Source: Rhodoligotrophos defluvii
GTDB lineage: Bacteria > Pseudomonadota > Alphaproteobacteria > Rhizobiales > Im1
Length of the DNA stretch: 64,000 bases
NCBI RefSeq assembly: GCF_005281615.1
Contig: NZ_SZZM01000002.1
Coordinates: 496,001-560,000, forward strand
Direction of reading: 5' to 3'
The notes beneath the pieces are model-generated. The model was not told where the DNA came from. It did not search any database and was given only the letters and a program-made list of their open reading frames with translations. Shown one piece after another: positions 1 to 64,000 of the stretch (positions are counted from its first letter, which is position 1; each line of letters opens with the position of its first letter). The position numbers and the translations under genes are program-made.

Positions 1-2
1 CG

Positions 3-362
3 GCCAATCTGGTGCAATGCATTGTCGCTGCGGTGACCATGTTTCCGATCGCCTGGTTCCTGGGCGACATGCATGTGGAGTGGAGCCTGCCGCTCGCCGG
101 CGTGCTCGCCTATCTGGTGATCGCCAACTCGCTGATCGCCATAACCCTGCTGCTGATCCTGGTGCGACGCGGCGAGGCGTCCAAGGTCTCGGCGCTGTTC
201 TTCCTGGTGCCGCCGGTCGCGGCCATCCAGCTCTGGGTGCTGCTGGGCGAGACCATGCCGCTGATCGCCTGGTTCGGCATGATCATCGCGACCATCGGAG
301 TGGCACTGGTCACCAACCCGCGCGCTCGGGCCCCCAAGCCAGCCGAACCGCCGAAGGTCTGA
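3..362 (+). CDS. EamA/DMT-family transporter, C-terminal fragment
   Basis: The reading frame is open from the window edge, so the start lies outside. About 119 residues remain, with four hydrophobic segments. The last two show the usual EamA ending: a short loop with LGE followed by a final helix (IIATIGVALV) and a basic, proline-rich tail. EamA/DMT proteins are inner-membrane exporters of small metabolites with ten helices in two repeats; this is the end of the second repeat. The substrate cannot be told. It converges on the DegT aminotransferase gene, whose stop lies 3 bp away. It resembles the full-length EamA gene at 61626 in family only. Confidence 0.8.
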   Translation, partial: ANLVQCIVAAVTMFPIAWFLGDMHVEWSLPLAGVLAYLVIANSLIAITLLLILVRRGEASKVSALFFLVPPVAAIQLWVLLGETMPLIAWFGMIIATIGVALVTNPRARAPKPAEPPKV

Positions 363-365
363 AGC

Positions 366-1607
366 TCACTGCGGCACGGCGTCCCGATAGGCCGAGGTGC
401 GCGCCGTGCCCACCTTGGCTGCGATTCGCCGCACCACGTCGGCCTGGCGCTTGAGCTCCGCATCCGACATGCCGGGGTAGCACGGCAGAACGATGAGGTC
501 CGACAGCGCCTGCGCCGCGATGCGTGGCTCGAGCTCCGGCCGATCGGCGGGCGCCGGCACCGCCTGCGACCGCGGCAGGTTGGCCCCGTCAAACCCCTCC
601 GCCCGCAATTCCTCGATGAAAGTGCGCGGATCATCCACCAGGATCGGAAACACCCAATAATCGCAATAGCTGTTGGCGCGGCCCGGCATCACCACCGCGT
701 CGCCGATATAGCGGCGCAGGCGCTCGCCCCGGTCAGTACGCTCCTGCAGCACCTCCTCGCGGAAGGTGCGTATGCGGCGGTCCATCAGCGCCAGCATTCC
801 GTATGAGGGCTGATACTCCAGGAACTTCCGCTTCTTCAGATTGGCGACGTTTCGCACCCGCTCGCTGACGGCGTCCTCGTAGTCCCGGCCGCGGGCATGG
901 AAGAAGCGGTAGATCAGGCCCATCACCGGACGCGACGTGATGATCTTGAGGCCGGCGAACTGCGCCACCCGCTTCAGCTGTGCCTTCTCCGGCTGCACGG
1001 GCCAGCCCGCCTGTATCGCGCGCATGCGCTCAAGCAAGGCGGGGTCGCGCACCTTGATCAGCGCGCCCCCGAGCGCGGTTGCGGTCTTCAACGGCCCGAA
1101 CGAAAACATGCAGACATCGGCTTTGGGATGGCCAGGATACCGACGGCCGGCAAAAGCCTGCGCGCAGTCCTCCACGACCAGCAGGCCGTGCTCCCGGGCA
1201 AGGGTGAAGATCGGGTCGAGTTCCAGGTGAGTGCCGAACAGATGCGCCACCACCAGAACCTTCGAGCGCGGCGTGATCGCGCGCCGCAGGCGGTCCAGCG
1301 ATGGTCCCATATGCGCGATCTCCAGGTCGATCGGCACCGCCACCAGATCGTGCCACGCGACGATTCGCACCATGCCCCGCACGTTGAGCGCAGAGAACAG
1401 GATCTCGTCGCCAGGCTGCAGCCCTAGCGCCGTGAGCAGGAGGTGAAAGCCCGAGCGGACGGAATAGGCGGCCATGGTTCCGCCGCCATCGGACCAGTAG
1501 CTCTCGACCTGCCGCGAAGCTTTTTCCCGGTCTGCGGGAAAAAGCCCGTGCCTCACCCCCGCCAATAGGTCGCGCCAGCCGATTTTCAGTTGAGTCCGCG
1601 CCCACAT
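366..1607 (-). CDS. DegT/DnrJ/EryC1/StrS-family PLP aminotransferase
   Basis: A 413-residue protein with the fold-type I layout of sugar aminotransferases. VEDCAQAF at about 145-152 carries the Asp that pairs with the pyridine nitrogen, and SFGPLKTATALGGAL at about 169-183 carries the probable PLP lysine (Lys174). Relatives transaminate keto groups of nucleotide sugars, or use similar chemistry on amino-alcohol precursors. It is transcribed away from the sphingolipid locus, with a 132-bp shared upstream region against the hydroxylase at 1740. That placement suggests, but does not prove, a role in making an amino head group. The ATG at 1607 gives a sensible N-terminus. The substrate is unknown. 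Confidence 0.8.
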   Translation of the reverse strand: MWARTQLKIGWRDLLAGVRHGLFPADREKASRQVESYWSDGGGTMAAYSVRSGFHLLLTALGLQPGDEILFSALNVRGMVRIVAWHDLVAVPIDLEIAHMGPSLDRLRRAITPRSKVLVVAHLFGTHLELDPIFTLAREHGLLVVEDCAQAFAGRRYPGHPKADVCMFSFGPLKTATALGGALIKVRDPALLERMRAIQAGWPVQPEKAQLKRVAQFAGLKIITSRPVMGLIYRFFHARGRDYEDAVSERVRNVANLKKRKFLEYQPSYGMLALMDRRIRTFREEVLQERTDRGERLRRYIGDAVVMPGRANSYCDYWVFPILVDDPRTFIEELRAEGFDGANLPRSQAVPAPADRPELEPRIAAQALSDLIVLPCYPGMSDAELKRQADVVRRIAAKVGTARTSAYRDAVPQ

Positions 1608-1739
1608 CTGTTTACAGAACCTTTATAAATCTGCACAAACCGCTACAATTGTGCGATCACACCCGGTGGACACACATACATGCTCCGGGCGTCCAATGAC
1701 AGGTGATTTCCTGTCCGCGGCCCAAGGGTCTTGAGTCAC

Positions 1740-2567
1740 ATGGTCAGTGTTAGTGATGAAGCAGGCAAAAGCCTTGTCAGCAGGCTGAAACAAAAGCGCC
1801 GCCGGCATGTCAAGCAACTCGGGAAACGCCTGATCCGCGGGCTGGCGGACTTCCTCGCCAGCCAGTCCCTGGTCGGTGACAAGCCGGTGATGAACACGGC
1901 AGATTTCCCGTTCCTCAAGCAGTTCACCGATAACTGGGAGGTGATCCGGGACGAGATCGCCGAGGTCCTCAAGCATCGCGAGGCGGTGCCGACCTTCCAG
2001 GAAGTGTCGCCCGACCAGAAGCGCATCGCCAAGGGCAACAACTGGCGCACCTTCATCCTGTTCGGGTTTGGCGAGAAGCTCGCCAAGAATTGTGCCAAGA
2101 CCCCGGTGACCACGCGACTGCTCGAGCAGGTGCCCAATCTGCAGACTGCATGGTTTTCGATCCTGGCCCCCGGCTATCACATCCCCGCGCACCGCGGTGT
2201 CTCGAAAGGTATCCTGCGGACCCATCTCGGGCTGATCGTGCCGAAGGACGCCGAGCGCTGCCGGCTGCGGGTGGCTGACGAGATCTGCATCTGGCGCGAA
2301 GGCGAGATCTTCGTCTTCGACGATACCTACGAGCACGAGGTCTGGAACGATACTGACGAGGAGCGCGTGATTCTGCTGTTCGATTTCGACCGGCCCATGC
2401 GCTTCTGGGGCCGTGTCGTGAATGCGAGCTTCGTCCGGCTCCTGAAGCTGACGGCCTATTACCAGGAACCGAAAAAGAACATGCAGAGCTTCGAGGAGCG
2501 CTTCGAGGCGGCGACGCGCCGGGCGGACGCCAACCTGGAGAAGTTGAGCGAGCCGGCGCACGGCTAA
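1740..2567 (+). CDS. Aspartyl/asparaginyl beta-hydroxylase family dioxygenase
   Basis: 275 residues from the ATG at 1740; a TTG three codons upstream is less likely. The C-terminal two thirds match the Asp/Asn beta-hydroxylase fold of Fe(II)/2-oxoglutarate enzymes. HIPAHRG (His151) and RTHLGL (His162) are followed by HEVWND (His199) and a later Arg, in the expected order for iron and 2-oxoglutarate binding. The family includes LpxO, which hydroxylates an acyl chain of lipid A, so hydroxylation of a ceramide acyl or long-chain base is plausible here. The N-terminus is basic with no clear signal peptide. It is the first gene of the plus-strand arm, 63 bp before the ABC exporter. The substrate is inferred from context only. 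Confidence 0.8.
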   Translation: MVSVSDEAGKSLVSRLKQKRRRHVKQLGKRLIRGLADFLASQSLVGDKPVMNTADFPFLKQFTDNWEVIRDEIAEVLKHREAVPTFQEVSPDQKRIAKGNNWRTFILFGFGEKLAKNCAKTPVTTRLLEQVPNLQTAWFSILAPGYHIPAHRGVSKGILRTHLGLIVPKDAERCRLRVADEICIWREGEIFVFDDTYEHEVWNDTDEERVILLFDFDRPMRFWGRVVNASFVRLLKLTAYYQEPKKNMQSFEERFEAATRRADANLEKLSEPAHG

Positions 2568-2630
2568 TTGCCGCGGCTACAATCCGACGTTGACTAAGCC
2601 TCGGACTTCGTGGCTGGATGCGCCACGAAA

Positions 2631-4349
2631 ATGCTGAGCGTCCTCAAGATCTTTCTCTCCGCGCGCGGCACCAGGCCCGGCCTCGTATTGTCGTGCCTGT
2701 TGCTCGCCGGCCTCTCCGAAGCCATCAGTTTCGGCACCCTGCTGCCGACCATCTCGCAGATCGGCGGGGGCACGAGCAGCAATAGCTCGACCCTGAACCA
2801 GCTCGTGTCCCACCTGCTGGATGCGGCCGGTATTGCGCCCACGCTCGGCAATCTCGTCACCATCGTTTCGGTCACTCTGATCATCAAGGCCGTGCTCGCC
2901 TTTATCGCCCTGTCCTATGCCGGCATATCGGTGGCCGATGTCTCGGCCAATGTGCGCACCCAGCTCCTTGAACAGCTGATGGCGGCGAAATGGAGCTATT
3001 TCGTCGATCAGCGCGTGGGCCGGATCGCCAATGCGATCAGCAACGACGCCACCCGCTCCGGTGAGGCCTATTTCACCGCGGCCCGTTTCGTCTCCTTCCT
3101 AGCGCAAGGCGTGGTCTACCTGGTGGTGGCCGTACTGATCTCGTGGAAGCTCGCCCTGACCGGAATCGCCGTGGGCGCCATATTGATCGGCTCGCTCAGT
3201 GCACTGGTAAGGCTCTCCCGCCGGGCGGGGCTGAGGCAGACCAACCGCACGTCCGAACTGGTGACCTACGTCTCGGATGCCTTCAACAACATCAAGCCGC
3301 TCAAGAGCATGAACCGCCAGCAGCCCTTTGCGGCGCTGTTCGCGAGCAAGATCCGCAGCCTGCGCAGGGCCCTAGTGAAGAAGGTGCTGGCAAAACAGGG
3401 GCTGACCTATGGCGAGGAAGTGCTGATCGCGATCATGCTCGGCGCCAGCGTCTATGTCGCCGCCGATCTCTGGGCGGTACCGCTGCCCGAACTGGTTGTC
3501 ATGGGCATCCTGTTCTACCAGGTGGTCTCGATCACAGGGAAGATTCAGCAGAACTACCAGACGGCTGTCGAGCTGGAGAGCGCCTATTGGCGCGTGAAGG
3601 AACTGATCGACGAGACCGCGGCCCACCGCGAGCCGGACCGCGGCACCAAGCTGCCGGCCCTCAGGCAGGGTGTCGTGTTTGAGAACGTCTCCTTCGCCTA
3701 TCGCGACCGGCCGGTCACCAAGCACGTCGATCTGACCATACCGGCGGGCGAGATTACGGTTCTGCAGGGCCCGTCGGGCGCGGGCAAGACCACCCTCATC
3801 GACCTGCTCATCGGCCTTTATGAGCCGCAGGAAGGCCGCATCCTGGTCGACGGTGTGCCGCTCTCCGAGGTGAAGCTGTCCGCCTGGCGCAGCATGATCG
3901 GCTATGTCCCGCAGGAAATCAGCCTGTTACATGGCACGATCGCCGACAATATCAGCCTGGGAGACCCGGCGATCTCCCGTGAGAAGATTATCGCGGCTCT
4001 CGCCAAGGCAGGGGCTCGCGAGTTCGTCGACGAGTTGCCGGACGGCATCGACACCGTGGTCGGCGAGCGCGGAACCAGGCTGTCGGGCGGCCAGCGCCAG
4101 CGCATTGCGCTTGCGCGCGCCCTGGTCATAGACCCCAAGCTCCTGATCCTGGACGAGGTCACCAGCGCCCTCGATCCGGAGACCGAGCTTGAGATATGCC
4201 GAAACATCGGAGAACTGGGCGGCGCCTATACCATCGTGGCGATCACCCATCGCCCGGCATGGACATCGATCGCCACCAGGCTCTATCAAGTGGCGGCGGG
4301 CCAGGTCGCCCCGATCGAGACGGAAAAGAACGCGCCGATGCCCGCCTGA
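2631..4349 (+). CDS. MsbA-like ABC exporter (fused permease and ATPase)
   Basis: 572 residues from the ATG at 2631; a GTG at 2610 is an alternative. The N-terminal ~320 residues hold the six-helix ABC exporter membrane domain. The ATPase domain follows, with Walker A GPSGAGKT at about 380-387, Q-loop near 428, signature LSGGQ at 484-488, Walker B LLILDE at 504-509 and a switch His near 534. Half-transporters of this type work as homodimers in the inner membrane and commonly flip lipids or lipid-linked sugars. Its place just before the ceramide synthase candidate suggests a sphingolipid flippase. The neighbours do not fix the substrate, and peptide or glycan export remains possible. Confidence 0.85.
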   Translation: MLSVLKIFLSARGTRPGLVLSCLLLAGLSEAISFGTLLPTISQIGGGTSSNSSTLNQLVSHLLDAAGIAPTLGNLVTIVSVTLIIKAVLAFIALSYAGISVADVSANVRTQLLEQLMAAKWSYFVDQRVGRIANAISNDATRSGEAYFTAARFVSFLAQGVVYLVVAVLISWKLALTGIAVGAILIGSLSALVRLSRRAGLRQTNRTSELVTYVSDAFNNIKPLKSMNRQQPFAALFASKIRSLRRALVKKVLAKQGLTYGEEVLIAIMLGASVYVAADLWAVPLPELVVMGILFYQVVSITGKIQQNYQTAVELESAYWRVKELIDETAAHREPDRGTKLPALRQGVVFENVSFAYRDRPVTKHVDLTIPAGEITVLQGPSGAGKTTLIDLLIGLYEPQEGRILVDGVPLSEVKLSAWRSMIGYVPQEISLLHGTIADNISLGDPAISREKIIAALAKAGAREFVDELPDGIDTVVGERGTRLSGGQRQRIALARALVIDPKLLILDEVTSALDPETELEICRNIGELGGAYTIVAITHRPAWTSIATRLYQVAAGQVAPIETEKNAPMPA

Positions 4350-4383
4350 TTATCGCTGTCAGCCGAGGTCGCCCTTACAGTCA

Positions 4384-5511
4384 ATGATCGAGATCCGTAC
4401 CGTCGCAGATCCACGCGATCTCGACCAGTTCATCGAGGTGCCTCGGCTGATCCAGGGCAACGACCCCTGTTGGATCGCACCCCTCGCCCTCGAGCGGCGG
4501 GAAGTGCTGAGCCCCGGCAAGAATCCCTATTTTGAGCACGCGGAGGCAAGCCTCTTCCTCGCCCTGCGCGAGGGCATGGCCGTGGGGCGCATCTCCGCCC
4601 AGGTCGACCGGCTGCACCGCGAGCGTTATGCCGCAAATACCGGCCAGTTCGGCTTCATCGAGGCCGTGGATGACCCCGCTGTGTTCGCCGCGCTGTTCGC
4701 CGCGGCCGAGGCCTGGCTCAAGGCGCGTGACACCGAGCTGGTGCAAGGCCCGTTCAGCTTTTCCGTCAACGAGGAGACCGGGCTGCTGATCGACGGCTTC
4801 CAGACACCGCCACGCGTGATGATGGGGCACAACCCGCCCTACTATGCCAGCCAGATCGAGGCGTTCGGCTACCGCAAGGCCAAGGACGTCATCGCCTATG
4901 ACTATGACGCCCGGCTGCCCATGCCGCGCTCGATGGAGCTTTTGCTCGACAAGGCGCGGAAATCCGGCGATCTGCAAGTGCGGCCCCTCTCAAAGAAGCG
5001 GCTGTTCCAGGACCTGGACACCATCATCGACATCTTCAACGATGCGTGGCGGGACAATTGGGGCTTCGTGCCCATGACCGCCGCCGAGATCCGCCACCTC
5101 GGCAACCAGTTGCGTTTCTTGGTGAGGGAGGGCTATGTGGCCATCGCCGAATATCAGGGCGTGCCGGCCGCCATGGCCGTCAGCCTGCCGGACGTCAATA
5201 TCTGGCTCAAAGGGCTCGACGGAAGGCTGCTGCCCTTCGGCTGGGCCCGGCTTGCCTGGCGCGCGCTGCGCCGTCCCGAAGCGGTGCGCATGCCGCTGAT
5301 GGGGGTGCGCAAGGCCTATCAGTCGACCGCCATCGGCTCTGCCCTTGCCCTCGCGGTCATCGACGCGGTGCGCCGCTATCACACCAGCCGGGGCACCTGC
5401 CGGGCCGAGCTGTCCTGGATCCTGGAGGACAACGTCGCCATGCGGCGGATGATCGAGCTGCTCGGCGCCAAGCCTTACAAGACCTACCGCATCTATGAAC
5501 GCAACCTCTGA
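4384..5511 (+). CDS. cerS: GNAT-fold acyltransferase, candidate bacterial ceramide synthase
   Basis: 375 residues from the ATG at 4384, which follows the ABC exporter by 34 bp. It has a GNAT-like layout: an N-terminal segment naming a bound ligand pocket (VQGPFSFSVNEETG near 119-132) and a second half with the IYERNL ending typical of this family. As I recall, Caulobacter bacterial ceramide synthase (CCNA_01212) belongs to this GNAT-like family, often misannotated as a dATP pyrophosphohydrolase, and transfers an acyl group onto the long-chain base. The same neighbourhood (spt, acp, cerR, acyl ligase about 10 kb away) makes that the best call. It overlaps the next gene by 17 bp, indicating translational coupling. 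Acyl-donor specificity is unknown. Confidence 0.7.
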   Translation: MIEIRTVADPRDLDQFIEVPRLIQGNDPCWIAPLALERREVLSPGKNPYFEHAEASLFLALREGMAVGRISAQVDRLHRERYAANTGQFGFIEAVDDPAVFAALFAAAEAWLKARDTELVQGPFSFSVNEETGLLIDGFQTPPRVMMGHNPPYYASQIEAFGYRKAKDVIAYDYDARLPMPRSMELLLDKARKSGDLQVRPLSKKRLFQDLDTIIDIFNDAWRDNWGFVPMTAAEIRHLGNQLRFLVREGYVAIAEYQGVPAAMAVSLPDVNIWLKGLDGRLLPFGWARLAWRALRRPEAVRMPLMGVRKAYQSTAIGSALALAVIDAVRRYHTSRGTCRAELSWILEDNVAMRRMIELLGAKPYKTYRIYERNL

Positions 5512-6313
5512 GCCCCGCGCCGCCGCCAAATACGAAGTGCTGGTGCTGGCCGCCGGCCGCGGACCCGATGACCCCATGGCCAAGGCCTTCGGCGTCAGCC
5601 ACAAATGCGCCATTCCGGTAGGCGGCGTGCCCATGCTCGTACGGGTGCTGAACGCGCTGCGAAGCTGCTCGCAGCTTGGGCCCGTCACCGTCTCCGTCGA
5701 CCGGCCCGAGATTGCGCAAGCGCTCGCAGCTGAGGCAGGAGCTGAGATTCGCATTACTCCCTCCAGCCGCAGTGCGCCGGCCTCGGTGATCGATACCATC
5801 AGCCGGCGAGCGGTAGGCCTGCCGCTGCTGGTGACCACGGCCGATCATCCCTTGCTCGATCAGGCAATGCTCGATCACTTCGTCGAGGCGTCCGCCAGCT
5901 CCGGCGCGGATATCACCGCGGGCCTCGCCACCGCCGAGACCATTCTCGCCGCCTACCCGGCCTCGCAGCGGACATTTCTCGACTTCGCAGGTGACCGCGT
6001 CTCCGGCTGCAACCTCTTCGCGGTGAACACGCAAGCCGGCCTGAAGGCTCTCGCCTTCTGGGACAAGCTGGACCAGCTACGCAAGAAGCCGCTGCGCCTG
6101 GTCGGCGCCTTCGGCGTGAGGCCCCTGCTCCTCTATGGCCTGGGCCGCTTGACCCTTGATCGCGCCTTCGCTGAGGCCTCCCGCCGACTTGGCATCACCG
6201 CGCGGCCGGTGCTCATGCCCTATGCCGAGGCGGCCATAGACGTGGACAAGCCAGCCGACAAGCAGCTGGTCGAGGCAATCCTCTCCAAGCGCGCAAGGCC
6301 CCTGTCGTCCTGA
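5495..6313 (+). CDS. MobA-like NTP transferase domain protein
   Basis: 272 residues. The N-terminus has a nucleotidyltransferase signature (VLVLAAGRG near 16-24, then KCAIPVGGVPML), a sugar-phosphate or alcohol-phosphate binding core, and a TTADHPLL segment near 112-119 where relatives keep the metal-binding Asp. Such enzymes join an NTP to a phosphorylated sugar or alcohol, or to a molybdopterin. The start overlaps the acyltransferase gene by 17 bp, so it belongs to the same transcript. In a sphingolipid locus it could make a CDP- or NDP-activated head-group precursor. The substrate is unassigned, and molybdenum cofactor work is unlikely because no moa/mob genes are near. Confidence 0.65.
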   Translation: MNATSEPRAAAKYEVLVLAAGRGPDDPMAKAFGVSHKCAIPVGGVPMLVRVLNALRSCSQLGPVTVSVDRPEIAQALAAEAGAEIRITPSSRSAPASVIDTISRRAVGLPLLVTTADHPLLDQAMLDHFVEASASSGADITAGLATAETILAAYPASQRTFLDFAGDRVSGCNLFAVNTQAGLKALAFWDKLDQLRKKPLRLVGAFGVRPLLLYGLGRLTLDRAFAEASRRLGITARPVLMPYAEAAIDVDKPADKQLVEAILSKRARPLSS

Positions 6314-6317
6314 GAAC

Positions 6318-7046
6318 CTACCAGGATGCTACCAGCCGCCGGGCATGCTCCAGATCAGCGGGAAAATCGACTTCGCACCATTGCACGTCGGAAACAGGAA
6401 CCGTGCGCACCTCGACCTGTTTAGCGAGCATGCCGATGGCGAAGGGGAACCATTGCTTGAGGGAAGCAGGCTCGCGCATGAGCCGCTCCAGTACCTGGCG
6501 GTACAGCGCCCCGCCATTGCCGCGGAAGATGTAGAAGCCTATCGCCTCCGCGTGCACATGCTCGTTCGGGAGGGTCTTGCCGACATCCACCAGACGGCCG
6601 CCGTCGAGCACCACCTTCATGTCGTCGGCGTCATAGGCACTCTTGTGGTTCACGGCGACGGTGACCGGATGGGCAGGGGCGGAAAGCAGGCGTTCCACCA
6701 TGTCGGCGGCGAACACGTTGTCGCCGTTCACCTGGATGAAGTCTCCATCCATCTCGGCCCGGGCCATCCAACAGCTGGCCAGATTGTCGGCAACGGAATA
6801 GAAAGGGTTGTAGACCGTCCTGATCGAAACCGAGAGGCTCGCGGCGATTTCGTTGAGAGCCTGTTCCATCTTCGCGACAGCATAGCCGGTAATGACGACG
6901 AACTCTCTGACGCCGCATGAGACGAAGGCCTCGATCTGCCTGGCAATCAGACGCTTGCCGCCGATGTCGAGCAGCGCCTTCGGAATGTCCTCGGTGAGCG
7001 GCAGTAGCCGGCTGCCCTGGCCCGCGCCAAGGATGAGAACTTTCAC
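6318..7046 (-). CDS. Sugar/alcohol-phosphate nucleotidyltransferase
   Basis: 242 residues from a GTG at 7046, chosen because AGAAAGG lies just upstream and the catalytic signature then begins within five residues. ILGAGQGSRLLPLTEDIPKALL is intact at about 4-25, and VNGDNVF carries the metal-binding Asp. Relatives include inositol-1-phosphate and phosphocholine cytidylyltransferases, which build CDP-alcohols. The gene is the only minus-strand member inside the plus-strand arm, with its end 4 bp from the neighbouring nucleotidyltransferase stop and its start divergent from the metallophosphoesterase. It probably supplies an activated head group for the CDP-alcohol phosphotransferase at 11049. 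Cytidylyl rather than thymidylyl or guanylyl transfer is inferred from context. Confidence 0.7.
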   Translation of the reverse strand: MKVLILGAGQGSRLLPLTEDIPKALLDIGGKRLIARQIEAFVSCGVREFVVITGYAVAKMEQALNEIAASLSVSIRTVYNPFYSVADNLASCWMARAEMDGDFIQVNGDNVFAADMVERLLSAPAHPVTVAVNHKSAYDADDMKVVLDGGRLVDVGKTLPNEHVHAEAIGFYIFRGNGGALYRQVLERLMREPASLKQWFPFAIGMLAKQVEVRTVPVSDVQWCEVDFPADLEHARRLVASW

Positions 7047-7142
7047 TGGGCTACCTTTCTGATACAACCACCGGAAAATCGGCCTTGAGATCGCACCGCA
7101 CCGCCCACCTGTCAACGCCATTCAGCCGGCCCTATTAACTGA

Positions 7143-8099
7143 ATGTTCACCCTGGCGCACTTGTCCGACCCGCATCTCGCACCCTTGAAGGCCCCGCGCC
7201 TCAAGGACCTCGCCACGAAGCGCTTCTACGGACACCAGTCCTGGATCAGGCGCCGCCGCTTCATTCACCGCCGCGAGGTGCTCGATGCGATGATGGAGGA
7301 CATCAGGCGCGCCCAAGTGGATCACGTGGCCGTGACGGGAGACCTGGTGAATATCTCCACCCGGTCGGAATTCAGGGCGGCCGCCCAATGGCTGGCAAGC
7401 CTCGGCACGCCCGACCACGTTACCATCGTGCCGGGCAACCACGATGCCTATGTGCCGGTTCGCTGGGAGAAGGGCCTCGGGCTGTGGCAGGACTATTTCA
7501 CCGGAGACCTGTCGCTCGGCAAGCAGCAGATCGACAATGCGCCGTTTCCTTTTATCAGAACCCGGCGTAACGTGGCGCTCATCGGGCTTTCGACGGCGGT
7601 GCCCACCCCGATGCTGGTCGCTTCGGGCATGCTGGGTGCCCGCCAGATCCACAGGCTGGCCGAAATCCTGCCCATGCTCAAGGAACGCGGCTTCTTCCGC
7701 GTGGTGCTGATCCATCATCCGCCGCTGCCCGGCATGAACTCGCCCCGCAAGGCCCTGGAGGACGCCGCCGCCCTGCGCGACGTCCTGGAGCGGGAGGGCG
7801 CCGAGCTCGTGCTGCATGGCCATAATCACGAGCATTCCTTGCGCCAGGTATTCTCGCGGACCGGACCCGTCCAGGTGGTGGGCGTGCCATCGGCTTCGGC
7901 GCTGGGCCGCCATGGCAAGCCACCCGCCGCCTGGTACTGCTATCGCATCAGCCGCGCAAAGGGCCAATGGCAGTGCGGTGTCACGGTGCGCAGCTTCGAT
8001 GAGGCGAGCGGCCGCTTCCACGAGACCGAGAGTTTCCGCCTGGACATGAACCCTGCGGCCGAGCAGCCCCGCGATCCGGTGCTGCTTCCGGTCAGCTGA
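7143..8099 (+). CDS. Calcineurin-like metallophosphoesterase
   Basis: 318 residues carrying the whole metallophosphoesterase set in order: LSDPHL near 8-13, GDLVN near 61-65, GNHD near 99-102, HHPP and GHNH near the C-terminal third. These bind two metal ions and cut phosphate mono- or diesters. The fold covers phosphatases for lipids, nucleotides and proteins. No signal peptide is visible, so it should be cytosolic or peripheral. It starts divergent (96 bp) from the nucleotidyltransferase gene and lies upstream of the HIT and LptF/LptG genes. By analogy with phosphatidylglycerophosphate phosphatase it could remove a phosphate after head-group transfer; that is inference only. Confidence 0.85.
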   Translation: MFTLAHLSDPHLAPLKAPRLKDLATKRFYGHQSWIRRRRFIHRREVLDAMMEDIRRAQVDHVAVTGDLVNISTRSEFRAAAQWLASLGTPDHVTIVPGNHDAYVPVRWEKGLGLWQDYFTGDLSLGKQQIDNAPFPFIRTRRNVALIGLSTAVPTPMLVASGMLGARQIHRLAEILPMLKERGFFRVVLIHHPPLPGMNSPRKALEDAAALRDVLEREGAELVLHGHNHEHSLRQVFSRTGPVQVVGVPSASALGRHGKPPAAWYCYRISRAKGQWQCGVTVRSFDEASGRFHETESFRLDMNPAAEQPRDPVLLPVS

Positions 8100-8198
8100 C
8101 GCACGGCCCCGGCTGCGTGCCTACGGCACCTTGTCCCTCGCCAGAACAATCATCAGGCGGTATGGTCTGCCTGCGCAGCGCATAGGAATGGTGGGCCA

Positions 8199-8633
8199 GT
8201 GAACGCGACGATCATCAAATTCGGTTTCCCAGACACCCTGATCAAGGAATATGAGCACTGGTGCGTTTTGCTGCGCCCGGCGCAGGCGACCCTTGGCGCG
8301 TTGGTTCTAGCCCGCAAAGGCGAGGAGACGGCCTTCGGCGCCCTGCCTCCGCCGGCCTATGCCGAGCTCGGCATAGCCACGCGCGACATCGAGGCAAGCC
8401 TCAAGGCCTTCCGCCCCTATGACCGGATCAACTACCTCATGCTGATGATGGTTGACCCTCACGTGCATTTTCACGTGTTGCCGCGCTACCAGGCGCCTCA
8501 GAGTTTCGAAGGCGTCAGCTTTGCCGACAAGGGCTGGCCCGCGGTGCCGGATCTCGGTGCGGCGGTCACGCCGCATGCCGCGCTGCGCAACAAGCTGGTC
8601 GACGCGCTCAAGGCTTGTTGGGCAGAGCACTAA
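8199..8633 (+). CDS. HIT-family hydrolase/transferase
   Basis: 144 residues starting at GTG 8199; an upstream ATG runs into a stop. HVHFHVLPR near 88-96 is the histidine-triad motif (His-x-His-x-His with flanking hydrophobics) that handles nucleotide phosphates. HIT enzymes hydrolyse or transfer nucleoside monophosphates from dinucleotides, adenylylated or CDP-linked substrates. The gene sits between the metallophosphoesterase (99 bp) and lptF (42 bp), probably in one transcript. A link to nucleotide-activated lipid intermediates is possible from position, but HIT proteins are too general to assign a substrate. Confidence 0.8.
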   Translation: MNATIIKFGFPDTLIKEYEHWCVLLRPAQATLGALVLARKGEETAFGALPPPAYAELGIATRDIEASLKAFRPYDRINYLMLMMVDPHVHFHVLPRYQAPQSFEGVSFADKGWPAVPDLGAAVTPHAALRNKLVDALKACWAEH

Positions 8634-8675
8634 CCGGTCGCGCGATGAAGGAATAGCGCGAGCGCGCCGCTCGCG

Positions 8676-9899
8676 ATGGATGCAGCGCATATGTTCATCG
8701 GCTCGCGATATATATTGCGCCAGATTTCGGGCCCCTTGATCGGCGCCATGGCGATCGGGCTCATGGTGCTGCTCGCCGAGCGATTGGTGCGGCTGCTCGA
8801 TTTCACCCTGGGGAAGAAGAATTCCTTCGCCATCGTGTTCGAGATGCTGGCCTACCTTGTGCCCCACTATCTCGGGCTGGCGGTGCCCGCCGCCCTCTTT
8901 CTCGGCCTCTTGTTCGGCTTCAACAAGCTGTCGCGCAACAGCGAGCTCGATGCTTTCCTGGCCGCGGGCATCGGCCTGCACCAACTGGTGCGCCCCGTGG
9001 TAATCCTTGCGGTCGGCCTGATGCTTGCCTCGCTCGTGATTTTCGGCTGGGCTCAGCCACATGCCCGCTATGCCTATCGCGCGGTATTGTTCTCGGTGAA
9101 GAATGTCGATGTCTTCTACCTGGCCGAGGAAGGCGTCTTCATGCAGGCGGGCCAGCGCACCTTCATCCTCGACAAGCTGGAGCGCGGCACCCGCAAGTTC
9201 GAGCGCATCTTCCTGTTCGAGGACCTGGGCGCGCGCGGCAGCGAAACCATAACGGCCCAGAGCGGACAGCTGGTCGATGTGCCGGGCGAGGTGCGCCCGG
9301 TGCTCCGCCTCGAGCAGGGCCACCGTCTGCGCGTCGAGGGCTGGCCGGACCGCAACCCGGCGGACCCCACCCCACGGCAGGTGGTCGGAAAATTCTCAGT
9401 GGGCGAGACGCCGCTCGGCAGCGCGGCTGAGCACCTTTTCCGCAGCCGCGGCGAAGACGAGCGTGAGCTTACCCTTCCGGAGCTGATCGATCCGGCAACG
9501 GCAGTGCCTTCGGGAACAACCCCCGCCCGGATGCGGGCCGAGCTCCACAAGCGCCTGGTGAACATCCTGTCGATTCCGGTGCTGACCTTTCTTGCGGTGC
9601 CTTTCGCCCTGGGCCGCCGGCGCGGCATGCGCGCCTATCGCTTCGGCGTGGCCCTCATCATCCTCATCGCCTATCACGAGATCATCGAGCAGGGCGCCGT
9701 CATCGTGCAGGTCGGCCGGGCATCGCCTTACCTGACCCTGTGGCTGCCTTTCGCTCTGTTGACCGTGTTCGCCGGCTATCGCTATTACCGCGCCTGCTTC
9801 ACCGTGCCGTCCGAATGGCTCGAGCCTTTCGTCGACCGCTTCGCAGACTGGATCCGCAACCGGTTGAGGCGCGCAAAGCCTGCCGCGGAGCGCAGCTGA
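8676..9899 (+). CDS. lptF: LptF-type lipid export permease
   Basis: 407 residues (start at 8676, with an in-frame ATG at 8691). Six membrane segments in the YjgP/YjgQ pattern flank a periplasmic beta-jellyroll-like domain at about 125-265. The C-terminal half has the typical RLVNILSIPVLTFLAVPFALG segment. LptF pairs with LptG and the ATPase LptB to lift lipids from the inner membrane onto the LptC/A bridge. It overlaps the LptG gene by a TGATG junction. The canonical neighbours of LPS export (lptD, surA) are absent here and sphingolipid genes flank it, so this pair may export sphingolipid rather than LPS. LPS export cannot be excluded without a count of lptFG copies. Confidence 0.75.
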   Translation: MDAAHMFIGSRYILRQISGPLIGAMAIGLMVLLAERLVRLLDFTLGKKNSFAIVFEMLAYLVPHYLGLAVPAALFLGLLFGFNKLSRNSELDAFLAAGIGLHQLVRPVVILAVGLMLASLVIFGWAQPHARYAYRAVLFSVKNVDVFYLAEEGVFMQAGQRTFILDKLERGTRKFERIFLFEDLGARGSETITAQSGQLVDVPGEVRPVLRLEQGHRLRVEGWPDRNPADPTPRQVVGKFSVGETPLGSAAEHLFRSRGEDERELTLPELIDPATAVPSGTTPARMRAELHKRLVNILSIPVLTFLAVPFALGRRRGMRAYRFGVALIILIAYHEIIEQGAVIVQVGRASPYLTLWLPFALLTVFAGYRYYRACFTVPSEWLEPFVDRFADWIRNRLRRAKPAAERS

Positions 9900-10972
9900 T
9901 GGGCACCCTCGCCAGGATGCTCACGCGGATGTTCACGGTCAGGTTCGCCATGATCCTGATCGGCGTGTCCCTCTTCGTCGTGACGCTCGACGTCATCACT
10001 TACGTGAATGACATTCTGGCCCTCAAAGGCGCGACCGCCTGGGCTGTGCCCTATTATGGGCTGCTGCGCCTGCCCACCATCATGTCGAGCTTCATTGGCA
10101 TCTCCGCCCTTCTGGCCGCTCTGCTGCTGCTCACTGAGATCAGTAACTCCAATGAGCTGGTGGCGGTCTGGGGTACGGGTGTGTCGCAGCTGCGGCTGAT
10201 CGGCATGCTCACGCCGATCGCGCTGATCATCGGCGCCCTCAGCTTCGGCCTCAACAATTATGCCATCCCCATGGCGGCTCCGACCCTGCACGCCTGGGGC
10301 ATCGGCGACTATGGCGAGAAGAAGCTGAAGGTCGGCGAGGGCGATCCGATCTGGATGCGCTCGGGCAACGACATTCTCCGGGCCGGAACCAGCAACCCGC
10401 AGGCCACGGTCCTGCGCGACGTCATCATCTTCCGCCGTGACGCCAAGGGCATCCTGCAGGAACAGATCATGGCCGGCAGCGCCGAACTGGTGGACGGGCG
10501 GTGGGAGCTGCGCGACGTCACCATGTATTATCAGGAGGATTTGCCGCCCAACCGGCTCGACCGCATGATCTATAGCGGCCTCATGCGGCCGGCGGCAGCA
10601 GGCTCCCGCTCCGGCGATCCTGAGGAGATGTCGGCCCGCGACCTCGAATATTTCATCGAGAATGCCGGCTTCGGCATCAGGCCCACCCAAGTCTACGAGA
10701 CCTGGCTGATGAAACGGATGACCGGCATCGTCACGGCCCTGCTGATGATCGCCATCGCCGTGCCCCTTTCCGTCCGTTTCAAGCGCGGCGGCGGGTTGGG
10801 CGCAATGTTCGCCATCGGGGTTGGCCTCGGTTTCGCCTTCTTCATCGTCGATGGACTGGCCGTCACGCTCGGCGAGCTCGGCATGGTGCCCCCCTGGATG
10901 GCTGCATGGATGCCGCCCTTGATCTTTGCCACCCTCGCCGGCGTGATGATCAGTCGGGCCGAAGCGCTGTGA
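9899..10972 (+). CDS. lptG: LptG-type lipid export permease
   Basis: 357 residues from the ATG at 9899, which overlaps the LptF stop (TGATG). An open frame reaches further upstream but lies inside lptF. Three N-terminal helices, a periplasmic domain at about 120-250 and three C-terminal helices fit LptG; LMKRMTGIVTALLMIAIAVPL is the conserved fifth-helix region. It should form a heterodimer with the preceding LptF and take energy from LptB, which is not encoded in this window. The next gene, the CDP-alcohol phosphotransferase, begins 76 bp downstream on the same strand, so lipid synthesis and export appear co-transcribed. Confidence 0.75.
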   Translation: MGTLARMLTRMFTVRFAMILIGVSLFVVTLDVITYVNDILALKGATAWAVPYYGLLRLPTIMSSFIGISALLAALLLLTEISNSNELVAVWGTGVSQLRLIGMLTPIALIIGALSFGLNNYAIPMAAPTLHAWGIGDYGEKKLKVGEGDPIWMRSGNDILRAGTSNPQATVLRDVIIFRRDAKGILQEQIMAGSAELVDGRWELRDVTMYYQEDLPPNRLDRMIYSGLMRPAAAGSRSGDPEEMSARDLEYFIENAGFGIRPTQVYETWLMKRMTGIVTALLMIAIAVPLSVRFKRGGGLGAMFAIGVGLGFAFFIVDGLAVTLGELGMVPPWMAAWMPPLIFATLAGVMISRAEAL

Positions 10973-11048
10973 CCGGCGCATCTTGTCCGGAATCACTGAA
11001 GAATTGTATTGAAGGCCATCCGACAACAACAAGGACGCAAGCTCCGGC

Positions 11049-12311
11049 ATGAGCGTTTCCGCATCCGTCCCGGCGCAAAATCAGGGCAATACGGTCTCAT
11101 CATCGGCCCACAGCCGCGATGCGGTAGCGAAGGCCAGTGATAGCGCCCGATCCGCAGCTGGCCCGGTGCTGTGCCTGCTGGGTGCGAGCGATGTGGCCCT
11201 GTTCGGCCTCACCCCGGCGGCGAGGCTTATCCGGCAGTTCGGCCGCGCCGGCATCACCCGGGTGATCACGGCCGATGATCTCGCCACCCATTCGGGGCCG
11301 GTCATTGCCGTACGCGCCGATGCGGCCATCGACCAGCCGCTGGTCCAATATCTGGCCGAGCATCCCGATTTCATACTCACCCAGGATCCCGAGAGGATGC
11401 GGCCGCTTGCGGTTCATCTCACCCACGGCGATGCCGCAGCCGTCGAGCAGGCGCTGGAGAGCACGAGCGAGCCGGCCGCTTCACCCACCGGGATCCGGCG
11501 CGGCGCTCCGGCCGACCTTGATGTCACGTTCTGGTCTGCCCTGCGCAAGCGCGAGGTGCCCTATGCATTGACCGTGAGCCGGTCCAACGCGCGCGCGGTC
11601 GAGTGGCGCATGTTCATGGGAACCTACAAAGGCGCCACCGACATCGTCACCAAGCACCTCTGGCCGGTGCCTGCGTTCTGGGTCACACGCTGGATCGCCC
11701 CGCTTGGGGTCACGCCGAACATGATCACCACCCTCGGCGCGGCCATGGTGGTCGCGGCATTCTTCCTGTTCCTCGAGGGGCACTTCGCGCTGGGCCTTGC
11801 CGCCGCATGGATGATGACCTTCCTCGACACGGTGGACGGCAAGCTCGCCAGGGTCACGCTGACCTCCAGCAAGTGGGGCGACATTTTCGACCACGGGATC
11901 GACCTCGTCCACCCGCCCTTCTGGTACATTGCCTGGGGCCTTGGGCTTGGTGCTGCCGGGCTGCCGCTCGCCGATGGCGTGCTGCTGTGGACCTTGGTTC
12001 TGATTTTCGGCGGCTATGTCCTGCAGCGGATCATGGAAGGCATCGCCATAAAGGCGCTGGGCCTCGAGATCCATATCTGGCGGCCCATCGACACCTTGTT
12101 CCGCCAGGTGACCGCCCGCCGCAACCCCAACCTCGTCATCCTCACCGCTTCGGTCCTGGTGGGCCGGCCCGACCTGGGCCTGCTGGCGGTTGCCGCTTGG
12201 ACCATCATCTGCCTCGTCCTGCACGGTATCCAGCTGGCGCAGGCCCTACTGGCGGCCCGCCGCGACGGCCCGCTCGTCTCCTGGATGCGCAAGCCGGTCA
12301 CCTCGCCATGA
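11049..12311 (+). CDS. CDP-alcohol phosphatidyltransferase with degenerate N-terminal nucleotidyltransferase-like domain
   Basis: 420 residues. The C-terminal half (about 195-410) is a multi-helix membrane domain with the CDP-alcohol phosphotransferase signature DTVDGKLAR, followed by GDIFDHGID (spaced Asp residues that hold the metal). The first ~150 residues look like the remains of an NTP-transferase domain, as in the fused inositol-phosphate cytidylyltransferase/DIPP synthases, but the glycine-rich NTP loop is missing. The enzyme would swap CMP between a CDP-activated lipid or alcohol and its partner. It follows LptG by 76 bp and overlaps the kinase gene by 4 bp (ATGA). Its probable role is head-group attachment to ceramide; the alcohol is unknown. 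Confidence 0.8.
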   Translation: MSVSASVPAQNQGNTVSSSAHSRDAVAKASDSARSAAGPVLCLLGASDVALFGLTPAARLIRQFGRAGITRVITADDLATHSGPVIAVRADAAIDQPLVQYLAEHPDFILTQDPERMRPLAVHLTHGDAAAVEQALESTSEPAASPTGIRRGAPADLDVTFWSALRKREVPYALTVSRSNARAVEWRMFMGTYKGATDIVTKHLWPVPAFWVTRWIAPLGVTPNMITTLGAAMVVAAFFLFLEGHFALGLAAAWMMTFLDTVDGKLARVTLTSSKWGDIFDHGIDLVHPPFWYIAWGLGLGAAGLPLADGVLLWTLVLIFGGYVLQRIMEGIAIKALGLEIHIWRPIDTLFRQVTARRNPNLVILTASVLVGRPDLGLLAVAAWTIICLVLHGIQLAQALLAARRDGPLVSWMRKPVTSP

Positions 12312-13276
12312 CCGTGGGCCTGATCGTCAACCCTGCTTCGGCTCGCGGCTCTGGCAAGGGATTGGCGCTGGCCCACGAATTGGCCGGCTATCGGCAAGTC
12401 CAGGTTCGCGTTCTCGACCGCTTTGCCATGCTCCCCGACGTGCTGAAGGACATGGCCGCGGCCGGCGTCGACACCCTGTTCATCAGTTCGGGCGACGGCA
12501 CCGTCCAGGCGATCCAGACGCTGTTGGGTGAGCAGTCGCCCTTTCCAAAGCTGCCGAGGCTCGCCCTCCTTCCGCACGGCACCACCAACATGAATGCGGA
12601 CGATGTCGGCTTCCGTATCCGCGGCATCAGGCAGATCGCCGAGATGATGCTTGTGCCCGACCGCCTGGCCCGGGCCACCGCAGTGAAACGGCGCTGCACA
12701 TTGCGGGCCGCCAATCCCGCCAATTGCGGCCCCCAGCACGGCATGTTCCTTGGCGCGGGCGCCCTCGCGGAAGCCGCGCGCCAAACCCAGAGCCAGCTCA
12801 ATGGCCGCGGCATTGGCGGGCAGATCGCCCCGGCCATGACGCTGTTGCGGGCCATTTCCAGGTTCCTGCTCTCCGCGCCTGCCCCGGACGACCTCACTCG
12901 CATCGATCGCGCTTACCCCATGGATGTGTTCGCGGATGGCACGCTCCAGGCATCCGGCGACCAGCTGCTGTTGCTGGTCACCACACTCGACCGCCTGGTC
13001 CTCCGGTCCCGCCCGTTCTGGGGAACAGGCGTCGCACCCCTGCGCGGCACCGCGATCTGCTATCCACCGCCGCCACTTTTGCGGAACATCATGCCGATCA
13101 TGTATGCGAAGAAGGAGGATGCCGTTCCGCCGCCCGGCTGTGTGAGCTTCACGGCGAACCTGGTCGAGCTCGAGCATTCCGGTATCTTCCTCATCGACGG
13201 CGAGTTCTTCGAAGCGCCGACGGAGGGGCCGTTGCGGATAGAGACCGGCATCGAGCTCGAATATGTCTGTGGGTAG
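12308..13276 (+). CDS. Diacylglycerol kinase-type lipid kinase, candidate ceramide kinase
   Basis: 322 residues from the ATG at 12308, which overlaps the upstream stop (ATGA). The DAG-kinase catalytic motifs are present: VNPAS near 7-11, SSGDGTVQ near 59-66 for ATP binding, and LPHGTTNMNA near 87-96. The second beta-sandwich domain ends with SGIFLIDGEFF near 289-299. The family phosphorylates lipid hydroxyls. In the sphingolipid locus the likely substrate is ceramide; I recall a Caulobacter ceramide kinase, CpgB, of this family encoded in its own sphingolipid locus. Its product would feed the Tam41-like enzyme encoded next (14-bp overlap). Diacylglycerol or the long-chain base are alternative substrates. 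Confidence 0.75.
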   Translation: MTVGLIVNPASARGSGKGLALAHELAGYRQVQVRVLDRFAMLPDVLKDMAAAGVDTLFISSGDGTVQAIQTLLGEQSPFPKLPRLALLPHGTTNMNADDVGFRIRGIRQIAEMMLVPDRLARATAVKRRCTLRAANPANCGPQHGMFLGAGALAEAARQTQSQLNGRGIGGQIAPAMTLLRAISRFLLSAPAPDDLTRIDRAYPMDVFADGTLQASGDQLLLLVTTLDRLVLRSRPFWGTGVAPLRGTAICYPPPPLLRNIMPIMYAKKEDAVPPPGCVSFTANLVELEHSGIFLIDGEFFEAPTEGPLRIETGIELEYVCG

Positions 13277-14192
13277 GGCACGGGTGCACGCGACCAGCCA
13301 TAGCAGCCTGCGCAATCTCGTGGCGACGCGACTCAGCCGTCCGGTGCCGGAGCCGATCGCGGCCTTGGCCGAAACCGCGCGCTCCCGCCACGGAGAGGGC
13401 GTGCTCGCAGTCCTCGCCTATGGCTCGTGCCTGCGCGGCATCGACCCGCGCGAGACCTTGGCCGACCTCTACGTGCTGACGGAGACCACCCGGGACGTGA
13501 GCCGCAATCCGCTCAGCCGGCTCGGCTGCCGGCTGCTGCCCCCCAATGTCTATTACCTCGAGACCGCCTTGGGGACGGAACGCTTCCGCGCGAAATATGC
13601 GGCCATGCCGCTCGGCCTGTTCGAGGCCTGGGTCGCGCCCTCCACGGATAATCCCTATTTCTGGGCCCGCTTTGCCCAGCCCTGTGCCCTGGTCTGGGTG
13701 CGCGATCAGGCAGTCCGCGACCGTATCACCGATGCTGTCGTTCAAGCTGTCAGCACCATGGTTGGCGAAGCCAGGCTGCTTGCTGCCGTCAGCACGGACA
13801 ATCCGGTCGTGTCGTGGCAGGATGCGTTCCGCGAGACCTACCGGACGGAGCTGCGTCCCGAGCCTGGTGACCGCGGCACCGCGATCATTGCCGCCGATGA
13901 GGAATGGTACCGCATGGCAAGCCTGCTTGCGCCGGCCACGGCTCCGATGAGGCAGATGCCAGCCGATACTGCCAGGCGCTGGGCGCGTCGCCGGGCGCGC
14001 GGCAAGCTTCTGGCAGGCTTGCGGCTGGCCAAGGCCGCATTCACGTTCCAGGGCGGTGCGGATTATCTGGCCTGGAAAATCGAGCGGCATTCCAAGGTGA
14101 AGGTCGATCTCACCGAGTGGCAGCGCCGCCATCCACTGCTTGCCGCCCTCAGCCTCATGCCGCGCCTCTACCGCCGGGGTGGCTTCCGCTAA
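13263..14192 (+). CDS. Tam41/Mmp37-like phosphatidate cytidylyltransferase-type protein
   Basis: 309 residues. YGSCLRG near 55-61 followed by ADLYVLTE near 68-75 is the polymerase-beta-like nucleotidyltransferase core as in Tam41 (YGSG, then an acidic residue on the next strand). LPPNVYYLE and the C-terminal KAAFTFQGGADYLAWKIERH region also suit that family. Tam41 transfers CMP from CTP onto phosphatidic acid, making CDP-diacylglycerol at a membrane surface. After the kinase gene (14-bp overlap) the natural guess is CTP plus ceramide 1-phosphate to CDP-ceramide. It is the last plus-strand gene, and its stop abuts the stop of serine palmitoyltransferase on the other strand. The family call is from motif order, not alignment. 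Confidence 0.6.
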   Translation: MSVGRARVHATSHSSLRNLVATRLSRPVPEPIAALAETARSRHGEGVLAVLAYGSCLRGIDPRETLADLYVLTETTRDVSRNPLSRLGCRLLPPNVYYLETALGTERFRAKYAAMPLGLFEAWVAPSTDNPYFWARFAQPCALVWVRDQAVRDRITDAVVQAVSTMVGEARLLAAVSTDNPVVSWQDAFRETYRTELRPEPGDRGTAIIAADEEWYRMASLLAPATAPMRQMPADTARRWARRRARGKLLAGLRLAKAAFTFQGGADYLAWKIERHSKVKVDLTEWQRRHPLLAALSLMPRLYRRGGFR

Positions 14193-15416
14193 TCACTCCC
14201 CCGCAACCGCTAGCCGCGGCTGCGCCACCACGTCCCGGAACACGGCCACGATCCTGTCGATGTCCTCCTCCGTATGCGCTGCGGAGACGGAGCATCGCAG
14301 CAGGCAGGCCTTGCCCGGCGTGCCCGGCGGCAAGGCGATATTCACATAGACGCCCGCCCGCAGCAGGCTGTGCCACATGGCGATTGTCGAGGGCTCGTCG
14401 GGACCACGGACGGCAATGACCGGGCTCGGCACGGGGCAGCCCAGCTCGAGGCCCAGATCGCGGAAGCTCTCGTGCAGCCGCGCCGCGTTGCGCCTGAGCC
14501 GCTCGCGCCGCTCCGGTTCCGCAGCAAGCTTGCGCACCGCCTCGGTGGCGGTTGCGACGCTCGATGGGGATGATGAAGCCGTGAACATATAGGGCCGCGA
14601 CGCATAGCGGATCACGTCGAACATCGGGTGGTCGCCTGCCCCGAAGCCACCGATCGCGCCGATGCTCTTCGAGAATGTGCCGACCACGAAATCGACCTCG
14701 CTCTCCAGCCCCGTCTCTTCCTGCAACCCACGACCGTTCTCGCCGAGCACGCCGAAGGAATGGGCTTCATCCACCATCAGCGCAAAGCCGTGGCGCCGCT
14801 TCACCTCCACGAAGTCGGCAAGGGGCGCCCGGTCGCCGAGCATGGAGTAGATGCCTTCCAGCACCACCAGCCGGCCACCCTTCTCCTCGCCGGAATTGGC
14901 GAGGCGCGTCAGCCGCCGGTCCAGGTCCTCCGCGTCATTGTGCCGGAAGCGCACCAGTCGCGCCCCCGACAGGGTGCAGCCGTCATAGATCGAGGAATGG
15001 CTGTCAGCGTCGAGAAACACCGTGTCGTTCGGCCCGGCCAAGCCGGCGATCATGCCGAGATTGGCCTGATAGCCCGTTGTGAACGCAATGCAATGCTTGC
15101 GCTTGAGGAAGCGGGCCAGTTCCTGTTCCAGCTCCCGGTGAATGCCATAGCTGCCATTGGCGATGCGTGAGCCGGTCGTGCCGGTGCCATAGGCGTCCAG
15201 GGCCTGCTTGCCGGCTTCGATGCAGTCCGGGTCGAAAGTGATGCCCATATAATTGTTGGTGCCGGCCAGGATGGTCTCGCGCCCGCCGATGACGGCGCGC
15301 GTCGGCGAAAGCATGCGCTCCATCACCAACCCCACCGCGTTGTCGCCGCCGGTCATGGCCATCATTTGCCGGTGCCTGCCGGCAATATCCCGGTACTTGT
15401 CGAACAGATCGCTCAT
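14193..15416 (-). CDS. spt: Serine palmitoyltransferase
   Basis: 407 residues of the alpha-oxoamine synthase family. His140 (DADSH) stacks on PLP, VDEAHSFG at 215-222 holds the cofactor, and Lys250 in GTFSKSIGAIGG is the Schiff-base lysine. GTGTTGSRIANGSYGIH near 77-93 and the SRPYMFTAS segment match serine palmitoyltransferase better than BioF or KBL. The reaction condenses L-serine with an acyl thioester to 3-keto long-chain base, in the cytosol or at the membrane. Its start overlaps the acyl carrier protein stop by 4 bp (ATGA), so acyl-ACP is a likely donor. The order ligase, dehydrogenase, ACP, SPT matches the Caulobacter arrangement as I remember it. Confidence 0.9.
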   Translation of the reverse strand: MSDLFDKYRDIAGRHRQMMAMTGGDNAVGLVMERMLSPTRAVIGGRETILAGTNNYMGITFDPDCIEAGKQALDAYGTGTTGSRIANGSYGIHRELEQELARFLKRKHCIAFTTGYQANLGMIAGLAGPNDTVFLDADSHSSIYDGCTLSGARLVRFRHNDAEDLDRRLTRLANSGEEKGGRLVVLEGIYSMLGDRAPLADFVEVKRRHGFALMVDEAHSFGVLGENGRGLQEETGLESEVDFVVGTFSKSIGAIGGFGAGDHPMFDVIRYASRPYMFTASSSPSSVATATEAVRKLAAEPERRERLRRNAARLHESFRDLGLELGCPVPSPVIAVRGPDEPSTIAMWHSLLRAGVYVNIALPPGTPGKACLLRCSVSAAHTEEDIDRIVAVFRDVVAQPRLAVAGE

Positions 15417-15673
15417 GCGGAGCCGCCCCGCTCTATTCGCTCGCGCACAACCTGGGTGAGTTCGTCCATGGTGCGGATCTCCGCCAAGAGGTTGAGGGGA
15501 ATGTCGATGTCGAAGCGGTCCTCGATTTCCATGACGAAATCCATCACCGCAACCGAGTCGATATTGAGGTCGGCGGCGATGTCCGTCGCCGGAGTGATCG
15601 GAACGCCCTTGATGTTGAAGGGCGCGATCAGCCGGCTGAGCTCCTCGAAGATCTGCTCCTTGCTTTCGACCAT
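15413..15673 (-). CDS. Acyl carrier protein for sphingolipid synthesis
   Basis: 86 residues from the ATG at 15673; a longer open frame upstream has no ACP character. The four-helix ACP core is visible, with Ser40 in LNIDSVAVMDF as the phosphopantetheine site (DSV in place of the housekeeping DSL). Helix II after it is acidic (EIEDRFDIDI). It overlaps serine palmitoyltransferase by 4 bp and follows the dehydrogenase by 43 bp. The role is probably to carry the acyl chain loaded by the ligase at 16977 and hand it to SPT; that order of events is inferred from gene order. Confidence 0.85.
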   Translation of the reverse strand: MVESKEQIFEELSRLIAPFNIKGVPITPATDIAADLNIDSVAVMDFVMEIEDRFDIDIPLNLLAEIRTMDELTQVVRERIERGGSA

Positions 15674-15716
15674 GACTGCCAGCTCCACGCTCTCCTTATG
15701 CCGCTGGCCTTCTATC

Positions 15717-16751
15717 CTAGGCCGCCGCCTGCGACAACCAGCCGGCCTGCCTGTACCAGCCGAGCGTCTCCGCAAACCCTTGCGCGAACGGCACCTGTGG
15801 CCGCCACCGCGAGAGCTCCTGAAGCAGATTGTTCCGGCAGACCCAGTCCCGGTGATAGAGCTCCGCAACCTTGCCGGCATTCAGCATCGGCGGCCCGCCC
15901 GCCACCCTCGACCATATCTCGCAGCCCCAGGCCGCCGCCGCCATAGCCGTCCGGGGAATGAACACGCAGCCGCCCGCTCCGCGACCATTGGCCACCCCTT
16001 TGAGCTCGCGCCAGCTGTATCCGCCCGGCTTGCCGTCGTCGATCTCGCAGGCCACCCGCTCGACCGTAGCATCCGCCAGCACATGGTCGATGGCGGAAAT
16101 CACGTCGCGCACGTGGATCAGCGAAACTTTCGCCTCCGGATGGCCGGGAATCAGCGACCGGCGTCGAGAGAGCTGGTCCACCAGCGGCAACGTCGCGCGG
16201 TCGCCCGGCCCGTAGATGGCCGGTGGCCGCAGCGCCAGCCAGGACATGCCGCCGGCTAGCTCCGCCACCGCCTCCTCGCCCCCGCGCTTGCTCCAGGCAT
16301 AATCCGACAGCGCCGGCTCCCGCGCCGCCAGTGATGACATGAGCACCAGCCGCCGCACCCCCGCCTCGGCCGCCGCGCGTGTCAGCCGGACGGTGCCCTC
16401 GATGTTCACCCGCGCGAAGGCATCGCGATCACGGCCCGCCAGCAATCCGGCGCAGTGGATCAAGCCGGCGGCCCCATCGCATAGCCGCGCCACCGCCGCT
16501 GCATCGGTCAGGTCGCCGGTAACGAATGACATGTTATGCGAGCCGGCTTCCGCCAAACCCGGCACGGACACCATCAGCCGCCGGGGATCCCGTAAAAGCA
16601 GCCGTAAGCTATACCCGCGACGCAGCAGATGTGGCACCAAATGGCCGCCGACAAAACCGCTGCCGCCGGTGATGGCGACAACTCCGGCGCCGTCCGCCCC
16701 TGGCCGACGAACCGCAGCGTCTTCCGACGTCCTCTGTCCTCGTTCGAGCAT
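15717..16751 (-). CDS. cerR: NAD(P)-dependent epimerase/dehydratase-family reductase (CerR type)
   Basis: 344 residues. An extended SDR Rossmann fold begins after ~25 extra residues: GGSGFVGG at 29-36 binds NAD(P), and Tyr150 and Lys154 in YAWSK form the catalytic pair. In Caulobacter, a protein of this family at the same place in the gene order acts in the keto-reduction step of sphingolipid synthesis (as I recall it, on the oxidised ceramide). The gene lies between the ligase (225 bp upstream, with two palindromes in the gap) and the ACP gene (43 bp). A sugar-nucleotide epimerase is the alternative, but the neighbours argue for lipid reduction. Confidence 0.75.
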   Translation of the reverse strand: MLERGQRTSEDAAVRRPGADGAGVVAITGGSGFVGGHLVPHLLRRGYSLRLLLRDPRRLMVSVPGLAEAGSHNMSFVTGDLTDAAAVARLCDGAAGLIHCAGLLAGRDRDAFARVNIEGTVRLTRAAAEAGVRRLVLMSSLAAREPALSDYAWSKRGGEEAVAELAGGMSWLALRPPAIYGPGDRATLPLVDQLSRRRSLIPGHPEAKVSLIHVRDVISAIDHVLADATVERVACEIDDGKPGGYSWRELKGVANGRGAGGCVFIPRTAMAAAAWGCEIWSRVAGGPPMLNAGKVAELYHRDWVCRNNLLQELSRWRPQVPFAQGFAETLGWYRQAGWLSQAAA

Positions 16752-16814
16752 CGGATCTGCCGAATGTATGGAGCCGTCCCTGTCGGGCTCTCATCCGGCG
16801 GTCAACTCCATCTA

Positions 16815-16862
16815 GAGCGTGATCCGAAAAGTGGGTACCGGTTTTCGGAAAAGATCACGCTC
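16815..16862. repeat. 48-bp palindromic repeat, copy 1
   Basis: An imperfect inverted repeat with outer arms GAGCGTGATC and GATCACGCTC (10 bp) and inner arms CCGAAAA and TTTTCGG, around an 11-base loop centred on GTGGGTACCGG. It would fold into a strong stem-loop in DNA or RNA. A near-identical second copy starts 60 bp on. I know similar motifs from many Rhizobiales intergenic regions. It lies between the acyl ligase and cerR genes, both transcribed through it on the minus strand. Confidence 0.9.
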
Positions 16863-16874
16863 AACCAAAGACTC

Positions 16875-16922
16875 GAGCGTGATCCGAAAAGTGGGTACCG
16901 GTTTTCGGAAGAGATCACGCTC
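16875..16922. repeat. 48-bp palindromic repeat, copy 2
   Basis: Direct repeat of the element at 16815, offset by exactly 60 bp, differing by one base in the right arm (GGAAGAG for GGAAAAG). The 12-bp linker ACCAAAGACTC-like spacing also recurs after this copy as AAACCAAAG, so the duplicated unit may be larger than the hairpin. Confidence 0.9.
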
Positions 16923-16976
16923 AAACCAAAGATCACAGCGGGAACAGACCATCCCGTTTCTCGTCGGCTCGCGGCC

Positions 16977-18839
<1,863 letters not shown>

Positions 18840-19132
18840 GTCATCCCGCCCGAATTTCGATCCACCGAGCCCACGCTCGGCGGATCAATTTTCACCCGCC
18901 CCGCTCCGCTACGATCGTGCAGCGAGACATGCCGATATCCCGATCGGCAGCCGCATGATCGAGCGAATCCTAAGCATTAAGCTTAAGAAGGGGTAATAGA
19001 CGATTAAGAGCCCCCCGCTCGCGTGGCTCTTGGCCCCATAGGTACCAAGGAGCCAAATCTTCACCAAATCAAAAGCTGTTTCAGAATGTTACGATTTTGC
19101 TAAGGCTTGCGACGAAACAGGTCGCCAGGGCT

Positions 19133-19669
19133 TCAAAGGCGCAGAAATCCTAGGCCCAAGCCCGCGGCAAGCAGCAGAACGACCCCGAGTACGAAGCCCC
19201 CGAACCAGGTGGCGATGAGGGTGAGGCCGCTATAGCCCGCAACGGTGGCGGTTCTTTCCGGCCGCGCGACCAGATTGCGCTCTCTCTCGACGATTCGGTG
19301 CGCCATGTATTGGATGATATGCTCGACCATGTCCGCGCGTTTGCGCGTCTCGAGCAATATCTCGCGCGTGTCCTGCCCCTCGCGAATGAAGCGGTAGCTG
19401 CGCGGGTCGGGCTCCATCACCACGTAGGTGGTGCCGTCGATCCAAAGTCGCGGGGGCTCTCCTTGGGTGAGCACGAGGTCGAAGAGTGAAGCGGCCGCTT
19501 CAGACCCGGTGGTGATTTCCGTCAGATCGGCCTGCAGGGTCGAAAGGCGCAGCTGCTTGGCATCGCGGATGTCGAGCACCGCGTTCAAATGATCCGCCTG
19601 TGCGAGCCGCGCCTGGCGAATGGCGCTAGCCAAGCGTCCCTCGGCATTCAGCGGAGTGAGGCCACTCAT
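19133..19669 (-). CDS. Unknown protein with C-terminal membrane anchor
   Basis: 178 residues, starting at the ATG at 19669 because GGAG lies 7 bases upstream; a start 14 codons earlier is open but lacks one. The first ~140 residues are charged and probably helical (many Ala, Arg, Glu, Gln). The end is a strongly hydrophobic stretch (about 153-178: LIATWFGGFVLGVVLLLAAG) with almost nothing after it, so it looks like a tail-anchored inner-membrane protein. I do not recognise the family. It stands alone, 293 bp upstream of the acyl ligase and divergent from the BcsS-like gene. Confidence 0.6.
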   Translation of the reverse strand: MSGLTPLNAEGRLASAIRQARLAQADHLNAVLDIRDAKQLRLSTLQADLTEITTGSEAAASLFDLVLTQGEPPRLWIDGTTYVVMEPDPRSYRFIREGQDTREILLETRKRADMVEHIIQYMAHRIVERERNLVARPERTATVAGYSGLTLIATWFGGFVLGVVLLLAAGLGLGFLRL

Positions 19670-20082
19670 GGTCGCGCTCCATTTCTGCCCACCGGAAAGC
19701 GCCAAAGGCATCTAACACTCCGGCCGGCGGGCTGGCCAGCCAAACCGTAAAAGTTAATGTCTGTCATGAACGGGGCCGCTCGCCCAACGTCATGCTGATG
19801 CCGGTGCGATATGCAAAGACCGGACCATCTGCAACTTGAGCTCGGCTGAAGACAAACCCCTCCACTCAATGGTCCCGCCCTGTAAAGCAGACCATGGCAC
19901 CAGCTTTTACCCCCGCCCGGCACAACAATGTCAGCTGGCTGAGATAAATCAAGATCAGAGTTCGGATTTTATTTATCCACATGACGTTAATTATTGATGA
20001 TGAGTTAAAGCAAAAGCTAGAAATCGAAATGAATTTTTAACGATAATGCGTCCAGCACGAAGGATCAGGAAACGGGGCAGTC
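19670..20082. promoter_or_regulatory. Divergent intergenic region with AT-rich promoter-like segment
   Basis: 413 bp between two divergent genes. Bases 19940-20045 are clearly more AT-rich than the surroundings and include TTAATTATTGATGATGAG and TTTTTAACGATAATG. Such a drop in GC is the usual look of a promoter region in this genome. GGAAACGGGG sits just upstream of the plus-strand ATG at 20083 as its ribosome site. I could not settle on a single -35/-10 pair. Confidence 0.4.
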
Positions 20083-20880
20083 ATGGGAGTCCCACCGGCG
20101 CAAAGGGTCGCGCGCTCGTTTGTTTCGAGCCTCTGGCTGACTGGTCTGTTCTCGTCGATCTGTCTGGGCCTGCTCATGGTCGCCAAGACTACCGCCGGCG
20201 AATATTATTCCCTGAGCGGCGCGGGTGCCAGCGATACGGGCATATTTGCGTATCAGGGTCTTATTGCCCTACCCATGGGCACGTTCGACGACACCGGTCC
20301 CATTATCCGGGTATGGGCGAAAACCTTCGCCTTCAAGTACCGCACCGACCTCATTGATCCCAATGTGGTACTGCCGCCGATCAAGGACGTCGTCATCAAC
20401 AGCCAAGCCTACGCCGTTGAGGTCGAGAGCGGATACCAGCTTGCCTTCGGGCAGGGGCGCTTGGCCGGGTTCGTCGGCGCGTCTTATCGCCACTATACGA
20501 TGTCTCCCAAGGACCCGGGCTCAGACCTCGCGGGTGATCACTACGACCTGAAGCTGGCCCTCGACGGCGCCATTGGCGCCCCGACCGGAGGCTGGGGAGT
20601 GGGTTTCAATGGCAGCTATGTGACCGGCGTCGAGGAATATTGGGCCCAGCTCCGCCCCCGCTACCGCTGGCCTTCAGGCATGGAGATCGGCTTGGATCTC
20701 GCCGGCTTCGGCGGGCGCGGCTATGATTACGGCCGTGCCGGCCTGTTCGTGGGCGGCTTCGATTTGACGGAATGGGGTGCGGAGGCAACTTACCTGAGCG
20801 GTGAGGTAGGCGGCCAGATCGACATTGGCCTCGATGATCCGTCCGCCTATGGCGCGGTCCATGTCGGCGTCCGGTTTTGA
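20083..20880 (+). CDS. BcsS-like (cellulose biosynthesis protein S) outer-membrane barrel candidate
   Basis: 265 residues with an N-terminal hydrophobic segment at about 14-38 that looks like a signal or anchor (LWLTGLFSSICLGLLMVA, then AGEYYS). The rest is rich in Gly, Tyr and alternating polar/apolar strands with repeated YD, GYD and GVEEYW-type turns, as in a small beta-barrel, and it ends in VGVRF, a C-terminal phenylalanine typical of outer-membrane proteins. The pattern recalls the BcsS family attached to cellulose loci, but no bcs genes are present here, so the name is tentative. It stands alone. Confidence 0.55.
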   Translation: MGVPPAQRVARSFVSSLWLTGLFSSICLGLLMVAKTTAGEYYSLSGAGASDTGIFAYQGLIALPMGTFDDTGPIIRVWAKTFAFKYRTDLIDPNVVLPPIKDVVINSQAYAVEVESGYQLAFGQGRLAGFVGASYRHYTMSPKDPGSDLAGDHYDLKLALDGAIGAPTGGWGVGFNGSYVTGVEEYWAQLRPRYRWPSGMEIGLDLAGFGGRGYDYGRAGLFVGGFDLTEWGAEATYLSGEVGGQIDIGLDDPSAYGAVHVGVRF

Positions 20881-20891
20881 CGGGAGCTCCC

Positions 20892-22028
20892 CTATTGTGA
20901 CGGGTATCCCCAGCCAATGGGCGGCATCAGTCCCGCTTGCACCAGGCTCTGCGACCCTCTGTAGCGCGCGGAACCGTCATAGACGAGCGACAGATCGGGC
21001 TCGGCTTCGATGATCCGGCGGTAATGATGATATTCGGAGGATCCGTTCCAGTGCTGCCCGTGCGCAACCGCCTCGAGCGCGCGCTGGTGGAAATCGTCCA
21101 GGAACTTGAAATGCAGCAGGCACCCTCGTATCGGCGCCAGATTGCGGCGCAGCGGGTAAGCCACATGCGGATCGAGATACAATGTGGCCCGGTCCCAGCG
21201 CATGAAGGGCGTCTTGGCCAGCTTGCCGTTGAACCTTTTCTCGGCGGTTGAGAAAGCACGCAGCCGCGGACCGCCGCGATATTGGATCGTCTCCTGTCGC
21301 GTGTCCCAGCGAGAGGCAGCGCGGTCATCGGCCACATAGTCCGTATCGAAGAACGGGCAGGCATCGATCATGGCAGCGCCCCGCATGAGCCGGGTCTTGG
21401 CGATCGGCAGCGGGCCGTACATGTCCAGCATCATGGTGGGAAGGGCATCGCTCCCCTGCGCTTCCAGATGCCGCGCAAGCTCCGGCAGCCCGTGCGTTTC
21501 GCATTGGTCATAGACCAGCAGCTCGTCGATATCCACGACCACATACCAGCGGCCGAGCCCGGCCTTTCTGATCGCCGCCATCACCCAATCTATGCCGAAC
21601 CGGCTCCGGGCATAGCTCCCATGCGCAAGCAGCAGCTCGACATCCGGCGCATCGAGCGCGATGTCGCGGCTCTCATCCCGGGAGCCATTGTCGATGAGAA
21701 TGAACCGGTCAGCGCCCAAGCTGCGGTAATGGCGTAGAAAATCCGGCAAGCGCACGCTCTCGTCGCGCATGCACGCAACCACGGTCACCGCATCGGCAGC
21801 GGCCGGCGGCAGGACCTTGACCGGACGCAGTTCCCTTGCGGACCGCTGTATCCCGAGGCGGCGTGCCGCGCGGCGCACCGCAAGGCCGCCTGGGCTCTTG
21901 CGGAAAGCCCACTTCAGCCGTTTGCTGACCGCGCGCGAGCCTCGCAGCGAAGTGTCCAGCCGATCGCGCCATTCCCCAATGGCATGTTCTATAATCATCC
22001 AAGCATATCCCCATGCAATCACAATCAT
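20892..22028 (-). CDS. Glycosyltransferase family 2-like protein
   Basis: 378 residues; an ATG ten codons later (21998) is an alternative start. After a basic ~80-residue lead, VTVVACMRDESVRLPDFL near 81-98 and the LIDNGSRDES segment near 110-119 form the nucleotide-sugar fold, and VVDIDELL near 166-173 is a DxD-type metal site. This variant of GT2, with the conserved NEG/DES and IDxDEF pattern, is common in surface glycan synthesis. No signal peptide is visible. It converges on the BcsS-like gene (11 bp apart) and follows aspS by 48 bp. The donor and acceptor sugars are unknown. Confidence 0.75.
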   Translation of the reverse strand: MIVIAWGYAWMIIEHAIGEWRDRLDTSLRGSRAVSKRLKWAFRKSPGGLAVRRAARRLGIQRSARELRPVKVLPPAAADAVTVVACMRDESVRLPDFLRHYRSLGADRFILIDNGSRDESRDIALDAPDVELLLAHGSYARSRFGIDWVMAAIRKAGLGRWYVVVDIDELLVYDQCETHGLPELARHLEAQGSDALPTMMLDMYGPLPIAKTRLMRGAAMIDACPFFDTDYVADDRAASRWDTRQETIQYRGGPRLRAFSTAEKRFNGKLAKTPFMRWDRATLYLDPHVAYPLRRNLAPIRGCLLHFKFLDDFHQRALEAVAHGQHWNGSSEYHHYRRIIEAEPDLSLVYDGSARYRGSQSLVQAGLMPPIGWGYPSQ

Positions 22029-22076
22029 TGCGTGCAGTGACGGGGAAGGTCAAGGGCGGCCGCAAACGCAGCAAAC

Positions 22077-23855
22077 CTAGCCCTTGGGCAGGTTCAGCCG
22101 GATATGCAGCTCCCGCAGCTGCTGGGGCGTGACGTCCGAGGGTGCGCCCATGAGCAAGTCTTCCGCCTTTTGGTTCATGGGGAACACAACCACCTCGCGC
22201 AGGTTCTCTTCCCCGCACAGCAGCATCACCATGCGGTCGAGGCCGGGCGCAATGCCACCATGGGGCGGGGCGCCATATTGCAGGGCGCGCAACATGCCGC
22301 CGAACTTGGATTCAAGCACGCTCTGGTCATAGCCGGCGATCTCGAACGCCCTGCGCATGATCTCGGGCTTGTGATTCCGGATCGCGCCGGACGAAAGCTC
22401 GACCCCGTTGCATACCACGTCATACTGAAAGGCGTTGATGCTCAGCGGATCTTTGCTGTTCAGCGCCTCGAGCCCGCCTTGCGGCATCGAGAACGGATTG
22501 TGCGAGAAGTCGATGCGCTTTTCCTCCTCGTTCCACTCGAACATGGGGAAATCGACGATCCAGCAAAAGGCGAACTGATCGAGCTCCACGAGGTTGAGCT
22601 CCCGCCCGATCTTGTTGCGGGCCGCCGCCGCAAAACTCGTGAACACCTTCGGCTTGCCCGCCACGAAAAACGCGGCATCCCCAACCCCAAGCCCGAGCTG
22701 GGTCCTGATCGCCTCGGCCCGCTCCAGTCCGATGTTCTTGGCGACCGGCCCGGCGCCGCCCTCCTCGCCCTCGCGCCAGAAGATATAGCCGAGGCCGGGC
22801 TGCCCCTCGCTCTGCGCCCAGGCATTCATGCGGTCGCAAAAGGCGCGGGCGCCGCCGCCCTTCGCCGGGATCGCCCAAACCTCGACCGTCGGATCGCTGG
22901 CGATCATGTTGGCAAAGACCTTGAAGCCAGACCCAGCGAACTGCTCGGTGACCGCCTCCATCACGATGGGATTGCGCAGATCAGGTTTGTCCGAGCCGTA
23001 TTTCCGCATCGCCTCGGCATAAGGAATGCGAGGGAAAGTCTGGGTCACCGGCTTGCCTTCCCCGAAGGCGACGAACAAATCGCGCAGCACAGGCTCCACC
23101 GCCTGGAACACGTCCTCCTGGGTGACGAAGCTCATCTCGATGTCGAGCTGATAGAACTCGCCGGGCGAGCGGTCCGCGCGCGCATCCTCGTCGCGAAAGC
23201 ACGGTGCGATCTGGAAATAGCGGTCGAAGCCGGCGATCATCAAAAGCTGCTTGAACTGCTGCGGCGCCTGCGGCAGCGCGTAGAACTTGCCGGGATGCAG
23301 CCGCGAGGGCACCAGGAAGTCGCGTGCGCCTTCCGGGCTCGAAGCCGTGAGAATGGGCGTCTGGAACTCGGTGAACCCGTCTTCGATCATACGCCGTCGT
23401 AGCCAGGAGATGATCTGGCTCCGCTTGACGATGTTCCGGTGCAGGCGCTCGCGGCGCAAGTCGAGGAAGCGGTATTTCAGCCGCGTCTCCTCCGGGTACT
23501 CCGCATCGCCAAACACCGGCAGGGGCAGTTCGGCCGCCGCCGAAAGCACCTCGATCTCGGTTGCGAACACCTCGATTTGGCCGGTGGCGATGGCCGGGTT
23601 CTTCGTGTCGCCCGGCCGCTCGCGCACGAGGCCGTCCACGCGGACCACCCATTCCGCGCGCAGCTCTTCAGCCCGGGAAAACGCCGGCGAATCGGGATCG
23701 ACCACGATCTGCGTGATGCCGTAATGGTCACGAAGGTCGATGAACAGAAGCCCGCCGTGGTCGCGCACCCTGTGCACCCAGCCGGACAGCCTTGTCCGAG
23801 CGCCGATGTCGCTTTCGCGGAGCGCGCCGCAGGTATGGGTTCTATACTGGTGCAT
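22077..23855 (-). CDS. aspS: Aspartyl-tRNA synthetase
   Basis: 592 residues from the ATG at 23855; a TTG five codons earlier is also in frame. N-terminal OB-fold for anticodon binding ([20 protein letters not shown] near 26-45), class II motif 2 ([19 protein letters not shown] near 214-232), bacterial GAD insertion, and motif 3 ([13 protein letters not shown] near 525-537). It charges tRNA-Asp in the cytosol. Alphaproteobacteria commonly use a non-discriminating version that also charges tRNA-Asn; I cannot tell from the sequence alone. It is a single gene divergent from rnd (188 bp). Confidence 0.97.
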
Positions 23856-24043
23856 GGGCGGTTCGTCCAAAGCTGAACGCGCGAGAGGGATCCTCCCAGC
23901 GCAAACGGTCGATCAGCCGCGGAAAAGCGCACGGTGCTCCGGCTTTGTCAAGGCGCGAAGACCGTTCTGGCGGCCGTGGCTTGCGGCGTTGCAGCATAAG
24001 CGCTTGAACAGTGCATAGACTCGCCGCATCTTAGGCTACATCC

Positions 24044-25234
24044 ATGGAAATCATCACCACCACAGACCATCTCAAGGCCGTTTGCGACGAATTCGCCTCG
24101 GAGACCTTCGTCACGGTCGACACCGAGTTCATGCGCGAGACCACATTCTGGCCTCAGCTGTGTCTCCTGCAGATGGCGGGCGGCAAGCGCGCCGTCATCA
24201 TCGATCCGCTGGCCCCCGGGCTCGACCTGCAGCCGTTCTTCACCCTGATGCAGAACGAGGGCGTGCTCAAAGTCTTCCATGCGGCCCGCCAGGACATCGA
24301 AATCGTCGTCTATCTCGCCGGCATCGTACCCAAGCCGATTTTCGACACCCAAGTGGCCGCCATGGTCTGCGGGTTCGGCGAGCAGGTGGGCTACGAGAAC
24401 ATCGTGCGCAAGCTTGCGGGCGCCACCATCGACAAGAGCTCGCGGTTCACCGACTGGAGTCGCCGGCCGCTGTCTACCCGCCAGCTCGAATATGCTTTGG
24501 CCGACGTCACTCACCTGCGCACGGTCTACAAGAAGCTCAAGAAGGAGCTCGACGCCTCCGGCCGGGAAAGCTGGCTTGACGAGGAGATGGCGATCCTCAC
24601 CTCCGAGTCGACCTATCGAACAGATCCGGCCGACGCTTGGCGCCGGCTGAAATTCCGGGCGCGGGACAAGCGCGGCCAGGCCGTGTTCATGGAGATCGCC
24701 GCCTGGCGCGAGCGCGAGGCGCAGGAGCGGAATATCCCGCGCAGCCGTATCCTGAAGGACGATGCGCTGGCGGAAGTCGCACAGCATCCGCCCAAGAGTC
24801 TCGAGGACCTCCGAGCGCTGCGCGCGGTGCCGAAGGGCTTTGCCGACGGTCGCCTCGGCGCTGGACTGCTCGCCGCTGTGGCGCGCGGCTTGGCGGTCGA
24901 TCTCAAATCGCTCCCGCGGATGGATGAGGCCCCCGCCCGGGAAAGCAGCGGCGCCCTTGGCGATATCCTGCGCCTGGTGCTGAAGGTGGTGGCGCAGACG
25001 GAGGGCGTTGCCCCCAAGCTCATCGCCACCAGCAGCGATATCGATGCGATCGCCGCCGATGACAGTGCCGATGTGCCCGCCCTGCACGGCTGGCGCCGCA
25101 TTATCTTCGGCGACGTCGCCCTCGGGATAAAGCACGGCCGGCTGGCCATCGTCTTCGAGAGAGGCGAAGCGCGCATCCTGCCGCGCGACAAGCTCAGCCG
25201 TAGCCGCGTACTCGATAGCGCATCCGGCGGCTAG
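24044..25234 (+). CDS. rnd: Ribonuclease D
   Basis: 396 residues. The DEDDy exonuclease motifs are in order: VDTEFMR (Asp26, Glu28), VFHAARQDIE (Asp near 85) and the YALADVTHL segment (Tyr and Asp near 154-158). HRDC helices follow in the C-terminal half. RNase D trims 3' ends of tRNA precursors in the cytosol. The start at 24044 follows a short leader after the divergent aspS gene. A palindromic repeat lies directly after the stop. Confidence 0.95.
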   Translation: MEIITTTDHLKAVCDEFASETFVTVDTEFMRETTFWPQLCLLQMAGGKRAVIIDPLAPGLDLQPFFTLMQNEGVLKVFHAARQDIEIVVYLAGIVPKPIFDTQVAAMVCGFGEQVGYENIVRKLAGATIDKSSRFTDWSRRPLSTRQLEYALADVTHLRTVYKKLKKELDASGRESWLDEEMAILTSESTYRTDPADAWRRLKFRARDKRGQAVFMEIAAWREREAQERNIPRSRILKDDALAEVAQHPPKSLEDLRALRAVPKGFADGRLGAGLLAAVARGLAVDLKSLPRMDEAPARESSGALGDILRLVLKVVAQTEGVAPKLIATSSDIDAIAADDSADVPALHGWRRIIFGDVALGIKHGRLAIVFERGEARILPRDKLSRSRVLDSASGG

Positions 25235-25236
25235 AA

Positions 25237-25280
25237 GCATTTTCGAGCGAAGTGGATACCGGTTCGCATGAAGAAAATGC
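25237..25280. repeat. Palindromic repeat of a second Rhizobiales-like family
   Basis: Inverted arms GCATTTTC at 25237-25244 and GAAAATGC at 25273-25280 surround a centre with AGTGGATACCGGTT, a relative of the GTGGGTACCGGTTTTCGG core of the 16815 elements. It begins two bases after the rnd stop codon. A further GC-rich segment (AGAGCGGTTCCGCGATTCG) follows to about 25330 and may belong to the same mosaic element. It could also serve as the transcript end for rnd or for the converging AbrB-type gene. Confidence 0.75.
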
Positions 25281-25338
25281 GACCAGGCAAAGACTTAGAG
25301 CGGTTCCGCGATTCGAAGAACAGCGGAAGCGCGCTAGC

Positions 25339-26466
25339 CTAATCCTGGTGATCGGCAGGTCGCGTCGCCGAGCACGCCGTCTTCTTGCTGGCCGGCCCCA
25401 GCCACAGCGAGACGAGCGGCATTGCGATGGTCATCAGCAGGAATCGGAACACCTGGTGCGCGGCCACATAGGCCGGGTCGAGCCCAAGGGCAAACGCCAG
25501 GATGGTCATGGCATCGAGACCGCCCGGCGCGAAGGCCAACAGGGTTTCCGGATAGGGCAGCCCCGTGGCCCAGGATGTGGTGAGCGCGCCTATGACGGCA
25601 ATGATCGAGGCGAGAAGGCAGCCTTTGATCCCCGCGCCGGCCGACTGCAGCACCATGCCTGCGGTAATGCCCGAAAAACGCGCGCCAATGATTGCGCCGA
25701 GCACCACATAGGCGGGCTCCAAGAGCCAGGCCGGCAAGCTGCCTTCCACCACCCCGCCCAGATGCAGAGCTATATTGGCAGCCGCGGCCCCGAGCAGCAG
25801 CCCGGCGGGGATGCCCAGGCGGTCGAACAGCCAAGCGCCGCCAATACCGCAGGCGACGACGAGGCCAAGCTCGGCGATGGAATGGGTCGCCTCCGGCATC
25901 TCCGTAGCCGCCCCGCTTGGCACGGCCAGGAACGTGATGACCAGCGGCAGAAACGCCACCAGGAATGCCAGGCGCACACACTGCACCACCGTGACGCGCA
26001 GCACATCCGCGCGGTATTCGACCGCGAAGATGACCACGCTGGACAAGGCACCCGGCACGGAAGCAAAGAAGCTGGTCCGTGGATCCCACCCATAGGCCTT
26101 GCGGTAATAGGTTTGCAGGGCCAGCGTCACCAGCAGCATGGTCACGGCCAGGATGGCAAGGCTCGCCGGCCAGCTGCGCATGAGCGCGAGCGTTTCCCAA
26201 TCCACGCTCGAACCGATGGACAAGCCGAGCAGCACGAACACCGCCGCATTTGCGATGCGCGGCACTCGTGCTGGAAAGCCGCCGAGGCACAGCGCCATGG
26301 TGGCGATCATCGCGCCGGCAAGCCATGGCGCCGGCAAGCCGATCAGGGCAAAAATGCCGCCTCCTGCTGCAGCGACCAGAACGGTCAGCAGAATCCGTAA
26401 CCAGGCGGAAGACAAGAGACGGCTAAAGGCGGTAGGCACAACAGGACCAATGTTACGCCGCCGCAC
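25339..26466 (-). CDS. AbrB-type (AbrB_2) putative membrane transporter
   Basis: 375 residues with about ten membrane helices in two similar halves, each with a PGG/PGAL-type motif: SVPGALSSVVIFA near 138-150 and AFAPGGLDAMTILA near 304-317. This duplicated pattern is that of the AbrB/'ammonia monooxygenase' transporter family (PF05145). It should lie in the inner membrane; the family has no firm substrate. It converges on rnd and stands alone. Confidence 0.75.
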   Translation of the reverse strand: MRRRNIGPVVPTAFSRLLSSAWLRILLTVLVAAAGGGIFALIGLPAPWLAGAMIATMALCLGGFPARVPRIANAAVFVLLGLSIGSSVDWETLALMRSWPASLAILAVTMLLVTLALQTYYRKAYGWDPRTSFFASVPGALSSVVIFAVEYRADVLRVTVVQCVRLAFLVAFLPLVITFLAVPSGAATEMPEATHSIAELGLVVACGIGGAWLFDRLGIPAGLLLGAAAANIALHLGGVVEGSLPAWLLEPAYVVLGAIIGARFSGITAGMVLQSAGAGIKGCLLASIIAVIGALTTSWATGLPYPETLLAFAPGGLDAMTILAFALGLDPAYVAAHQVFRFLLMTIAMPLVSLWLGPASKKTACSATRPADHQD

Positions 26467-26657
26467 AGCAGAGCCCCGAAGCGAGCGGCACCACCCTGTA
26501 TGGCCCTATTGTTGCCTCGGGTAAATCGATGGGAGGCCCGCCGCGCCAAAATGGCGCTGCCTTTGTTCAACGCCCGTACACGGTCCGCGAGACTTGCGGG
26601 GCCGTCCGCATACGCGGCGGTTACGCCCCGACTAAGCCGTTCGCACGCGCAGGAGCC

Positions 26658-27089
26658 TCAGGCGTACCGGAATTTGACGACGCGGTCGTGCACCACATGG
26701 CAGACCACGTCCAGCATGTCCCTGTGGCGCTTGTATCGCGCCTCGACCCGCAGCTTGACGCGCCACTCGCCACCCCCTTGGAAACGCGCGTCCTTCACCT
26801 TTCTGATGGTCACCTTTTGCGCGCCATCCCGGTAGAGCGCGCGCCATGTCTTGTGGCTGCACGCGGCAATGGCATTGCCTTCCGGAGAAAGCCCCTGGTT
26901 ATAATCATAATACGGATCGTTGTGATAGCGCTGAGCCGACGAGGCCGCCGCCGCACCGAGGGCCACCACGCCCGCGCCGATCGCGATCCCGGCGATTACG
27001 TCGCCCGCGCTGCTCCCGCTGGCCGGCTCGCTCAGCGCGGCTCCAGCGACCCCGGCAGCAAGCGCTACAGCCAAAACCCTCCGCATCAT
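26658..27089 (-). CDS. Small secreted protein with glycine-zipper segment, unknown function
   Basis: 143 residues. MMRRVLAVALAAGVAGAALS is a signal peptide. Then a Gly/Ala-rich hydrophobic stretch (AGDVIAGIAIGAGVVALGAA near 28-47), typical of glycine-zipper proteins that insert in or hug membranes. The rest is a compact domain with two Cys (CSHKTW and VVCHV) and many Arg/Lys. No domain name comes to mind. The gene is isolated, 91 bp after glgP on the same strand, and the start is clear. Confidence 0.65.
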   Translation of the reverse strand: MMRRVLAVALAAGVAGAALSEPASGSSAGDVIAGIAIGAGVVALGAAAASSAQRYHNDPYYDYNQGLSPEGNAIAACSHKTWRALYRDGAQKVTIRKVKDARFQGGGEWRVKLRVEARYKRHRDMLDVVCHVVHDRVVKFRYA

Positions 27090-27180
27090 CCCCCTCCTTA
27101 CTGGCTTCGAGCCCCGATATGAGGCCTCAACCTAGCATCAGGCGGAAAGAGCGCAATGCTTCACTCGTGTCGCAGCGGAG

Positions 27181-29619
<2,439 letters not shown>

Positions 29620-29719
29620 GTAAACCCCGAATATACCGTTACGAGGATAATGCCGCCCCGAACAAAGGGTAATGTCGACAGGCTGGCGGTTCAATGCACC
29701 GGGCACGTATTCCGCCGGA

Positions 29720-30649
29720 TCATCGCATTACGGCAACGCGTTCGGCGCGCGGCGGCTGCAGCAGCTTGAGCGCACCCGGCAGGCTCTCGAATACCAGAGG
29801 CGTATGGAGATCTGTTAACTCTCCGTCGACTGAGGCCGAAACCCGTCGCCGGTTGAGGCTGATCCGGCAGGCGGCGGCCTCGCGGGTCTCGAAGAGCGTC
29901 GTGTCGTCCCATCGCCCGGTCAGCGCGGCTAACGACATATTGATCACGTCCAGCGTCCGGTCCGACTTGGCAATGTGCAGCTCCAGCGTTCCTCCGTTCA
30001 GCCGCTCCGGCTGCGGCAGGCTGCCAAGGCTGCGGAGCAGTCGGTTGTTTGTCACGATGAGCGCCGGCGTGCGCATGCGCAGCGGCTGGGCGCGCACGCC
30101 GGCATGGACCTGCACGGCGATCGACGGCGGCTGCCGCACCACTTGCGCCCAGCTCAACAAGGAAGCCCACATTTTTTCGAGCCGCGATCGATAGCCCCGC
30201 GCATTCCGCAGCGACACCATCTTCGGATGAAAGCCGAGCGATACGTGGTGCACGAAGACGCGGCCATTGACGGTGCCGAGATCGACGGGCTCGGCCGCTG
30301 CCTCGAGCAGCGCCACTGCGGCCGCGGCGAGATCGAGGGGCAGGCCCACGGCCCGGCAGAGGAGGTTCATTGTCCCAAGAGGCAGGACCCCAAGGGCAAT
30401 GTTGCTGCCGGCAAGAATGCCCGCTGCCGTCGACACGGTGCCGTCGCCCCCGCCAATGATCACGGTCTGATCCGCTGTGCCGTGTTTCACATCCTCCAGC
30501 ATGCGGATCAACTCCGCGCAGTCGACGAACAGAAGCTCCGGACGACCGGGTGCGGCTGCCAGCAGTTCGACCAGCACGGACCGGATCCGCTCCTCGCCCA
30601 GGCTCAAGACCGTCCCGGCCGTTCGGTTGACGAGAACATAGCTCCACAT
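29720..30649 (-). CDS. Diacylglycerol kinase-family lipid kinase
   Basis: 309 residues from the ATG at 30649, which has AGGAG nine bases upstream. The catalytic block is complete: VNRTAG near 6-11, IIGGGDGTVSTAAG near 64-77 and LPLGTMNLLCRAVGLP near 90-105; a C-terminal beta domain follows. This YegS/DagK-like kinase phosphorylates a lipid hydroxyl in the membrane. It is the second of its family in the window, after the candidate ceramide kinase at 12308, but its neighbours give no sphingolipid link. It follows divergently from the RlpA-like gene. Confidence 0.8.
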   Translation of the reverse strand: MWSYVLVNRTAGTVLSLGEERIRSVLVELLAAAPGRPELLFVDCAELIRMLEDVKHGTADQTVIIGGGDGTVSTAAGILAGSNIALGVLPLGTMNLLCRAVGLPLDLAAAAVALLEAAAEPVDLGTVNGRVFVHHVSLGFHPKMVSLRNARGYRSRLEKMWASLLSWAQVVRQPPSIAVQVHAGVRAQPLRMRTPALIVTNNRLLRSLGSLPQPERLNGGTLELHIAKSDRTLDVINMSLAALTGRWDDTTLFETREAAACRISLNRRRVSASVDGELTDLHTPLVFESLPGALKLLQPPRAERVAVMR

Positions 30650-31009
30650 GCGACACCGGCTCCTGGCCGCCACCGGAGCAGGAACCGCCCGACACCGGTT
30701 TTCGAACGCAAGGATCTAGAGGCAAAAGCCTTCAGGCGCTACACGGCAGTTTGGGCGCGGCTAGGCGTCGCGCCGGCCCAAGCAGCTCCTCGGCAGGTCT
30801 CGGCCAGGGAGCAGGCGCCTTCACCGCCGGTTGCCGCCGCTCAGGCAATAGCGCGGGCGTTCCACCGAAGCTGCCGCCACAATATGGCCTCATCTGCGCT
30901 GTTCACAAGTCGCGGCAGCCGCCATGAGCTGCTGCGGCGCTGCGGGACTGGAGCGCCGGGGGATTGACGCTTGGGGGATCACACTCCGCATGACAGCAAA
31001 GGACTGCGC
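30650..31009. other. Divergent intergenic region without a recognisable gene
   Basis: 360 bp between the lipid kinase and the RlpA-like gene. I see no coding pattern, tRNA or clear promoter pair. GACACCGGTTTTCGAACGC around 30690 resembles the ACCGGTTTTCG core of the palindromes at 16815, without the arms. Confidence 0.35.
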
Positions 31010-31369
31010 ATGAGAAGAGCCGCTCTCGCTCTTGTCGCTACGGCGGCTTGTATCAGTTTCACATTGGGCGCACACAACCCTGTGGAAGCACGCCAGGAAG
31101 GCATGGCGTCCTATTATTCCCATGGCAGCCGCACGGCCAATGGCGAACGCTTCAACCCGAACGCACTCACCGCAGCGCACCGCACGCTGCCATTCGGCAC
31201 CAAAGTTCGGGTAACGCACCGCAAGTCCGGACGTTCCGTCGTCGTCCGTATCAATGATCGCGGCCCGTTCGCGAAAAAGCGGATCATTGACGTCTCCCGT
31301 GGCGCCGCCCGCGCCCTCGGCATGATCCGGTCGGGTGTTGCCCGCGTGGTCGTCGAAGTCGTCAACTGA
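31010..31369 (+). CDS. RlpA-like septal-ring lytic transglycosylase domain protein
   Basis: 119 residues from the ATG at 31010. A signal peptide covers about 1-27 ([20 protein letters not shown]). The rest is a single double-psi beta-barrel: [34 protein letters not shown] and VRINDRGPF are the RlpA signature, with the Asp in INDRGPF in the catalytic position. It probably cleaves or remodels denuded peptidoglycan in the periplasm. It lacks the C-terminal SPOR domain of full-length RlpA, as do many small alphaproteobacterial versions. Confidence 0.85.
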
Positions 31370-31383
31370 CAAAGGGTGGATTT

Positions 31384-31408
31384 GCGATCACGGCAGGGCC
31401 GTGATCGC
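31384..31408 (+). terminator. Rho-independent terminator-like hairpin after the RlpA-like gene
   Basis: Arms GCGATCACGGC and GCCGTGATCGC (11 bp, perfect) with loop AGG, then GTTTG, 15 bp past the stop codon. The T-run is short. A second perfect stem (GCCCGGTC and GACCGGGC) follows at 31420-31441 and could back it up. Confidence 0.6.
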
Positions 31409-31639
31409 GTTTGAAGGCCGCCCGGTCGACGAAGACCGGGCCGGGTGCTCCACCCGAGCGGTGCACTGCCGGTAAGAATGCCTGCAGGCGCGCCGCAGAT
31501 TCCATTTCTTTCGCTGACTGAGCATCCTCTCAGGACCCGCCGACAGACCGGCACCCCCGCGTCTATGCGTGCGGCTCCGGCCGTTCCGAAAGGCAGCGAA
31601 GCGCCAAACCTGTACGGCCTGACCAAGGCCCCAACGAAA
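31409..31639. other. Non-coding gap between two convergent terminators
   Basis: Spacer between the RlpA-like and porin genes. Apart from the second stem at 31420-31441 I see nothing in it that looks like a gene. Confidence 0.4.
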
Positions 31640-31665
31640 AAGGCCGGCTCAAACGAGCCGGCCTT
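31640..31665 (-). terminator. Rho-independent terminator of the porin gene
   Basis: Stem AAGGCCGGCTC and GAGCCGGCCTT (11 bp) with a four-base loop, 20 bp past the porin stop. Read on the minus strand the stem is followed by TTTTCGTT, a usual intrinsic terminator. This is the clearest terminator in the window. Confidence 0.8.
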
Positions 31666-31685
31666 CTTGCGAATGTACTGTGGTC

Positions 31686-33095
31686 TTAGAAGTAGAACCA
31701 GGCACCGAACTGAGCACGCAATGCGTCGTCGGTACGTGTGCCAGCGTCAACCAGCGTTCCGGCCGGGTCGAACACCGGCACCGTGCGCTGACGCTCGGCC
31801 CACATCACTTCCCAGCCTAGCCGCAGCTGCTGAACCGGCTGCCAGATGATGTTGGCGTGAGCCGACATGATGTCGACGTTCTGGTCATACCGGCCGGTCA
31901 CCCAGCTCGCATCGAGCAGATCGCTGCGGCTCTGATCGGTATAGCCCCAGCCCAGGTTGATGCTGGTCGTGTCGGTCACATTGAAGATCAAGCCCGCGAA
32001 GATGCCCATGGACTCGATGGTTTCGATATCACCGGTGAAGCCATCGTAATAGGCGCCCCGGTTCGCACCGAAGATATAGCCACCGATACCGTCACCATAG
32101 ATGACCGCTGTGGTCAGGGTAGCGATGTCGGCGAGATTGATGTTCACAGCACCCTGAACACCCCAGCCCAGTTCGCTTTCAGAGCTGCCGCCCAGCGAGC
32201 TGTCTGTGTGGTAATTGCGCAGGACGCCGGAGATCAGGAACTTGTGACCGCCGGGCGCATCATATTGCCAGCGCGCCGTGAAGTCCGGAATGTTGCTGGA
32301 CGAATTGCCGAAGTCGGTCAGCAGCCAGCTGTCGCGCGGATGTTCGGCAGCAACCGCGAAGAGCATCGGCCCATCATGCCAAGCCAGACGAACCTGCGCG
32401 TTACGCGAAGCACCGATCAGACCGATGTCACCGTTGAAGTCCACCGTGGTGATGCCTGTGAACGGCGACATGAAGTTGGTCCACGTCTGACCAGCACCGA
32501 ACGTCCAGTTCGGGGTCATGTCCCATTCACCCCAGGCGTGACGCATACGCCAGTCCGTGCTGCCAAACGAGCCGCCGGAGAAGAAGTCGCCTTCGATCAG
32601 GGTCCGGATCTGGCCGATAGCCGTATCGGACTTCGACTTGATGTTGAAACGCGTCTGGCGGGCATGAAGACGGATGTGCTCCTGATCATCCCGGCCGTTG
32701 ATCGCGGTATAGCTGAAGAGGTCGCCCAAGTCCTGGTCGAAGTCGTAGATCACGTCGCCCTTGACGTAACCAGAGATCGTCACCTCATGCACCGGAGCGG
32801 GCAGATCAGCGGATGGCGTAATCGCAATGGTCACGCCGCTGCTCGACGGAATATAGTCACCGGCGCGCGCAGTATTCCAATCGGCCGTAGCCTCGGTACC
32901 GCGCCTGAACGTGATCCAGCTGGCACCCTCGGGCAGAGTGGGCGCAGCCGGACGGGCCTCCAGCTGATTCACTTGCGCCTGCAGCGCTTCGAGCTGGGCC
33001 TTCAGCTGGCTCAACTCATCAGCCTGAGCGCCAGTGCTCAGCACGGCCAACGCCACCCCCCCGAGCAACACGCGGCCGATGTTTTTAGACGTCAT
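31686..33095 (-). CDS. DcaP-like trimeric outer-membrane porin
   Basis: 469 residues from the ATG at 33095; the open frame extends further upstream without a signal-like start. A signal peptide (about 1-25, ending AQADE) is followed by a short coiled coil (LSQLKAQLEALQAQVNQLE), the N-terminal periplasmic stalk of DcaP-type porins. The rest is a beta-barrel with many Trp/Tyr and Gly turns, ending in the typical C-terminal Phe (FGAWFYF). Relatives pass small anionic or aromatic acids through the outer membrane; the substrate here is unknown. It has its own terminator and an inverted repeat upstream. Confidence 0.8.
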   Translation of the reverse strand: MTSKNIGRVLLGGVALAVLSTGAQADELSQLKAQLEALQAQVNQLEARPAAPTLPEGASWITFRRGTEATADWNTARAGDYIPSSSGVTIAITPSADLPAPVHEVTISGYVKGDVIYDFDQDLGDLFSYTAINGRDDQEHIRLHARQTRFNIKSKSDTAIGQIRTLIEGDFFSGGSFGSTDWRMRHAWGEWDMTPNWTFGAGQTWTNFMSPFTGITTVDFNGDIGLIGASRNAQVRLAWHDGPMLFAVAAEHPRDSWLLTDFGNSSSNIPDFTARWQYDAPGGHKFLISGVLRNYHTDSSLGGSSESELGWGVQGAVNINLADIATLTTAVIYGDGIGGYIFGANRGAYYDGFTGDIETIESMGIFAGLIFNVTDTTSINLGWGYTDQSRSDLLDASWVTGRYDQNVDIMSAHANIIWQPVQQLRLGWEVMWAERQRTVPVFDPAGTLVDAGTRTDDALRAQFGAWFYF

Positions 33096-33405
33096 TGGAA
33101 TTCCCCCATCTCTCTCGAATAGGACGTTAGGCTTATTTGCTGCACTATCGCGAAGGAAGTTCTGATGCACAAGTGTGCAATACTGAACCAGGGCAGCCAA
33201 TCTCCTGTTTTGCCAGGACTGTGGCGTGTATGTCACAACCTACGAGTGGCTTGCCGTCACAGGCCGTCGTCGCAATATAACTGGCGTCTTTCTGGCCGGC
33301 ATTTCCGCGTGGGAGGTGGCGTCTGCGCTTCCACCGGTGGTGCGCATCTGACCACAATCATTTACACAATGTTGGGGGGTCACCCTTGCGTGGCCCACTG
33401 AGAGC
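33096..33405. promoter_or_regulatory. Divergent regulatory region of porin and phosphatase genes
   Basis: 310 bp between porin (minus) and phosphatase (plus). It contains the perfect inverted repeat TGCACA-AG-TGTGCA at 33166-33179, 71 bp before the porin start, a possible operator. No further coding pattern is seen. Confidence 0.4.
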
Positions 33406-34182
33406 ATGAGAATGGCATCGAGCTCTGTCGCGGGATTTCTAGCCGATCTGTTTGGGCGCACCCAACGGAAGCACGCCGAGATGCTGCCGCCCGGCGTGCG
33501 AATCTACGCGGTGGGCGACATTCACGGCTGCCTTCACCTGCTGAAAGACCTTTGGCAGCGTATTCGCCAGGATGCCCGGGCCAATCCGGCTGAGGAACAT
33601 GTCGAGATCTTCCTTGGCGACTATTTGGACCGTGGCCTGGACAGCTACGGGGTCGTCGAGGCGCTCAGCACACCGCCGCCGCCCGGATGGCAGCGGGTCT
33701 GCCTGCGGGGCAACCATGAGCAGCTGATGCTCGACTTCCTCGAATCACCTGCGTCTCTCGAGTTCTGGCGCCAGAACGGCGGCCTCGAGACCCTTGCCTC
33801 CTATGGGGTCGATGTGAGCCGGACGCGTGACATGTCCCAGGCCGAAGCCGTGGCGAAGGAGCTGGCATCCAAGATGCCGCCGCACCACCTGAGCTTCCTC
33901 CGCAACCTGCCGGTGTATCTGTCCATCGGACAGTATTTCTTCGTCCATGCGGGCGTCCGGCCAGGCGTGCCGCTCGACCGGCAGAGGCAGGAGGAGATGC
34001 TGTGGATTCGCGACGCCTTCCTGCACAGCGATATGGATTTCGGCAAGGTGGTCGTGCACGGCCACACGCCGGTCGAGACGCCTCAGCAGCGCAAGAACCG
34101 AATCAACGTGGATACAGGCGCTTATCTCACCGGCAAGCTCAGCTGCGCTGTCCTGGAAGGTGATTCGGTCCGTTTTCTCTGA
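33406..34182 (+). CDS. Metallophosphatase of the serine/threonine-phosphatase type
   Basis: 258 residues. The PPP-type phosphoesterase motifs are all present: GDIHG near 38-42, GDYLDRG near 67-73, GNHE near 104-107 and the late HGHTP near 214-218. They bind two metals and cleave phosphoesters. Bacterial relatives act on phosphoproteins or on Ap4A-type nucleotides. No signal peptide or membrane helix is seen, so it should be cytosolic. It lies alone between porin and the sulfate activation genes, which run towards it (32 bp between stops). Confidence 0.85.
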   Translation: MRMASSSVAGFLADLFGRTQRKHAEMLPPGVRIYAVGDIHGCLHLLKDLWQRIRQDARANPAEEHVEIFLGDYLDRGLDSYGVVEALSTPPPPGWQRVCLRGNHEQLMLDFLESPASLEFWRQNGGLETLASYGVDVSRTRDMSQAEAVAKELASKMPPHHLSFLRNLPVYLSIGQYFFVHAGVRPGVPLDRQRQEEMLWIRDAFLHSDMDFGKVVVHGHTPVETPQQRKNRINVDTGAYLTGKLSCAVLEGDSVRFL

Positions 34183-34214
34183 ACTCTGTTGGCCGCAGCC
34201 GCCCCACTCTGGAC

Positions 34215-36152
34215 CTAAAACTCGCCAGACCGCTGCAGTCGCTCCACCAGCGCGATCACCAACTCGGCGTGGTCCTCGGGGCGTCCGACGCCGCCATGAA
34301 TGACGACCTCCGGGTCCTCCGGAGGCTCGTAAGGCGAGTCGATGCCGGTGAAGTTGGCGATCGCCCCAGCGCGCGCCTTGCTATAGAGCCCCTTCGGATC
34401 GCGCGCTTCACAGATTTCGAGCGGTGTGTCCACGTAGATCTCGACGAAGGGCACATCACCGGCGATTTCCCGGGCCATCTGCCGCTCGCGCCGGAACGGC
34501 GAGATGAACGAGACCAGCACGAGCAGGCCCGCATCGGCCATGAGCCGCGCCACCTCGGCCACCCGCCTGATATTCTCGACACGGTCCGCCTCCGTGAAGC
34601 CGAGATCCTTGTTGAGGCCGTGCCGAATGTTGTCGCCGTCCAGCACATAGAGGTGCCGGCCTTCCGCGAACAGCCGCCTTTCCACGAGGTTGGCGATGGT
34701 CGACTTACCGGAACCGGAAAGCCCGGTGAACCAGAGAATGGCAGGCGCCTGCCGCTTCTGTGCCGCGCGGGCGGCACGATTGATGTCGAAGGCTTGCCAC
34801 GCGATGTTGGTGGCGCGCCGCAGGGGGAAGTCGATCATGCCGGCGCCGAGCGTGGTGCTGGTCAGCCGATCGATCAGGATGAACGAGCCGGTCGTCCGGT
34901 TCGCCGAATAGGGGTCGAAGGCGACCGGATGGTCCAGCGCCACGTTGACGACAGCCAGCTCGTTCAGCCCCAGGGTCTTTGCAGCTGCACGCTCCAGCGT
35001 GTTGACATCCACCCGGTGCTTGAGCTCGGTGATCGAGCCGGGCACGGCCTCATGGCCGATTTGCAGGAGATAGGACCGCCCGGGGATCATCTCTTCCGCT
35101 GCCATCCACACCAGATGGGCCTGGAACTGGTCGGTGACAGCCGGGGCGGCCCCCGCTGCGGCGCCGGCCGGAACCAACACGTCGCCGCGCGAGACGTCGA
35201 CATGATCGCCGAGCTCGATCGTGACCGCATCGCTCGCCCGGGCCATGGCCAAGTCACCGTCAAAGGTCACGATCCGCTTCACCGTGCTCTCGCGCCCCGA
35301 GCGGGCAACCGCAACCCGATCCCCGACCCGCACCGTTCCTGAAGCGACGGTGCCGGACAGACCGCGGAAATCGAGATCCGGGCGGTTGACCCATTGCACC
35401 GGAAAGCGGAAGGGCTGGGTTGCCGCCCGCTCCCGCTCGTCATCCACCGCCACGGTCTCCAGGTGCTGAAGCAGGGTCGGCCCATCATACCAGGACATAT
35501 GCTGCGACGGCCTGGCAATGTTGTCGCCCTTCAGCGCCGATACGGGGATCAACCTCACATTCGGAATGGCGATGGATTGAGCGAAGGCGAGGAACTCGTC
35601 TTCCACATGGGTGAACACCTCGGCCGAATAGCCGACCAGGTCCATCTTGTTGACCGCGACCACCACATCGCGGATGCCGACCAGCGCACAGATATAGGCA
35701 TGCCGCCGGGTTTGGGTCAGAATGCCCTTGCGCGCATCCACCAGGATGATCGCCAGCTCCGCATTGGAGGCGCCGGTCACCATGTTGCGCGTGTACTGCT
35801 CGTGGCCCGGCGTGTCGGCCACGATGAACTTCCGCTTTTCGGTGGCGAAGAACCGGTAAGCGACGTCGATGGTGATGCCCTGCTCGCGCTCGGCTTGCAG
35901 GCCATCCACCAGCAGGGAGAAATCGAATCCGTCTTCGGTCACCGCCCGGTTCACGCTTTCGTTCGCCAGGGCAGCGAGATGATCCTCCAGCACCAGCTCT
36001 GCATCATAGAGCAGCCGCCCGATCAAGGTCGACTTGCCGTCATCCACGCTGCCGCAGGTGATGAAGCGGAGCAGGCCCTTCCGCTCCTCCGCGGCAAGCA
36101 CCCGGGCGAGCAGCGCCTCGGCCGTCTCGGCCGCGGACAGCACTTGCGCCAT
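34215..36152 (-). CDS. cysNC: Bifunctional sulfate adenylyltransferase subunit 1/adenylylsulfate kinase (CysN-CysC fusion)
   Basis: 645 residues. The first ~440 are a GTPase of the EF-Tu type: GSVDDGKST near 34-42, DTPGHEQY near 113-120 and NKMD near 168-171. The last ~190 form APS kinase, with P-loop GLSGSGKST near 474-482 and DGDNIRHG near 499-506. The GTPase drives APS formation by CysD, and the kinase makes PAPS. This fusion is the NodQ type known from rhizobia. Its ATG overlaps the CysD stop by one base. It closes a polysaccharide operon with a sulfotransferase gene, so PAPS for glycan sulfation is a likely use beside cysteine synthesis. Confidence 0.93.
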
Positions 36153-37057
36153 CAGAAATACCCCTCCTGCTTCTTCTTCTCCATGGAGCCCACCTGATCC
36201 GTGTCGATCAGCCGCCCCTGGCGCTCCGAAACCCGGCTCGTCTGCATTTCCAAGAGCATCTCGGGCAAGGTCGCCGCGCGCGATTCAACCGCCCCCGACA
36301 GCGGGTAGCAGCCCAGCGAGCGGAACCTGATCCAGCGCATCTCCGGCGCCTCCCCCGGCTCGAGCGGCAGCCGGTGGTCGTCCACCATGATCCACGCCCC
36401 CTGCCGGCGCACCACTGGCCGGGGCTTGGCGAGATACAGCGGAACGATGGGGATGTCCTCGCGGTAGATATACTGCCAGATGTCACGCTCGGTCCAATTG
36501 GACAGAGGGAACACGCGCATGGTCTCGCCGGGCGCCAGGCGCGTGTTGAACAGCCGCCAGAGTTCCGGCCGCTGCGCCTTGGGGTCCCAGCGCTGCGCGG
36601 ACGAGCGGATGGAGAAGATGCGTTCCTTGGCGCGGCTTTTCTCTTCATCGCGCCGCGCCCCGCCAATGGCCGCATCAAAGCGTCCCGCAGCCAGCGCATC
36701 CCGCAGCGCCTTGGTTTTCATCAGGTCGTTATAGACCACGGAGGAATGGGTGATAGGGCTGATGCCCGCGGCGATCGCTTCGTGATTGGTATGAACGATC
36801 AGCTTGAACCCGTATCGCTCTGCCGCCTGGTCGCGAAAGCTGATCATGTCGCGGAATTTCCAGGTGGTGTCGATATGCAGGAGGGGAAACGGGATCTTGG
36901 ACGGGAAGAAGGCCTTCCGCGCCAGATGCAGCAGGACGGACGAATCCTTGCCGATCGAATAAAGCATGACCGGCCGCTCGAAAGCAGCCGCGACCTCGCG
37001 AACGATGTGTATTGATTCCGCCTCAAGCAGCCGCAAGTGCTGGGGAAGTGCCGTCAT
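36152..37057 (-). CDS. cysD: Sulfate adenylyltransferase subunit 2 (CysD/NodP)
   Basis: 301 residues from the ATG at 37057; an open frame of 49 further codons upstream is not needed. [17 protein letters not shown] near 42-58 is the PP-loop that holds ATP, and [18 protein letters not shown] near 153-170 is the CysD block. With CysN it converts sulfate and ATP to APS and diphosphate. The pair is the last part of the minus-strand polysaccharide operon, 121 bp after the WecG-like gene. Housekeeping sulfate assimilation cannot be excluded, since no cysH or cysI is in view. Confidence 0.93.
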
Positions 37058-37178
37058 GAAACCCCGGGTGCCTTTTCTTGGAACAGGCCCATATACGACC
37101 GTATCACAGCCTGCGTCGCGCGCCAGCACGTGAGTGGCAGTGCGAGGGGGCCGCTCCGGCCTCTCATCCAGCTTGCAC

Positions 37179-38042
37179 CTATAGGGACAGAATATCCTCG
37201 TCAAGGCAGGATATCCTTCCTCGAAATGCGGCCTTGTCCTGACTTGACGTGAGGGGTGTCACGGTTCCCGTGAGCAGCAGCCACACGGCATGGATATTGG
37301 TGCGGGCATAGCGGCGCAGAAGCCGACGCGGCTCCAGCACAAGCCGATAGAGCCATTCGCAGCCTGTACGCTGCATGGCGGCAGGCGCCCGTGAGCGAGC
37401 GCCGCACAGGAAGTCGAACAGGCCCCCGCAGCTCTTGATCAGGCAGACCTGCCGCAGCAATGCCCGATTACGTGACACGAATTCGTGCTCCTTGGGTACG
37501 CCGAGGCCGATCCACAGCATGTCGGGAGCGGCACGGTTGATCTCGTCCACCAGGCGCCGCTCTTCAGCGCGGCGGAAATAGCCATGGTGCCGGCCCGCGA
37601 TCCTCAGGCGCGGATAGCGCTGTTGCACGGCGTCGACCGCGGCCGCATTGACCGCTTCCTCACCGCCAAGCAAATAGAAGCTCACGCCGTGCTGCTCCGC
37701 CAATCCGGCGAAGTCGTGAAAGAAGTCCGTCGTGGCGCAGCGTTCCGGCAGGGCCTGATCGCTCAGCACGCGCGAGGCGAGCACAAGCGGCATGCCATCC
37801 GCATCGATCCCGTCGGCCTCTGCCAGTAAGGCGCGGAACGCCGGGTCCGCCGCAGCGCGCGATAGCACATGCCCATTGGCCGAGGTAAAGAACAGGGGAA
37901 TTGCGGCAGACCTCCCCGACGCCGTTCCCTCTTGAAGCAGCCGGCGGCGTATCTGCACCTCCTCCAGGAGATATGCGGCCCATTGCGCCCGATCGAAGCG
38001 GACGATGGGCAGGCTGCCGACCATCACCACGGGCAGCTTCAT
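37179..38042 (-). CDS. WecG/TagA/CpsF-family glycosyltransferase
   Basis: 287 residues from the ATG at 38042, overlapping the GT2 stop by 4 bp. [19 protein letters not shown] near 50-68, [13 protein letters not shown] near 78-90 and [15 protein letters not shown] near 194-208 are the GT26 signature. Relatives add ManNAcA or a related sugar to a lipid-linked acceptor at the inner membrane. It sits between the GT2 gene and cysD in the operon. The sugar is unknown. Confidence 0.85.
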
Positions 38043-38986
38043 TGCACCGCAGCCCCCATGGTGTCGGCGGCCTGCAAACCGGTTGGCCGCCGCCCGGGGC
38101 GCCGCAGCCAGCATCGGTGCGCGAAGCGATAGATCGGCGTGGGCAACAGGCCGCGCGCAATGCTGCCCGCCACCGCGGCCGGCATAACATGGCCGCCGAG
38201 CACGGCCCTGCTGGCATCGCGGATGGCTGCCCAGCACAGCACGCGTCCGCGCAGCGCGAGGAGATGGGTCGCCCGGTAGCAAAGCTCGGTTCTTGGCCCG
38301 AGCACTTCCCGCATGTCTCGGAGCCATCGCTCCATGCGGGTGGCATCGCCGCCGCCGGAAAGATGCGCCATGCCATGGGCCATGTCGCAGCGGACCAAGA
38401 CGTCCGGGATGAACCGGAACTTGGCCCCCCGCCACCACAGCCGAATGATGAAGTCGCTGTCGTCACCGTAGCCGAGGCTTTCGTCCCAGAGTACCGCGCG
38501 CGCCAGCGCGGTCGGTACCACCAGCGACGGCGTCGCGATCAGCTCGTTCTCGGCGAGCAGGTATTCGGGCATGCGTTCGCCCCCCATAAGCGGGCGGGTC
38601 GGCTTCGGCACCAGAAGGCCATGACCATAGTCCATCGCAACGCGCGAATAGACGACCGCCGCCGGATCATCGGCAAGCGCTTGGGCAACGCTGGCGAGCT
38701 TGCCCGGCAGAAACACATCATCGGAATCGAGGAAAGCCACATGATCGCCCCGCGCCCCATCGATCCCCTGATTGCGGGCCGCCGCGGCGCCGGCCCGCAC
38801 CGAACGCACCACCCGGCACAGCGGCAAATCGCCGACCAGATCCGTGAGCGGCGGTGACGAGCCGTCATCGACAACGATCACTTCATGAGCGGGATAGCTC
38901 TGGGACGCGACCGACGCTATGGCGCGCAACAACAGGTCGTGCCGGTTGCGGCAGGGGATCACGATGCTGAACCGTGGCATGGGCAT
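38039..38986 (-). CDS. Glycosyltransferase family 2
   Basis: 315 residues. The N-terminal GT-A fold begins at once: FSIVIPCRNRHDLL near 6-19, VVDDGSSPP near 37-45 and FLDSDDVFLPGK near 84-95 with the DxD metal site. The C-terminal ~60 residues are basic and may touch the membrane. It transfers a sugar from a nucleotide donor to a growing glycan. It overlaps the next gene by 4 bp and the upstream membrane protein by about 104 bp, an unusually long overlap. Confidence 0.85.
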   Translation of the reverse strand: MPMPRFSIVIPCRNRHDLLLRAIASVASQSYPAHEVIVVDDGSSPPLTDLVGDLPLCRVVRSVRAGAAAARNQGIDGARGDHVAFLDSDDVFLPGKLASVAQALADDPAAVVYSRVAMDYGHGLLVPKPTRPLMGGERMPEYLLAENELIATPSLVVPTALARAVLWDESLGYGDDSDFIIRLWWRGAKFRFIPDVLVRCDMAHGMAHLSGGGDATRMERWLRDMREVLGPRTELCYRATHLLALRGRVLCWAAIRDASRAVLGGHVMPAAVAGSIARGLLPTPIYRFAHRCWLRRPGRRPTGLQAADTMGAAVQ

Positions 38987-40238
38987 GGCTCTCCTGGCGA
39001 TGGGCGTGACGATGCCAGTCCGATGCGAAGCACAAGACGAGGCACAGAAAATTCCAAAGGCTGAGGATTTCCATGACCTGGCTGGACGTGATGTTGATCA
39101 GCCAGTGCAGGGGCAGGAAGACCGCAATCAACGCCTGCTCGACGGTTTTGGGCTGGCCGGAAAGCGTGATCCGCAAGGCGCGGGCGCTTGCCAGAACCAG
39201 CGCTCCGCCATAGAGAGCAGCGCCGACCAGACCTGACTGGACGAGGACGTCGAGATAGCCGTTGTGGCTGTCGGTCACGCGCCAGCCGAGCGCGTGATAG
39301 ATCGCACTGCCCCCGCCATAGTTCCAAATGGCGTCGAAGCCCGCGCCCCACACCGGCTGCTGCATGAACAGCCACCAGCCGAATTGCCAGATCGGCAGCC
39401 GCCCGGTGAGGTCGACCAGGTAGTCGGCGACCACCATACCCTCCGGCGAAATGCCAAACACGGCCGGGGCCCAGATCAACCGTGCTTCGAGTAAGGCAAG
39501 TCCGCCAAGCAGGCCGACCAGCAGCACGCCCCACGCCTGTCTGCGTAGCACGTTCAGGATCAGCACCGCGCACCCGCCCGCCAGGAACAGCACCTGAGAC
39601 GTGCGGGATAAGGACGCGAGCAGGCCGACCACCGCCACTATCAAAGCCAGGTGGGGCAGCAGGCGCCCGCCCCCGTGCCGCAACAGCATGAACAGGCTGA
39701 CCAGCCCAAGCAGCGCCGCCTGCCGGCCAAAGGCATTCTTCTGGCCGTAAAGTCCGGTCCAGGCATCGCCCCTTACGAATGGCATGACCGCGATGTCGGG
39801 CCGCGCAATGGCCAGGGCGGTGGACGCACCGACCACCAGACACAACGACCAGAAGAGCGTAGCCAGCAACTCGTCCGGTTCCAGCAGCCGGGCCACCTGC
39901 CATGCGCAGCCGCAGACGCAGCAGAACACGACCGCCTTGATGATTATGCCCTCCTCCCCCGCCTGTTTTATCGTGATCAGCAGTACATAGAGATGGAAGC
40001 TCAGCAGCAGCCATCCTGCACCGCCGCATCGCGCGGCGCGGGCGCGAGGTCGCCGCAGCAGCCGCGCGATCGCCAGCAGGGCTGCCGCGAGCAAGATCAA
40101 CATGTAGTTGAGCGCGCGCGGCTCGTCGAAGGGAAGCAGCGCTGGCGCAAAGGTGCCGCCCAGCGCGAATGTGAGCAGGCCGAGCGCCAGCTGGGCTGGC
40201 ATTCCGGTGAGCCGTCTGCGTTCGATACTGAATGTCAC
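38883..40238 (-). CDS. O-antigen ligase/polymerase-family membrane protein (Wzy_C/WaaL type)
   Basis: About 451 residues from a GTG at 40238; ATG at 40202 is equally possible, and an ATG at 40383 overlapping the sulfotransferase is less likely. Around ten or eleven membrane helices are visible. LLASLSRTSQVLFLAGG and the later DSHNGYLDVLVQSGLVGAALYG, a long periplasmic-loop block, are typical of PF04932. These enzymes polymerise O-units (Wzy) or join glycans to a lipid or protein (WaaL, PglL). Polymerase fits best beside a flippase. The hydrophilic tail runs into the GT2 gene. Confidence 0.75.
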   Translation of the reverse strand: MTFSIERRRLTGMPAQLALGLLTFALGGTFAPALLPFDEPRALNYMLILLAAALLAIARLLRRPRARAARCGGAGWLLLSFHLYVLLITIKQAGEEGIIIKAVVFCCVCGCAWQVARLLEPDELLATLFWSLCLVVGASTALAIARPDIAVMPFVRGDAWTGLYGQKNAFGRQAALLGLVSLFMLLRHGGGRLLPHLALIVAVVGLLASLSRTSQVLFLAGGCAVLILNVLRRQAWGVLLVGLLGGLALLEARLIWAPAVFGISPEGMVVADYLVDLTGRLPIWQFGWWLFMQQPVWGAGFDAIWNYGGGSAIYHALGWRVTDSHNGYLDVLVQSGLVGAALYGGALVLASARALRITLSGQPKTVEQALIAVFLPLHWLINITSSQVMEILSLWNFLCLVLCFASDWHRHAHRQESHAHATVQHRDPLPQPARPVVARHSVGRVPELSRS

Positions 40239-40366
40239 GCGCAAGGGCGGGCCCGGCCACCGGAGCCAGCTTGGCCAGTAACCGCCGCGCCGGCCTGGCG
40301 GGCCATAGCCGGCACCGGCCAGCCCACTGGCGAGGGCAGCATGTGTCGGGCTGCAAACTGCGGCCC

Positions 40367-41317
40367 TCACGCGGCAGACCATTGCGTAAACCGGCGGCCG
40401 AGCAGGCATTCGAGCCGCCTGTGCTCCGGCTCGAACAAGTCCTGCAGAAGCGCGCGGTCCGCCGCAACGAGTGCCGGTGGCCTTGCGGAATATCTGTCGA
40501 CGGCGGCAAACACTGTTTGCCTTATCCGGCGACGCAGAGGGCGAGGCACAGCGCGCTTGACCGTATCCTTGAGCGGGTTGGGCCGCGAGAACAGGAACTT
40601 CACCTGCCGCATCGGCCCTGATCTTGGGATGGCCGTGACATTCGCCGCCGGCGCGCATTCCGGCAGGATCTGGCTGTTGACGCCCAGAAACGTCAGCACA
40701 CGGCGGACGACCGCGCGCACATCCGCTCGAAGGTCCTCGAACTTGAGAACAAGCACCCTCTCCTCGCCGAAATGGCGGAAATAGCGTTCGATCTGCGCGG
40801 CATAGCGGCCGCAATGGACATGGCGCCAGCCATAGAGCCAGTCTTCGCGCTCGCCGCGGAGCTCCGCCATGATCGCCGCGCGAAACGACCCTGCCGGCTC
40901 GAGCCCCAGCGATTGCTGGAACCAGTAGGCCGAATGCGCCCGCTCGACTGGATCACGCAGAATGGTGATGATCTGCGCATCCGGGCAGGCGGACTTGATG
41001 CGAGCGGCGGCATCGGGATCCGGCAGATAGAACGTGCTGGCCTCCCCGATGCGCTGATCTGCGCCCGCACGCGCGAACAGGCTTCGATACTGGTGTTCGG
41101 TGCGGATAACCATCCAGTTCTCCGCTGTGATCAAGCGCGAGGCGGTCGGCAGCTGAAAGCGCGCGACCCCGTCCGGCCACAGGAAATAAAACGGCTCCTT
41201 TTCGTCCGGCAGAAACAGATCGGGATGGCGGCGCAGCCAGTCGTACAGCGTGGTCGTTCCCGCCTTCATCGCCCCCACGATGAAGAAATCCGGCAGCCGC
41301 CCTCGCGCGTTCGTCAT
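40367..41317 (-). CDS. PAPS-dependent sulfotransferase
   Basis: 316 residues. VGAMKAGTTTLYDWL near 14-28 is the 5'-phosphosulfate loop, and ILRDPVERAHSAYW near 119-132 is the 3'-phosphate site. The His in the middle section may act as base. It transfers sulfate from PAPS to a hydroxyl of an acceptor, probably a sugar. It overlaps the flippase gene by 4 bp (ATGA), which ties it to polysaccharide synthesis, and the same operon ends with CysD and CysN-CysC that make PAPS. Which sugar is sulfated, and whether before or after flipping, is unknown. Confidence 0.85.
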   Translation of the reverse strand: MTNARGRLPDFFIVGAMKAGTTTLYDWLRRHPDLFLPDEKEPFYFLWPDGVARFQLPTASRLITAENWMVIRTEHQYRSLFARAGADQRIGEASTFYLPDPDAAARIKSACPDAQIITILRDPVERAHSAYWFQQSLGLEPAGSFRAAIMAELRGEREDWLYGWRHVHCGRYAAQIERYFRHFGEERVLVLKFEDLRADVRAVVRRVLTFLGVNSQILPECAPAANVTAIPRSGPMRQVKFLFSRPNPLKDTVKRAVPRPLRRRIRQTVFAAVDRYSARPPALVAADRALLQDLFEPEHRRLECLLGRRFTQWSAA

Positions 41318-42627
41318 AGCTGCCGCTCCATTCTGAGCAGCGGCCTGAGCCCAAGGATCTGCAGGCAGCAGGCGAAGGTCACGACCGAACGGGCCACCAG
41401 GATAGCGGTGCTGGCCAGCACGGCGCCGGGGAGTCCAAAGCCAATGGCACAGATCCCGGTCAGGAGCACCCCGGCGCAGTTGAAGAGCAGGCCAAGCCGC
41501 ATGGCCAGCCGCTCGTGATCCGCAACGAGCAGCAGGGAACCGGCTGGCCCGGTGGCGGCATTCACCACCTGTCCGAGGGCCAGCAGGAGCAAAAGCGGAT
41601 AGGCGGCCTCATGCCCCGGGGCGGCTACTGCGAGCAGCGAAGGACCAAACAGCACCAGCAGCGCGAACAAGCCAAGCGCCGCGGCACCGCTGTAGAACGA
41701 CGTGGACATGAACACCACGCGCAGCCGCTCGAGCTCACCAGCCTTGCGCAGCTGCGCCATCATCGGAGTCGCGATTGCCCCGAGCGAAGTGAGGACGAAG
41801 ACCAAGAGCTGTGCGGTGCGGTCGAGCAGGAAGAACACGCCGGCGCTTTCGATTGAAAGCGCGCATCCCAGGACGATGAGGCCGAGGTGATTGGCCAAGG
41901 GCGCTGACACCGCCGTGATCCAGAAATCCCGGCTCGACCGCAAGAGGCCAGCGCATTTGGCCGCGGCGCGCATGAAGGAACCGGGCATCAGGCAACTCGC
42001 CAGCAGGCGCCACTGCCAGATCATGCCCAGCCACAGCATCACGGCTATGGTGGATACGGCATGCACGGCAGTCACCGGCTCGCCAAGCAGAAGCCAGATG
42101 ACGATCGCTGCAAGACTGGCGATGCGCCAGAAAACCTCCCGCGGCACGAGCGCCTCGGCAAATCGCTGCTGCGCGCGCAACACCGCGGACGACCATTCGA
42201 GAGCGGCGAGACCAGCAGCGGCCACGCCCGTCCAAAGGAGCAGGCCAGGTGGCGCAGACACGAGACGCCAGGCCGTCAGGAGCTCGCCGCCGACGGCGAC
42301 GGCGATACCCGCCGAGAACGCGCCCGCCAGGCTCAAGATCGCGGATGCACCCACGAGGCTGGGCTCGAAATCGGTTTTGCAGCCTTCGCCGTGGATGAGA
42401 CGCAGCACGGCCACGGGCTGTCCCAGCCCGGCCCCTGCGGACGCGAGCATCGCCACAGCCAGAGCTGTCGCAAACCACCCCAGATCGGCCGGTGCGGTAT
42501 AGGCGGCCAGCAGCAGAATAGTCAGGTAGCCCGCCAGAGCACCAGACAGGCGGCACAATAGAGCCTGGCTAAAGAAGCGGCCTAACGGTATTGCGCCGAC
42601 AGCCGCCGGCCCCGCGCGCACGCGCAT
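41314..42627 (-). CDS. Polysaccharide flippase (Wzx/MATE-like)
   Basis: 437 residues with about 12-14 hydrophobic helices. The first (FFSQALLCRLSGALAGYLTILLLAAYTAP) and the loop AVLRAQQRFAEALVPREVFWRI resemble the oligosaccharide flippase family. It would move lipid-linked oligosaccharide across the inner membrane. It overlaps the sulfotransferase gene by 4 bp. Upstream, 200 bp separate it from manC; that gap holds no gene. Confidence 0.8.
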   Translation of the reverse strand: MRVRAGPAAVGAIPLGRFFSQALLCRLSGALAGYLTILLLAAYTAPADLGWFATALAVAMLASAGAGLGQPVAVLRLIHGEGCKTDFEPSLVGASAILSLAGAFSAGIAVAVGGELLTAWRLVSAPPGLLLWTGVAAAGLAALEWSSAVLRAQQRFAEALVPREVFWRIASLAAIVIWLLLGEPVTAVHAVSTIAVMLWLGMIWQWRLLASCLMPGSFMRAAAKCAGLLRSSRDFWITAVSAPLANHLGLIVLGCALSIESAGVFFLLDRTAQLLVFVLTSLGAIATPMMAQLRKAGELERLRVVFMSTSFYSGAAALGLFALLVLFGPSLLAVAAPGHEAAYPLLLLLALGQVVNAATGPAGSLLLVADHERLAMRLGLLFNCAGVLLTGICAIGFGLPGAVLASTAILVARSVVTFACCLQILGLRPLLRMERQL

Positions 42628-42827
42628 GGCTATCCTCCCCGATCAGAATATGTCGCCGAAATCATCGCCCGGTGGGGCGGTCAGAACGCATTGTGTCTTG
42701 CGGGTTCCGAAGCGCGCGAGATGACTTCCTCTCCGGGAAGTCCCGGGCCCTCGACCGCTCTCAAGCGACGTGTTGCCGCGCGAAGAACCGCTCCGCACCA
42801 GCTTGGCGGCTGGCTGCCGTCGCCGAC

Positions 42828-44276
42828 TCAGTCTTTCTCTATGGCCATCGGCACGCGACCATAGACGTCGTCAAATCGAACGATGTCATCCTCGCCGAGA
42901 TAGGAGCCCGACTGCACCTCGATCAGAAAGGCAGGGATTCGCCCCGGATTGGCCAGACGATGGCGAGTACCGGTGGGAATGTAGGTCGACTCGTTCTCGG
43001 TCAGCAGGAACGTCTCTTCGCCCCGCACCACCTCGACCGTGCCGGAGACCACCACCCAATGCTCGGCCCGATGCATATGGCTCTGCAGGGACAGGCGCCC
43101 GCCGGGCTTCACCATGAGGCATTTGACCTGGTAGCGCATGTCCAGGCTGAGCGTCTCGTACCAGCCCCACGGCCGATGCACGCGCGGATGTGTGGTCACC
43201 ACCGGGCGCCCCTGCTGCTGCAGACGCTCGACCAGAGGCTTCAAGTCGCCGGCCCGCTCGCGCGAGGCCACGAGCACCGCGTCCTGGGTGGCAATGGTCA
43301 CCACATCGTCAAGCCCCAGCATCGCGACGCAGGCGTCGTCGCTGTAGACCAGGCAGTTGCGGGTATCCTCGAGAATGACGTCGCCCCGACTGGCATTGCC
43401 GGCGTCGTCCTTCACCGCGATCTCGTAGATGGAGGTCCAAGCGCCACAATCGCTCCAGCCGGTTTCAAGCGGCACGCAGGCAATCGTGTCGATCTTCTCC
43501 ATGACGGCATAGTCAAGGGAAACCTTCGGCGCGCGCTGATAGGCCTCTGAATCGAGGCGGACGAAGTCGAGATCGATCACCGCGCTGGCCAGGGCATCCG
43601 TGCACGCATCGAGAATTTCCGGCTGCAACGCCTCGAAATGCTGCAGCATGGTCTCCGCCCGGAACAGAAATATCCCGGCGTTCCACAGAAACTGGCCGCT
43701 GGCGATGTAGTCCTCCGCCACCTCCCGCGCGGGCTTTTCAACGAACCGCGCCACCGGACGTGGCAACCCTGGAAGCGGCGTGGGCGACGGCACCAGTTCT
43801 ATATACCCATATCCCGTTTCCGGCCGGGTTGGCGCAACACCGAACACGACCAGCTGGCCCGCCTTGGCAGCTGGAATGCCGGCCATCACCGCAGCGCAGA
43901 ACTCCTCATCATCTGCAACCAGATGATCGCAGGGCAGCAGCAGGACCAGCGCGTCGGCATTCTCGCGAGCGGCGAGCAGCGACGCCACGCATGCTGCCGG
44001 CGCCGTGTCCCTGCTCACCGGCTCGAGCACCACGGTTGCCTGATCGAGGCCGGACTCCAGGGCCTGCTCGGCAATGAGAAACCGGTGATCGGCACTGCCC
44101 AGGATGTAAGGCGCCTTGAACGGCGCACGCTGAACCCGCGCGCAGGTCTGCTGAAAGAGCGACGTCTCGCCCACCAGAGTGACGAACTGCTTCGGATGAT
44201 CCTTGCGCGACAATGGCCACAGCCGGGTTCCGGATCCTCCAGCCAGGAGTATCGGCGATACGATGCGCTCGTCCAT
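42828..44276 (-). CDS. manC: Mannose-1-phosphate guanylyltransferase/mannose-6-phosphate isomerase
   Basis: 482 residues from the ATG at 44276, which has GAGGAG four bases upstream; an ATG four codons earlier lacks one. ILLAGGSGTRLWPLSRKDHP near 9-28 is the GDP-mannose pyrophosphorylase signature. PKVSLDYAVMEK near 264-275 follows, and the last ~150 residues are the cupin-type isomerase domain (GGRLSLQSHMHRAEHWVV). It makes GDP-mannose, the precursor also of GDP-fucose and GDP-rhamnose. It is the first enzyme gene after the antiterminator, with a 367-bp leader. The product predicts mannose or a derivative in the glycan. Confidence 0.92.
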   Translation of the reverse strand: MDERIVSPILLAGGSGTRLWPLSRKDHPKQFVTLVGETSLFQQTCARVQRAPFKAPYILGSADHRFLIAEQALESGLDQATVVLEPVSRDTAPAACVASLLAARENADALVLLLPCDHLVADDEEFCAAVMAGIPAAKAGQLVVFGVAPTRPETGYGYIELVPSPTPLPGLPRPVARFVEKPAREVAEDYIASGQFLWNAGIFLFRAETMLQHFEALQPEILDACTDALASAVIDLDFVRLDSEAYQRAPKVSLDYAVMEKIDTIACVPLETGWSDCGAWTSIYEIAVKDDAGNASRGDVILEDTRNCLVYSDDACVAMLGLDDVVTIATQDAVLVASRERAGDLKPLVERLQQQGRPVVTTHPRVHRPWGWYETLSLDMRYQVKCLMVKPGGRLSLQSHMHRAEHWVVVSGTVEVVRGEETFLLTENESTYIPTGTRHRLANPGRIPAFLIEVQSGSYLGEDDIVRFDDVYGRVPMAIEKD

Positions 44277-44643
44277 GTCGCTCCTCATAACGCGCTCGAT
44301 GGCCGAGTGAGCAAACTCGGTGGCATAACCGAATAGTGCCCGGCGGCTCATGCCCGCGAAGCGCATCTCTGGAGCGTTCTGGTATCGGCGCATATCTCTA
44401 ATTCTTCAAGTGTGTTTTATCGATGTCGGGAAATTCCGCAGGCGGCACTTGTAAAGGTGCTTGAGCCGCCTGCATGCTCCCGTGGCATGCCTGCCGTCGA
44501 CCGAGATGAGCCGCCCTGTGCGGCAGTTGAATAACACATCAGTTTCACCCCCCTTGCACAAAGCTCCGCCGCCAGGGTGAAGACGTTTTCACCCGCGCAA
44601 ATCAAACCTGCCAAGACAAGTGCTGCTTCGCCGACGGTAATGC
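44277..44643 (-). promoter_or_regulatory. Long leader between antiterminator gene and manC, with hairpin
   Basis: 367 bp with no convincing gene. Arms GCAGGCGGC at 44438-44446 and GCCGCCTGC at 44465-44473 (9 bp) form a hairpin, with a smaller GCATGC repeat beside it (about 44472-44490). Such a structure between a NusG-like gene and the enzyme genes could be a pause or attenuation site on which the protein acts. No JUMPstart or ops consensus was found by eye. Confidence 0.4.
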
Positions 44644-45252
44644 TCAGTACGCCCGCACTGCTCTTGTGGCCGGAGCAGCCCTCCGCGCCTGCCGGTTCAT
44701 CAAGTTCAGCAGGAAGCCGACACGTGCGTGGTCATCGAGATCCTCCAATACCCCGAGCTCAGCGGCGCATGAACCGGCGACCAGACGAACCCGTCCCGCT
44801 GAGCGCGCGTCCGCCATGAAATAGATGATGCCGTGATCGTCGCTGGACTCGATGAGGCTCTCGATCACGCCAATCTTCACCGGCACGGGCTTTCCCCCAC
44901 TGGTGAGGATCTGACGGACACCAGGTATTCGGTTGATGTCGCGCCAGCGGTGCTGTCCAAGATCCAGCTGGACGAAAATGTAGCCGGGAAACAAGGCCAC
45001 CTTCTCCGTCTGCAGCCGCCGCGCGTGGCGCACCGTTCGCAACCGTTGTGGCAGAAAGGTGATCACATTCCTCTGCAGCAGGTTGTGATAGGCGAACGCC
45101 TCCCGCTGCGGCGCGGTTTCCACCGCGAACCAGCGCAAATTCAGCGTGGTCTCACCTGTGGCGTAATGAAACAACTGCGCGCCAGCGGCCTCAATGAGGC
45201 CCCAACCAGTTTCGCGGCGCAGATATGGCCGATAGGTCTCTCGAACCGACAT
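44644..45252 (-). CDS. NusG-like transcription antiterminator (RfaH/UpxY/LoaP type)
   Basis: 202 residues from the ATG at 45252, with GGGGGAGG four bases upstream. The NGN domain begins near residue 39: LRWFAVETAPQREAFAYHNLLQ, then LFPGYIFVQLDLG near 88-100 and IPGVRQILTSGGKPVPV near 109-125. The C-terminal part is a KOW-like domain. Specialised NusG paralogues of this type, with a long leader downstream, free RNA polymerase from pausing through long polysaccharide operons. It heads the operon here. The housekeeping nusG sits in the ribosomal operon, which is not here. Confidence 0.85.
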   Translation of the reverse strand: MSVRETYRPYLRRETGWGLIEAAGAQLFHYATGETTLNLRWFAVETAPQREAFAYHNLLQRNVITFLPQRLRTVRHARRLQTEKVALFPGYIFVQLDLGQHRWRDINRIPGVRQILTSGGKPVPVKIGVIESLIESSDDHGIIYFMADARSAGRVRLVAGSCAAELGVLEDLDDHARVGFLLNLMNRQARRAAPATRAVRAY

Positions 45253-45626
45253 GCCGCCTCCCCCGTACCGTCCGCACTGCCAGCGTATAGCAGACGCTGC
45301 CATAGCCCCCATCGCCAGCAGCGCGGACGGAACTCTCGTCCCATGTCAGGAAATTCAAACCGACTGATTTAGACTTGCTTAAAGAAGCTATACTGTCAAC
45401 CAGCGCCGTACAGCAGTGGATAAAGCTTGGAAAACTTAGATCACGAAGCTGAATTTATCTATTCTCTAAACTGATTATTTCCAGCTGTCCTACGTGCACT
45501 AATTAATGCTGCATGGTAGAATTGCCTAGGTCTCATTCGGTCCCTGGCGTTCCTAATCGAGCATGCAGATTTGAATCGACTGTCTACTTACAAGAATTTG
45601 GCAGCCATTCCCAAATCTTCGTCAGT
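45253..45626 (-). promoter_or_regulatory. Promoter region of the polysaccharide operon
   Basis: 374-bp AT-rich gap upstream of the antiterminator. On the minus strand TTGACA (plus 45394-45399) and TCTAAA (plus 45369-45374), 19 bp apart, form a passable sigma-70-type promoter about 115 bp before the ATG. The spacing is longer than the ideal 17. No gene is seen in the gap. Confidence 0.4.
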
Positions 45627-46604
45627 TCAGGGATAGGCCCCTGCCTTGATAGCCCTGAGCTTGATCAAGCCGAGCACGGCGTCGATGATCGGGGTCGGGA
45701 TGTCGACTTTCCGCGCGATTTCCTGGACGACCGAAACCAGCGCGTCGATTTCCATGGGGCGCCCACGCTCCAGGTCCTGCAGCATCGATGTCTTGTGTGC
45801 CCCGACCGCCTCGCCGCCAGCGATGCGCTTGTCCACATCGATCGCAAAGCGCACGCCAATGGCCTCGCCGACGGCTCTCGCCTCCACCATCATTGCGCGG
45901 ATGACCGCCCGCGTTTCCGAAAACCGGCAGATCTCCTCGAGGGTCGCCGTGGTGAGCGCGCTCACCGGATTGAAGCTGAGATTGCCCCAGAGCTTGATCC
46001 AGATGTCATCCCGGATGCGCGACTTGACGGGCGCCTTGAGCCCGCCGGCCTTCAGCGCATCAGCCAGGCCCAACATCCTTTCACTGCTTTCGCCGGACGG
46101 TTCGCCAAGGGCGAAGCGGTCCCCGTCGATGACGCGCACCACGCCCGGCTGTTCGACCTCCGCTGCCGGATAGACCACACATCCGATCGCCCGTTCCGGA
46201 CCGAACAGCCGCCATTGGACCCCGTTCGGATCGACGCTTTCCAAGCGTGTATTTTCCAGCGGCCCACCGTGACGATAAAAGTACCACCAAGGCAAACCGT
46301 TGACCGCCGTGACAACTGCCGTTTGCTCGTTGAACAGCGTTGTGACCCGCTCTGCGACCGCGGGCACGGAGTGAGCCTTCAGTGTGATGATCACGTAGTG
46401 CTGTGGGCCGAGCCGTTCCGGTTCGTCAGTGGCGATGAGCTTGACCGTGCGGTCCTGGTCGCCGTTGCGAAGGCGCAGCCCATTTTGGCGGATCGCCTCG
46501 AGGTGCCCGCCCCGGGCGACGATTGACACATCCACGCCAGCCTCGGCAAGTGCGAACGCAAGATAGCCACCGATGGCACCGGCCCCGTAGATGCAGATCT
46601 TCAT
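45627..46604 (-). CDS. Ketopantoate reductase-family protein (PanE/ApbA)
   Basis: 325 residues. IYGAGAIGGYLAFALAEAG near 5-23 is the NADPH-binding loop, and the second half has the KLWGNLSFNPVSALT segment near 205-219 with the catalytic Lys of the family. PanE reduces 2-dehydropantoate to pantoate; many paralogues act on other 2-keto acids. The gene starts 9 bp after the AMP-forming ligase stop, so the two are co-transcribed. That partner makes a role in a small-acid pathway likely and pantothenate synthesis less so. Confidence 0.8.
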   Translation of the reverse strand: MKICIYGAGAIGGYLAFALAEAGVDVSIVARGGHLEAIRQNGLRLRNGDQDRTVKLIATDEPERLGPQHYVIITLKAHSVPAVAERVTTLFNEQTAVVTAVNGLPWWYFYRHGGPLENTRLESVDPNGVQWRLFGPERAIGCVVYPAAEVEQPGVVRVIDGDRFALGEPSGESSERMLGLADALKAGGLKAPVKSRIRDDIWIKLWGNLSFNPVSALTTATLEEICRFSETRAVIRAMMVEARAVGEAIGVRFAIDVDKRIAGGEAVGAHKTSMLQDLERGRPMEIDALVSVVQEIARKVDIPTPIIDAVLGLIKLRAIKAGAYP

Positions 46605-46613
46605 GAGCTCACC

Positions 46614-48161
46614 TCACGCCAGCCCGAGTTTCTCGGCCAGGCCGATCCGCTGCAATTTACCTGTTGCACCCTTGGGAATCTCATCCAGCAGCAGCACGCG
46701 CCGCGGCACCTTGAAATCCGCCAGGCGCTGGGCGGCGAAATTGCGCAATTCCTGGTCCGTAGCCTCCATGCCCTCCCGCAGCACCACGGCCGCCCCGACC
46801 TCTTCGCCCAGCTTGGGATGGGGAATGGCGAAGGTCACGGCCTGGGCAACCGCCGGATGATCCATCAGCACCTCGTCCACCTCTCGCGGCGCCACCTTTT
46901 CACCGCCGCGATTGATGATCTCCTTGATGCGACCGGTGATGCGCAAATAACCCTGGCTATCCATGACCCCCTGGTCCCCGGTGCGGAACCAGCGCCCACC
47001 GGATGCATGCACAAAAGCCTCGGCATTTGCCTTGGGATTGTTTTCGTAACCGGCTGTCACATTGGGGCCGCGTATGACGATCTCGCCTTCCGTTCCAGCG
47101 GGTTGCAGCCGGCCTTCGCTGTCCATGATGGCCACCTCCGGCCCCGCCGCGATACCGACGCTGCCGGGATAGCGCGGCCGCGGTGGCAGCGGATTTGAGG
47201 CCATTTGATGCGAGGCTTCCGTCATCCCATACGCCTCGATTACCGGACATTTGAAGGTCGCCTCGAGCTCCGTCATGACTTGCGGCGGCAGTGACGAGGA
47301 CGACGAGCGGATGAAGCGAAGCTTGAGCCTCTCCACCACGTCGGGATTTCGGCCGGCGCGCGCCAATATTGCCTGGTGCATGGTCGGCACTGCCGTATAC
47401 CACGTAGGTTTGACTTCATCGAACCAGCGGAACACCTTCAGGGCATCGAAGCCCGGCGTGCAGTGCACCGACGCGCCCGCCCGGAGGGATGCGAGCACGG
47501 CAGCAACCAGTCCGTGGATGTGGAACAAGGGCATGATGTTCAGGCACCGGTCTCCCGGAGTGAGCGCCAGCGTCTCGGCGATATGCGCTGCCGATGCCGT
47601 CAGATTGGCGCCGGTCAGCGGCACGATCTTTGGCCGTGACGTCGTGCCGGACGTATGCAGCACCAGGGCCTCTGCATCGGCCGATGCCGGTTGGGCAGGC
47701 GCCCGCGCTGCGCCGGTCACATCCAGCGTGAACATGCCGGCGGGCGCCGCTGGTGAGGGAATGAGTTCCACCACACGGCAGCCATGGCGTTCGGCCACCG
47801 CCCGAGCCGGTGTCGGCATGTCTTTGGCCACGATCAGCACACGCGCCCGCAGATCGGAAATATAGAAGTCGAGTTCTTCCTCGCGATAGGCCGGATTGAG
47901 TGGCGCGGCGCACGCATGCGCTGCGACAGCAAGGAAGCAGGTGGCCATTTCCGGCCCATTGGGCAAAATAATGGCAATCCGCTCGTTCGCGCCAACGCCA
48001 AGCGCTGCGAGCTGGTGGCCAATGGCCCGGATATGCGCCCGCAGCCCGGCATAGTTAAGATCATCGCGATCTGGCGCGCCAATAGCCGGGGCCAGGTCCG
48101 CCCCAAGCTCCAGCAGCTCCGAAATCGACATCGCGCGCGCGCCTAATGCTGCATCTGACAT
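46614..48161 (-). CDS. AMP-forming acyl-CoA synthetase (oxalyl-CoA/AAE3-like)
   Basis: 515 residues of the ANL superfamily. LHTSGTTSRPKIVPLT near 168-183 is the P-loop, YGMTEASHQMASNPLPP near 312-328 and TGDQGVMDSQGYLRITGR near 398-415 the adenylate and hinge blocks, and GATGKLQR near 500-507 has the C-terminal catalytic Lys. The TEASHQMASNPLPP stretch resembles oxalyl-CoA synthetases (PCS60/AAE3), so oxalate or another short acid is a candidate substrate. It precedes the ketopantoate-reductase-like gene by 9 bp. Substrate is inferred. Confidence 0.75.
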   Translation of the reverse strand: MSDAALGARAMSISELLELGADLAPAIGAPDRDDLNYAGLRAHIRAIGHQLAALGVGANERIAIILPNGPEMATCFLAVAAHACAAPLNPAYREEELDFYISDLRARVLIVAKDMPTPARAVAERHGCRVVELIPSPAAPAGMFTLDVTGAARAPAQPASADAEALVLHTSGTTSRPKIVPLTGANLTASAAHIAETLALTPGDRCLNIMPLFHIHGLVAAVLASLRAGASVHCTPGFDALKVFRWFDEVKPTWYTAVPTMHQAILARAGRNPDVVERLKLRFIRSSSSSLPPQVMTELEATFKCPVIEAYGMTEASHQMASNPLPPRPRYPGSVGIAAGPEVAIMDSEGRLQPAGTEGEIVIRGPNVTAGYENNPKANAEAFVHASGGRWFRTGDQGVMDSQGYLRITGRIKEIINRGGEKVAPREVDEVLMDHPAVAQAVTFAIPHPKLGEEVGAAVVLREGMEATDQELRNFAAQRLADFKVPRRVLLLDEIPKGATGKLQRIGLAEKLGLA

Positions 48162-48729
48162 CTGCGACAGTTCTCTCCATCATTGCGCGTTTTGCAAGGC
48201 GCTGGCAAAAAAGCCACTCGCGCTTGTCTGGCGCCTCGTTCCCTTGTGTGCCTCGCGGAATTTGCGTCAAGCATGACACTGCCGCAAGCCCGGGCGCTCA
48301 TCGCCCCTTAGGCGGCACATCGCTTCCATCTCATGCGTCCCCGCCGGATCGGCCCGGGCTGCTCTTCGCTGAAGAGCCCCGCAGACGTCACCGGTCCGCG
48401 GATGGTGGCCGCACGCAGTGCCCGAGCGATCTCAGGGCCAGCACGTTAGAGGCTCTCGCGTAAGCCTGCAAGCGCGGCGCTGCAGAGCACAAATGTCAAG
48501 CAACCTCGGGGCAGACTGCTGTTCGCCGCCCCGTGGGCCGGGAACAGAGAATGGAGCCCCCGGTGCAAGAGGCCACGGCGCCGGCGACTGAAGGCAGGGT
48601 CCTTAGACCCGGTCTTGGGCGTTGCGCCGAGCGGGCCTGGAACGCCGATGCATGGTTTGGTTGCGCGGCAAGTGTGCAGAAGCCTCGGGCGGAGGGACAT
48701 GACGAGCGATAGACGGTCGAAACAAAATG
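48162..48729. other. Intergenic region without recognised gene
   Basis: About 570 bp between the ligase start and the autotransporter terminator. The GC level is like coding DNA, and short open frames exist on both strands, but none has a ribosome site or recognisable protein pattern. It could hold a decayed gene. Confidence 0.4.
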
Positions 48730-48755
48730 GGGGAGCGGACTATGCCGCTCCCCCG
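48730..48755 (-). terminator. Intrinsic terminator of the autotransporter gene
   Basis: Arms GGGGGAGCGG and CCGCTCCCCC (10 bp) with a six-base loop, 27 bp past the autotransporter stop. Read on the minus strand the stem is followed by ATTTTGTTT. Confidence 0.75.
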
Positions 48756-48781
48756 CCCCTCTGCGTCCAGTCTGATCGAGA

Positions 48782-51700
48782 TCAGAACTTGTAGGTCACA
48801 CGGCCAACCACCGAGTGGTCCTCGTGCTTGCTGTTGAACCGGCCGTCATAGTCGACCGTGAAGTCCAGCGCCTCGGTGAACCCGATCGTGGCGCCGGCGC
48901 CCACCACCGCGAAGTCGCGGCCTTCACGCGTGCTGTACACCGAGAAGTTCGACCCGGGCGCTGCGGCGAAGCTCGCCGAAGCCGTCTGATACCGGTCGAG
49001 CCACTCGTGCTGCCAAGCCACCCGCAGCTCAGGAGCGATAATTGCCGCGCCCATCGGCAGTTGGGTGGCCAAGCGAGCACCTAGCTGCGTGTTGAACGAC
49101 TCCCCGTCATTGCTCTTCACGTCCAGTCTCGCGCCAGAGCCGGTGGCCGAGCTTTCCGTGAAGCTGTCGTTCCACACCTTTACGTAGTTGAGCGACAGGA
49201 AGGGCGTCAGGCTCGCCGTCGGCGTCATCCAGTAGCGATAACCGGTTTCGCCGTAGATCGACAGCACGTCGCTATTCCAATCACCCTTGAGGCGGTCGGT
49301 GATGCCCTCAGGCTGCGTCCCGAAAGGCTTCTGGCCGAATGGATCCCAAGTGTTCACGCCGATCGCGATATTCCGGCGCGAGTCGTTGGAGTAGTGCCCG
49401 TAGCCCAGAATACCATGAGCGTAGTTCACTCCATTATCCCAAGCACCGTAACCCGCGACCTGCAGGCCGTCGTAGTCGATCTTGTTGGAGTTCCGCTTGA
49501 AGTCCATGTCGGCCGAGATGTAGCCAGCCGTCACACCAACCTTCCAGGTCGGAGCGAAGCCCCAATCGATACCGCCATAGACCGCATAGGTATCCTGATC
49601 ATACTTCGGCCCATTGGAGTCGCCGTCATCCGAGGACCACTGGCCGGTCACCCGTGCCCAGATCGAGGCCCTCGACGGTGCGCAGACCACCGCAGGTGCA
49701 GGGACGTAGAGATCGGCTGCCGGCGCCACCGCGCTGCCACCCACCTCGGCGGCTGCTGTCGGGTAGCTGGCGATCGCGCAGTTGTCGTTCGGACCAACCA
49801 TCCGCAGCCGCTCGCCAACTACGTTGTTCAGCAGCCGGAAGGACCACAGGGCCGACTGGATCTGCTGGGCATACTCCGCACCGCTGAGCTGATTGAGCGC
49901 ATTCGCATACTGCCCGTAATCCAGCGTGAACAGATTGGCCACCAGATTATCGAACGGCGTGTTCACAACCGGATTGGCAAGGAGGTCGTCATAGACGTTC
50001 TCGATGCCGTCACCGACATTGCTCTGGTTCTTGCTCAGCCCGGCAACGTCGCCGAAGGCCACACGCTCGACGACCAGGTCGAGATTGTTGGCACCATCGT
50101 CAACGAACACCGGCTGCAGCAGCGGCGATACGGAGGCGACGTTGTCCCATTCGCCGACGATCGGTGTCGCGCTGTCGATCACGTCCTCATAGATGGTCGT
50201 GTCGGCATACAGCCCCGCCTCCGGCAGGATCAGCGCGGTTCCATCCAGCGTCACGTTGTCCGCCACGATGAAAGGTGCCGAGTCTGGCCTGATGTTCAAG
50301 CCGAGGATGCTGTCGGCCTGCTGCGCGTAGTTCTCGACGAAGGCGCCGGAGGGACCGTCAATCCGGTCGTTCACCAGAATGAGCTCGCCACCCGTGAGCA
50401 GGTTGAGGTCGCCGACGGTCGCCTGGTCAGGGTTGATGATACCGCTGAAGTAGGTGGTACCCTCAGAGACGTTCACCTCGTCATTGTCGCCGATGAAGAT
50501 ATGGCCGTAGATCGCACCATAGTCATCGCCACCCAGGAGATCGATCGATACCGGAGCATTGGTGTTCGCAACATCGATCGCCACGCCACGGTGGAAGAAG
50601 TCGGTGCTCTCCTCATACGCCTTCACGCTGGACAGGGTGCGGGCGATGATCGTGCCGCCGTCGTTCACGATGAAGGACGGTGCGGTGCCTGTAGCCGTCT
50701 GGACCACGATACCGGCCGCCGCGGCGTTCTCTCCAATGGCGACCACATCGATCAGGCCGCTGTTGTAGATCTCACCGTCGAAGCTATCGGCGAACACACC
50801 GATTCCGAGGGCGTTGGCCGTCGAAGTCGTGCCGACCGCCTCAGCCGCCACCAGGAAGTTCCCGGTGTTCTCGATGATGCCGTGCGTCTCCGTTCCGGCA
50901 ACCACCAGGCCCGCCGCCGTGGCCGCCGCAACACCGACTTCGTTCGAGAGCTCCCCGGCCCGCGCATAGGCGCTGACGGTGTAATCGCCACTGTTGAGGA
51001 AGTCGACGTTGAACCCGTCATCCCCTTGCGGATCCGCACCGAGAATGAACGAACCAGTCGCGCCGGCACTTGCGAGGTTTGCGTTCCCGGCACCCTCGGC
51101 GATAGCGATGGACTCTACATTATAGCTACCGGAGTTCTCGAAGGTGGCCGTGCTGCCGACCGCCAGCTGAATGAGGCCAACCGCGCTGGCCGAAGCCGTT
51201 GCAGCTGTCGCTCCCTGCGCCTCGGCCACCGCCCCGACATCATAGATGTTGGAGTTGGTGAACGAGACGGCGGCGCCTCCCGAAGCCGGGTTCGGCGCGA
51301 TTGCCGCCTGGATCCCGCCGATCGCAGCGGCTCCCGCAAAGGCAGCGTCGGCTTCCGCGTAAGAGTCGGCATCCACGTAGATCTCGCCGGTATTCTCGAG
51401 CGAAGCCGAGGCCGTCTCTGCAACCGCGACCTGGGCGAACCCGATCGCCAGCGCGCTGGCAGTCGCAGTGTCGTCCGCCACCGCTTCCGCGCTGGCGAGA
51501 TAGTTCACGACGCCGTTGTTGACAATCGACACGGCGGCCGTGCCGCTGCCGGTTGCCGCCAGCGCCACTTGCGCATGGCCGATCAGCACACCCAGCGCCG
51601 CAGCGCTCCCGGTTCCGCCATTCGCGACAGCCGAAGCGACCACGTCGATCGAACCGTCGTTGATCAACTCGGCATAGGCGTCATCTTCGGACAGAGCAAG

Positions 51701-54700
51701 CTGCAGCCCTCCGATGCCAACCGCCGTCGCGCCCGCGAAGGTCCCACCGGCGGCATTAGCCACGATATCGCCATCGATGCTCGCGGCCGTGCCGTTGTAC
51801 ATCAACGCATCGGCCTCGTCGGTACCGATCGCCACCTGGGCCATTCCAATACCGAAGCCCACAGCATTCGCAGAGTCTCCCGCGGATGCATTGGCATCGG
51901 CGCCGAACGTAAAGGTGCCGCTATTATCGATATCGGCAATGGCTAGCTCGCTACCAGCCGCGACCTGTGCGAAGCCAGCGACGATGGCGGCAGCCGTGGC
52001 CGAACCGCTCGCCCCGTTTGCCGTTGCGTTCGCAACAGCGTTCGCCGCAAAGGTTCCGTTATTCACGAAGGCCGCATCGGCAACACCAGTGATCCCGACC
52101 GCAACCTGCAAGCCGCCGATTCCAAGAGCGGCCGCAGCAGCGGTCCCGTTGGCACCGGTCGCATCCGCATCGGCAACCGCATCGACGTCGATCGAGCCGT
52201 CATTGACAACGTCGGCGAAGGAGTCGTCCGTCCCGATCCCGATTTGAGCGACACCCGCAGCGAGGGCGAAGGCGGTGGCGGAGCTAACCGCGTCAGCATC
52301 GGCAAAGCCCGTCACCACAAAGCTCGCGTCGGTCCCGTTGGCGAAATTGTTGATCGCCGTTTCACCCAGGCCGATCTGAGCAACACCGGCGCCTACGCCG
52401 ATCGCATTGGCAGCACCAGTGCCATCGGCCACCGCAACGCCGCTTCCGTCAACCGAGAAGGAGCCATTGTTGACGAAGCTCGAGTCGGCCACGTCGTCCG
52501 GCGCGATTGCCGCCTGCAGACCGCCGATTCCAACACCAGCCGCGATGACCGTATCGCCGCCGGATGCGAAGGCGTCGGCATCCACCGACATCGACCCGTC
52601 GTTCGTCAGATCGATGAGCGCATCGTCATTTGTGGCAGCCGCGATCTGCGCGAAGCCCGCGCCAAGGGCAAGGGCGAACGCGTCGTCGTCAGCAACAGCC
52701 GAAGCGTCGACGTCCACGGTGTAGGCGCCCGCAGTGCCATTGATCATCGAAGCAATGGCGTTGTCGCCTACGGCCAGCTGGATGTTGCCGGCGCCGAAAG
52801 CGATAGCCGAGGCATCGCCGAAGTCGTTCGTCGCCATCGCGGTGGCCACGCCGACGACGTCATAGGTCCCGTTGTTCGAGAACAGTGCCTGGGCGTCCCC
52901 TGGCGTCATGCCGGCGCCGATGGCCACCTGCGCACCGCCGATGGCGCCGCCGGCGGCAAAGGCCTCGCCACCGACACCCGTGGCCGACGCAAAGCCGTCG
53001 CCGAGAACATCGAAGTCGCCGTCGTTGTTGAACTCGGCCGTGGCCAGATTCTCGGCCGCTGCGACCTGGAGGTAGCCGAGCCCGATGCCGGCGGCCGTGG
53101 CCGATTCAGCCGCAGTGGCGTTCGCCACGCCGCTCACGAAATAGCTGCCAGCCGTCCCGTTGTCGATCGAGGCGGTCGCCGTCTCGCCGGTGACGATCTG
53201 CGCCATCCCAGCACCCAGTGCCAGCGCGAAGGCATCCGAATCGGCGCCTACCGCTTCCGCATTGGCGAGAGCATTCACCGTGAAGCTGCCGTCATTGTCG
53301 AGAAGGCCGCTCGCCTCCTCGCCGCTGACGATTTGAAGCCCGCCAGCGGCAATGGCAGCCGCCGTCGCATCGGGGAAGGCACCGCCGGAGGCAAAGGCAT
53401 TGGCCGTCACGCCCACGTCGAAGCTGCCGCCATTGAGAATGGAGGCATTGGCGATGTGGGTTGCGCTCACGAACTGAATTGCGCCGATGCCGAGCCCGAT
53501 GGCATTGGCCTGCTGGGTGGCCTGGGCATCCGCCAGCACATCCACGCTGGCCGAACCGGAGTTATTCAGCAGAGCCGTAGCGTCATTGCCGCCCGCAAAC
53601 TGCAGTGAGCCGAGCCCGATGCCCACCGCCGTGGCTGTCGGATCAGTTGGGACGCCTGCAGCCGTGGCGCCGGCTATGGCATCGACATCGACCGTAAAGG
53701 AGTTTGGCGACGTGTTGTTGATGATCGCCGAGCCGGTGTCCCCGCCGACGCCAGCCTGAACCCAGCCGACACCGGCCGCTACGGCCAGCACCTCGTCTGC
53801 GTCGCCCGCAGTCGCATTGGCATCGACATTGAGCGAGCCGTCATTGTCGAACTGAGCCGTTCCGCTATCGCCACCAACAGCGGCCTGGATTCCGCCCACT
53901 CCAAACGCAAGCGCTGTAGCCGAAGCCTCATTTGCCCCCACTCCGGACGCGATGGCGTTCGCGACAACATCGATCGTGCCATCGTTATCCACAAACGAGT
54001 CAGCATTCTCGCCGGCGACCGCAACATTGACCGCACCGATCGCACCGGCGATCGCATTCTCGTTCGCCGTGGCGTCAGCACTCACCAGGAGCTCGCCGCC
54101 AGCGGCGTTGAGGAAGTCGGCATTGGCATCCTCGGCACCGATCGCGATCGAGCCCTGACCGACGGCGAGAGCCAGCGCGTTCGCCACATTACCGGCCGCA
54201 CCCGCTTCTTCGTGGGCCGCCGCGGAGACGTCAATCGTGCCGGCATTATCGACAACCGCATCTGCATTGCCGCCCGAAAGAGCGCCGGCAAACGCGCCAC
54301 CCGCAATGGCGGTAACCGCAGCCGAGTCTGCGTCATCGACCGCGACCGCATCGACGAAGATGTCGCCGTTATTGTCCACGACCGCACTGTAGTCGCCGGT
54401 CGTCAGCCCGATCGCAGCGACACCTACAGCGGCAATCAGATTATTGTCGTTGGTGCCGATGGCATCGACGTTGACGATACCGTCATTCACAATGGTCTGC
54501 CCGTCATCCCCGGTCTCGAAGGAGATGATGCCAGCCGCGAAATGCGAACCCGAGCCGAAATTTGTCCCAGCGTTGATCGTCGCACCAGCACTGTTGACGA
54601 TATCGCCTTCGACAACCCCGGTATTCAGAATTCCGATCTCGCTGGCCTCGATCAAGCCATTGTTGATGATCGAACCGCCAACGACCCCGTCATTCTCGAT

Positions 54701-54931
54701 GCCGATGTCGTTGATGACGACCGTACCGATCTGACCGTTGTTGACCACATCGCCATCAACGCTGCCGGTGTTGGTGATCTCGATGAAGTCCAGGTTGTTG
54801 GCGTTGTTCGTGAAGGAAGGCACATTGGCGTTGATCGTTTGGCCCGCCGCGTTCGCCGCAGTGACGGCCCCGACCGCCATCCCGATCAGCGACGCACTCG
54901 CCAGAAGTCCCCGTACAAGCTTCGAATTCAT
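48782..54931 (-). CDS. Giant type V autotransporter with Ala/Gly-rich repeat passenger
   Basis: 2,049 residues from the ATG at 54931, with GGGGGGAG five bases upstream. A signal peptide ends near residue 33 (NAAGQT). The passenger holds an array at about 343-1260 in which a core such as IGGLQVAVG or AGFAQIAAA recurs 21 times, spaced about 46 residues, each followed by a short acidic NDGS-type strand: a predicted long beta-helix. The C-terminal ~290 residues form the autotransporter barrel, starting near SIWARVTGQW and ending in Phe (VTYKF). It probably presents a fibre-like adhesin on the cell surface. The passenger is almost free of Cys and Lys and rich in Ala, Gly, Asp and Asn. Confidence 0.85.
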   Translation of the reverse strand: MNSKLVRGLLASASLIGMAVGAVTAANAAGQTINANVPSFTNNANNLDFIEITNTGSVDGDVVNNGQIGTVVINDIGIENDGVVGGSIINNGLIEASEIGILNTGVVEGDIVNSAGATINAGTNFGSGSHFAAGIISFETGDDGQTIVNDGIVNVDAIGTNDNNLIAAVGVAAIGLTTGDYSAVVDNNGDIFVDAVAVDDADSAAVTAIAGGAFAGALSGGNADAVVDNAGTIDVSAAAHEEAGAAGNVANALALAVGQGSIAIGAEDANADFLNAAGGELLVSADATANENAIAGAIGAVNVAVAGENADSFVDNDGTIDVVANAIASGVGANEASATALAFGVGGIQAAVGGDSGTAQFDNDGSLNVDANATAGDADEVLAVAAGVGWVQAGVGGDTGSAIINNTSPNSFTVDVDAIAGATAAGVPTDPTATAVGIGLGSLQFAGGNDATALLNNSGSASVDVLADAQATQQANAIGLGIGAIQFVSATHIANASILNGGSFDVGVTANAFASGGAFPDATAAAIAAGGLQIVSGEEASGLLDNDGSFTVNALANAEAVGADSDAFALALGAGMAQIVTGETATASIDNGTAGSYFVSGVANATAAESATAAGIGLGYLQVAAAENLATAEFNNDGDFDVLGDGFASATGVGGEAFAAGGAIGGAQVAIGAGMTPGDAQALFSNNGTYDVVGVATAMATNDFGDASAIAFGAGNIQLAVGDNAIASMINGTAGAYTVDVDASAVADDDAFALALGAGFAQIAAATNDDALIDLTNDGSMSVDADAFASGGDTVIAAGVGIGGLQAAIAPDDVADSSFVNNGSFSVDGSGVAVADGTGAANAIGVGAGVAQIGLGETAINNFANGTDASFVVTGFADADAVSSATAFALAAGVAQIGIGTDDSFADVVNDGSIDVDAVADADATGANGTAAAAALGIGGLQVAVGITGVADAAFVNNGTFAANAVANATANGASGSATAAAIVAGFAQVAAGSELAIADIDNSGTFTFGADANASAGDSANAVGFGIGMAQVAIGTDEADALMYNGTAASIDGDIVANAAGGTFAGATAVGIGGLQLALSEDDAYAELINDGSIDVVASAVANGGTGSAAALGVLIGHAQVALAATGSGTAAVSIVNNGVVNYLASAEAVADDTATASALAIGFAQVAVAETASASLENTGEIYVDADSYAEADAAFAGAAAIGGIQAAIAPNPASGGAAVSFTNSNIYDVGAVAEAQGATAATASASAVGLIQLAVGSTATFENSGSYNVESIAIAEGAGNANLASAGATGSFILGADPQGDDGFNVDFLNSGDYTVSAYARAGELSNEVGVAAATAAGLVVAGTETHGIIENTGNFLVAAEAVGTTSTANALGIGVFADSFDGEIYNSGLIDVVAIGENAAAAGIVVQTATGTAPSFIVNDGGTIIARTLSSVKAYEESTDFFHRGVAIDVANTNAPVSIDLLGGDDYGAIYGHIFIGDNDEVNVSEGTTYFSGIINPDQATVGDLNLLTGGELILVNDRIDGPSGAFVENYAQQADSILGLNIRPDSAPFIVADNVTLDGTALILPEAGLYADTTIYEDVIDSATPIVGEWDNVASVSPLLQPVFVDDGANNLDLVVERVAFGDVAGLSKNQSNVGDGIENVYDDLLANPVVNTPFDNLVANLFTLDYGQYANALNQLSGAEYAQQIQSALWSFRLLNNVVGERLRMVGPNDNCAIASYPTAAAEVGGSAVAPAADLYVPAPAVVCAPSRASIWARVTGQWSSDDGDSNGPKYDQDTYAVYGGIDWGFAPTWKVGVTAGYISADMDFKRNSNKIDYDGLQVAGYGAWDNGVNYAHGILGYGHYSNDSRRNIAIGVNTWDPFGQKPFGTQPEGITDRLKGDWNSDVLSIYGETGYRYWMTPTASLTPFLSLNYVKVWNDSFTESSATGSGARLDVKSNDGESFNTQLGARLATQLPMGAAIIAPELRVAWQHEWLDRYQTASASFAAAPGSNFSVYSTREGRDFAVVGAGATIGFTEALDFTVDYDGRFNSKHEDHSVVGRVTYKF
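51150..53900 (-). repeat. Protein-coding repeat array in the autotransporter, 21 units of about 137 bp
   Basis: Region coding the 21 Q-core units of the passenger. Average spacing is about 46 codons. Units diverge in DNA, so this is an old array rather than recent tandem copying. The cores switch between a GGLQ-type and an xAQ-type, in places alternately. Confidence 0.7.
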
Positions 54932-55354
54932 CTGTTCTCCCCCCACGGCCTACTGAGCCTGGTGACCTAGGTATTCGATCGTGAAGCTAACCAAACGGCT
55001 AAGACCCATCAACCGAAATGGCGCAAGAACGTCTAAAATGCGGCAGATGCAGTCGAAGCGTTGCCCGATTACAACATCCTGATGACCTGCCGCGCGCTCA
55101 AACGCCAAGCAGCGCCACAATGCCAGGATTGGGCGCCACAATCGGCCGTCAGTACACCGCGTCGATTCTCTTCACTGACCGATTTCGAACCGGATTACTT
55201 TGATTCAAAATTTCCTAAACAGTTGTAAAACTATTTATACGTGCTCTGTTTTGTTTAACACTTATAAGTTGCAGATATCCAGGTGAAGGAGAAGCCGTGG
55301 GAAGACGGCGGAATCACCCTGCTCGCCCGGCCAGCGGACCGCGCAAACGAAAAC
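54932..55354 (-). promoter_or_regulatory. Upstream region of the autotransporter
   Basis: 423 bp with no gene. Bases 55196-55275 are strongly AT-rich, including TATTTATACG and TTTAACACTTATAAG, a likely place for the autotransporter promoter; the exact -35/-10 was not fixed. The leader to the ATG would be over 200 bases. Confidence 0.4.
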
Positions 55355-55371
55355 GGGCGCCAGAGGCGCCC
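55355..55371 (-). terminator. Intrinsic terminator of the 55405 gene
   Basis: Stem GGGCGCC/GGCGCCC with loop AGA, 33 bp past the stop. On the minus strand it is followed by GTTTTCG. Confidence 0.65.
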
Positions 55372-55404
55372 GAACTGCTGCACAATTTTGCCGCTATGAA
55401 CGCG

Positions 55405-56163
55405 TTATGAGACGGGCTGCTCCGTCACGAGGCGCAGCTCGATGCCGCCGCCTTGGCCGCTGATGTCGGACCACAGTCCGATATAGCCGTCGGCCGCCGG
55501 CTCCTTCGGGAAGATCACATCGAAGGTGAAAGGTTCGAAGCTAGGGGTTGGCGTGAACACGATCCAGCCGCTCGAGAAGGCGGTACCGGAAGTGAAAGCC
55601 AGGGCGAAACGGCTGCTCGGCCGTTGCTCCGCTGCCCGCACCCAAACCGTGAAGCGAACCCGCTTACCCGCAAGCTCCTGCATCAGCGCGCGCGGCACGG
55701 TGACGAAGGCGCCCTCCGTCGTGTTCACGGGCCGCGCATTCGGGTTCGTGGAGCGAATCACCACCGTCGAGTTCTGCGAACCTGCAGCGCGCTGCTCGAT
55801 CGTGTTTCCGGCAGCCGCCTTGATCTCGGCCGCCTTGCCGGAAAAGAGCACCTTCTCCGACGGCTCGAGCACGATCGAGCGCGGCGACCTGTCGCCGCCG
55901 GTCGGAATCGTGGTACCGCCCCCGAACAGGAAATACGCGCCCACCACCACGGCCAGCAGCGCGACCACCGTTCCACCCCCCAGCGCGATCAGCTTCGGGC
56001 TGACATTCGGCTTGCGCGAGCCGCCAGCCGGAACCCGAGGTGCCTGGGGGCGGTTCGCCTGAGGTGTCTGGAAGGGATCGCGCATCGGTTCGCCTCTGCG
56101 TGGCTCCATCACCGATTCGTCCCAGTCCCAGCGCGGTCCATCGCCACGCCCAATCTTGTTCAT
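55405..56163 (-). CDS. Unknown single-pass membrane protein with periplasmic beta-rich domain
   Basis: 252 residues. The first ~58 are charged, Pro/Arg-rich and probably cytosolic. One membrane helix at about 59-81 (LIALGGGTVVALLAVVVGAYFLF) follows, then a ~165-residue domain with many short strands (VRFTVWVRAAEQ, FEPFTFDVIFP, GYIGLWSDI) like a carbohydrate-binding-type jellyroll. I do not recognise the family. It lies 74 bp before the IalB stop on the same strand and has its own terminator. A sugar-related or envelope-sensing role is a guess from the fold only. Confidence 0.6.
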   Translation of the reverse strand: MNKIGRGDGPRWDWDESVMEPRRGEPMRDPFQTPQANRPQAPRVPAGGSRKPNVSPKLIALGGGTVVALLAVVVGAYFLFGGGTTIPTGGDRSPRSIVLEPSEKVLFSGKAAEIKAAAGNTIEQRAAGSQNSTVVIRSTNPNARPVNTTEGAFVTVPRALMQELAGKRVRFTVWVRAAEQRPSSRFALAFTSGTAFSSGWIVFTPTPSFEPFTFDVIFPKEPAADGYIGLWSDISGQGGGIELRLVTEQPVS

Positions 56164-56237
56164 CGGTTCAACCCAAAAGAACGACGACGATGAATCGAGG
56201 TCGAAAGATCAAGTGAAGGCTCTTCTCGACCGTCGAT

Positions 56238-56810
56238 CTAATTGAGCTGATCGGTCATATAGGCGTATGCGTTACTGAAACCTTTCAGGTCAATTTCCGT
56301 CTGGACCAGGCGCTTGTTCGCTAGAACGAAGTTCACGGCGACCTTAGGATTACCCTCCAAACGCTGGAGCAAGGCGTCGTCCAGCGGCATCGTGCCCTGG
56401 CAGATCCGGGGTCCGCACGCGCTGTAGCTCACCTGCACCGGCTCGGACTGGCCGAGCGACAGCCGGATGCCGTCCTGCAGGGAGACCCCGGTGGGCGTCG
56501 TAAGCACGTTGACCAGCTTCTTGTCCTGACCGGCAACCACCGTCCATGCGAAGACGACCTGCTTGGTCTTTGGCATGACGCGGGTTTGGCGCATTGAACA
56601 GCGCTTGCCATTGGCATTCTCGAGGCAGGTGACGAGCCAGCCGTCGAAGGCCTTTTCCACCTTTGTCGCAGTACCGTTCTGAGCAGGCTGCTGCTGTGCC
56701 ATGGTAGGCGCGCAAAAGGCCGCTGCCACGGCCGCAGCGCCGACGGCGAAGCCCATGCCGCTCCTGCGGGCCTGTTGAGACAGCAACCGAAAACGGGCAA
56801 TCGAAACCAC
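56238..56810 (-). CDS. Invasion-associated locus B (IalB) family protein
   Basis: 190 residues from the GTG at 56810, chosen because GAGGGAG lies seven bases upstream and gives a signal peptide with a basic start (about 1-40, ending APTMAQ). An ATG at 56756 also has AGGAG but would lack the charges. The body has the IalB pattern: FDGWLVTCL, then RCSMRQTR, and two Cys in SACGPRICQGTMPL that could form a disulfide. IalB-like proteins are periplasmic or surface proteins found widely in alphaproteobacteria; the molecular role is unclear. Confidence 0.8.
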   Translation of the reverse strand: MVSIARFRLLSQQARRSGMGFAVGAAAVAAAFCAPTMAQQQPAQNGTATKVEKAFDGWLVTCLENANGKRCSMRQTRVMPKTKQVVFAWTVVAGQDKKLVNVLTTPTGVSLQDGIRLSLGQSEPVQVSYSACGPRICQGTMPLDDALLQRLEGNPKVAVNFVLANKRLVQTEIDLKGFSNAYAYMTDQLN

Positions 56811-56866
56811 GGAAAAACTCCCTCTCCTGTTCAAGACACCGCCCATGGGGCAAGACAGGCCCCGCC

Positions 56867-59074
56867 TCAAGCGGGAAGCCTGCGCACGCCGTCGGCGTCA
56901 TAGCCCAGCGCTTCCAGCAGCTCACCCAAATGGCGCTCGTAGCGGCGCCAGCGTTCCACCGAACTCGAGTAAATCGGCTTACGCACCTGCGAGACGCTGG
57001 CCGTCTTCACCGGCCGATTCGACTCATGGAAGGCCAGGCACTGATCATCCCATTCGAGGCCGACAAAGTCCACAACGCGGCGCGCATGCGCCTCCACATC
57101 GGCCACCACGTCCTCGTATTTCACATCGAGCATGATGCCGGCCGGAAGCACGTTCCGCCAATGCTCCATGAGCTCCTCATACTTTCTGTAATAGCGGCCC
57201 AGCTCGGCCAGGTCATATGAGTGGGGCATGTCGTCCTTGAACAGCTTGGTGAAGGTCGACAGGCAGGTATCCACCGGGTCGCGCATCGTGTGAATGATCT
57301 TCGCGTTCGGGAACAGCGCGTGCACCAAGCCGGCGAAATAGTAGTTGGTCAAAAGCTTGTCGGTCACGCGCTCGGCTCCTGCGGAGAGCCGGCTCACGGT
57401 GCCGAGGTAGTGCTCCGCAACGGTCGCGAACTGGCTGGGCTTCATGCGCCGGGCCATCTCGGGATAGCGGGGTAGGTTCGGAAACTTCTGCCGCAGGAAA
57501 CCGAGGCTCTGGGTCAGCGTCTTGATCTCGCCCGCCCCATGGACCTTCGGGTGGCTGGCCAGGATCTGCTCGGTCAAGGTGCTGCCCGAGCGCGGCATGC
57601 CGACGATGAACACCGGCACGGGGGACGGATTTCCCTCAAACGGCCGATTGGCGAAGAACTCCGCGCTGAACACGTCGCGGATCTGGTCGAAGAACTTCAT
57701 CACCTCCGCTTCGTTGTAGTTCAGCTTCGCGCGGCGGAGCTTGGTCCCGAGCCGATAGTGATAGAAGGATTTCTCCACGTCGCCGATGTCGTCATAGGCC
57801 TTGCCCAGAGAGAAATGCAGCGCCATGAAGCGCTCGTCCTCCGGGTTCTTCACCTTGTCCATCAGGTTGGTCATGGCCACGAACATCGGGTGGTCCGGCG
57901 TGAACTTCTCCAGATCCACCAGATTGGAATAGGCGCCGATCGCGAGGGGCTGCAGCTTCAGCGCCTTGGCGAACGCCTCTTTCGCCTCCTCCATCCGGCC
58001 CACGGACTTGAGCGCGATGCCCAGGAGGTTCAGCGCCTCCACATTGTCCGGCTTGCTGGCCACCGACTGTTCCAGCACCTTGACCGCCTCGTCGTACCGG
58101 TCAGCGTCGTGGCAGACCTGCCCATAGACACAGAGCGCCTCTGAATTCTTGGGATCGAGCTTGAGCGCCCGCTTCACCGCCGCTTCGGCCAGCGCGACGT
58201 TGTTGCGGCGCGACTGGGCCCGCGCGGCGCTGATCAGCGCCGGAACGTGGTCCGGCTTTTTCTTCAGGATTTCGCCCAAGGCGCGCAGCGCTTCATCCGT
58301 CCGGTCGAGCGCGACGAGCAGGGTTGCCAGGTTGTTGTGGGCATCCAGGTAGTCAGGCCGCAAAGTGATGGCCCGACGATAGGAGAACTCCGCCTCCTCG
58401 AACTTCATCATGTCTCGGAGGACAGTGCCCATGTTGTTGTAGGCTTCGGGATAGTTCGCCTTCAGCTCGATCGCGCGTTCATATTGCTCGATCGCCTCGT
58501 CCGGCTTTCCCCGCACCCTGAGCACGTTGCCCAGATTGTTGAAGGCTTCCGCATAATCGGGTCTGGCTTCGATGGCCTTCCGGTAGGCCTCCTCGGCCTT
58601 GGCGAAATCCCGCTTGTCGAAGTGAACGATGCCGAGATTGTTCCAGGCCTGATGTGCCTTGGGATCGAGAGCGATCGCGCGTTCGAGCGAAATCTGGGCG
58701 GCATCCAGGTAGCCTCGCTGCCGCTCCATCTCCCCCAGATTGGAATAATAGTTGGAGGCATTGCTGTTGAGGCTGATCGCCTGCTTCAGCACCTTGATGC
58801 CCTCATCGGTCCGCCCCTGCCGATGCAGCACCACGCCGAGAATGTTGTAGGCGTCGGCGATCTTGGGCCGGGCGGCGATGATCTGTCGGGCCAGATCTTC
58901 AGCCTGAGCCAGCTTGCCTGACGAGTAAAGCGCGACTGCACTTTTCAAGGCCCCCTGAACCGAGACCCATTGCTTGCCCGGCTGAGGTGGGGGCAGCGGA
59001 GATTGCCTTCCAGGTACCCTGCCCTTCGCCTGAACGGCCTTGGCAGCCGCTGGTTCAGGATTACGTACGGTCAC
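56867..59074 (-). CDS. TPR-repeat sulfotransferase fusion
   Basis: 735 residues starting at GTG 59074, with GGGGAG upstream. About residues 30-390 hold around ten tetratricopeptide repeats (YNILGVVLHRQGRTDEGIKV, AWNNLGIVHFDKRDFAKAEE). The last ~280 are a sulfotransferase: FIVGMPRSGSTLTEQIL near 489-505 for the 5'-phosphosulfate and MRDPVDTCLSTF near 595-606 for the 3'-phosphate. TPRs probably bring a protein or glycan partner. No signal peptide is visible. It ends 56 bp before the IalB start. It is the second sulfotransferase of the window, after the one at 40367. Confidence 0.85.
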   Translation of the reverse strand: MTVRNPEPAAAKAVQAKGRVPGRQSPLPPPQPGKQWVSVQGALKSAVALYSSGKLAQAEDLARQIIAARPKIADAYNILGVVLHRQGRTDEGIKVLKQAISLNSNASNYYSNLGEMERQRGYLDAAQISLERAIALDPKAHQAWNNLGIVHFDKRDFAKAEEAYRKAIEARPDYAEAFNNLGNVLRVRGKPDEAIEQYERAIELKANYPEAYNNMGTVLRDMMKFEEAEFSYRRAITLRPDYLDAHNNLATLLVALDRTDEALRALGEILKKKPDHVPALISAARAQSRRNNVALAEAAVKRALKLDPKNSEALCVYGQVCHDADRYDEAVKVLEQSVASKPDNVEALNLLGIALKSVGRMEEAKEAFAKALKLQPLAIGAYSNLVDLEKFTPDHPMFVAMTNLMDKVKNPEDERFMALHFSLGKAYDDIGDVEKSFYHYRLGTKLRRAKLNYNEAEVMKFFDQIRDVFSAEFFANRPFEGNPSPVPVFIVGMPRSGSTLTEQILASHPKVHGAGEIKTLTQSLGFLRQKFPNLPRYPEMARRMKPSQFATVAEHYLGTVSRLSAGAERVTDKLLTNYYFAGLVHALFPNAKIIHTMRDPVDTCLSTFTKLFKDDMPHSYDLAELGRYYRKYEELMEHWRNVLPAGIMLDVKYEDVVADVEAHARRVVDFVGLEWDDQCLAFHESNRPVKTASVSQVRKPIYSSSVERWRRYERHLGELLEALGYDADGVRRLPA

Positions 59075-59475
59075 GTGTATCTCCCCGTCTGGGTCGCAAA
59101 CTCAAGGGTGCCGTCATATAGCATTCACCCTTTGCTTACCAGATTTATGTTCTTCGGCAGAATTGTGTCCTGATCACGGAAAACGGTCCATCCCGAGCAT
59201 GGGATTGTTCGTCGGCGAGGCGCGCAGCAAAAGCTCAGCACCTTGACGCCCCGGCATGCCCTCCCAACCACACGCAAGATCGTCTCTTCCGTAAAATTGA
59301 TCGTTTCGAAGGCTTGGTGGAGTTCTCGGGAGCCGATCCAAACCCGCCCAAAGGCTAAGTTGACAGGGCTTCGCTCGCCGCAGCACCATGCGCGTGGACG
59401 CTCGCCGTAGGACTTGTTGCGGAATTGTGCTAGGACCGGCAAAGCATCAAAAAAACTTAACCTGGGGAGCGATGC
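59075..59475. promoter_or_regulatory. Divergent region before livF
   Basis: 401 bp between the TPR-sulfotransferase and livF. An open frame on the minus strand exists but has no protein character. GGGGAGCG lies just before the livF ATG. No -35/-10 pair was settled. Confidence 0.35.
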
Positions 59476-60213
<738 letters not shown>

Positions 60214-60276
60214 GATCCGCGCGATGCCCTAACCAAGTGATGGTCACGACCAAGTCAAAAAAGGGAGGAGTGAGAA

Positions 60277-61479
60277 ATGAAACTGAGAACCATGCTGGGC
60301 GCCGTCGCGGCCCTGGCGGTATTCACCGGCACCAGCCTCGCGCAGGACACGACGGTGAAGATCGGTGTCCTGAACGATCAGTCGGGGATCTATTCCGACA
60401 TTACCGGGCAGGGATCGGTTGTCGCCGCTCGCATGGCCATCGAGGATTTTCTGGCCAAGAACCCGGATTTCAAGGTCGAGCTCGTTTCGGCCGACCATCA
60501 GAACAAGCCGGACATCGCCTCCAACATCGCCCGTCAGTGGTACGACCAGGAAGGCGTGGATGCCATTTTCGACCTGCCCACCTCGTCCACGGCGCTCGCA
60601 GTCGCGGAAGTGACGCGCGAGAAGAACAAGGTGGTGATCGTGTCGGGCGGCGGCACCTCCGACCTGACCGGCAAGAACTGCTCGCCCAACACCATACACT
60701 GGACCTACGACACCTGGTCCCTTGCCCAGGGCACGGCGACCGCCATGATCCAGCAGGGCCTGAAGACCTGGTTCTTTATTACGGCGGACTACGCATTCGG
60801 CCATGCCCTGGAGCGCGATACCTCGGAACGCGTGAAGGAGGCAGGCGGAGAGGTGCTCGGCTCGACCCGCTATCCCTTCCCGGGGCAGGACTTCTCCTCT
60901 TACCTGCTGCAGGCGCAGTCGTCGGGCGCTCAGGTCATCGGCCTTGCCAATGCCGGTGGCGACTTCATCAACTCCGTCAAGCAGGCCTCCGAGTTCGGCA
61001 TCGTCCAAGGCGGGCAAAACCTGGCCGGCCTGCTCGTGTTCATCAGCGATATCCATGCGCTCGGCCTTCAGGCAGCCCAGGGCCTCAACCTGACGGGAGC
61101 GTTTTATTGGGATATGAACGACAAGACCCGCGCTTTCTCTGACCGCTATCAGAAGGCGGGTGGCCCGGCGAAGCCGACCATGGTGCATGCCGGCGTCTAC
61201 TCGTCCGTGCTGCACTATCTGGAGGCCATCAAGGCGGCCGGCAGCAAGGATGCCAAGGCAGTCATGGCCAAGCTGAAGGAAGGGCCGCTGCAGGACGAGC
61301 TGTTCGGCACCATCACCGTCCGCCCGGACGGCCGAGCCATCCACGACATGTACCTGTTCCAGGTGAAGAAGCCCGATGAATCGTCCGGCGCCTGGGACTA
61401 CTACAAGCTCATCGCCACCATCCCCGCGGACAAGGCGTTCCGCCCGCTCGATGAGGGCGGCTGCAACCTCGGCCAGTAG
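60277..61479 (+). CDS. Periplasmic substrate-binding protein of the LivJ/LivK type
   Basis: 400 residues, start at 60277 after GGGAGGAG. A signal peptide covers about 1-22 (ending TSLAQD). The fold type I binding-protein pattern follows: VKIGVLNDQSGIYSDITGQG near 25-44 and TWFFITADYAFGHALERD near 166-183. It binds a small ligand in the periplasm for the LivF-type system encoded just upstream (63 bp). The ligand is unknown; aromatic or aliphatic acids and amides are as likely as leucine. Confidence 0.85.
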   Translation: MKLRTMLGAVAALAVFTGTSLAQDTTVKIGVLNDQSGIYSDITGQGSVVAARMAIEDFLAKNPDFKVELVSADHQNKPDIASNIARQWYDQEGVDAIFDLPTSSTALAVAEVTREKNKVVIVSGGGTSDLTGKNCSPNTIHWTYDTWSLAQGTATAMIQQGLKTWFFITADYAFGHALERDTSERVKEAGGEVLGSTRYPFPGQDFSSYLLQAQSSGAQVIGLANAGGDFINSVKQASEFGIVQGGQNLAGLLVFISDIHALGLQAAQGLNLTGAFYWDMNDKTRAFSDRYQKAGGPAKPTMVHAGVYSSVLHYLEAIKAAGSKDAKAVMAKLKEGPLQDELFGTITVRPDGRAIHDMYLFQVKKPDESSGAWDYYKLIATIPADKAFRPLDEGGCNLGQ

Positions 61480-61530
61480 CCGCGATGGCGAAAACGGCCT
61501 GAGGTGAGCGGCTGAACATGTCGCGACGGC

Positions 61531-61551
61531 GGCGGCACCGACGGTGCCGCC
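61531..61551 (+). terminator. Hairpin after the substrate-binding protein gene
   Basis: Perfect inverted repeat GGCGGCACCG and CGGTGCCGCC around one base, 51 bp past the stop. No T-run follows (GCTAATCCTG), so it may be a terminator or only an mRNA stabiliser. Confidence 0.45.
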
Positions 61552-61625
61552 GCTAATCCTGTGGCCTGGCGGTTGCGGGACTGCTAGAGAGCACGTGTGT
61601 CCGCCCTCCTGTTTCGGTCCCCCGC

Positions 61626-62549
61626 ATGTCCCAAGCCGCTTTGACACCGCACCGGCACGACCGCCTCGACACCCTCGCCTGCGGTCTGATGCTGCTGATC
61701 TGCGCGAGCTGGGGCCTCAACCAGGTGGCCGTTAAGATCGCGGTCGGCGGAATTTCCCCCATATGGCTCACGGCGATCCGCTCGATCGGCGGCAGCGTGC
61801 TGATGCTGGCCTGGATGGCCTGGCGCCGCATTCCCGTGCTGAAGGCGGATGGCAGCCTCGGCGTCGGCACCTTCATGGGCGTGATCTTCACGATCGAGTT
61901 CATCCTGTTCTATTGGGGCATGAATTACACGACCGTGTCGCGCGGGGTCCTGTTCTTCTATATGTCGCCCTTCGTGGTGGCGATCGGCGCCCATTTCTTC
62001 ATCCCGAGGGAGCGGCTGACCAGGACCAAGTGCCTCGGCCTCATTCTCGCCTTCACCGGCCTTGCGCTCGCGGTCTATGAGGGCCTCACCCTGCCCAGCC
62101 TGCGCGAGCTGTTCGGCGACTTGATGATCCTCATCGCCGCCATCCTCTGGGGCGTGCAGTCCGTGCTGTTCAAGGCCGGCCGGCTGTCGCGCATCGCCCC
62201 GGAAAAGACGCTGCTCTACGAGCTCGGCATTTCCGCCCTGCTCACCCCGTTCGCCCTGCTGATCTTTCCCGAACCCGGAATCTTCGCACCCTCTCCGCTG
62301 GTCTGGCTGTCTGTGCTCTACCAGATCGTGGTGGTCGTCTTCGCCAGCTATATCGGCTGGCTGTGGCTCATGGTGCGTTATCCCGCCTCGCAGCTTGCCT
62401 CCTTCAGCTTCCTCGTCCCGGTGATTGGCTTTGCGGGCGGCGCACTCCTGCTGGACGAACCGGTCAGTCCGTTGCTCCTGGTCACCGTCGCACTGATCGG
62501 CCTGGGCATCTTCCTGGTCACCCGCACCAGTCCCGTAACCCAACGTTAA
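61626..62549 (+). CDS. EamA/DMT-family transporter
   Basis: 307 residues with ten membrane helices in two similar halves. LICASWGLNQVAVKIA near 24-39 and AAILWGVQSVLFKAGRLS near 175-192 are the paired starts of each EamA repeat, and FLVPVIGFAGGALLLDEPVSPLLL is the usual second-half block. It would export or import small metabolites across the inner membrane; the substrate is unknown. It lies after the LivF/binding-protein pair on the same strand, with a hairpin between. Confidence 0.88.
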   Translation: MSQAALTPHRHDRLDTLACGLMLLICASWGLNQVAVKIAVGGISPIWLTAIRSIGGSVLMLAWMAWRRIPVLKADGSLGVGTFMGVIFTIEFILFYWGMNYTTVSRGVLFFYMSPFVVAIGAHFFIPRERLTRTKCLGLILAFTGLALAVYEGLTLPSLRELFGDLMILIAAILWGVQSVLFKAGRLSRIAPEKTLLYELGISALLTPFALLIFPEPGIFAPSPLVWLSVLYQIVVVVFASYIGWLWLMVRYPASQLASFSFLVPVIGFAGGALLLDEPVSPLLLVTVALIGLGIFLVTRTSPVTQR

Positions 62550-62627
62550 CCAACTGGACTTGCAGCCGGCTTCGGGGGAAACTAGAGCCGGCTCCAAGCG
62601 CCTCGAGCTTGTGCATGCGGGGATCCT

Positions 62628-64000
62628 ATGTTCGCGTCGCGTCTGTTTGTGCCTATCGCCGTTGCTGCCGCCCTCTGGCTGTCGCCGGCACAATCTCCAG
62701 GGGTGCTGGCCCAGGCCCAAGCGCCCGCACCGCAAGCCGCCCCCACAGCCGCGCCGCCACCGGCCACCACAGCCGCACCGCAAGCGGCCACGCCAACGCC
62801 CCTGTCAAAGGAGGATAAAGCCAAGATCCTCTCCTTTCTGCCGGGCAGCGTCGCGGATGAGGCGCAGCGCTACCTGAAGGCGCTGGAGGCGGATAGCCAG
62901 ATCACCGACGAGGCGCGCGCCAATGCCGAGCAGCGAGGCTTCAGCGCCGCTGCCCAGGGCGATCAGCGCAGCGCCATCAATGCCTTCCGCGCGGCCCTGA
63001 GCGAGGACCCGAGCAACACGCCCGTGTGGATCGCCCTGTCGAATGCGCTGCTCGCCTTGCAGACCGACGATTACGAGGAGCGCTACCGGCTGCCACAGGA
63101 CGCGACCGCAGCGGCGCTGAATGCGTTCGAGACAGCACCCGACGCGGCACTCCGTGCCGAGGCCGTGGCTGCGCTGGCCCGGGCGCTCGAGCGCCGCCAG
63201 CTCTATCGCCCAGCGATCGAGGCCTACAAGGCGAGCCTTGCGCTCAACGCGTCGCCATCCGTGCAGGCCGCCTATGACAAGCTACGGCGCGATCAGGGCT
63301 TCCGGGTGGTGGACTACACGGTGGATTCCGATGCCCTGTCGCCCCGGTTGTGCATCCGCTTCTCCGAGCCTTTGGCACGGGTCGAGGATGGAATGTCCAA
63401 ATTCGTCACCGTCAACGAAAAGGGCCCCGGCGAAGTCCAGGTTGAGGAGCGCCAGATCTGCATCGATGGGCTGCAGCATGGCGAGCGCTACCGGGTGGGC
63501 TTGCGCGCGGGCATTCCCTCGGTCGTAGACGAAGTGCTCGATCGGCCCGCCACCTTCGAGATCTATGTGCGCGACCGCACGCCCTCCGTGCGCTTCTCCG
63601 GCAAGAGCTTCGTGCTGCCGCCCCTGGGCGCGCAGACCATACCTGTCGTTTCGGTCAACACGCCGGAGATCGAGCTGGAGCTGTTCCGCATCGGCGACCG
63701 CAGTCTCGCCAATGCCATTGTCGGCGAGACCTTCCTCTCCCAACTCGACAGCTACCAGGCCACCGATATCGAGGACAAGCAGGGCGAGAAGATCTGGTCC
63801 GGCAAGCTCGGCACTCAGACGCAGCTCAATCGCGAGGTGACCACCGGCTTTCCGGTGACCGAGGTGCTGAAGGAGCGCAAGCCGGGCGTCTATGTGCTCA
63901 GGGCTCGGCCGAGCAATGCATCCGATCGCCCTTGGAATTCCCAGGCCACCCAATGGTTCGTGGTGTCCGACATCGGCCTTGCCAGCGCCTCCGGTACCGA
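62628..64000 (+). CDS. Alpha-2-macroglobulin-family protein, N-terminal part
   Basis: Open from the ATG at 62628 to the window end (457 codons), so the C-terminus, and the thioester region if present, is missing. A signal peptide (MFASRLFVPIAVAAALWL) is followed by an Ala/Pro/Thr/Gln-rich linker at about 25-60. Two helical TPR-like segments and then beta domains (VRFSGKSFVLPPLGAQ, then GVYVLRA) resemble the first macroglobulin-like domains of large bacterial A2M proteins (YfaS type), thought to trap proteases in the periplasm. Bacterial members often sit beside a class A penicillin-binding protein gene (pbpC), to be expected beyond the window. Confidence 0.75.
   Translation, partial: MFASRLFVPIAVAAALWLSPAQSPGVLAQAQAPAPQAAPTAAPPPATTAAPQAATPTPLSKEDKAKILSFLPGSVADEAQRYLKALEADSQITDEARANAEQRGFSAAAQGDQRSAINAFRAALSEDPSNTPVWIALSNALLALQTDDYEERYRLPQDATAAALNAFETAPDAALRAEAVAALARALERRQLYRPAIEAYKASLALNASPSVQAAYDKLRRDQGFRVVDYTVDSDALSPRLCIRFSEPLARVEDGMSKFVTVNEKGPGEVQVEERQICIDGLQHGERYRVGLRAGIPSVVDEVLDRPATFEIYVRDRTPSVRFSGKSFVLPPLGAQTIPVVSVNTPEIELELFRIGDRSLANAIVGETFLSQLDSYQATDIEDKQGEKIWSGKLGTQTQLNREVTTGFPVTEVLKERKPGVYVLRARPSNASDRPWNSQATQWFVVSDIGLASASGT

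Follow-up and report, generated by a model that had tools for sequence, protein, structure and literature searches.

A sphingolipid-type LptF/LptG pair, probably a sphingolipid exporter, in a Rhodoligotrophos genome without LpxC and LpxB matches

The adjacent lptF and lptG genes in the sphingolipid (SL) locus of Rhodoligotrophos defluvii very likely export sphingolipids, because key LPS genes are missing from the genome, the sole copy of the pair lies among SL genes and its sequences fall on a separate branch. We propose with good confidence that the pair is the SL-type permease of an Lpt machine which exports an anionic sphingolipid, probably ceramide phosphoglycerate-like, to the outer membrane of a bacterium without ordinary lipid A. 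The observations behind this proposal are the sequence families, the sole copy, the lack of LpxC and LpxB matches, the presence of LptB, LptC, LptA and LptD, the split of the LptFG clades and the co-occurrence across genomes. Throughout, SL-type denotes a pair of the sphingolipid-locus clade and lptD-type a pair of the lptD-linked clade, and positions are those of the window, the whole 64-kb stretch of DNA that was analysed.

Results

The lptF/lptG pair

The SL-type (LptF2-like) permease gene lptF (8676..9899, + strand) encodes 407 aa and the SL-type (LptG2-like) permease gene lptG (9899..10972, + strand) encodes 357 aa, with the stop of the former and the start of the latter shared in a TGATG overlap at 9897-9901, as the earlier note had read it. 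In a Pfam profile search, PF03739 (LptF_LptG) matched over its full profile in both proteins (8676-9896, E=1.8e-66; 9899-10969, E=2.1e-57), and the scores of 225.1 bits for LptF and 195.2 bits for LptG against a gathering score of 27.9 place both in the family. AlphaFold2 models built from 20 SL-type sequences reached a mean pLDDT of 87.5 for LptF and 84.9 for LptG, and both consist of three long helices, six strands and three long helices, the six-helix transmembrane part and periplasmic jellyroll of the family. The top Foldseek matches of both models were solved LptF and LptG chains, 6mit_F for LptF (E=3.1e-16, TM 0.56 by query length) and 6mjp_G for LptG (E=7.9e-18, TM 0.78 by query length). 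The cut-offs of the NCBIfam LPS-export equivalogs TIGR04407 and TIGR04408 were missed, with 210.7 against 230 and 222.0 against 240, respectively. These cut-offs are an unclean divider, as two other genomes gave 4 SL-type proteins of which 2 pass, and 1 of 6 lptD-type proteins from three genomes fails; NCBIfam LptF/LptG scores were rejected as a separator.

The sphingolipid locus around the pair

Upstream of the pair, the + strand carries an MsbA-like ABC exporter (2610..4349; ABC_membrane and ABC_tran), a candidate ceramide/sphingolipid flippase which scores 257 bits against TIGR02203 MsbA, under the cut-off of 602, and has tblastn matches in the SL loci of many relatives. It is followed by a GNAT-like protein (4384..5511, + strand; weak PF00583, 20.5 bits against 20.7), a candidate ceramide synthase CerS whose gene recurs next to SL-type lptFG in relatives, a MobA-like NTP transferase (5495..6313, + strand; PF12804 E=3.8e-15), a candidate CpgD-like cytidylyltransferase, and another NTP transferase on the - strand (6318..7046; PF00483 E=3.4e-12; the listed open frame extends to 7121). 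A calcineurin-like metallophosphoesterase (7143..8099, + strand; PF00149 E=6.7e-14) lies upstream of lptF, and just upstream of lptF is a 144-aa protein (8199..8633, + strand) without Pfam or NCBIfam match, kept in many relatives by tblastn, which we would guess from its sequence to be a HIT protein. Downstream on the + strand are a CDP-alcohol phosphatidyltransferase (11049..12311; PF01066 E=2.5e-12), a candidate head-group transferase that served as the SL-locus marker in our genome surveys, a DAGK-family lipid kinase (12305..13276; PF00781 E=3.3e-11), a candidate CpgB-like ceramide kinase, and a 309-aa protein (13263..14192) that matches no Pfam or NCBIfam family and is conserved among SL loci. 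The - strand then carries a serine palmitoyltransferase-like PLP enzyme (14193..15416; PF00155 E=3.6e-47; putative spt, by its locus), an acyl carrier protein (acpR-like; 15413..15670; PF00550 E=1.5e-9), a putatively cerR-like NAD-dependent epimerase/dehydratase family reductase (15717..16751; PF01370 E=3.4e-26) and a putatively aasR-like AMP-binding acyl-ACP synthetase-like enzyme (16977..18839; PF00501 E=1.4e-58). In Caulobacter, CpgB is described as a ceramide kinase and CpgD as a nucleotidyltransferase (PMC12275187). The names CerS, CpgB and CpgD are given here from family and from the Caulobacter papers, by description rather than by comparison with Caulobacter sequences.

The earlier placement of the pair between head-group genes was right in substance, with the phosphoesterase and the 144-aa gene upstream and the CDP-alcohol enzyme and the lipid kinase downstream, and the statement that no lptD or surA lies nearby was borne out by tblastn, in which this genome's LptD and SurA had no match anywhere in the window at E<=1. 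This genome's LptC gave a single 22-residue match in the window (E=0.81), and the matches of its LptB were two ABC ATPases. Two short tblastn matches of LptA were also seen, residues 54-86 at 25237-25335 (76% over 33 aa) and residues 50-83 at 22343-22435 (44% over 34 aa).

At the edge of the SL locus, an Asp/Asn beta-hydroxylase family gene (PF05118) is present at 1731-2567 in this genome without LpxC or LpxB match, and PF05118-type genes were also found in the SL loci of several relatives. The lipid A hydroxylase LpxO belongs to the same family, thus the window gene may act on ceramide and hydroxylate it here. A second homologue of the CDP-alcohol phosphatidyltransferase occurs elsewhere in the genome (G000 C1:808611-809726; 40% identity, residues 37-415), with similar second copies in genomes G001 and G002.

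The placement of lptFG recurs in relatives. Among 52 named loci collected by LptF alone, a phosphoesterase lies directly upstream of lptF in 51, a CDP-alcohol enzyme or lipid kinase downstream in 40, and SPT was seen in 30, while LptD, SurA, PdxA and KsgA were found in none of the 52; the four loci that show no SL marker at all are short pieces, 3.0 to 4.9 kb long. By these neighbour counts, the placement of lptFG in the SL locus is no chance event. The named loci with an order in the title come from Hyphomicrobiales or Rhizobiales and include Aestuariivirga, Anderseniella and Thermopetrobacter, which speaks against an initial reading of the genome as that of a sphingomonad. Aestuariivirga litoralis KCTC 52945 (L079) carries an SL-type pair, and Thermopetrobacter sp. 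TC1 and G024, a genome of the same order as R. defluvii, have identical LptFG pairs.

Lpt and lipid A genes in the genome

A single lptFG pair, the one in the SL locus, was found in the genome, which is rated 99.86% complete. The lipid A pathway was probed through LpxC (PF03331) and LpxB (PF02684), and the profile search returned no match to either in the genome, thus the pair would not be an ordinary LPS exporter and ordinary lipid A is not expected. The earlier note had named as counter-evidence a pair that is both the only lptFG in the genome and essential for LPS export; it is indeed the sole pair, but the searches for LpxC and LpxB, which found neither, speak against the LPS-export half.

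The remaining parts of the machine (LptB, LptC, LptA and LptD) are present. One site between an exonuclease and RpoN holds LptC, an LptA and an ABC ATPase, which we take for LptB as it adjoins LptA and LptC, and the genome has one match to PF03968 (LptA and the N-terminus of LptD) and one to LptD. LptD is followed by SurA, PdxA and KsgA with no lptFG beside it; on its other side, where lptD-linked relatives carry lptFG, there is a divergent solute-binding-protein ABC transporter, in our reading of the polyamine type. The LptD itself (L046 7816-10251) has no PF03968 N-terminal match at E<=1, and the LptD proteins of six LpxC-positive relatives have weak matches (E 0.0002 to 0.051); since one genome against six is too few, no change in this domain is claimed.

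Two clades of LptFG pairs

The tree proposed in the earlier note set the SL pair in a clade apart from the lptD-linked pairs, both in concatenated trees and in either half, F or G, of a paralogue tree, and neither protein groups with lptD-linked alphaproteobacterial pairs. All trees were quick searches with support by SH-aLRT only, without bootstrap. In the concatenated F+G tree of all 79 pairs, 45 SL-type rows form one side of a branch (support 91) and 30 lptD-type rows another (99), with 4 odd rows outside both types, and 0 of 500 label shuffles were as low. With 11 rows left out (the long or odd rows L213, L211, L218, L233 and L170; the near-copies L066, L179, L175, L157 and L166; and L164, for no good reason), a branch with support 100 sets off 39 SL rows. 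In the paralogue tree of 38 pairs plus E. coli, the SL-type F and G groups (98 and 96) and the lptD-type F and G groups (99 and 99) are each one side of a branch, thus F and G seem to have diverged jointly. The single-gene trees are in part less clean: for LptG the 30 lptD-type rows form one side at 99, with the odd rows among or beside the SL rows, while in the LptF tree, which also takes in seven single LptF/LptG-like genes, the branches around the split have support of 85 to 94, and long rows lie in their vicinity.

A third, distant clade of LptFG-like pairs was also observed (L233, G021 C1:204849-207118; L211, G039 C8:56609-58889; L218, G055 C2:499772-501927). Single LptF-like genes lie on the SL side of the LptF tree (L207, L208 and L209 in G038; L199 in G008 C31), and L199, L207 and L209 have an ABC-exporter-like match nearby.

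Distribution across the order and the class

In the order set, 9 of 41 genomes are without LpxC. A near full-length CDP-alcohol marker was found in 11 of the 41, all nine without LpxC plus G008 and G036, both LpxC-positive and each with both an lptD-linked and an SL-linked pair. Six of the nine have exactly two LptFG matches, and the others have more (G016 4, G038 5, G039 4).

The class set comprised 241 Alphaproteobacteria genomes, each at least 95% complete, of which 31 are without LpxC, 11 of these being assigned by absence from the list of LpxC matches. No LptFG match was found in seven of the 31 (G045, G088, G107, G115, G123, G202 and G246), and the remaining 24 have an SL-linked pair in 21 cases and an lptD-linked pair in three (G082, G085 and G141), where SL-linked means at least one SPT-, AasR-, CerR-, GNAT-, CDP-alcohol- or 13263-type match above 50 bits and no lptD-side match in the stretch. 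For G150 and G221 the only such match is the GNAT-like neighbour, yet the trees put both in the SL clade. The three lptD-linked genomes all keep LpxB, thus they may still make lipid A, or their assemblies may have gaps. LpxC-negative G081 combines an SL pair with a weak match to LpxB (E=1.4e-30). G008 and G058 are LpxC-positive yet without LpxB match, so the search can miss a match. Two of the genomes without LptFG match, G088 and G246 (family code f87; 5.4 and 5.8 Mb), have no LpxC or LpxB match either, although an SL-type pair is present in G178 of the same code.

Genomes without LpxC and LpxB but with an LptFG pair numbered 28, nine from the order set plus a further 19 from the class set. 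Each of them has an SL-clade pair, and in the fetched stretches no copy is linked to lptD, surA, pdxA or ksgA; 24 have exactly two LptFG matches, and extra LptF/LptG-like genes occur in G016, G038, G039 and G221, the last, LpxC-negative with 3 matches, being the sole three-match genome examined. Among the class genomes with the CDP-alcohol marker, all 11 LpxC-negative ones have exactly 2 LptFG matches, and all seven LpxC-positive ones have 4 or 5. Fifteen of the 17 LpxC-positive genomes with four or more matches were fetched (G209 and G227 were left out), and 12 of the 15 carry one lptD-type and one SL-clade pair (G008, G036, G057, G058, G110, G132, G156, G161, G170, G211, G240 and G274), the lptD-type pair of G058, at a contig end, being assigned by tree. 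The second pair of LpxC-positive G222 is SPT-linked but outside both clades, and those of G021 and G055, also LpxC-positive, belong to the third, distant clade. In each of the 12 fetched two-copy LpxC-positive genomes, the pair is linked to lptD, surA, pdxA or ksgA. Both states occur within family code f106, where G108 is LpxC-negative with the SL type only and G191 is LpxC-positive with the lptD type only.

Residues separating the types

The two types were compared at positions in E. coli numbering over 45 SL-type and 28 lptD-type rows. The LptF Q29 position is acidic in 45/45 SL-type rows and T in 22/28 lptD-type rows, and the K30 position is basic in 45/45 and Q in 24/28, respectively. At the LptG K40 and K41 positions, lptD-type rows are basic in 27/28 each, and SL-type rows are basic in 2/45 and 4/45 and acidic in 19/45 and 31/45. 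LptF 29/30 and LptG 40/41 are thus candidate cargo-related positions, with the reservation that any two old clades differ somewhere. In E. coli, LptG K40 is reported as a lateral-gate contact, and K40E/K41E as without effect on growth, and K34 with R136 is reported as important (PMC5548808). K34 was rejected as a separator, being basic in no row and acidic in 42/45 SL-type and 28/28 lptD-type rows; the R136 position is basic in 2/45 SL-type and 0/28 lptD-type rows and acidic in 9/45 and 23/28.

Discussion

The earlier note had suggested a dedicated Lpt-type permease for anionic sphingolipid as a specialised export route. The dedicated permease is supported by the separate clade and the SL locus, with the substrate put forward by inference, but an extra side route does not fit, as the pair is apparently the genome's only Lpt permease. 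We likewise infer the direction of transport, the joining of the pair to the shared LptB/C/A/D and the role of the exporter at 2610-4349 as a flippase. In the route we propose, ceramide would be made and phosphorylated at the inner membrane before the head group is added, and the MsbA-like exporter would flip the lipid. LptB2, from the lptC-lptA-lptB-rpoN site, would power the SL-type LptFG, which would extract the lipid and pass it through LptC and LptA to LptD, and the SL-type pair alone would have survived the loss of lipid A and of the LPS-type pair.

That an ordinary LPS exporter moved into the SL locus by happenstance would agree with the LptFG fold and family and with the sole pair in the genome. 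However, the unmatched LpxC and LpxB already make it unlikely, the pair lies in a clade apart from the lptD-linked pairs, and the 12 LpxC-positive genomes with an SL-type pair keep both kinds, thus we consider such a relocation very improbable. A somewhat less improbable, though still unlikely, alternative is that SL-type LptFG exports another envelope lipid, such as a hopanoid, a capsule lipid or another glycolipid, and that its position in the locus reflects co-regulation only. The head-group genes do vary between SL loci, and among the 19 class genomes with an SL pair but neither LpxC nor LpxB, 10 show no CDP-alcohol marker at E<=1e-20, thus at least the head group must vary. On the other hand, ceramide-type genes accompany the pair throughout the clade, as far as the examined stretches reach, and a glycosylated sphingolipid cargo would be the same explanation with a different head group.

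The pair might also use a bridge of its own (LptC2 and others), separate from the shared LptB/C/A/D, as the LptC2 reported in the SL region of Caulobacter (PMC11324152) could suggest. By tblastn, the window holds no convincing LptC-like gene, and the genome has a single LptA-type and a single LptD match, which leaves a separate bridge little probability, and a sphingolipid exporter working through the shared components remains our preferred reading.

The closest likeness by description, rather than by sequence, is with Caulobacter crescentus, where LptF2 and LptG2 (CC_1156 and CC_1155) are reported with LptC2 inside the SL region, and orthologues of this region are listed for Sphingomonas wittichii and Zymomonas mobilis (PMC11324152). 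The authors suggest that LptC2/LptF2/LptG2 carry phosphosphingolipid to the outer membrane, so a transport role for the second Caulobacter pair is already in print, while the same paper states that transport was not investigated and that the route of sphingolipids to the outer membrane is not known (PMC11324152). As described, Caulobacter makes LPS and has second versions, whereas the SL-type pair here is the only one and LpxC and LpxB were not found. With the LptB2FG LPS exporters of E. coli, Klebsiella, Acinetobacter and others, our pair shares the fold, the two-gene order and the LptB/C/A/D complement; on the other side, SL-type rows stand apart from lptD-type rows in trees and differ from them at LptF 29/30 and LptG 40/41, and the genome of our pair has no LpxC or LpxB match. 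Lpt orthologues kept without LPS have also been described in Borrelia burgdorferi, for whose LPT-like system a glycolipid cargo was suggested by modelling; this bacterium, however, is a spirochaete, and the abstract names no sphingolipid (PMC10353723).

No account of a class-wide swap of LptFG types, or of its occurrence in this order, was found in our searches of the open-licence literature on sphingolipid and Lpt or on lipid A loss. The broader view, to which we give about an even chance, sees in SL-type LptFG an old exporter dedicated to sphingolipid, which split from the LPS-type as a unit and whose presence allows a lineage to do without lipid A. The lipid A genes would then vanish together with the LPS-type pair and the shared LptB-C-A-D bridge would be re-dedicated to sphingolipid, and this would have happened repeatedly in Alphaproteobacteria, including Hyphomicrobiales outside the sphingomonads. 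A genome with a sole SL-type LptFG and no LpxC or LpxB match turns the second-copy proposal into a clean test, since no LPS-type pair is there to blur the outcome.
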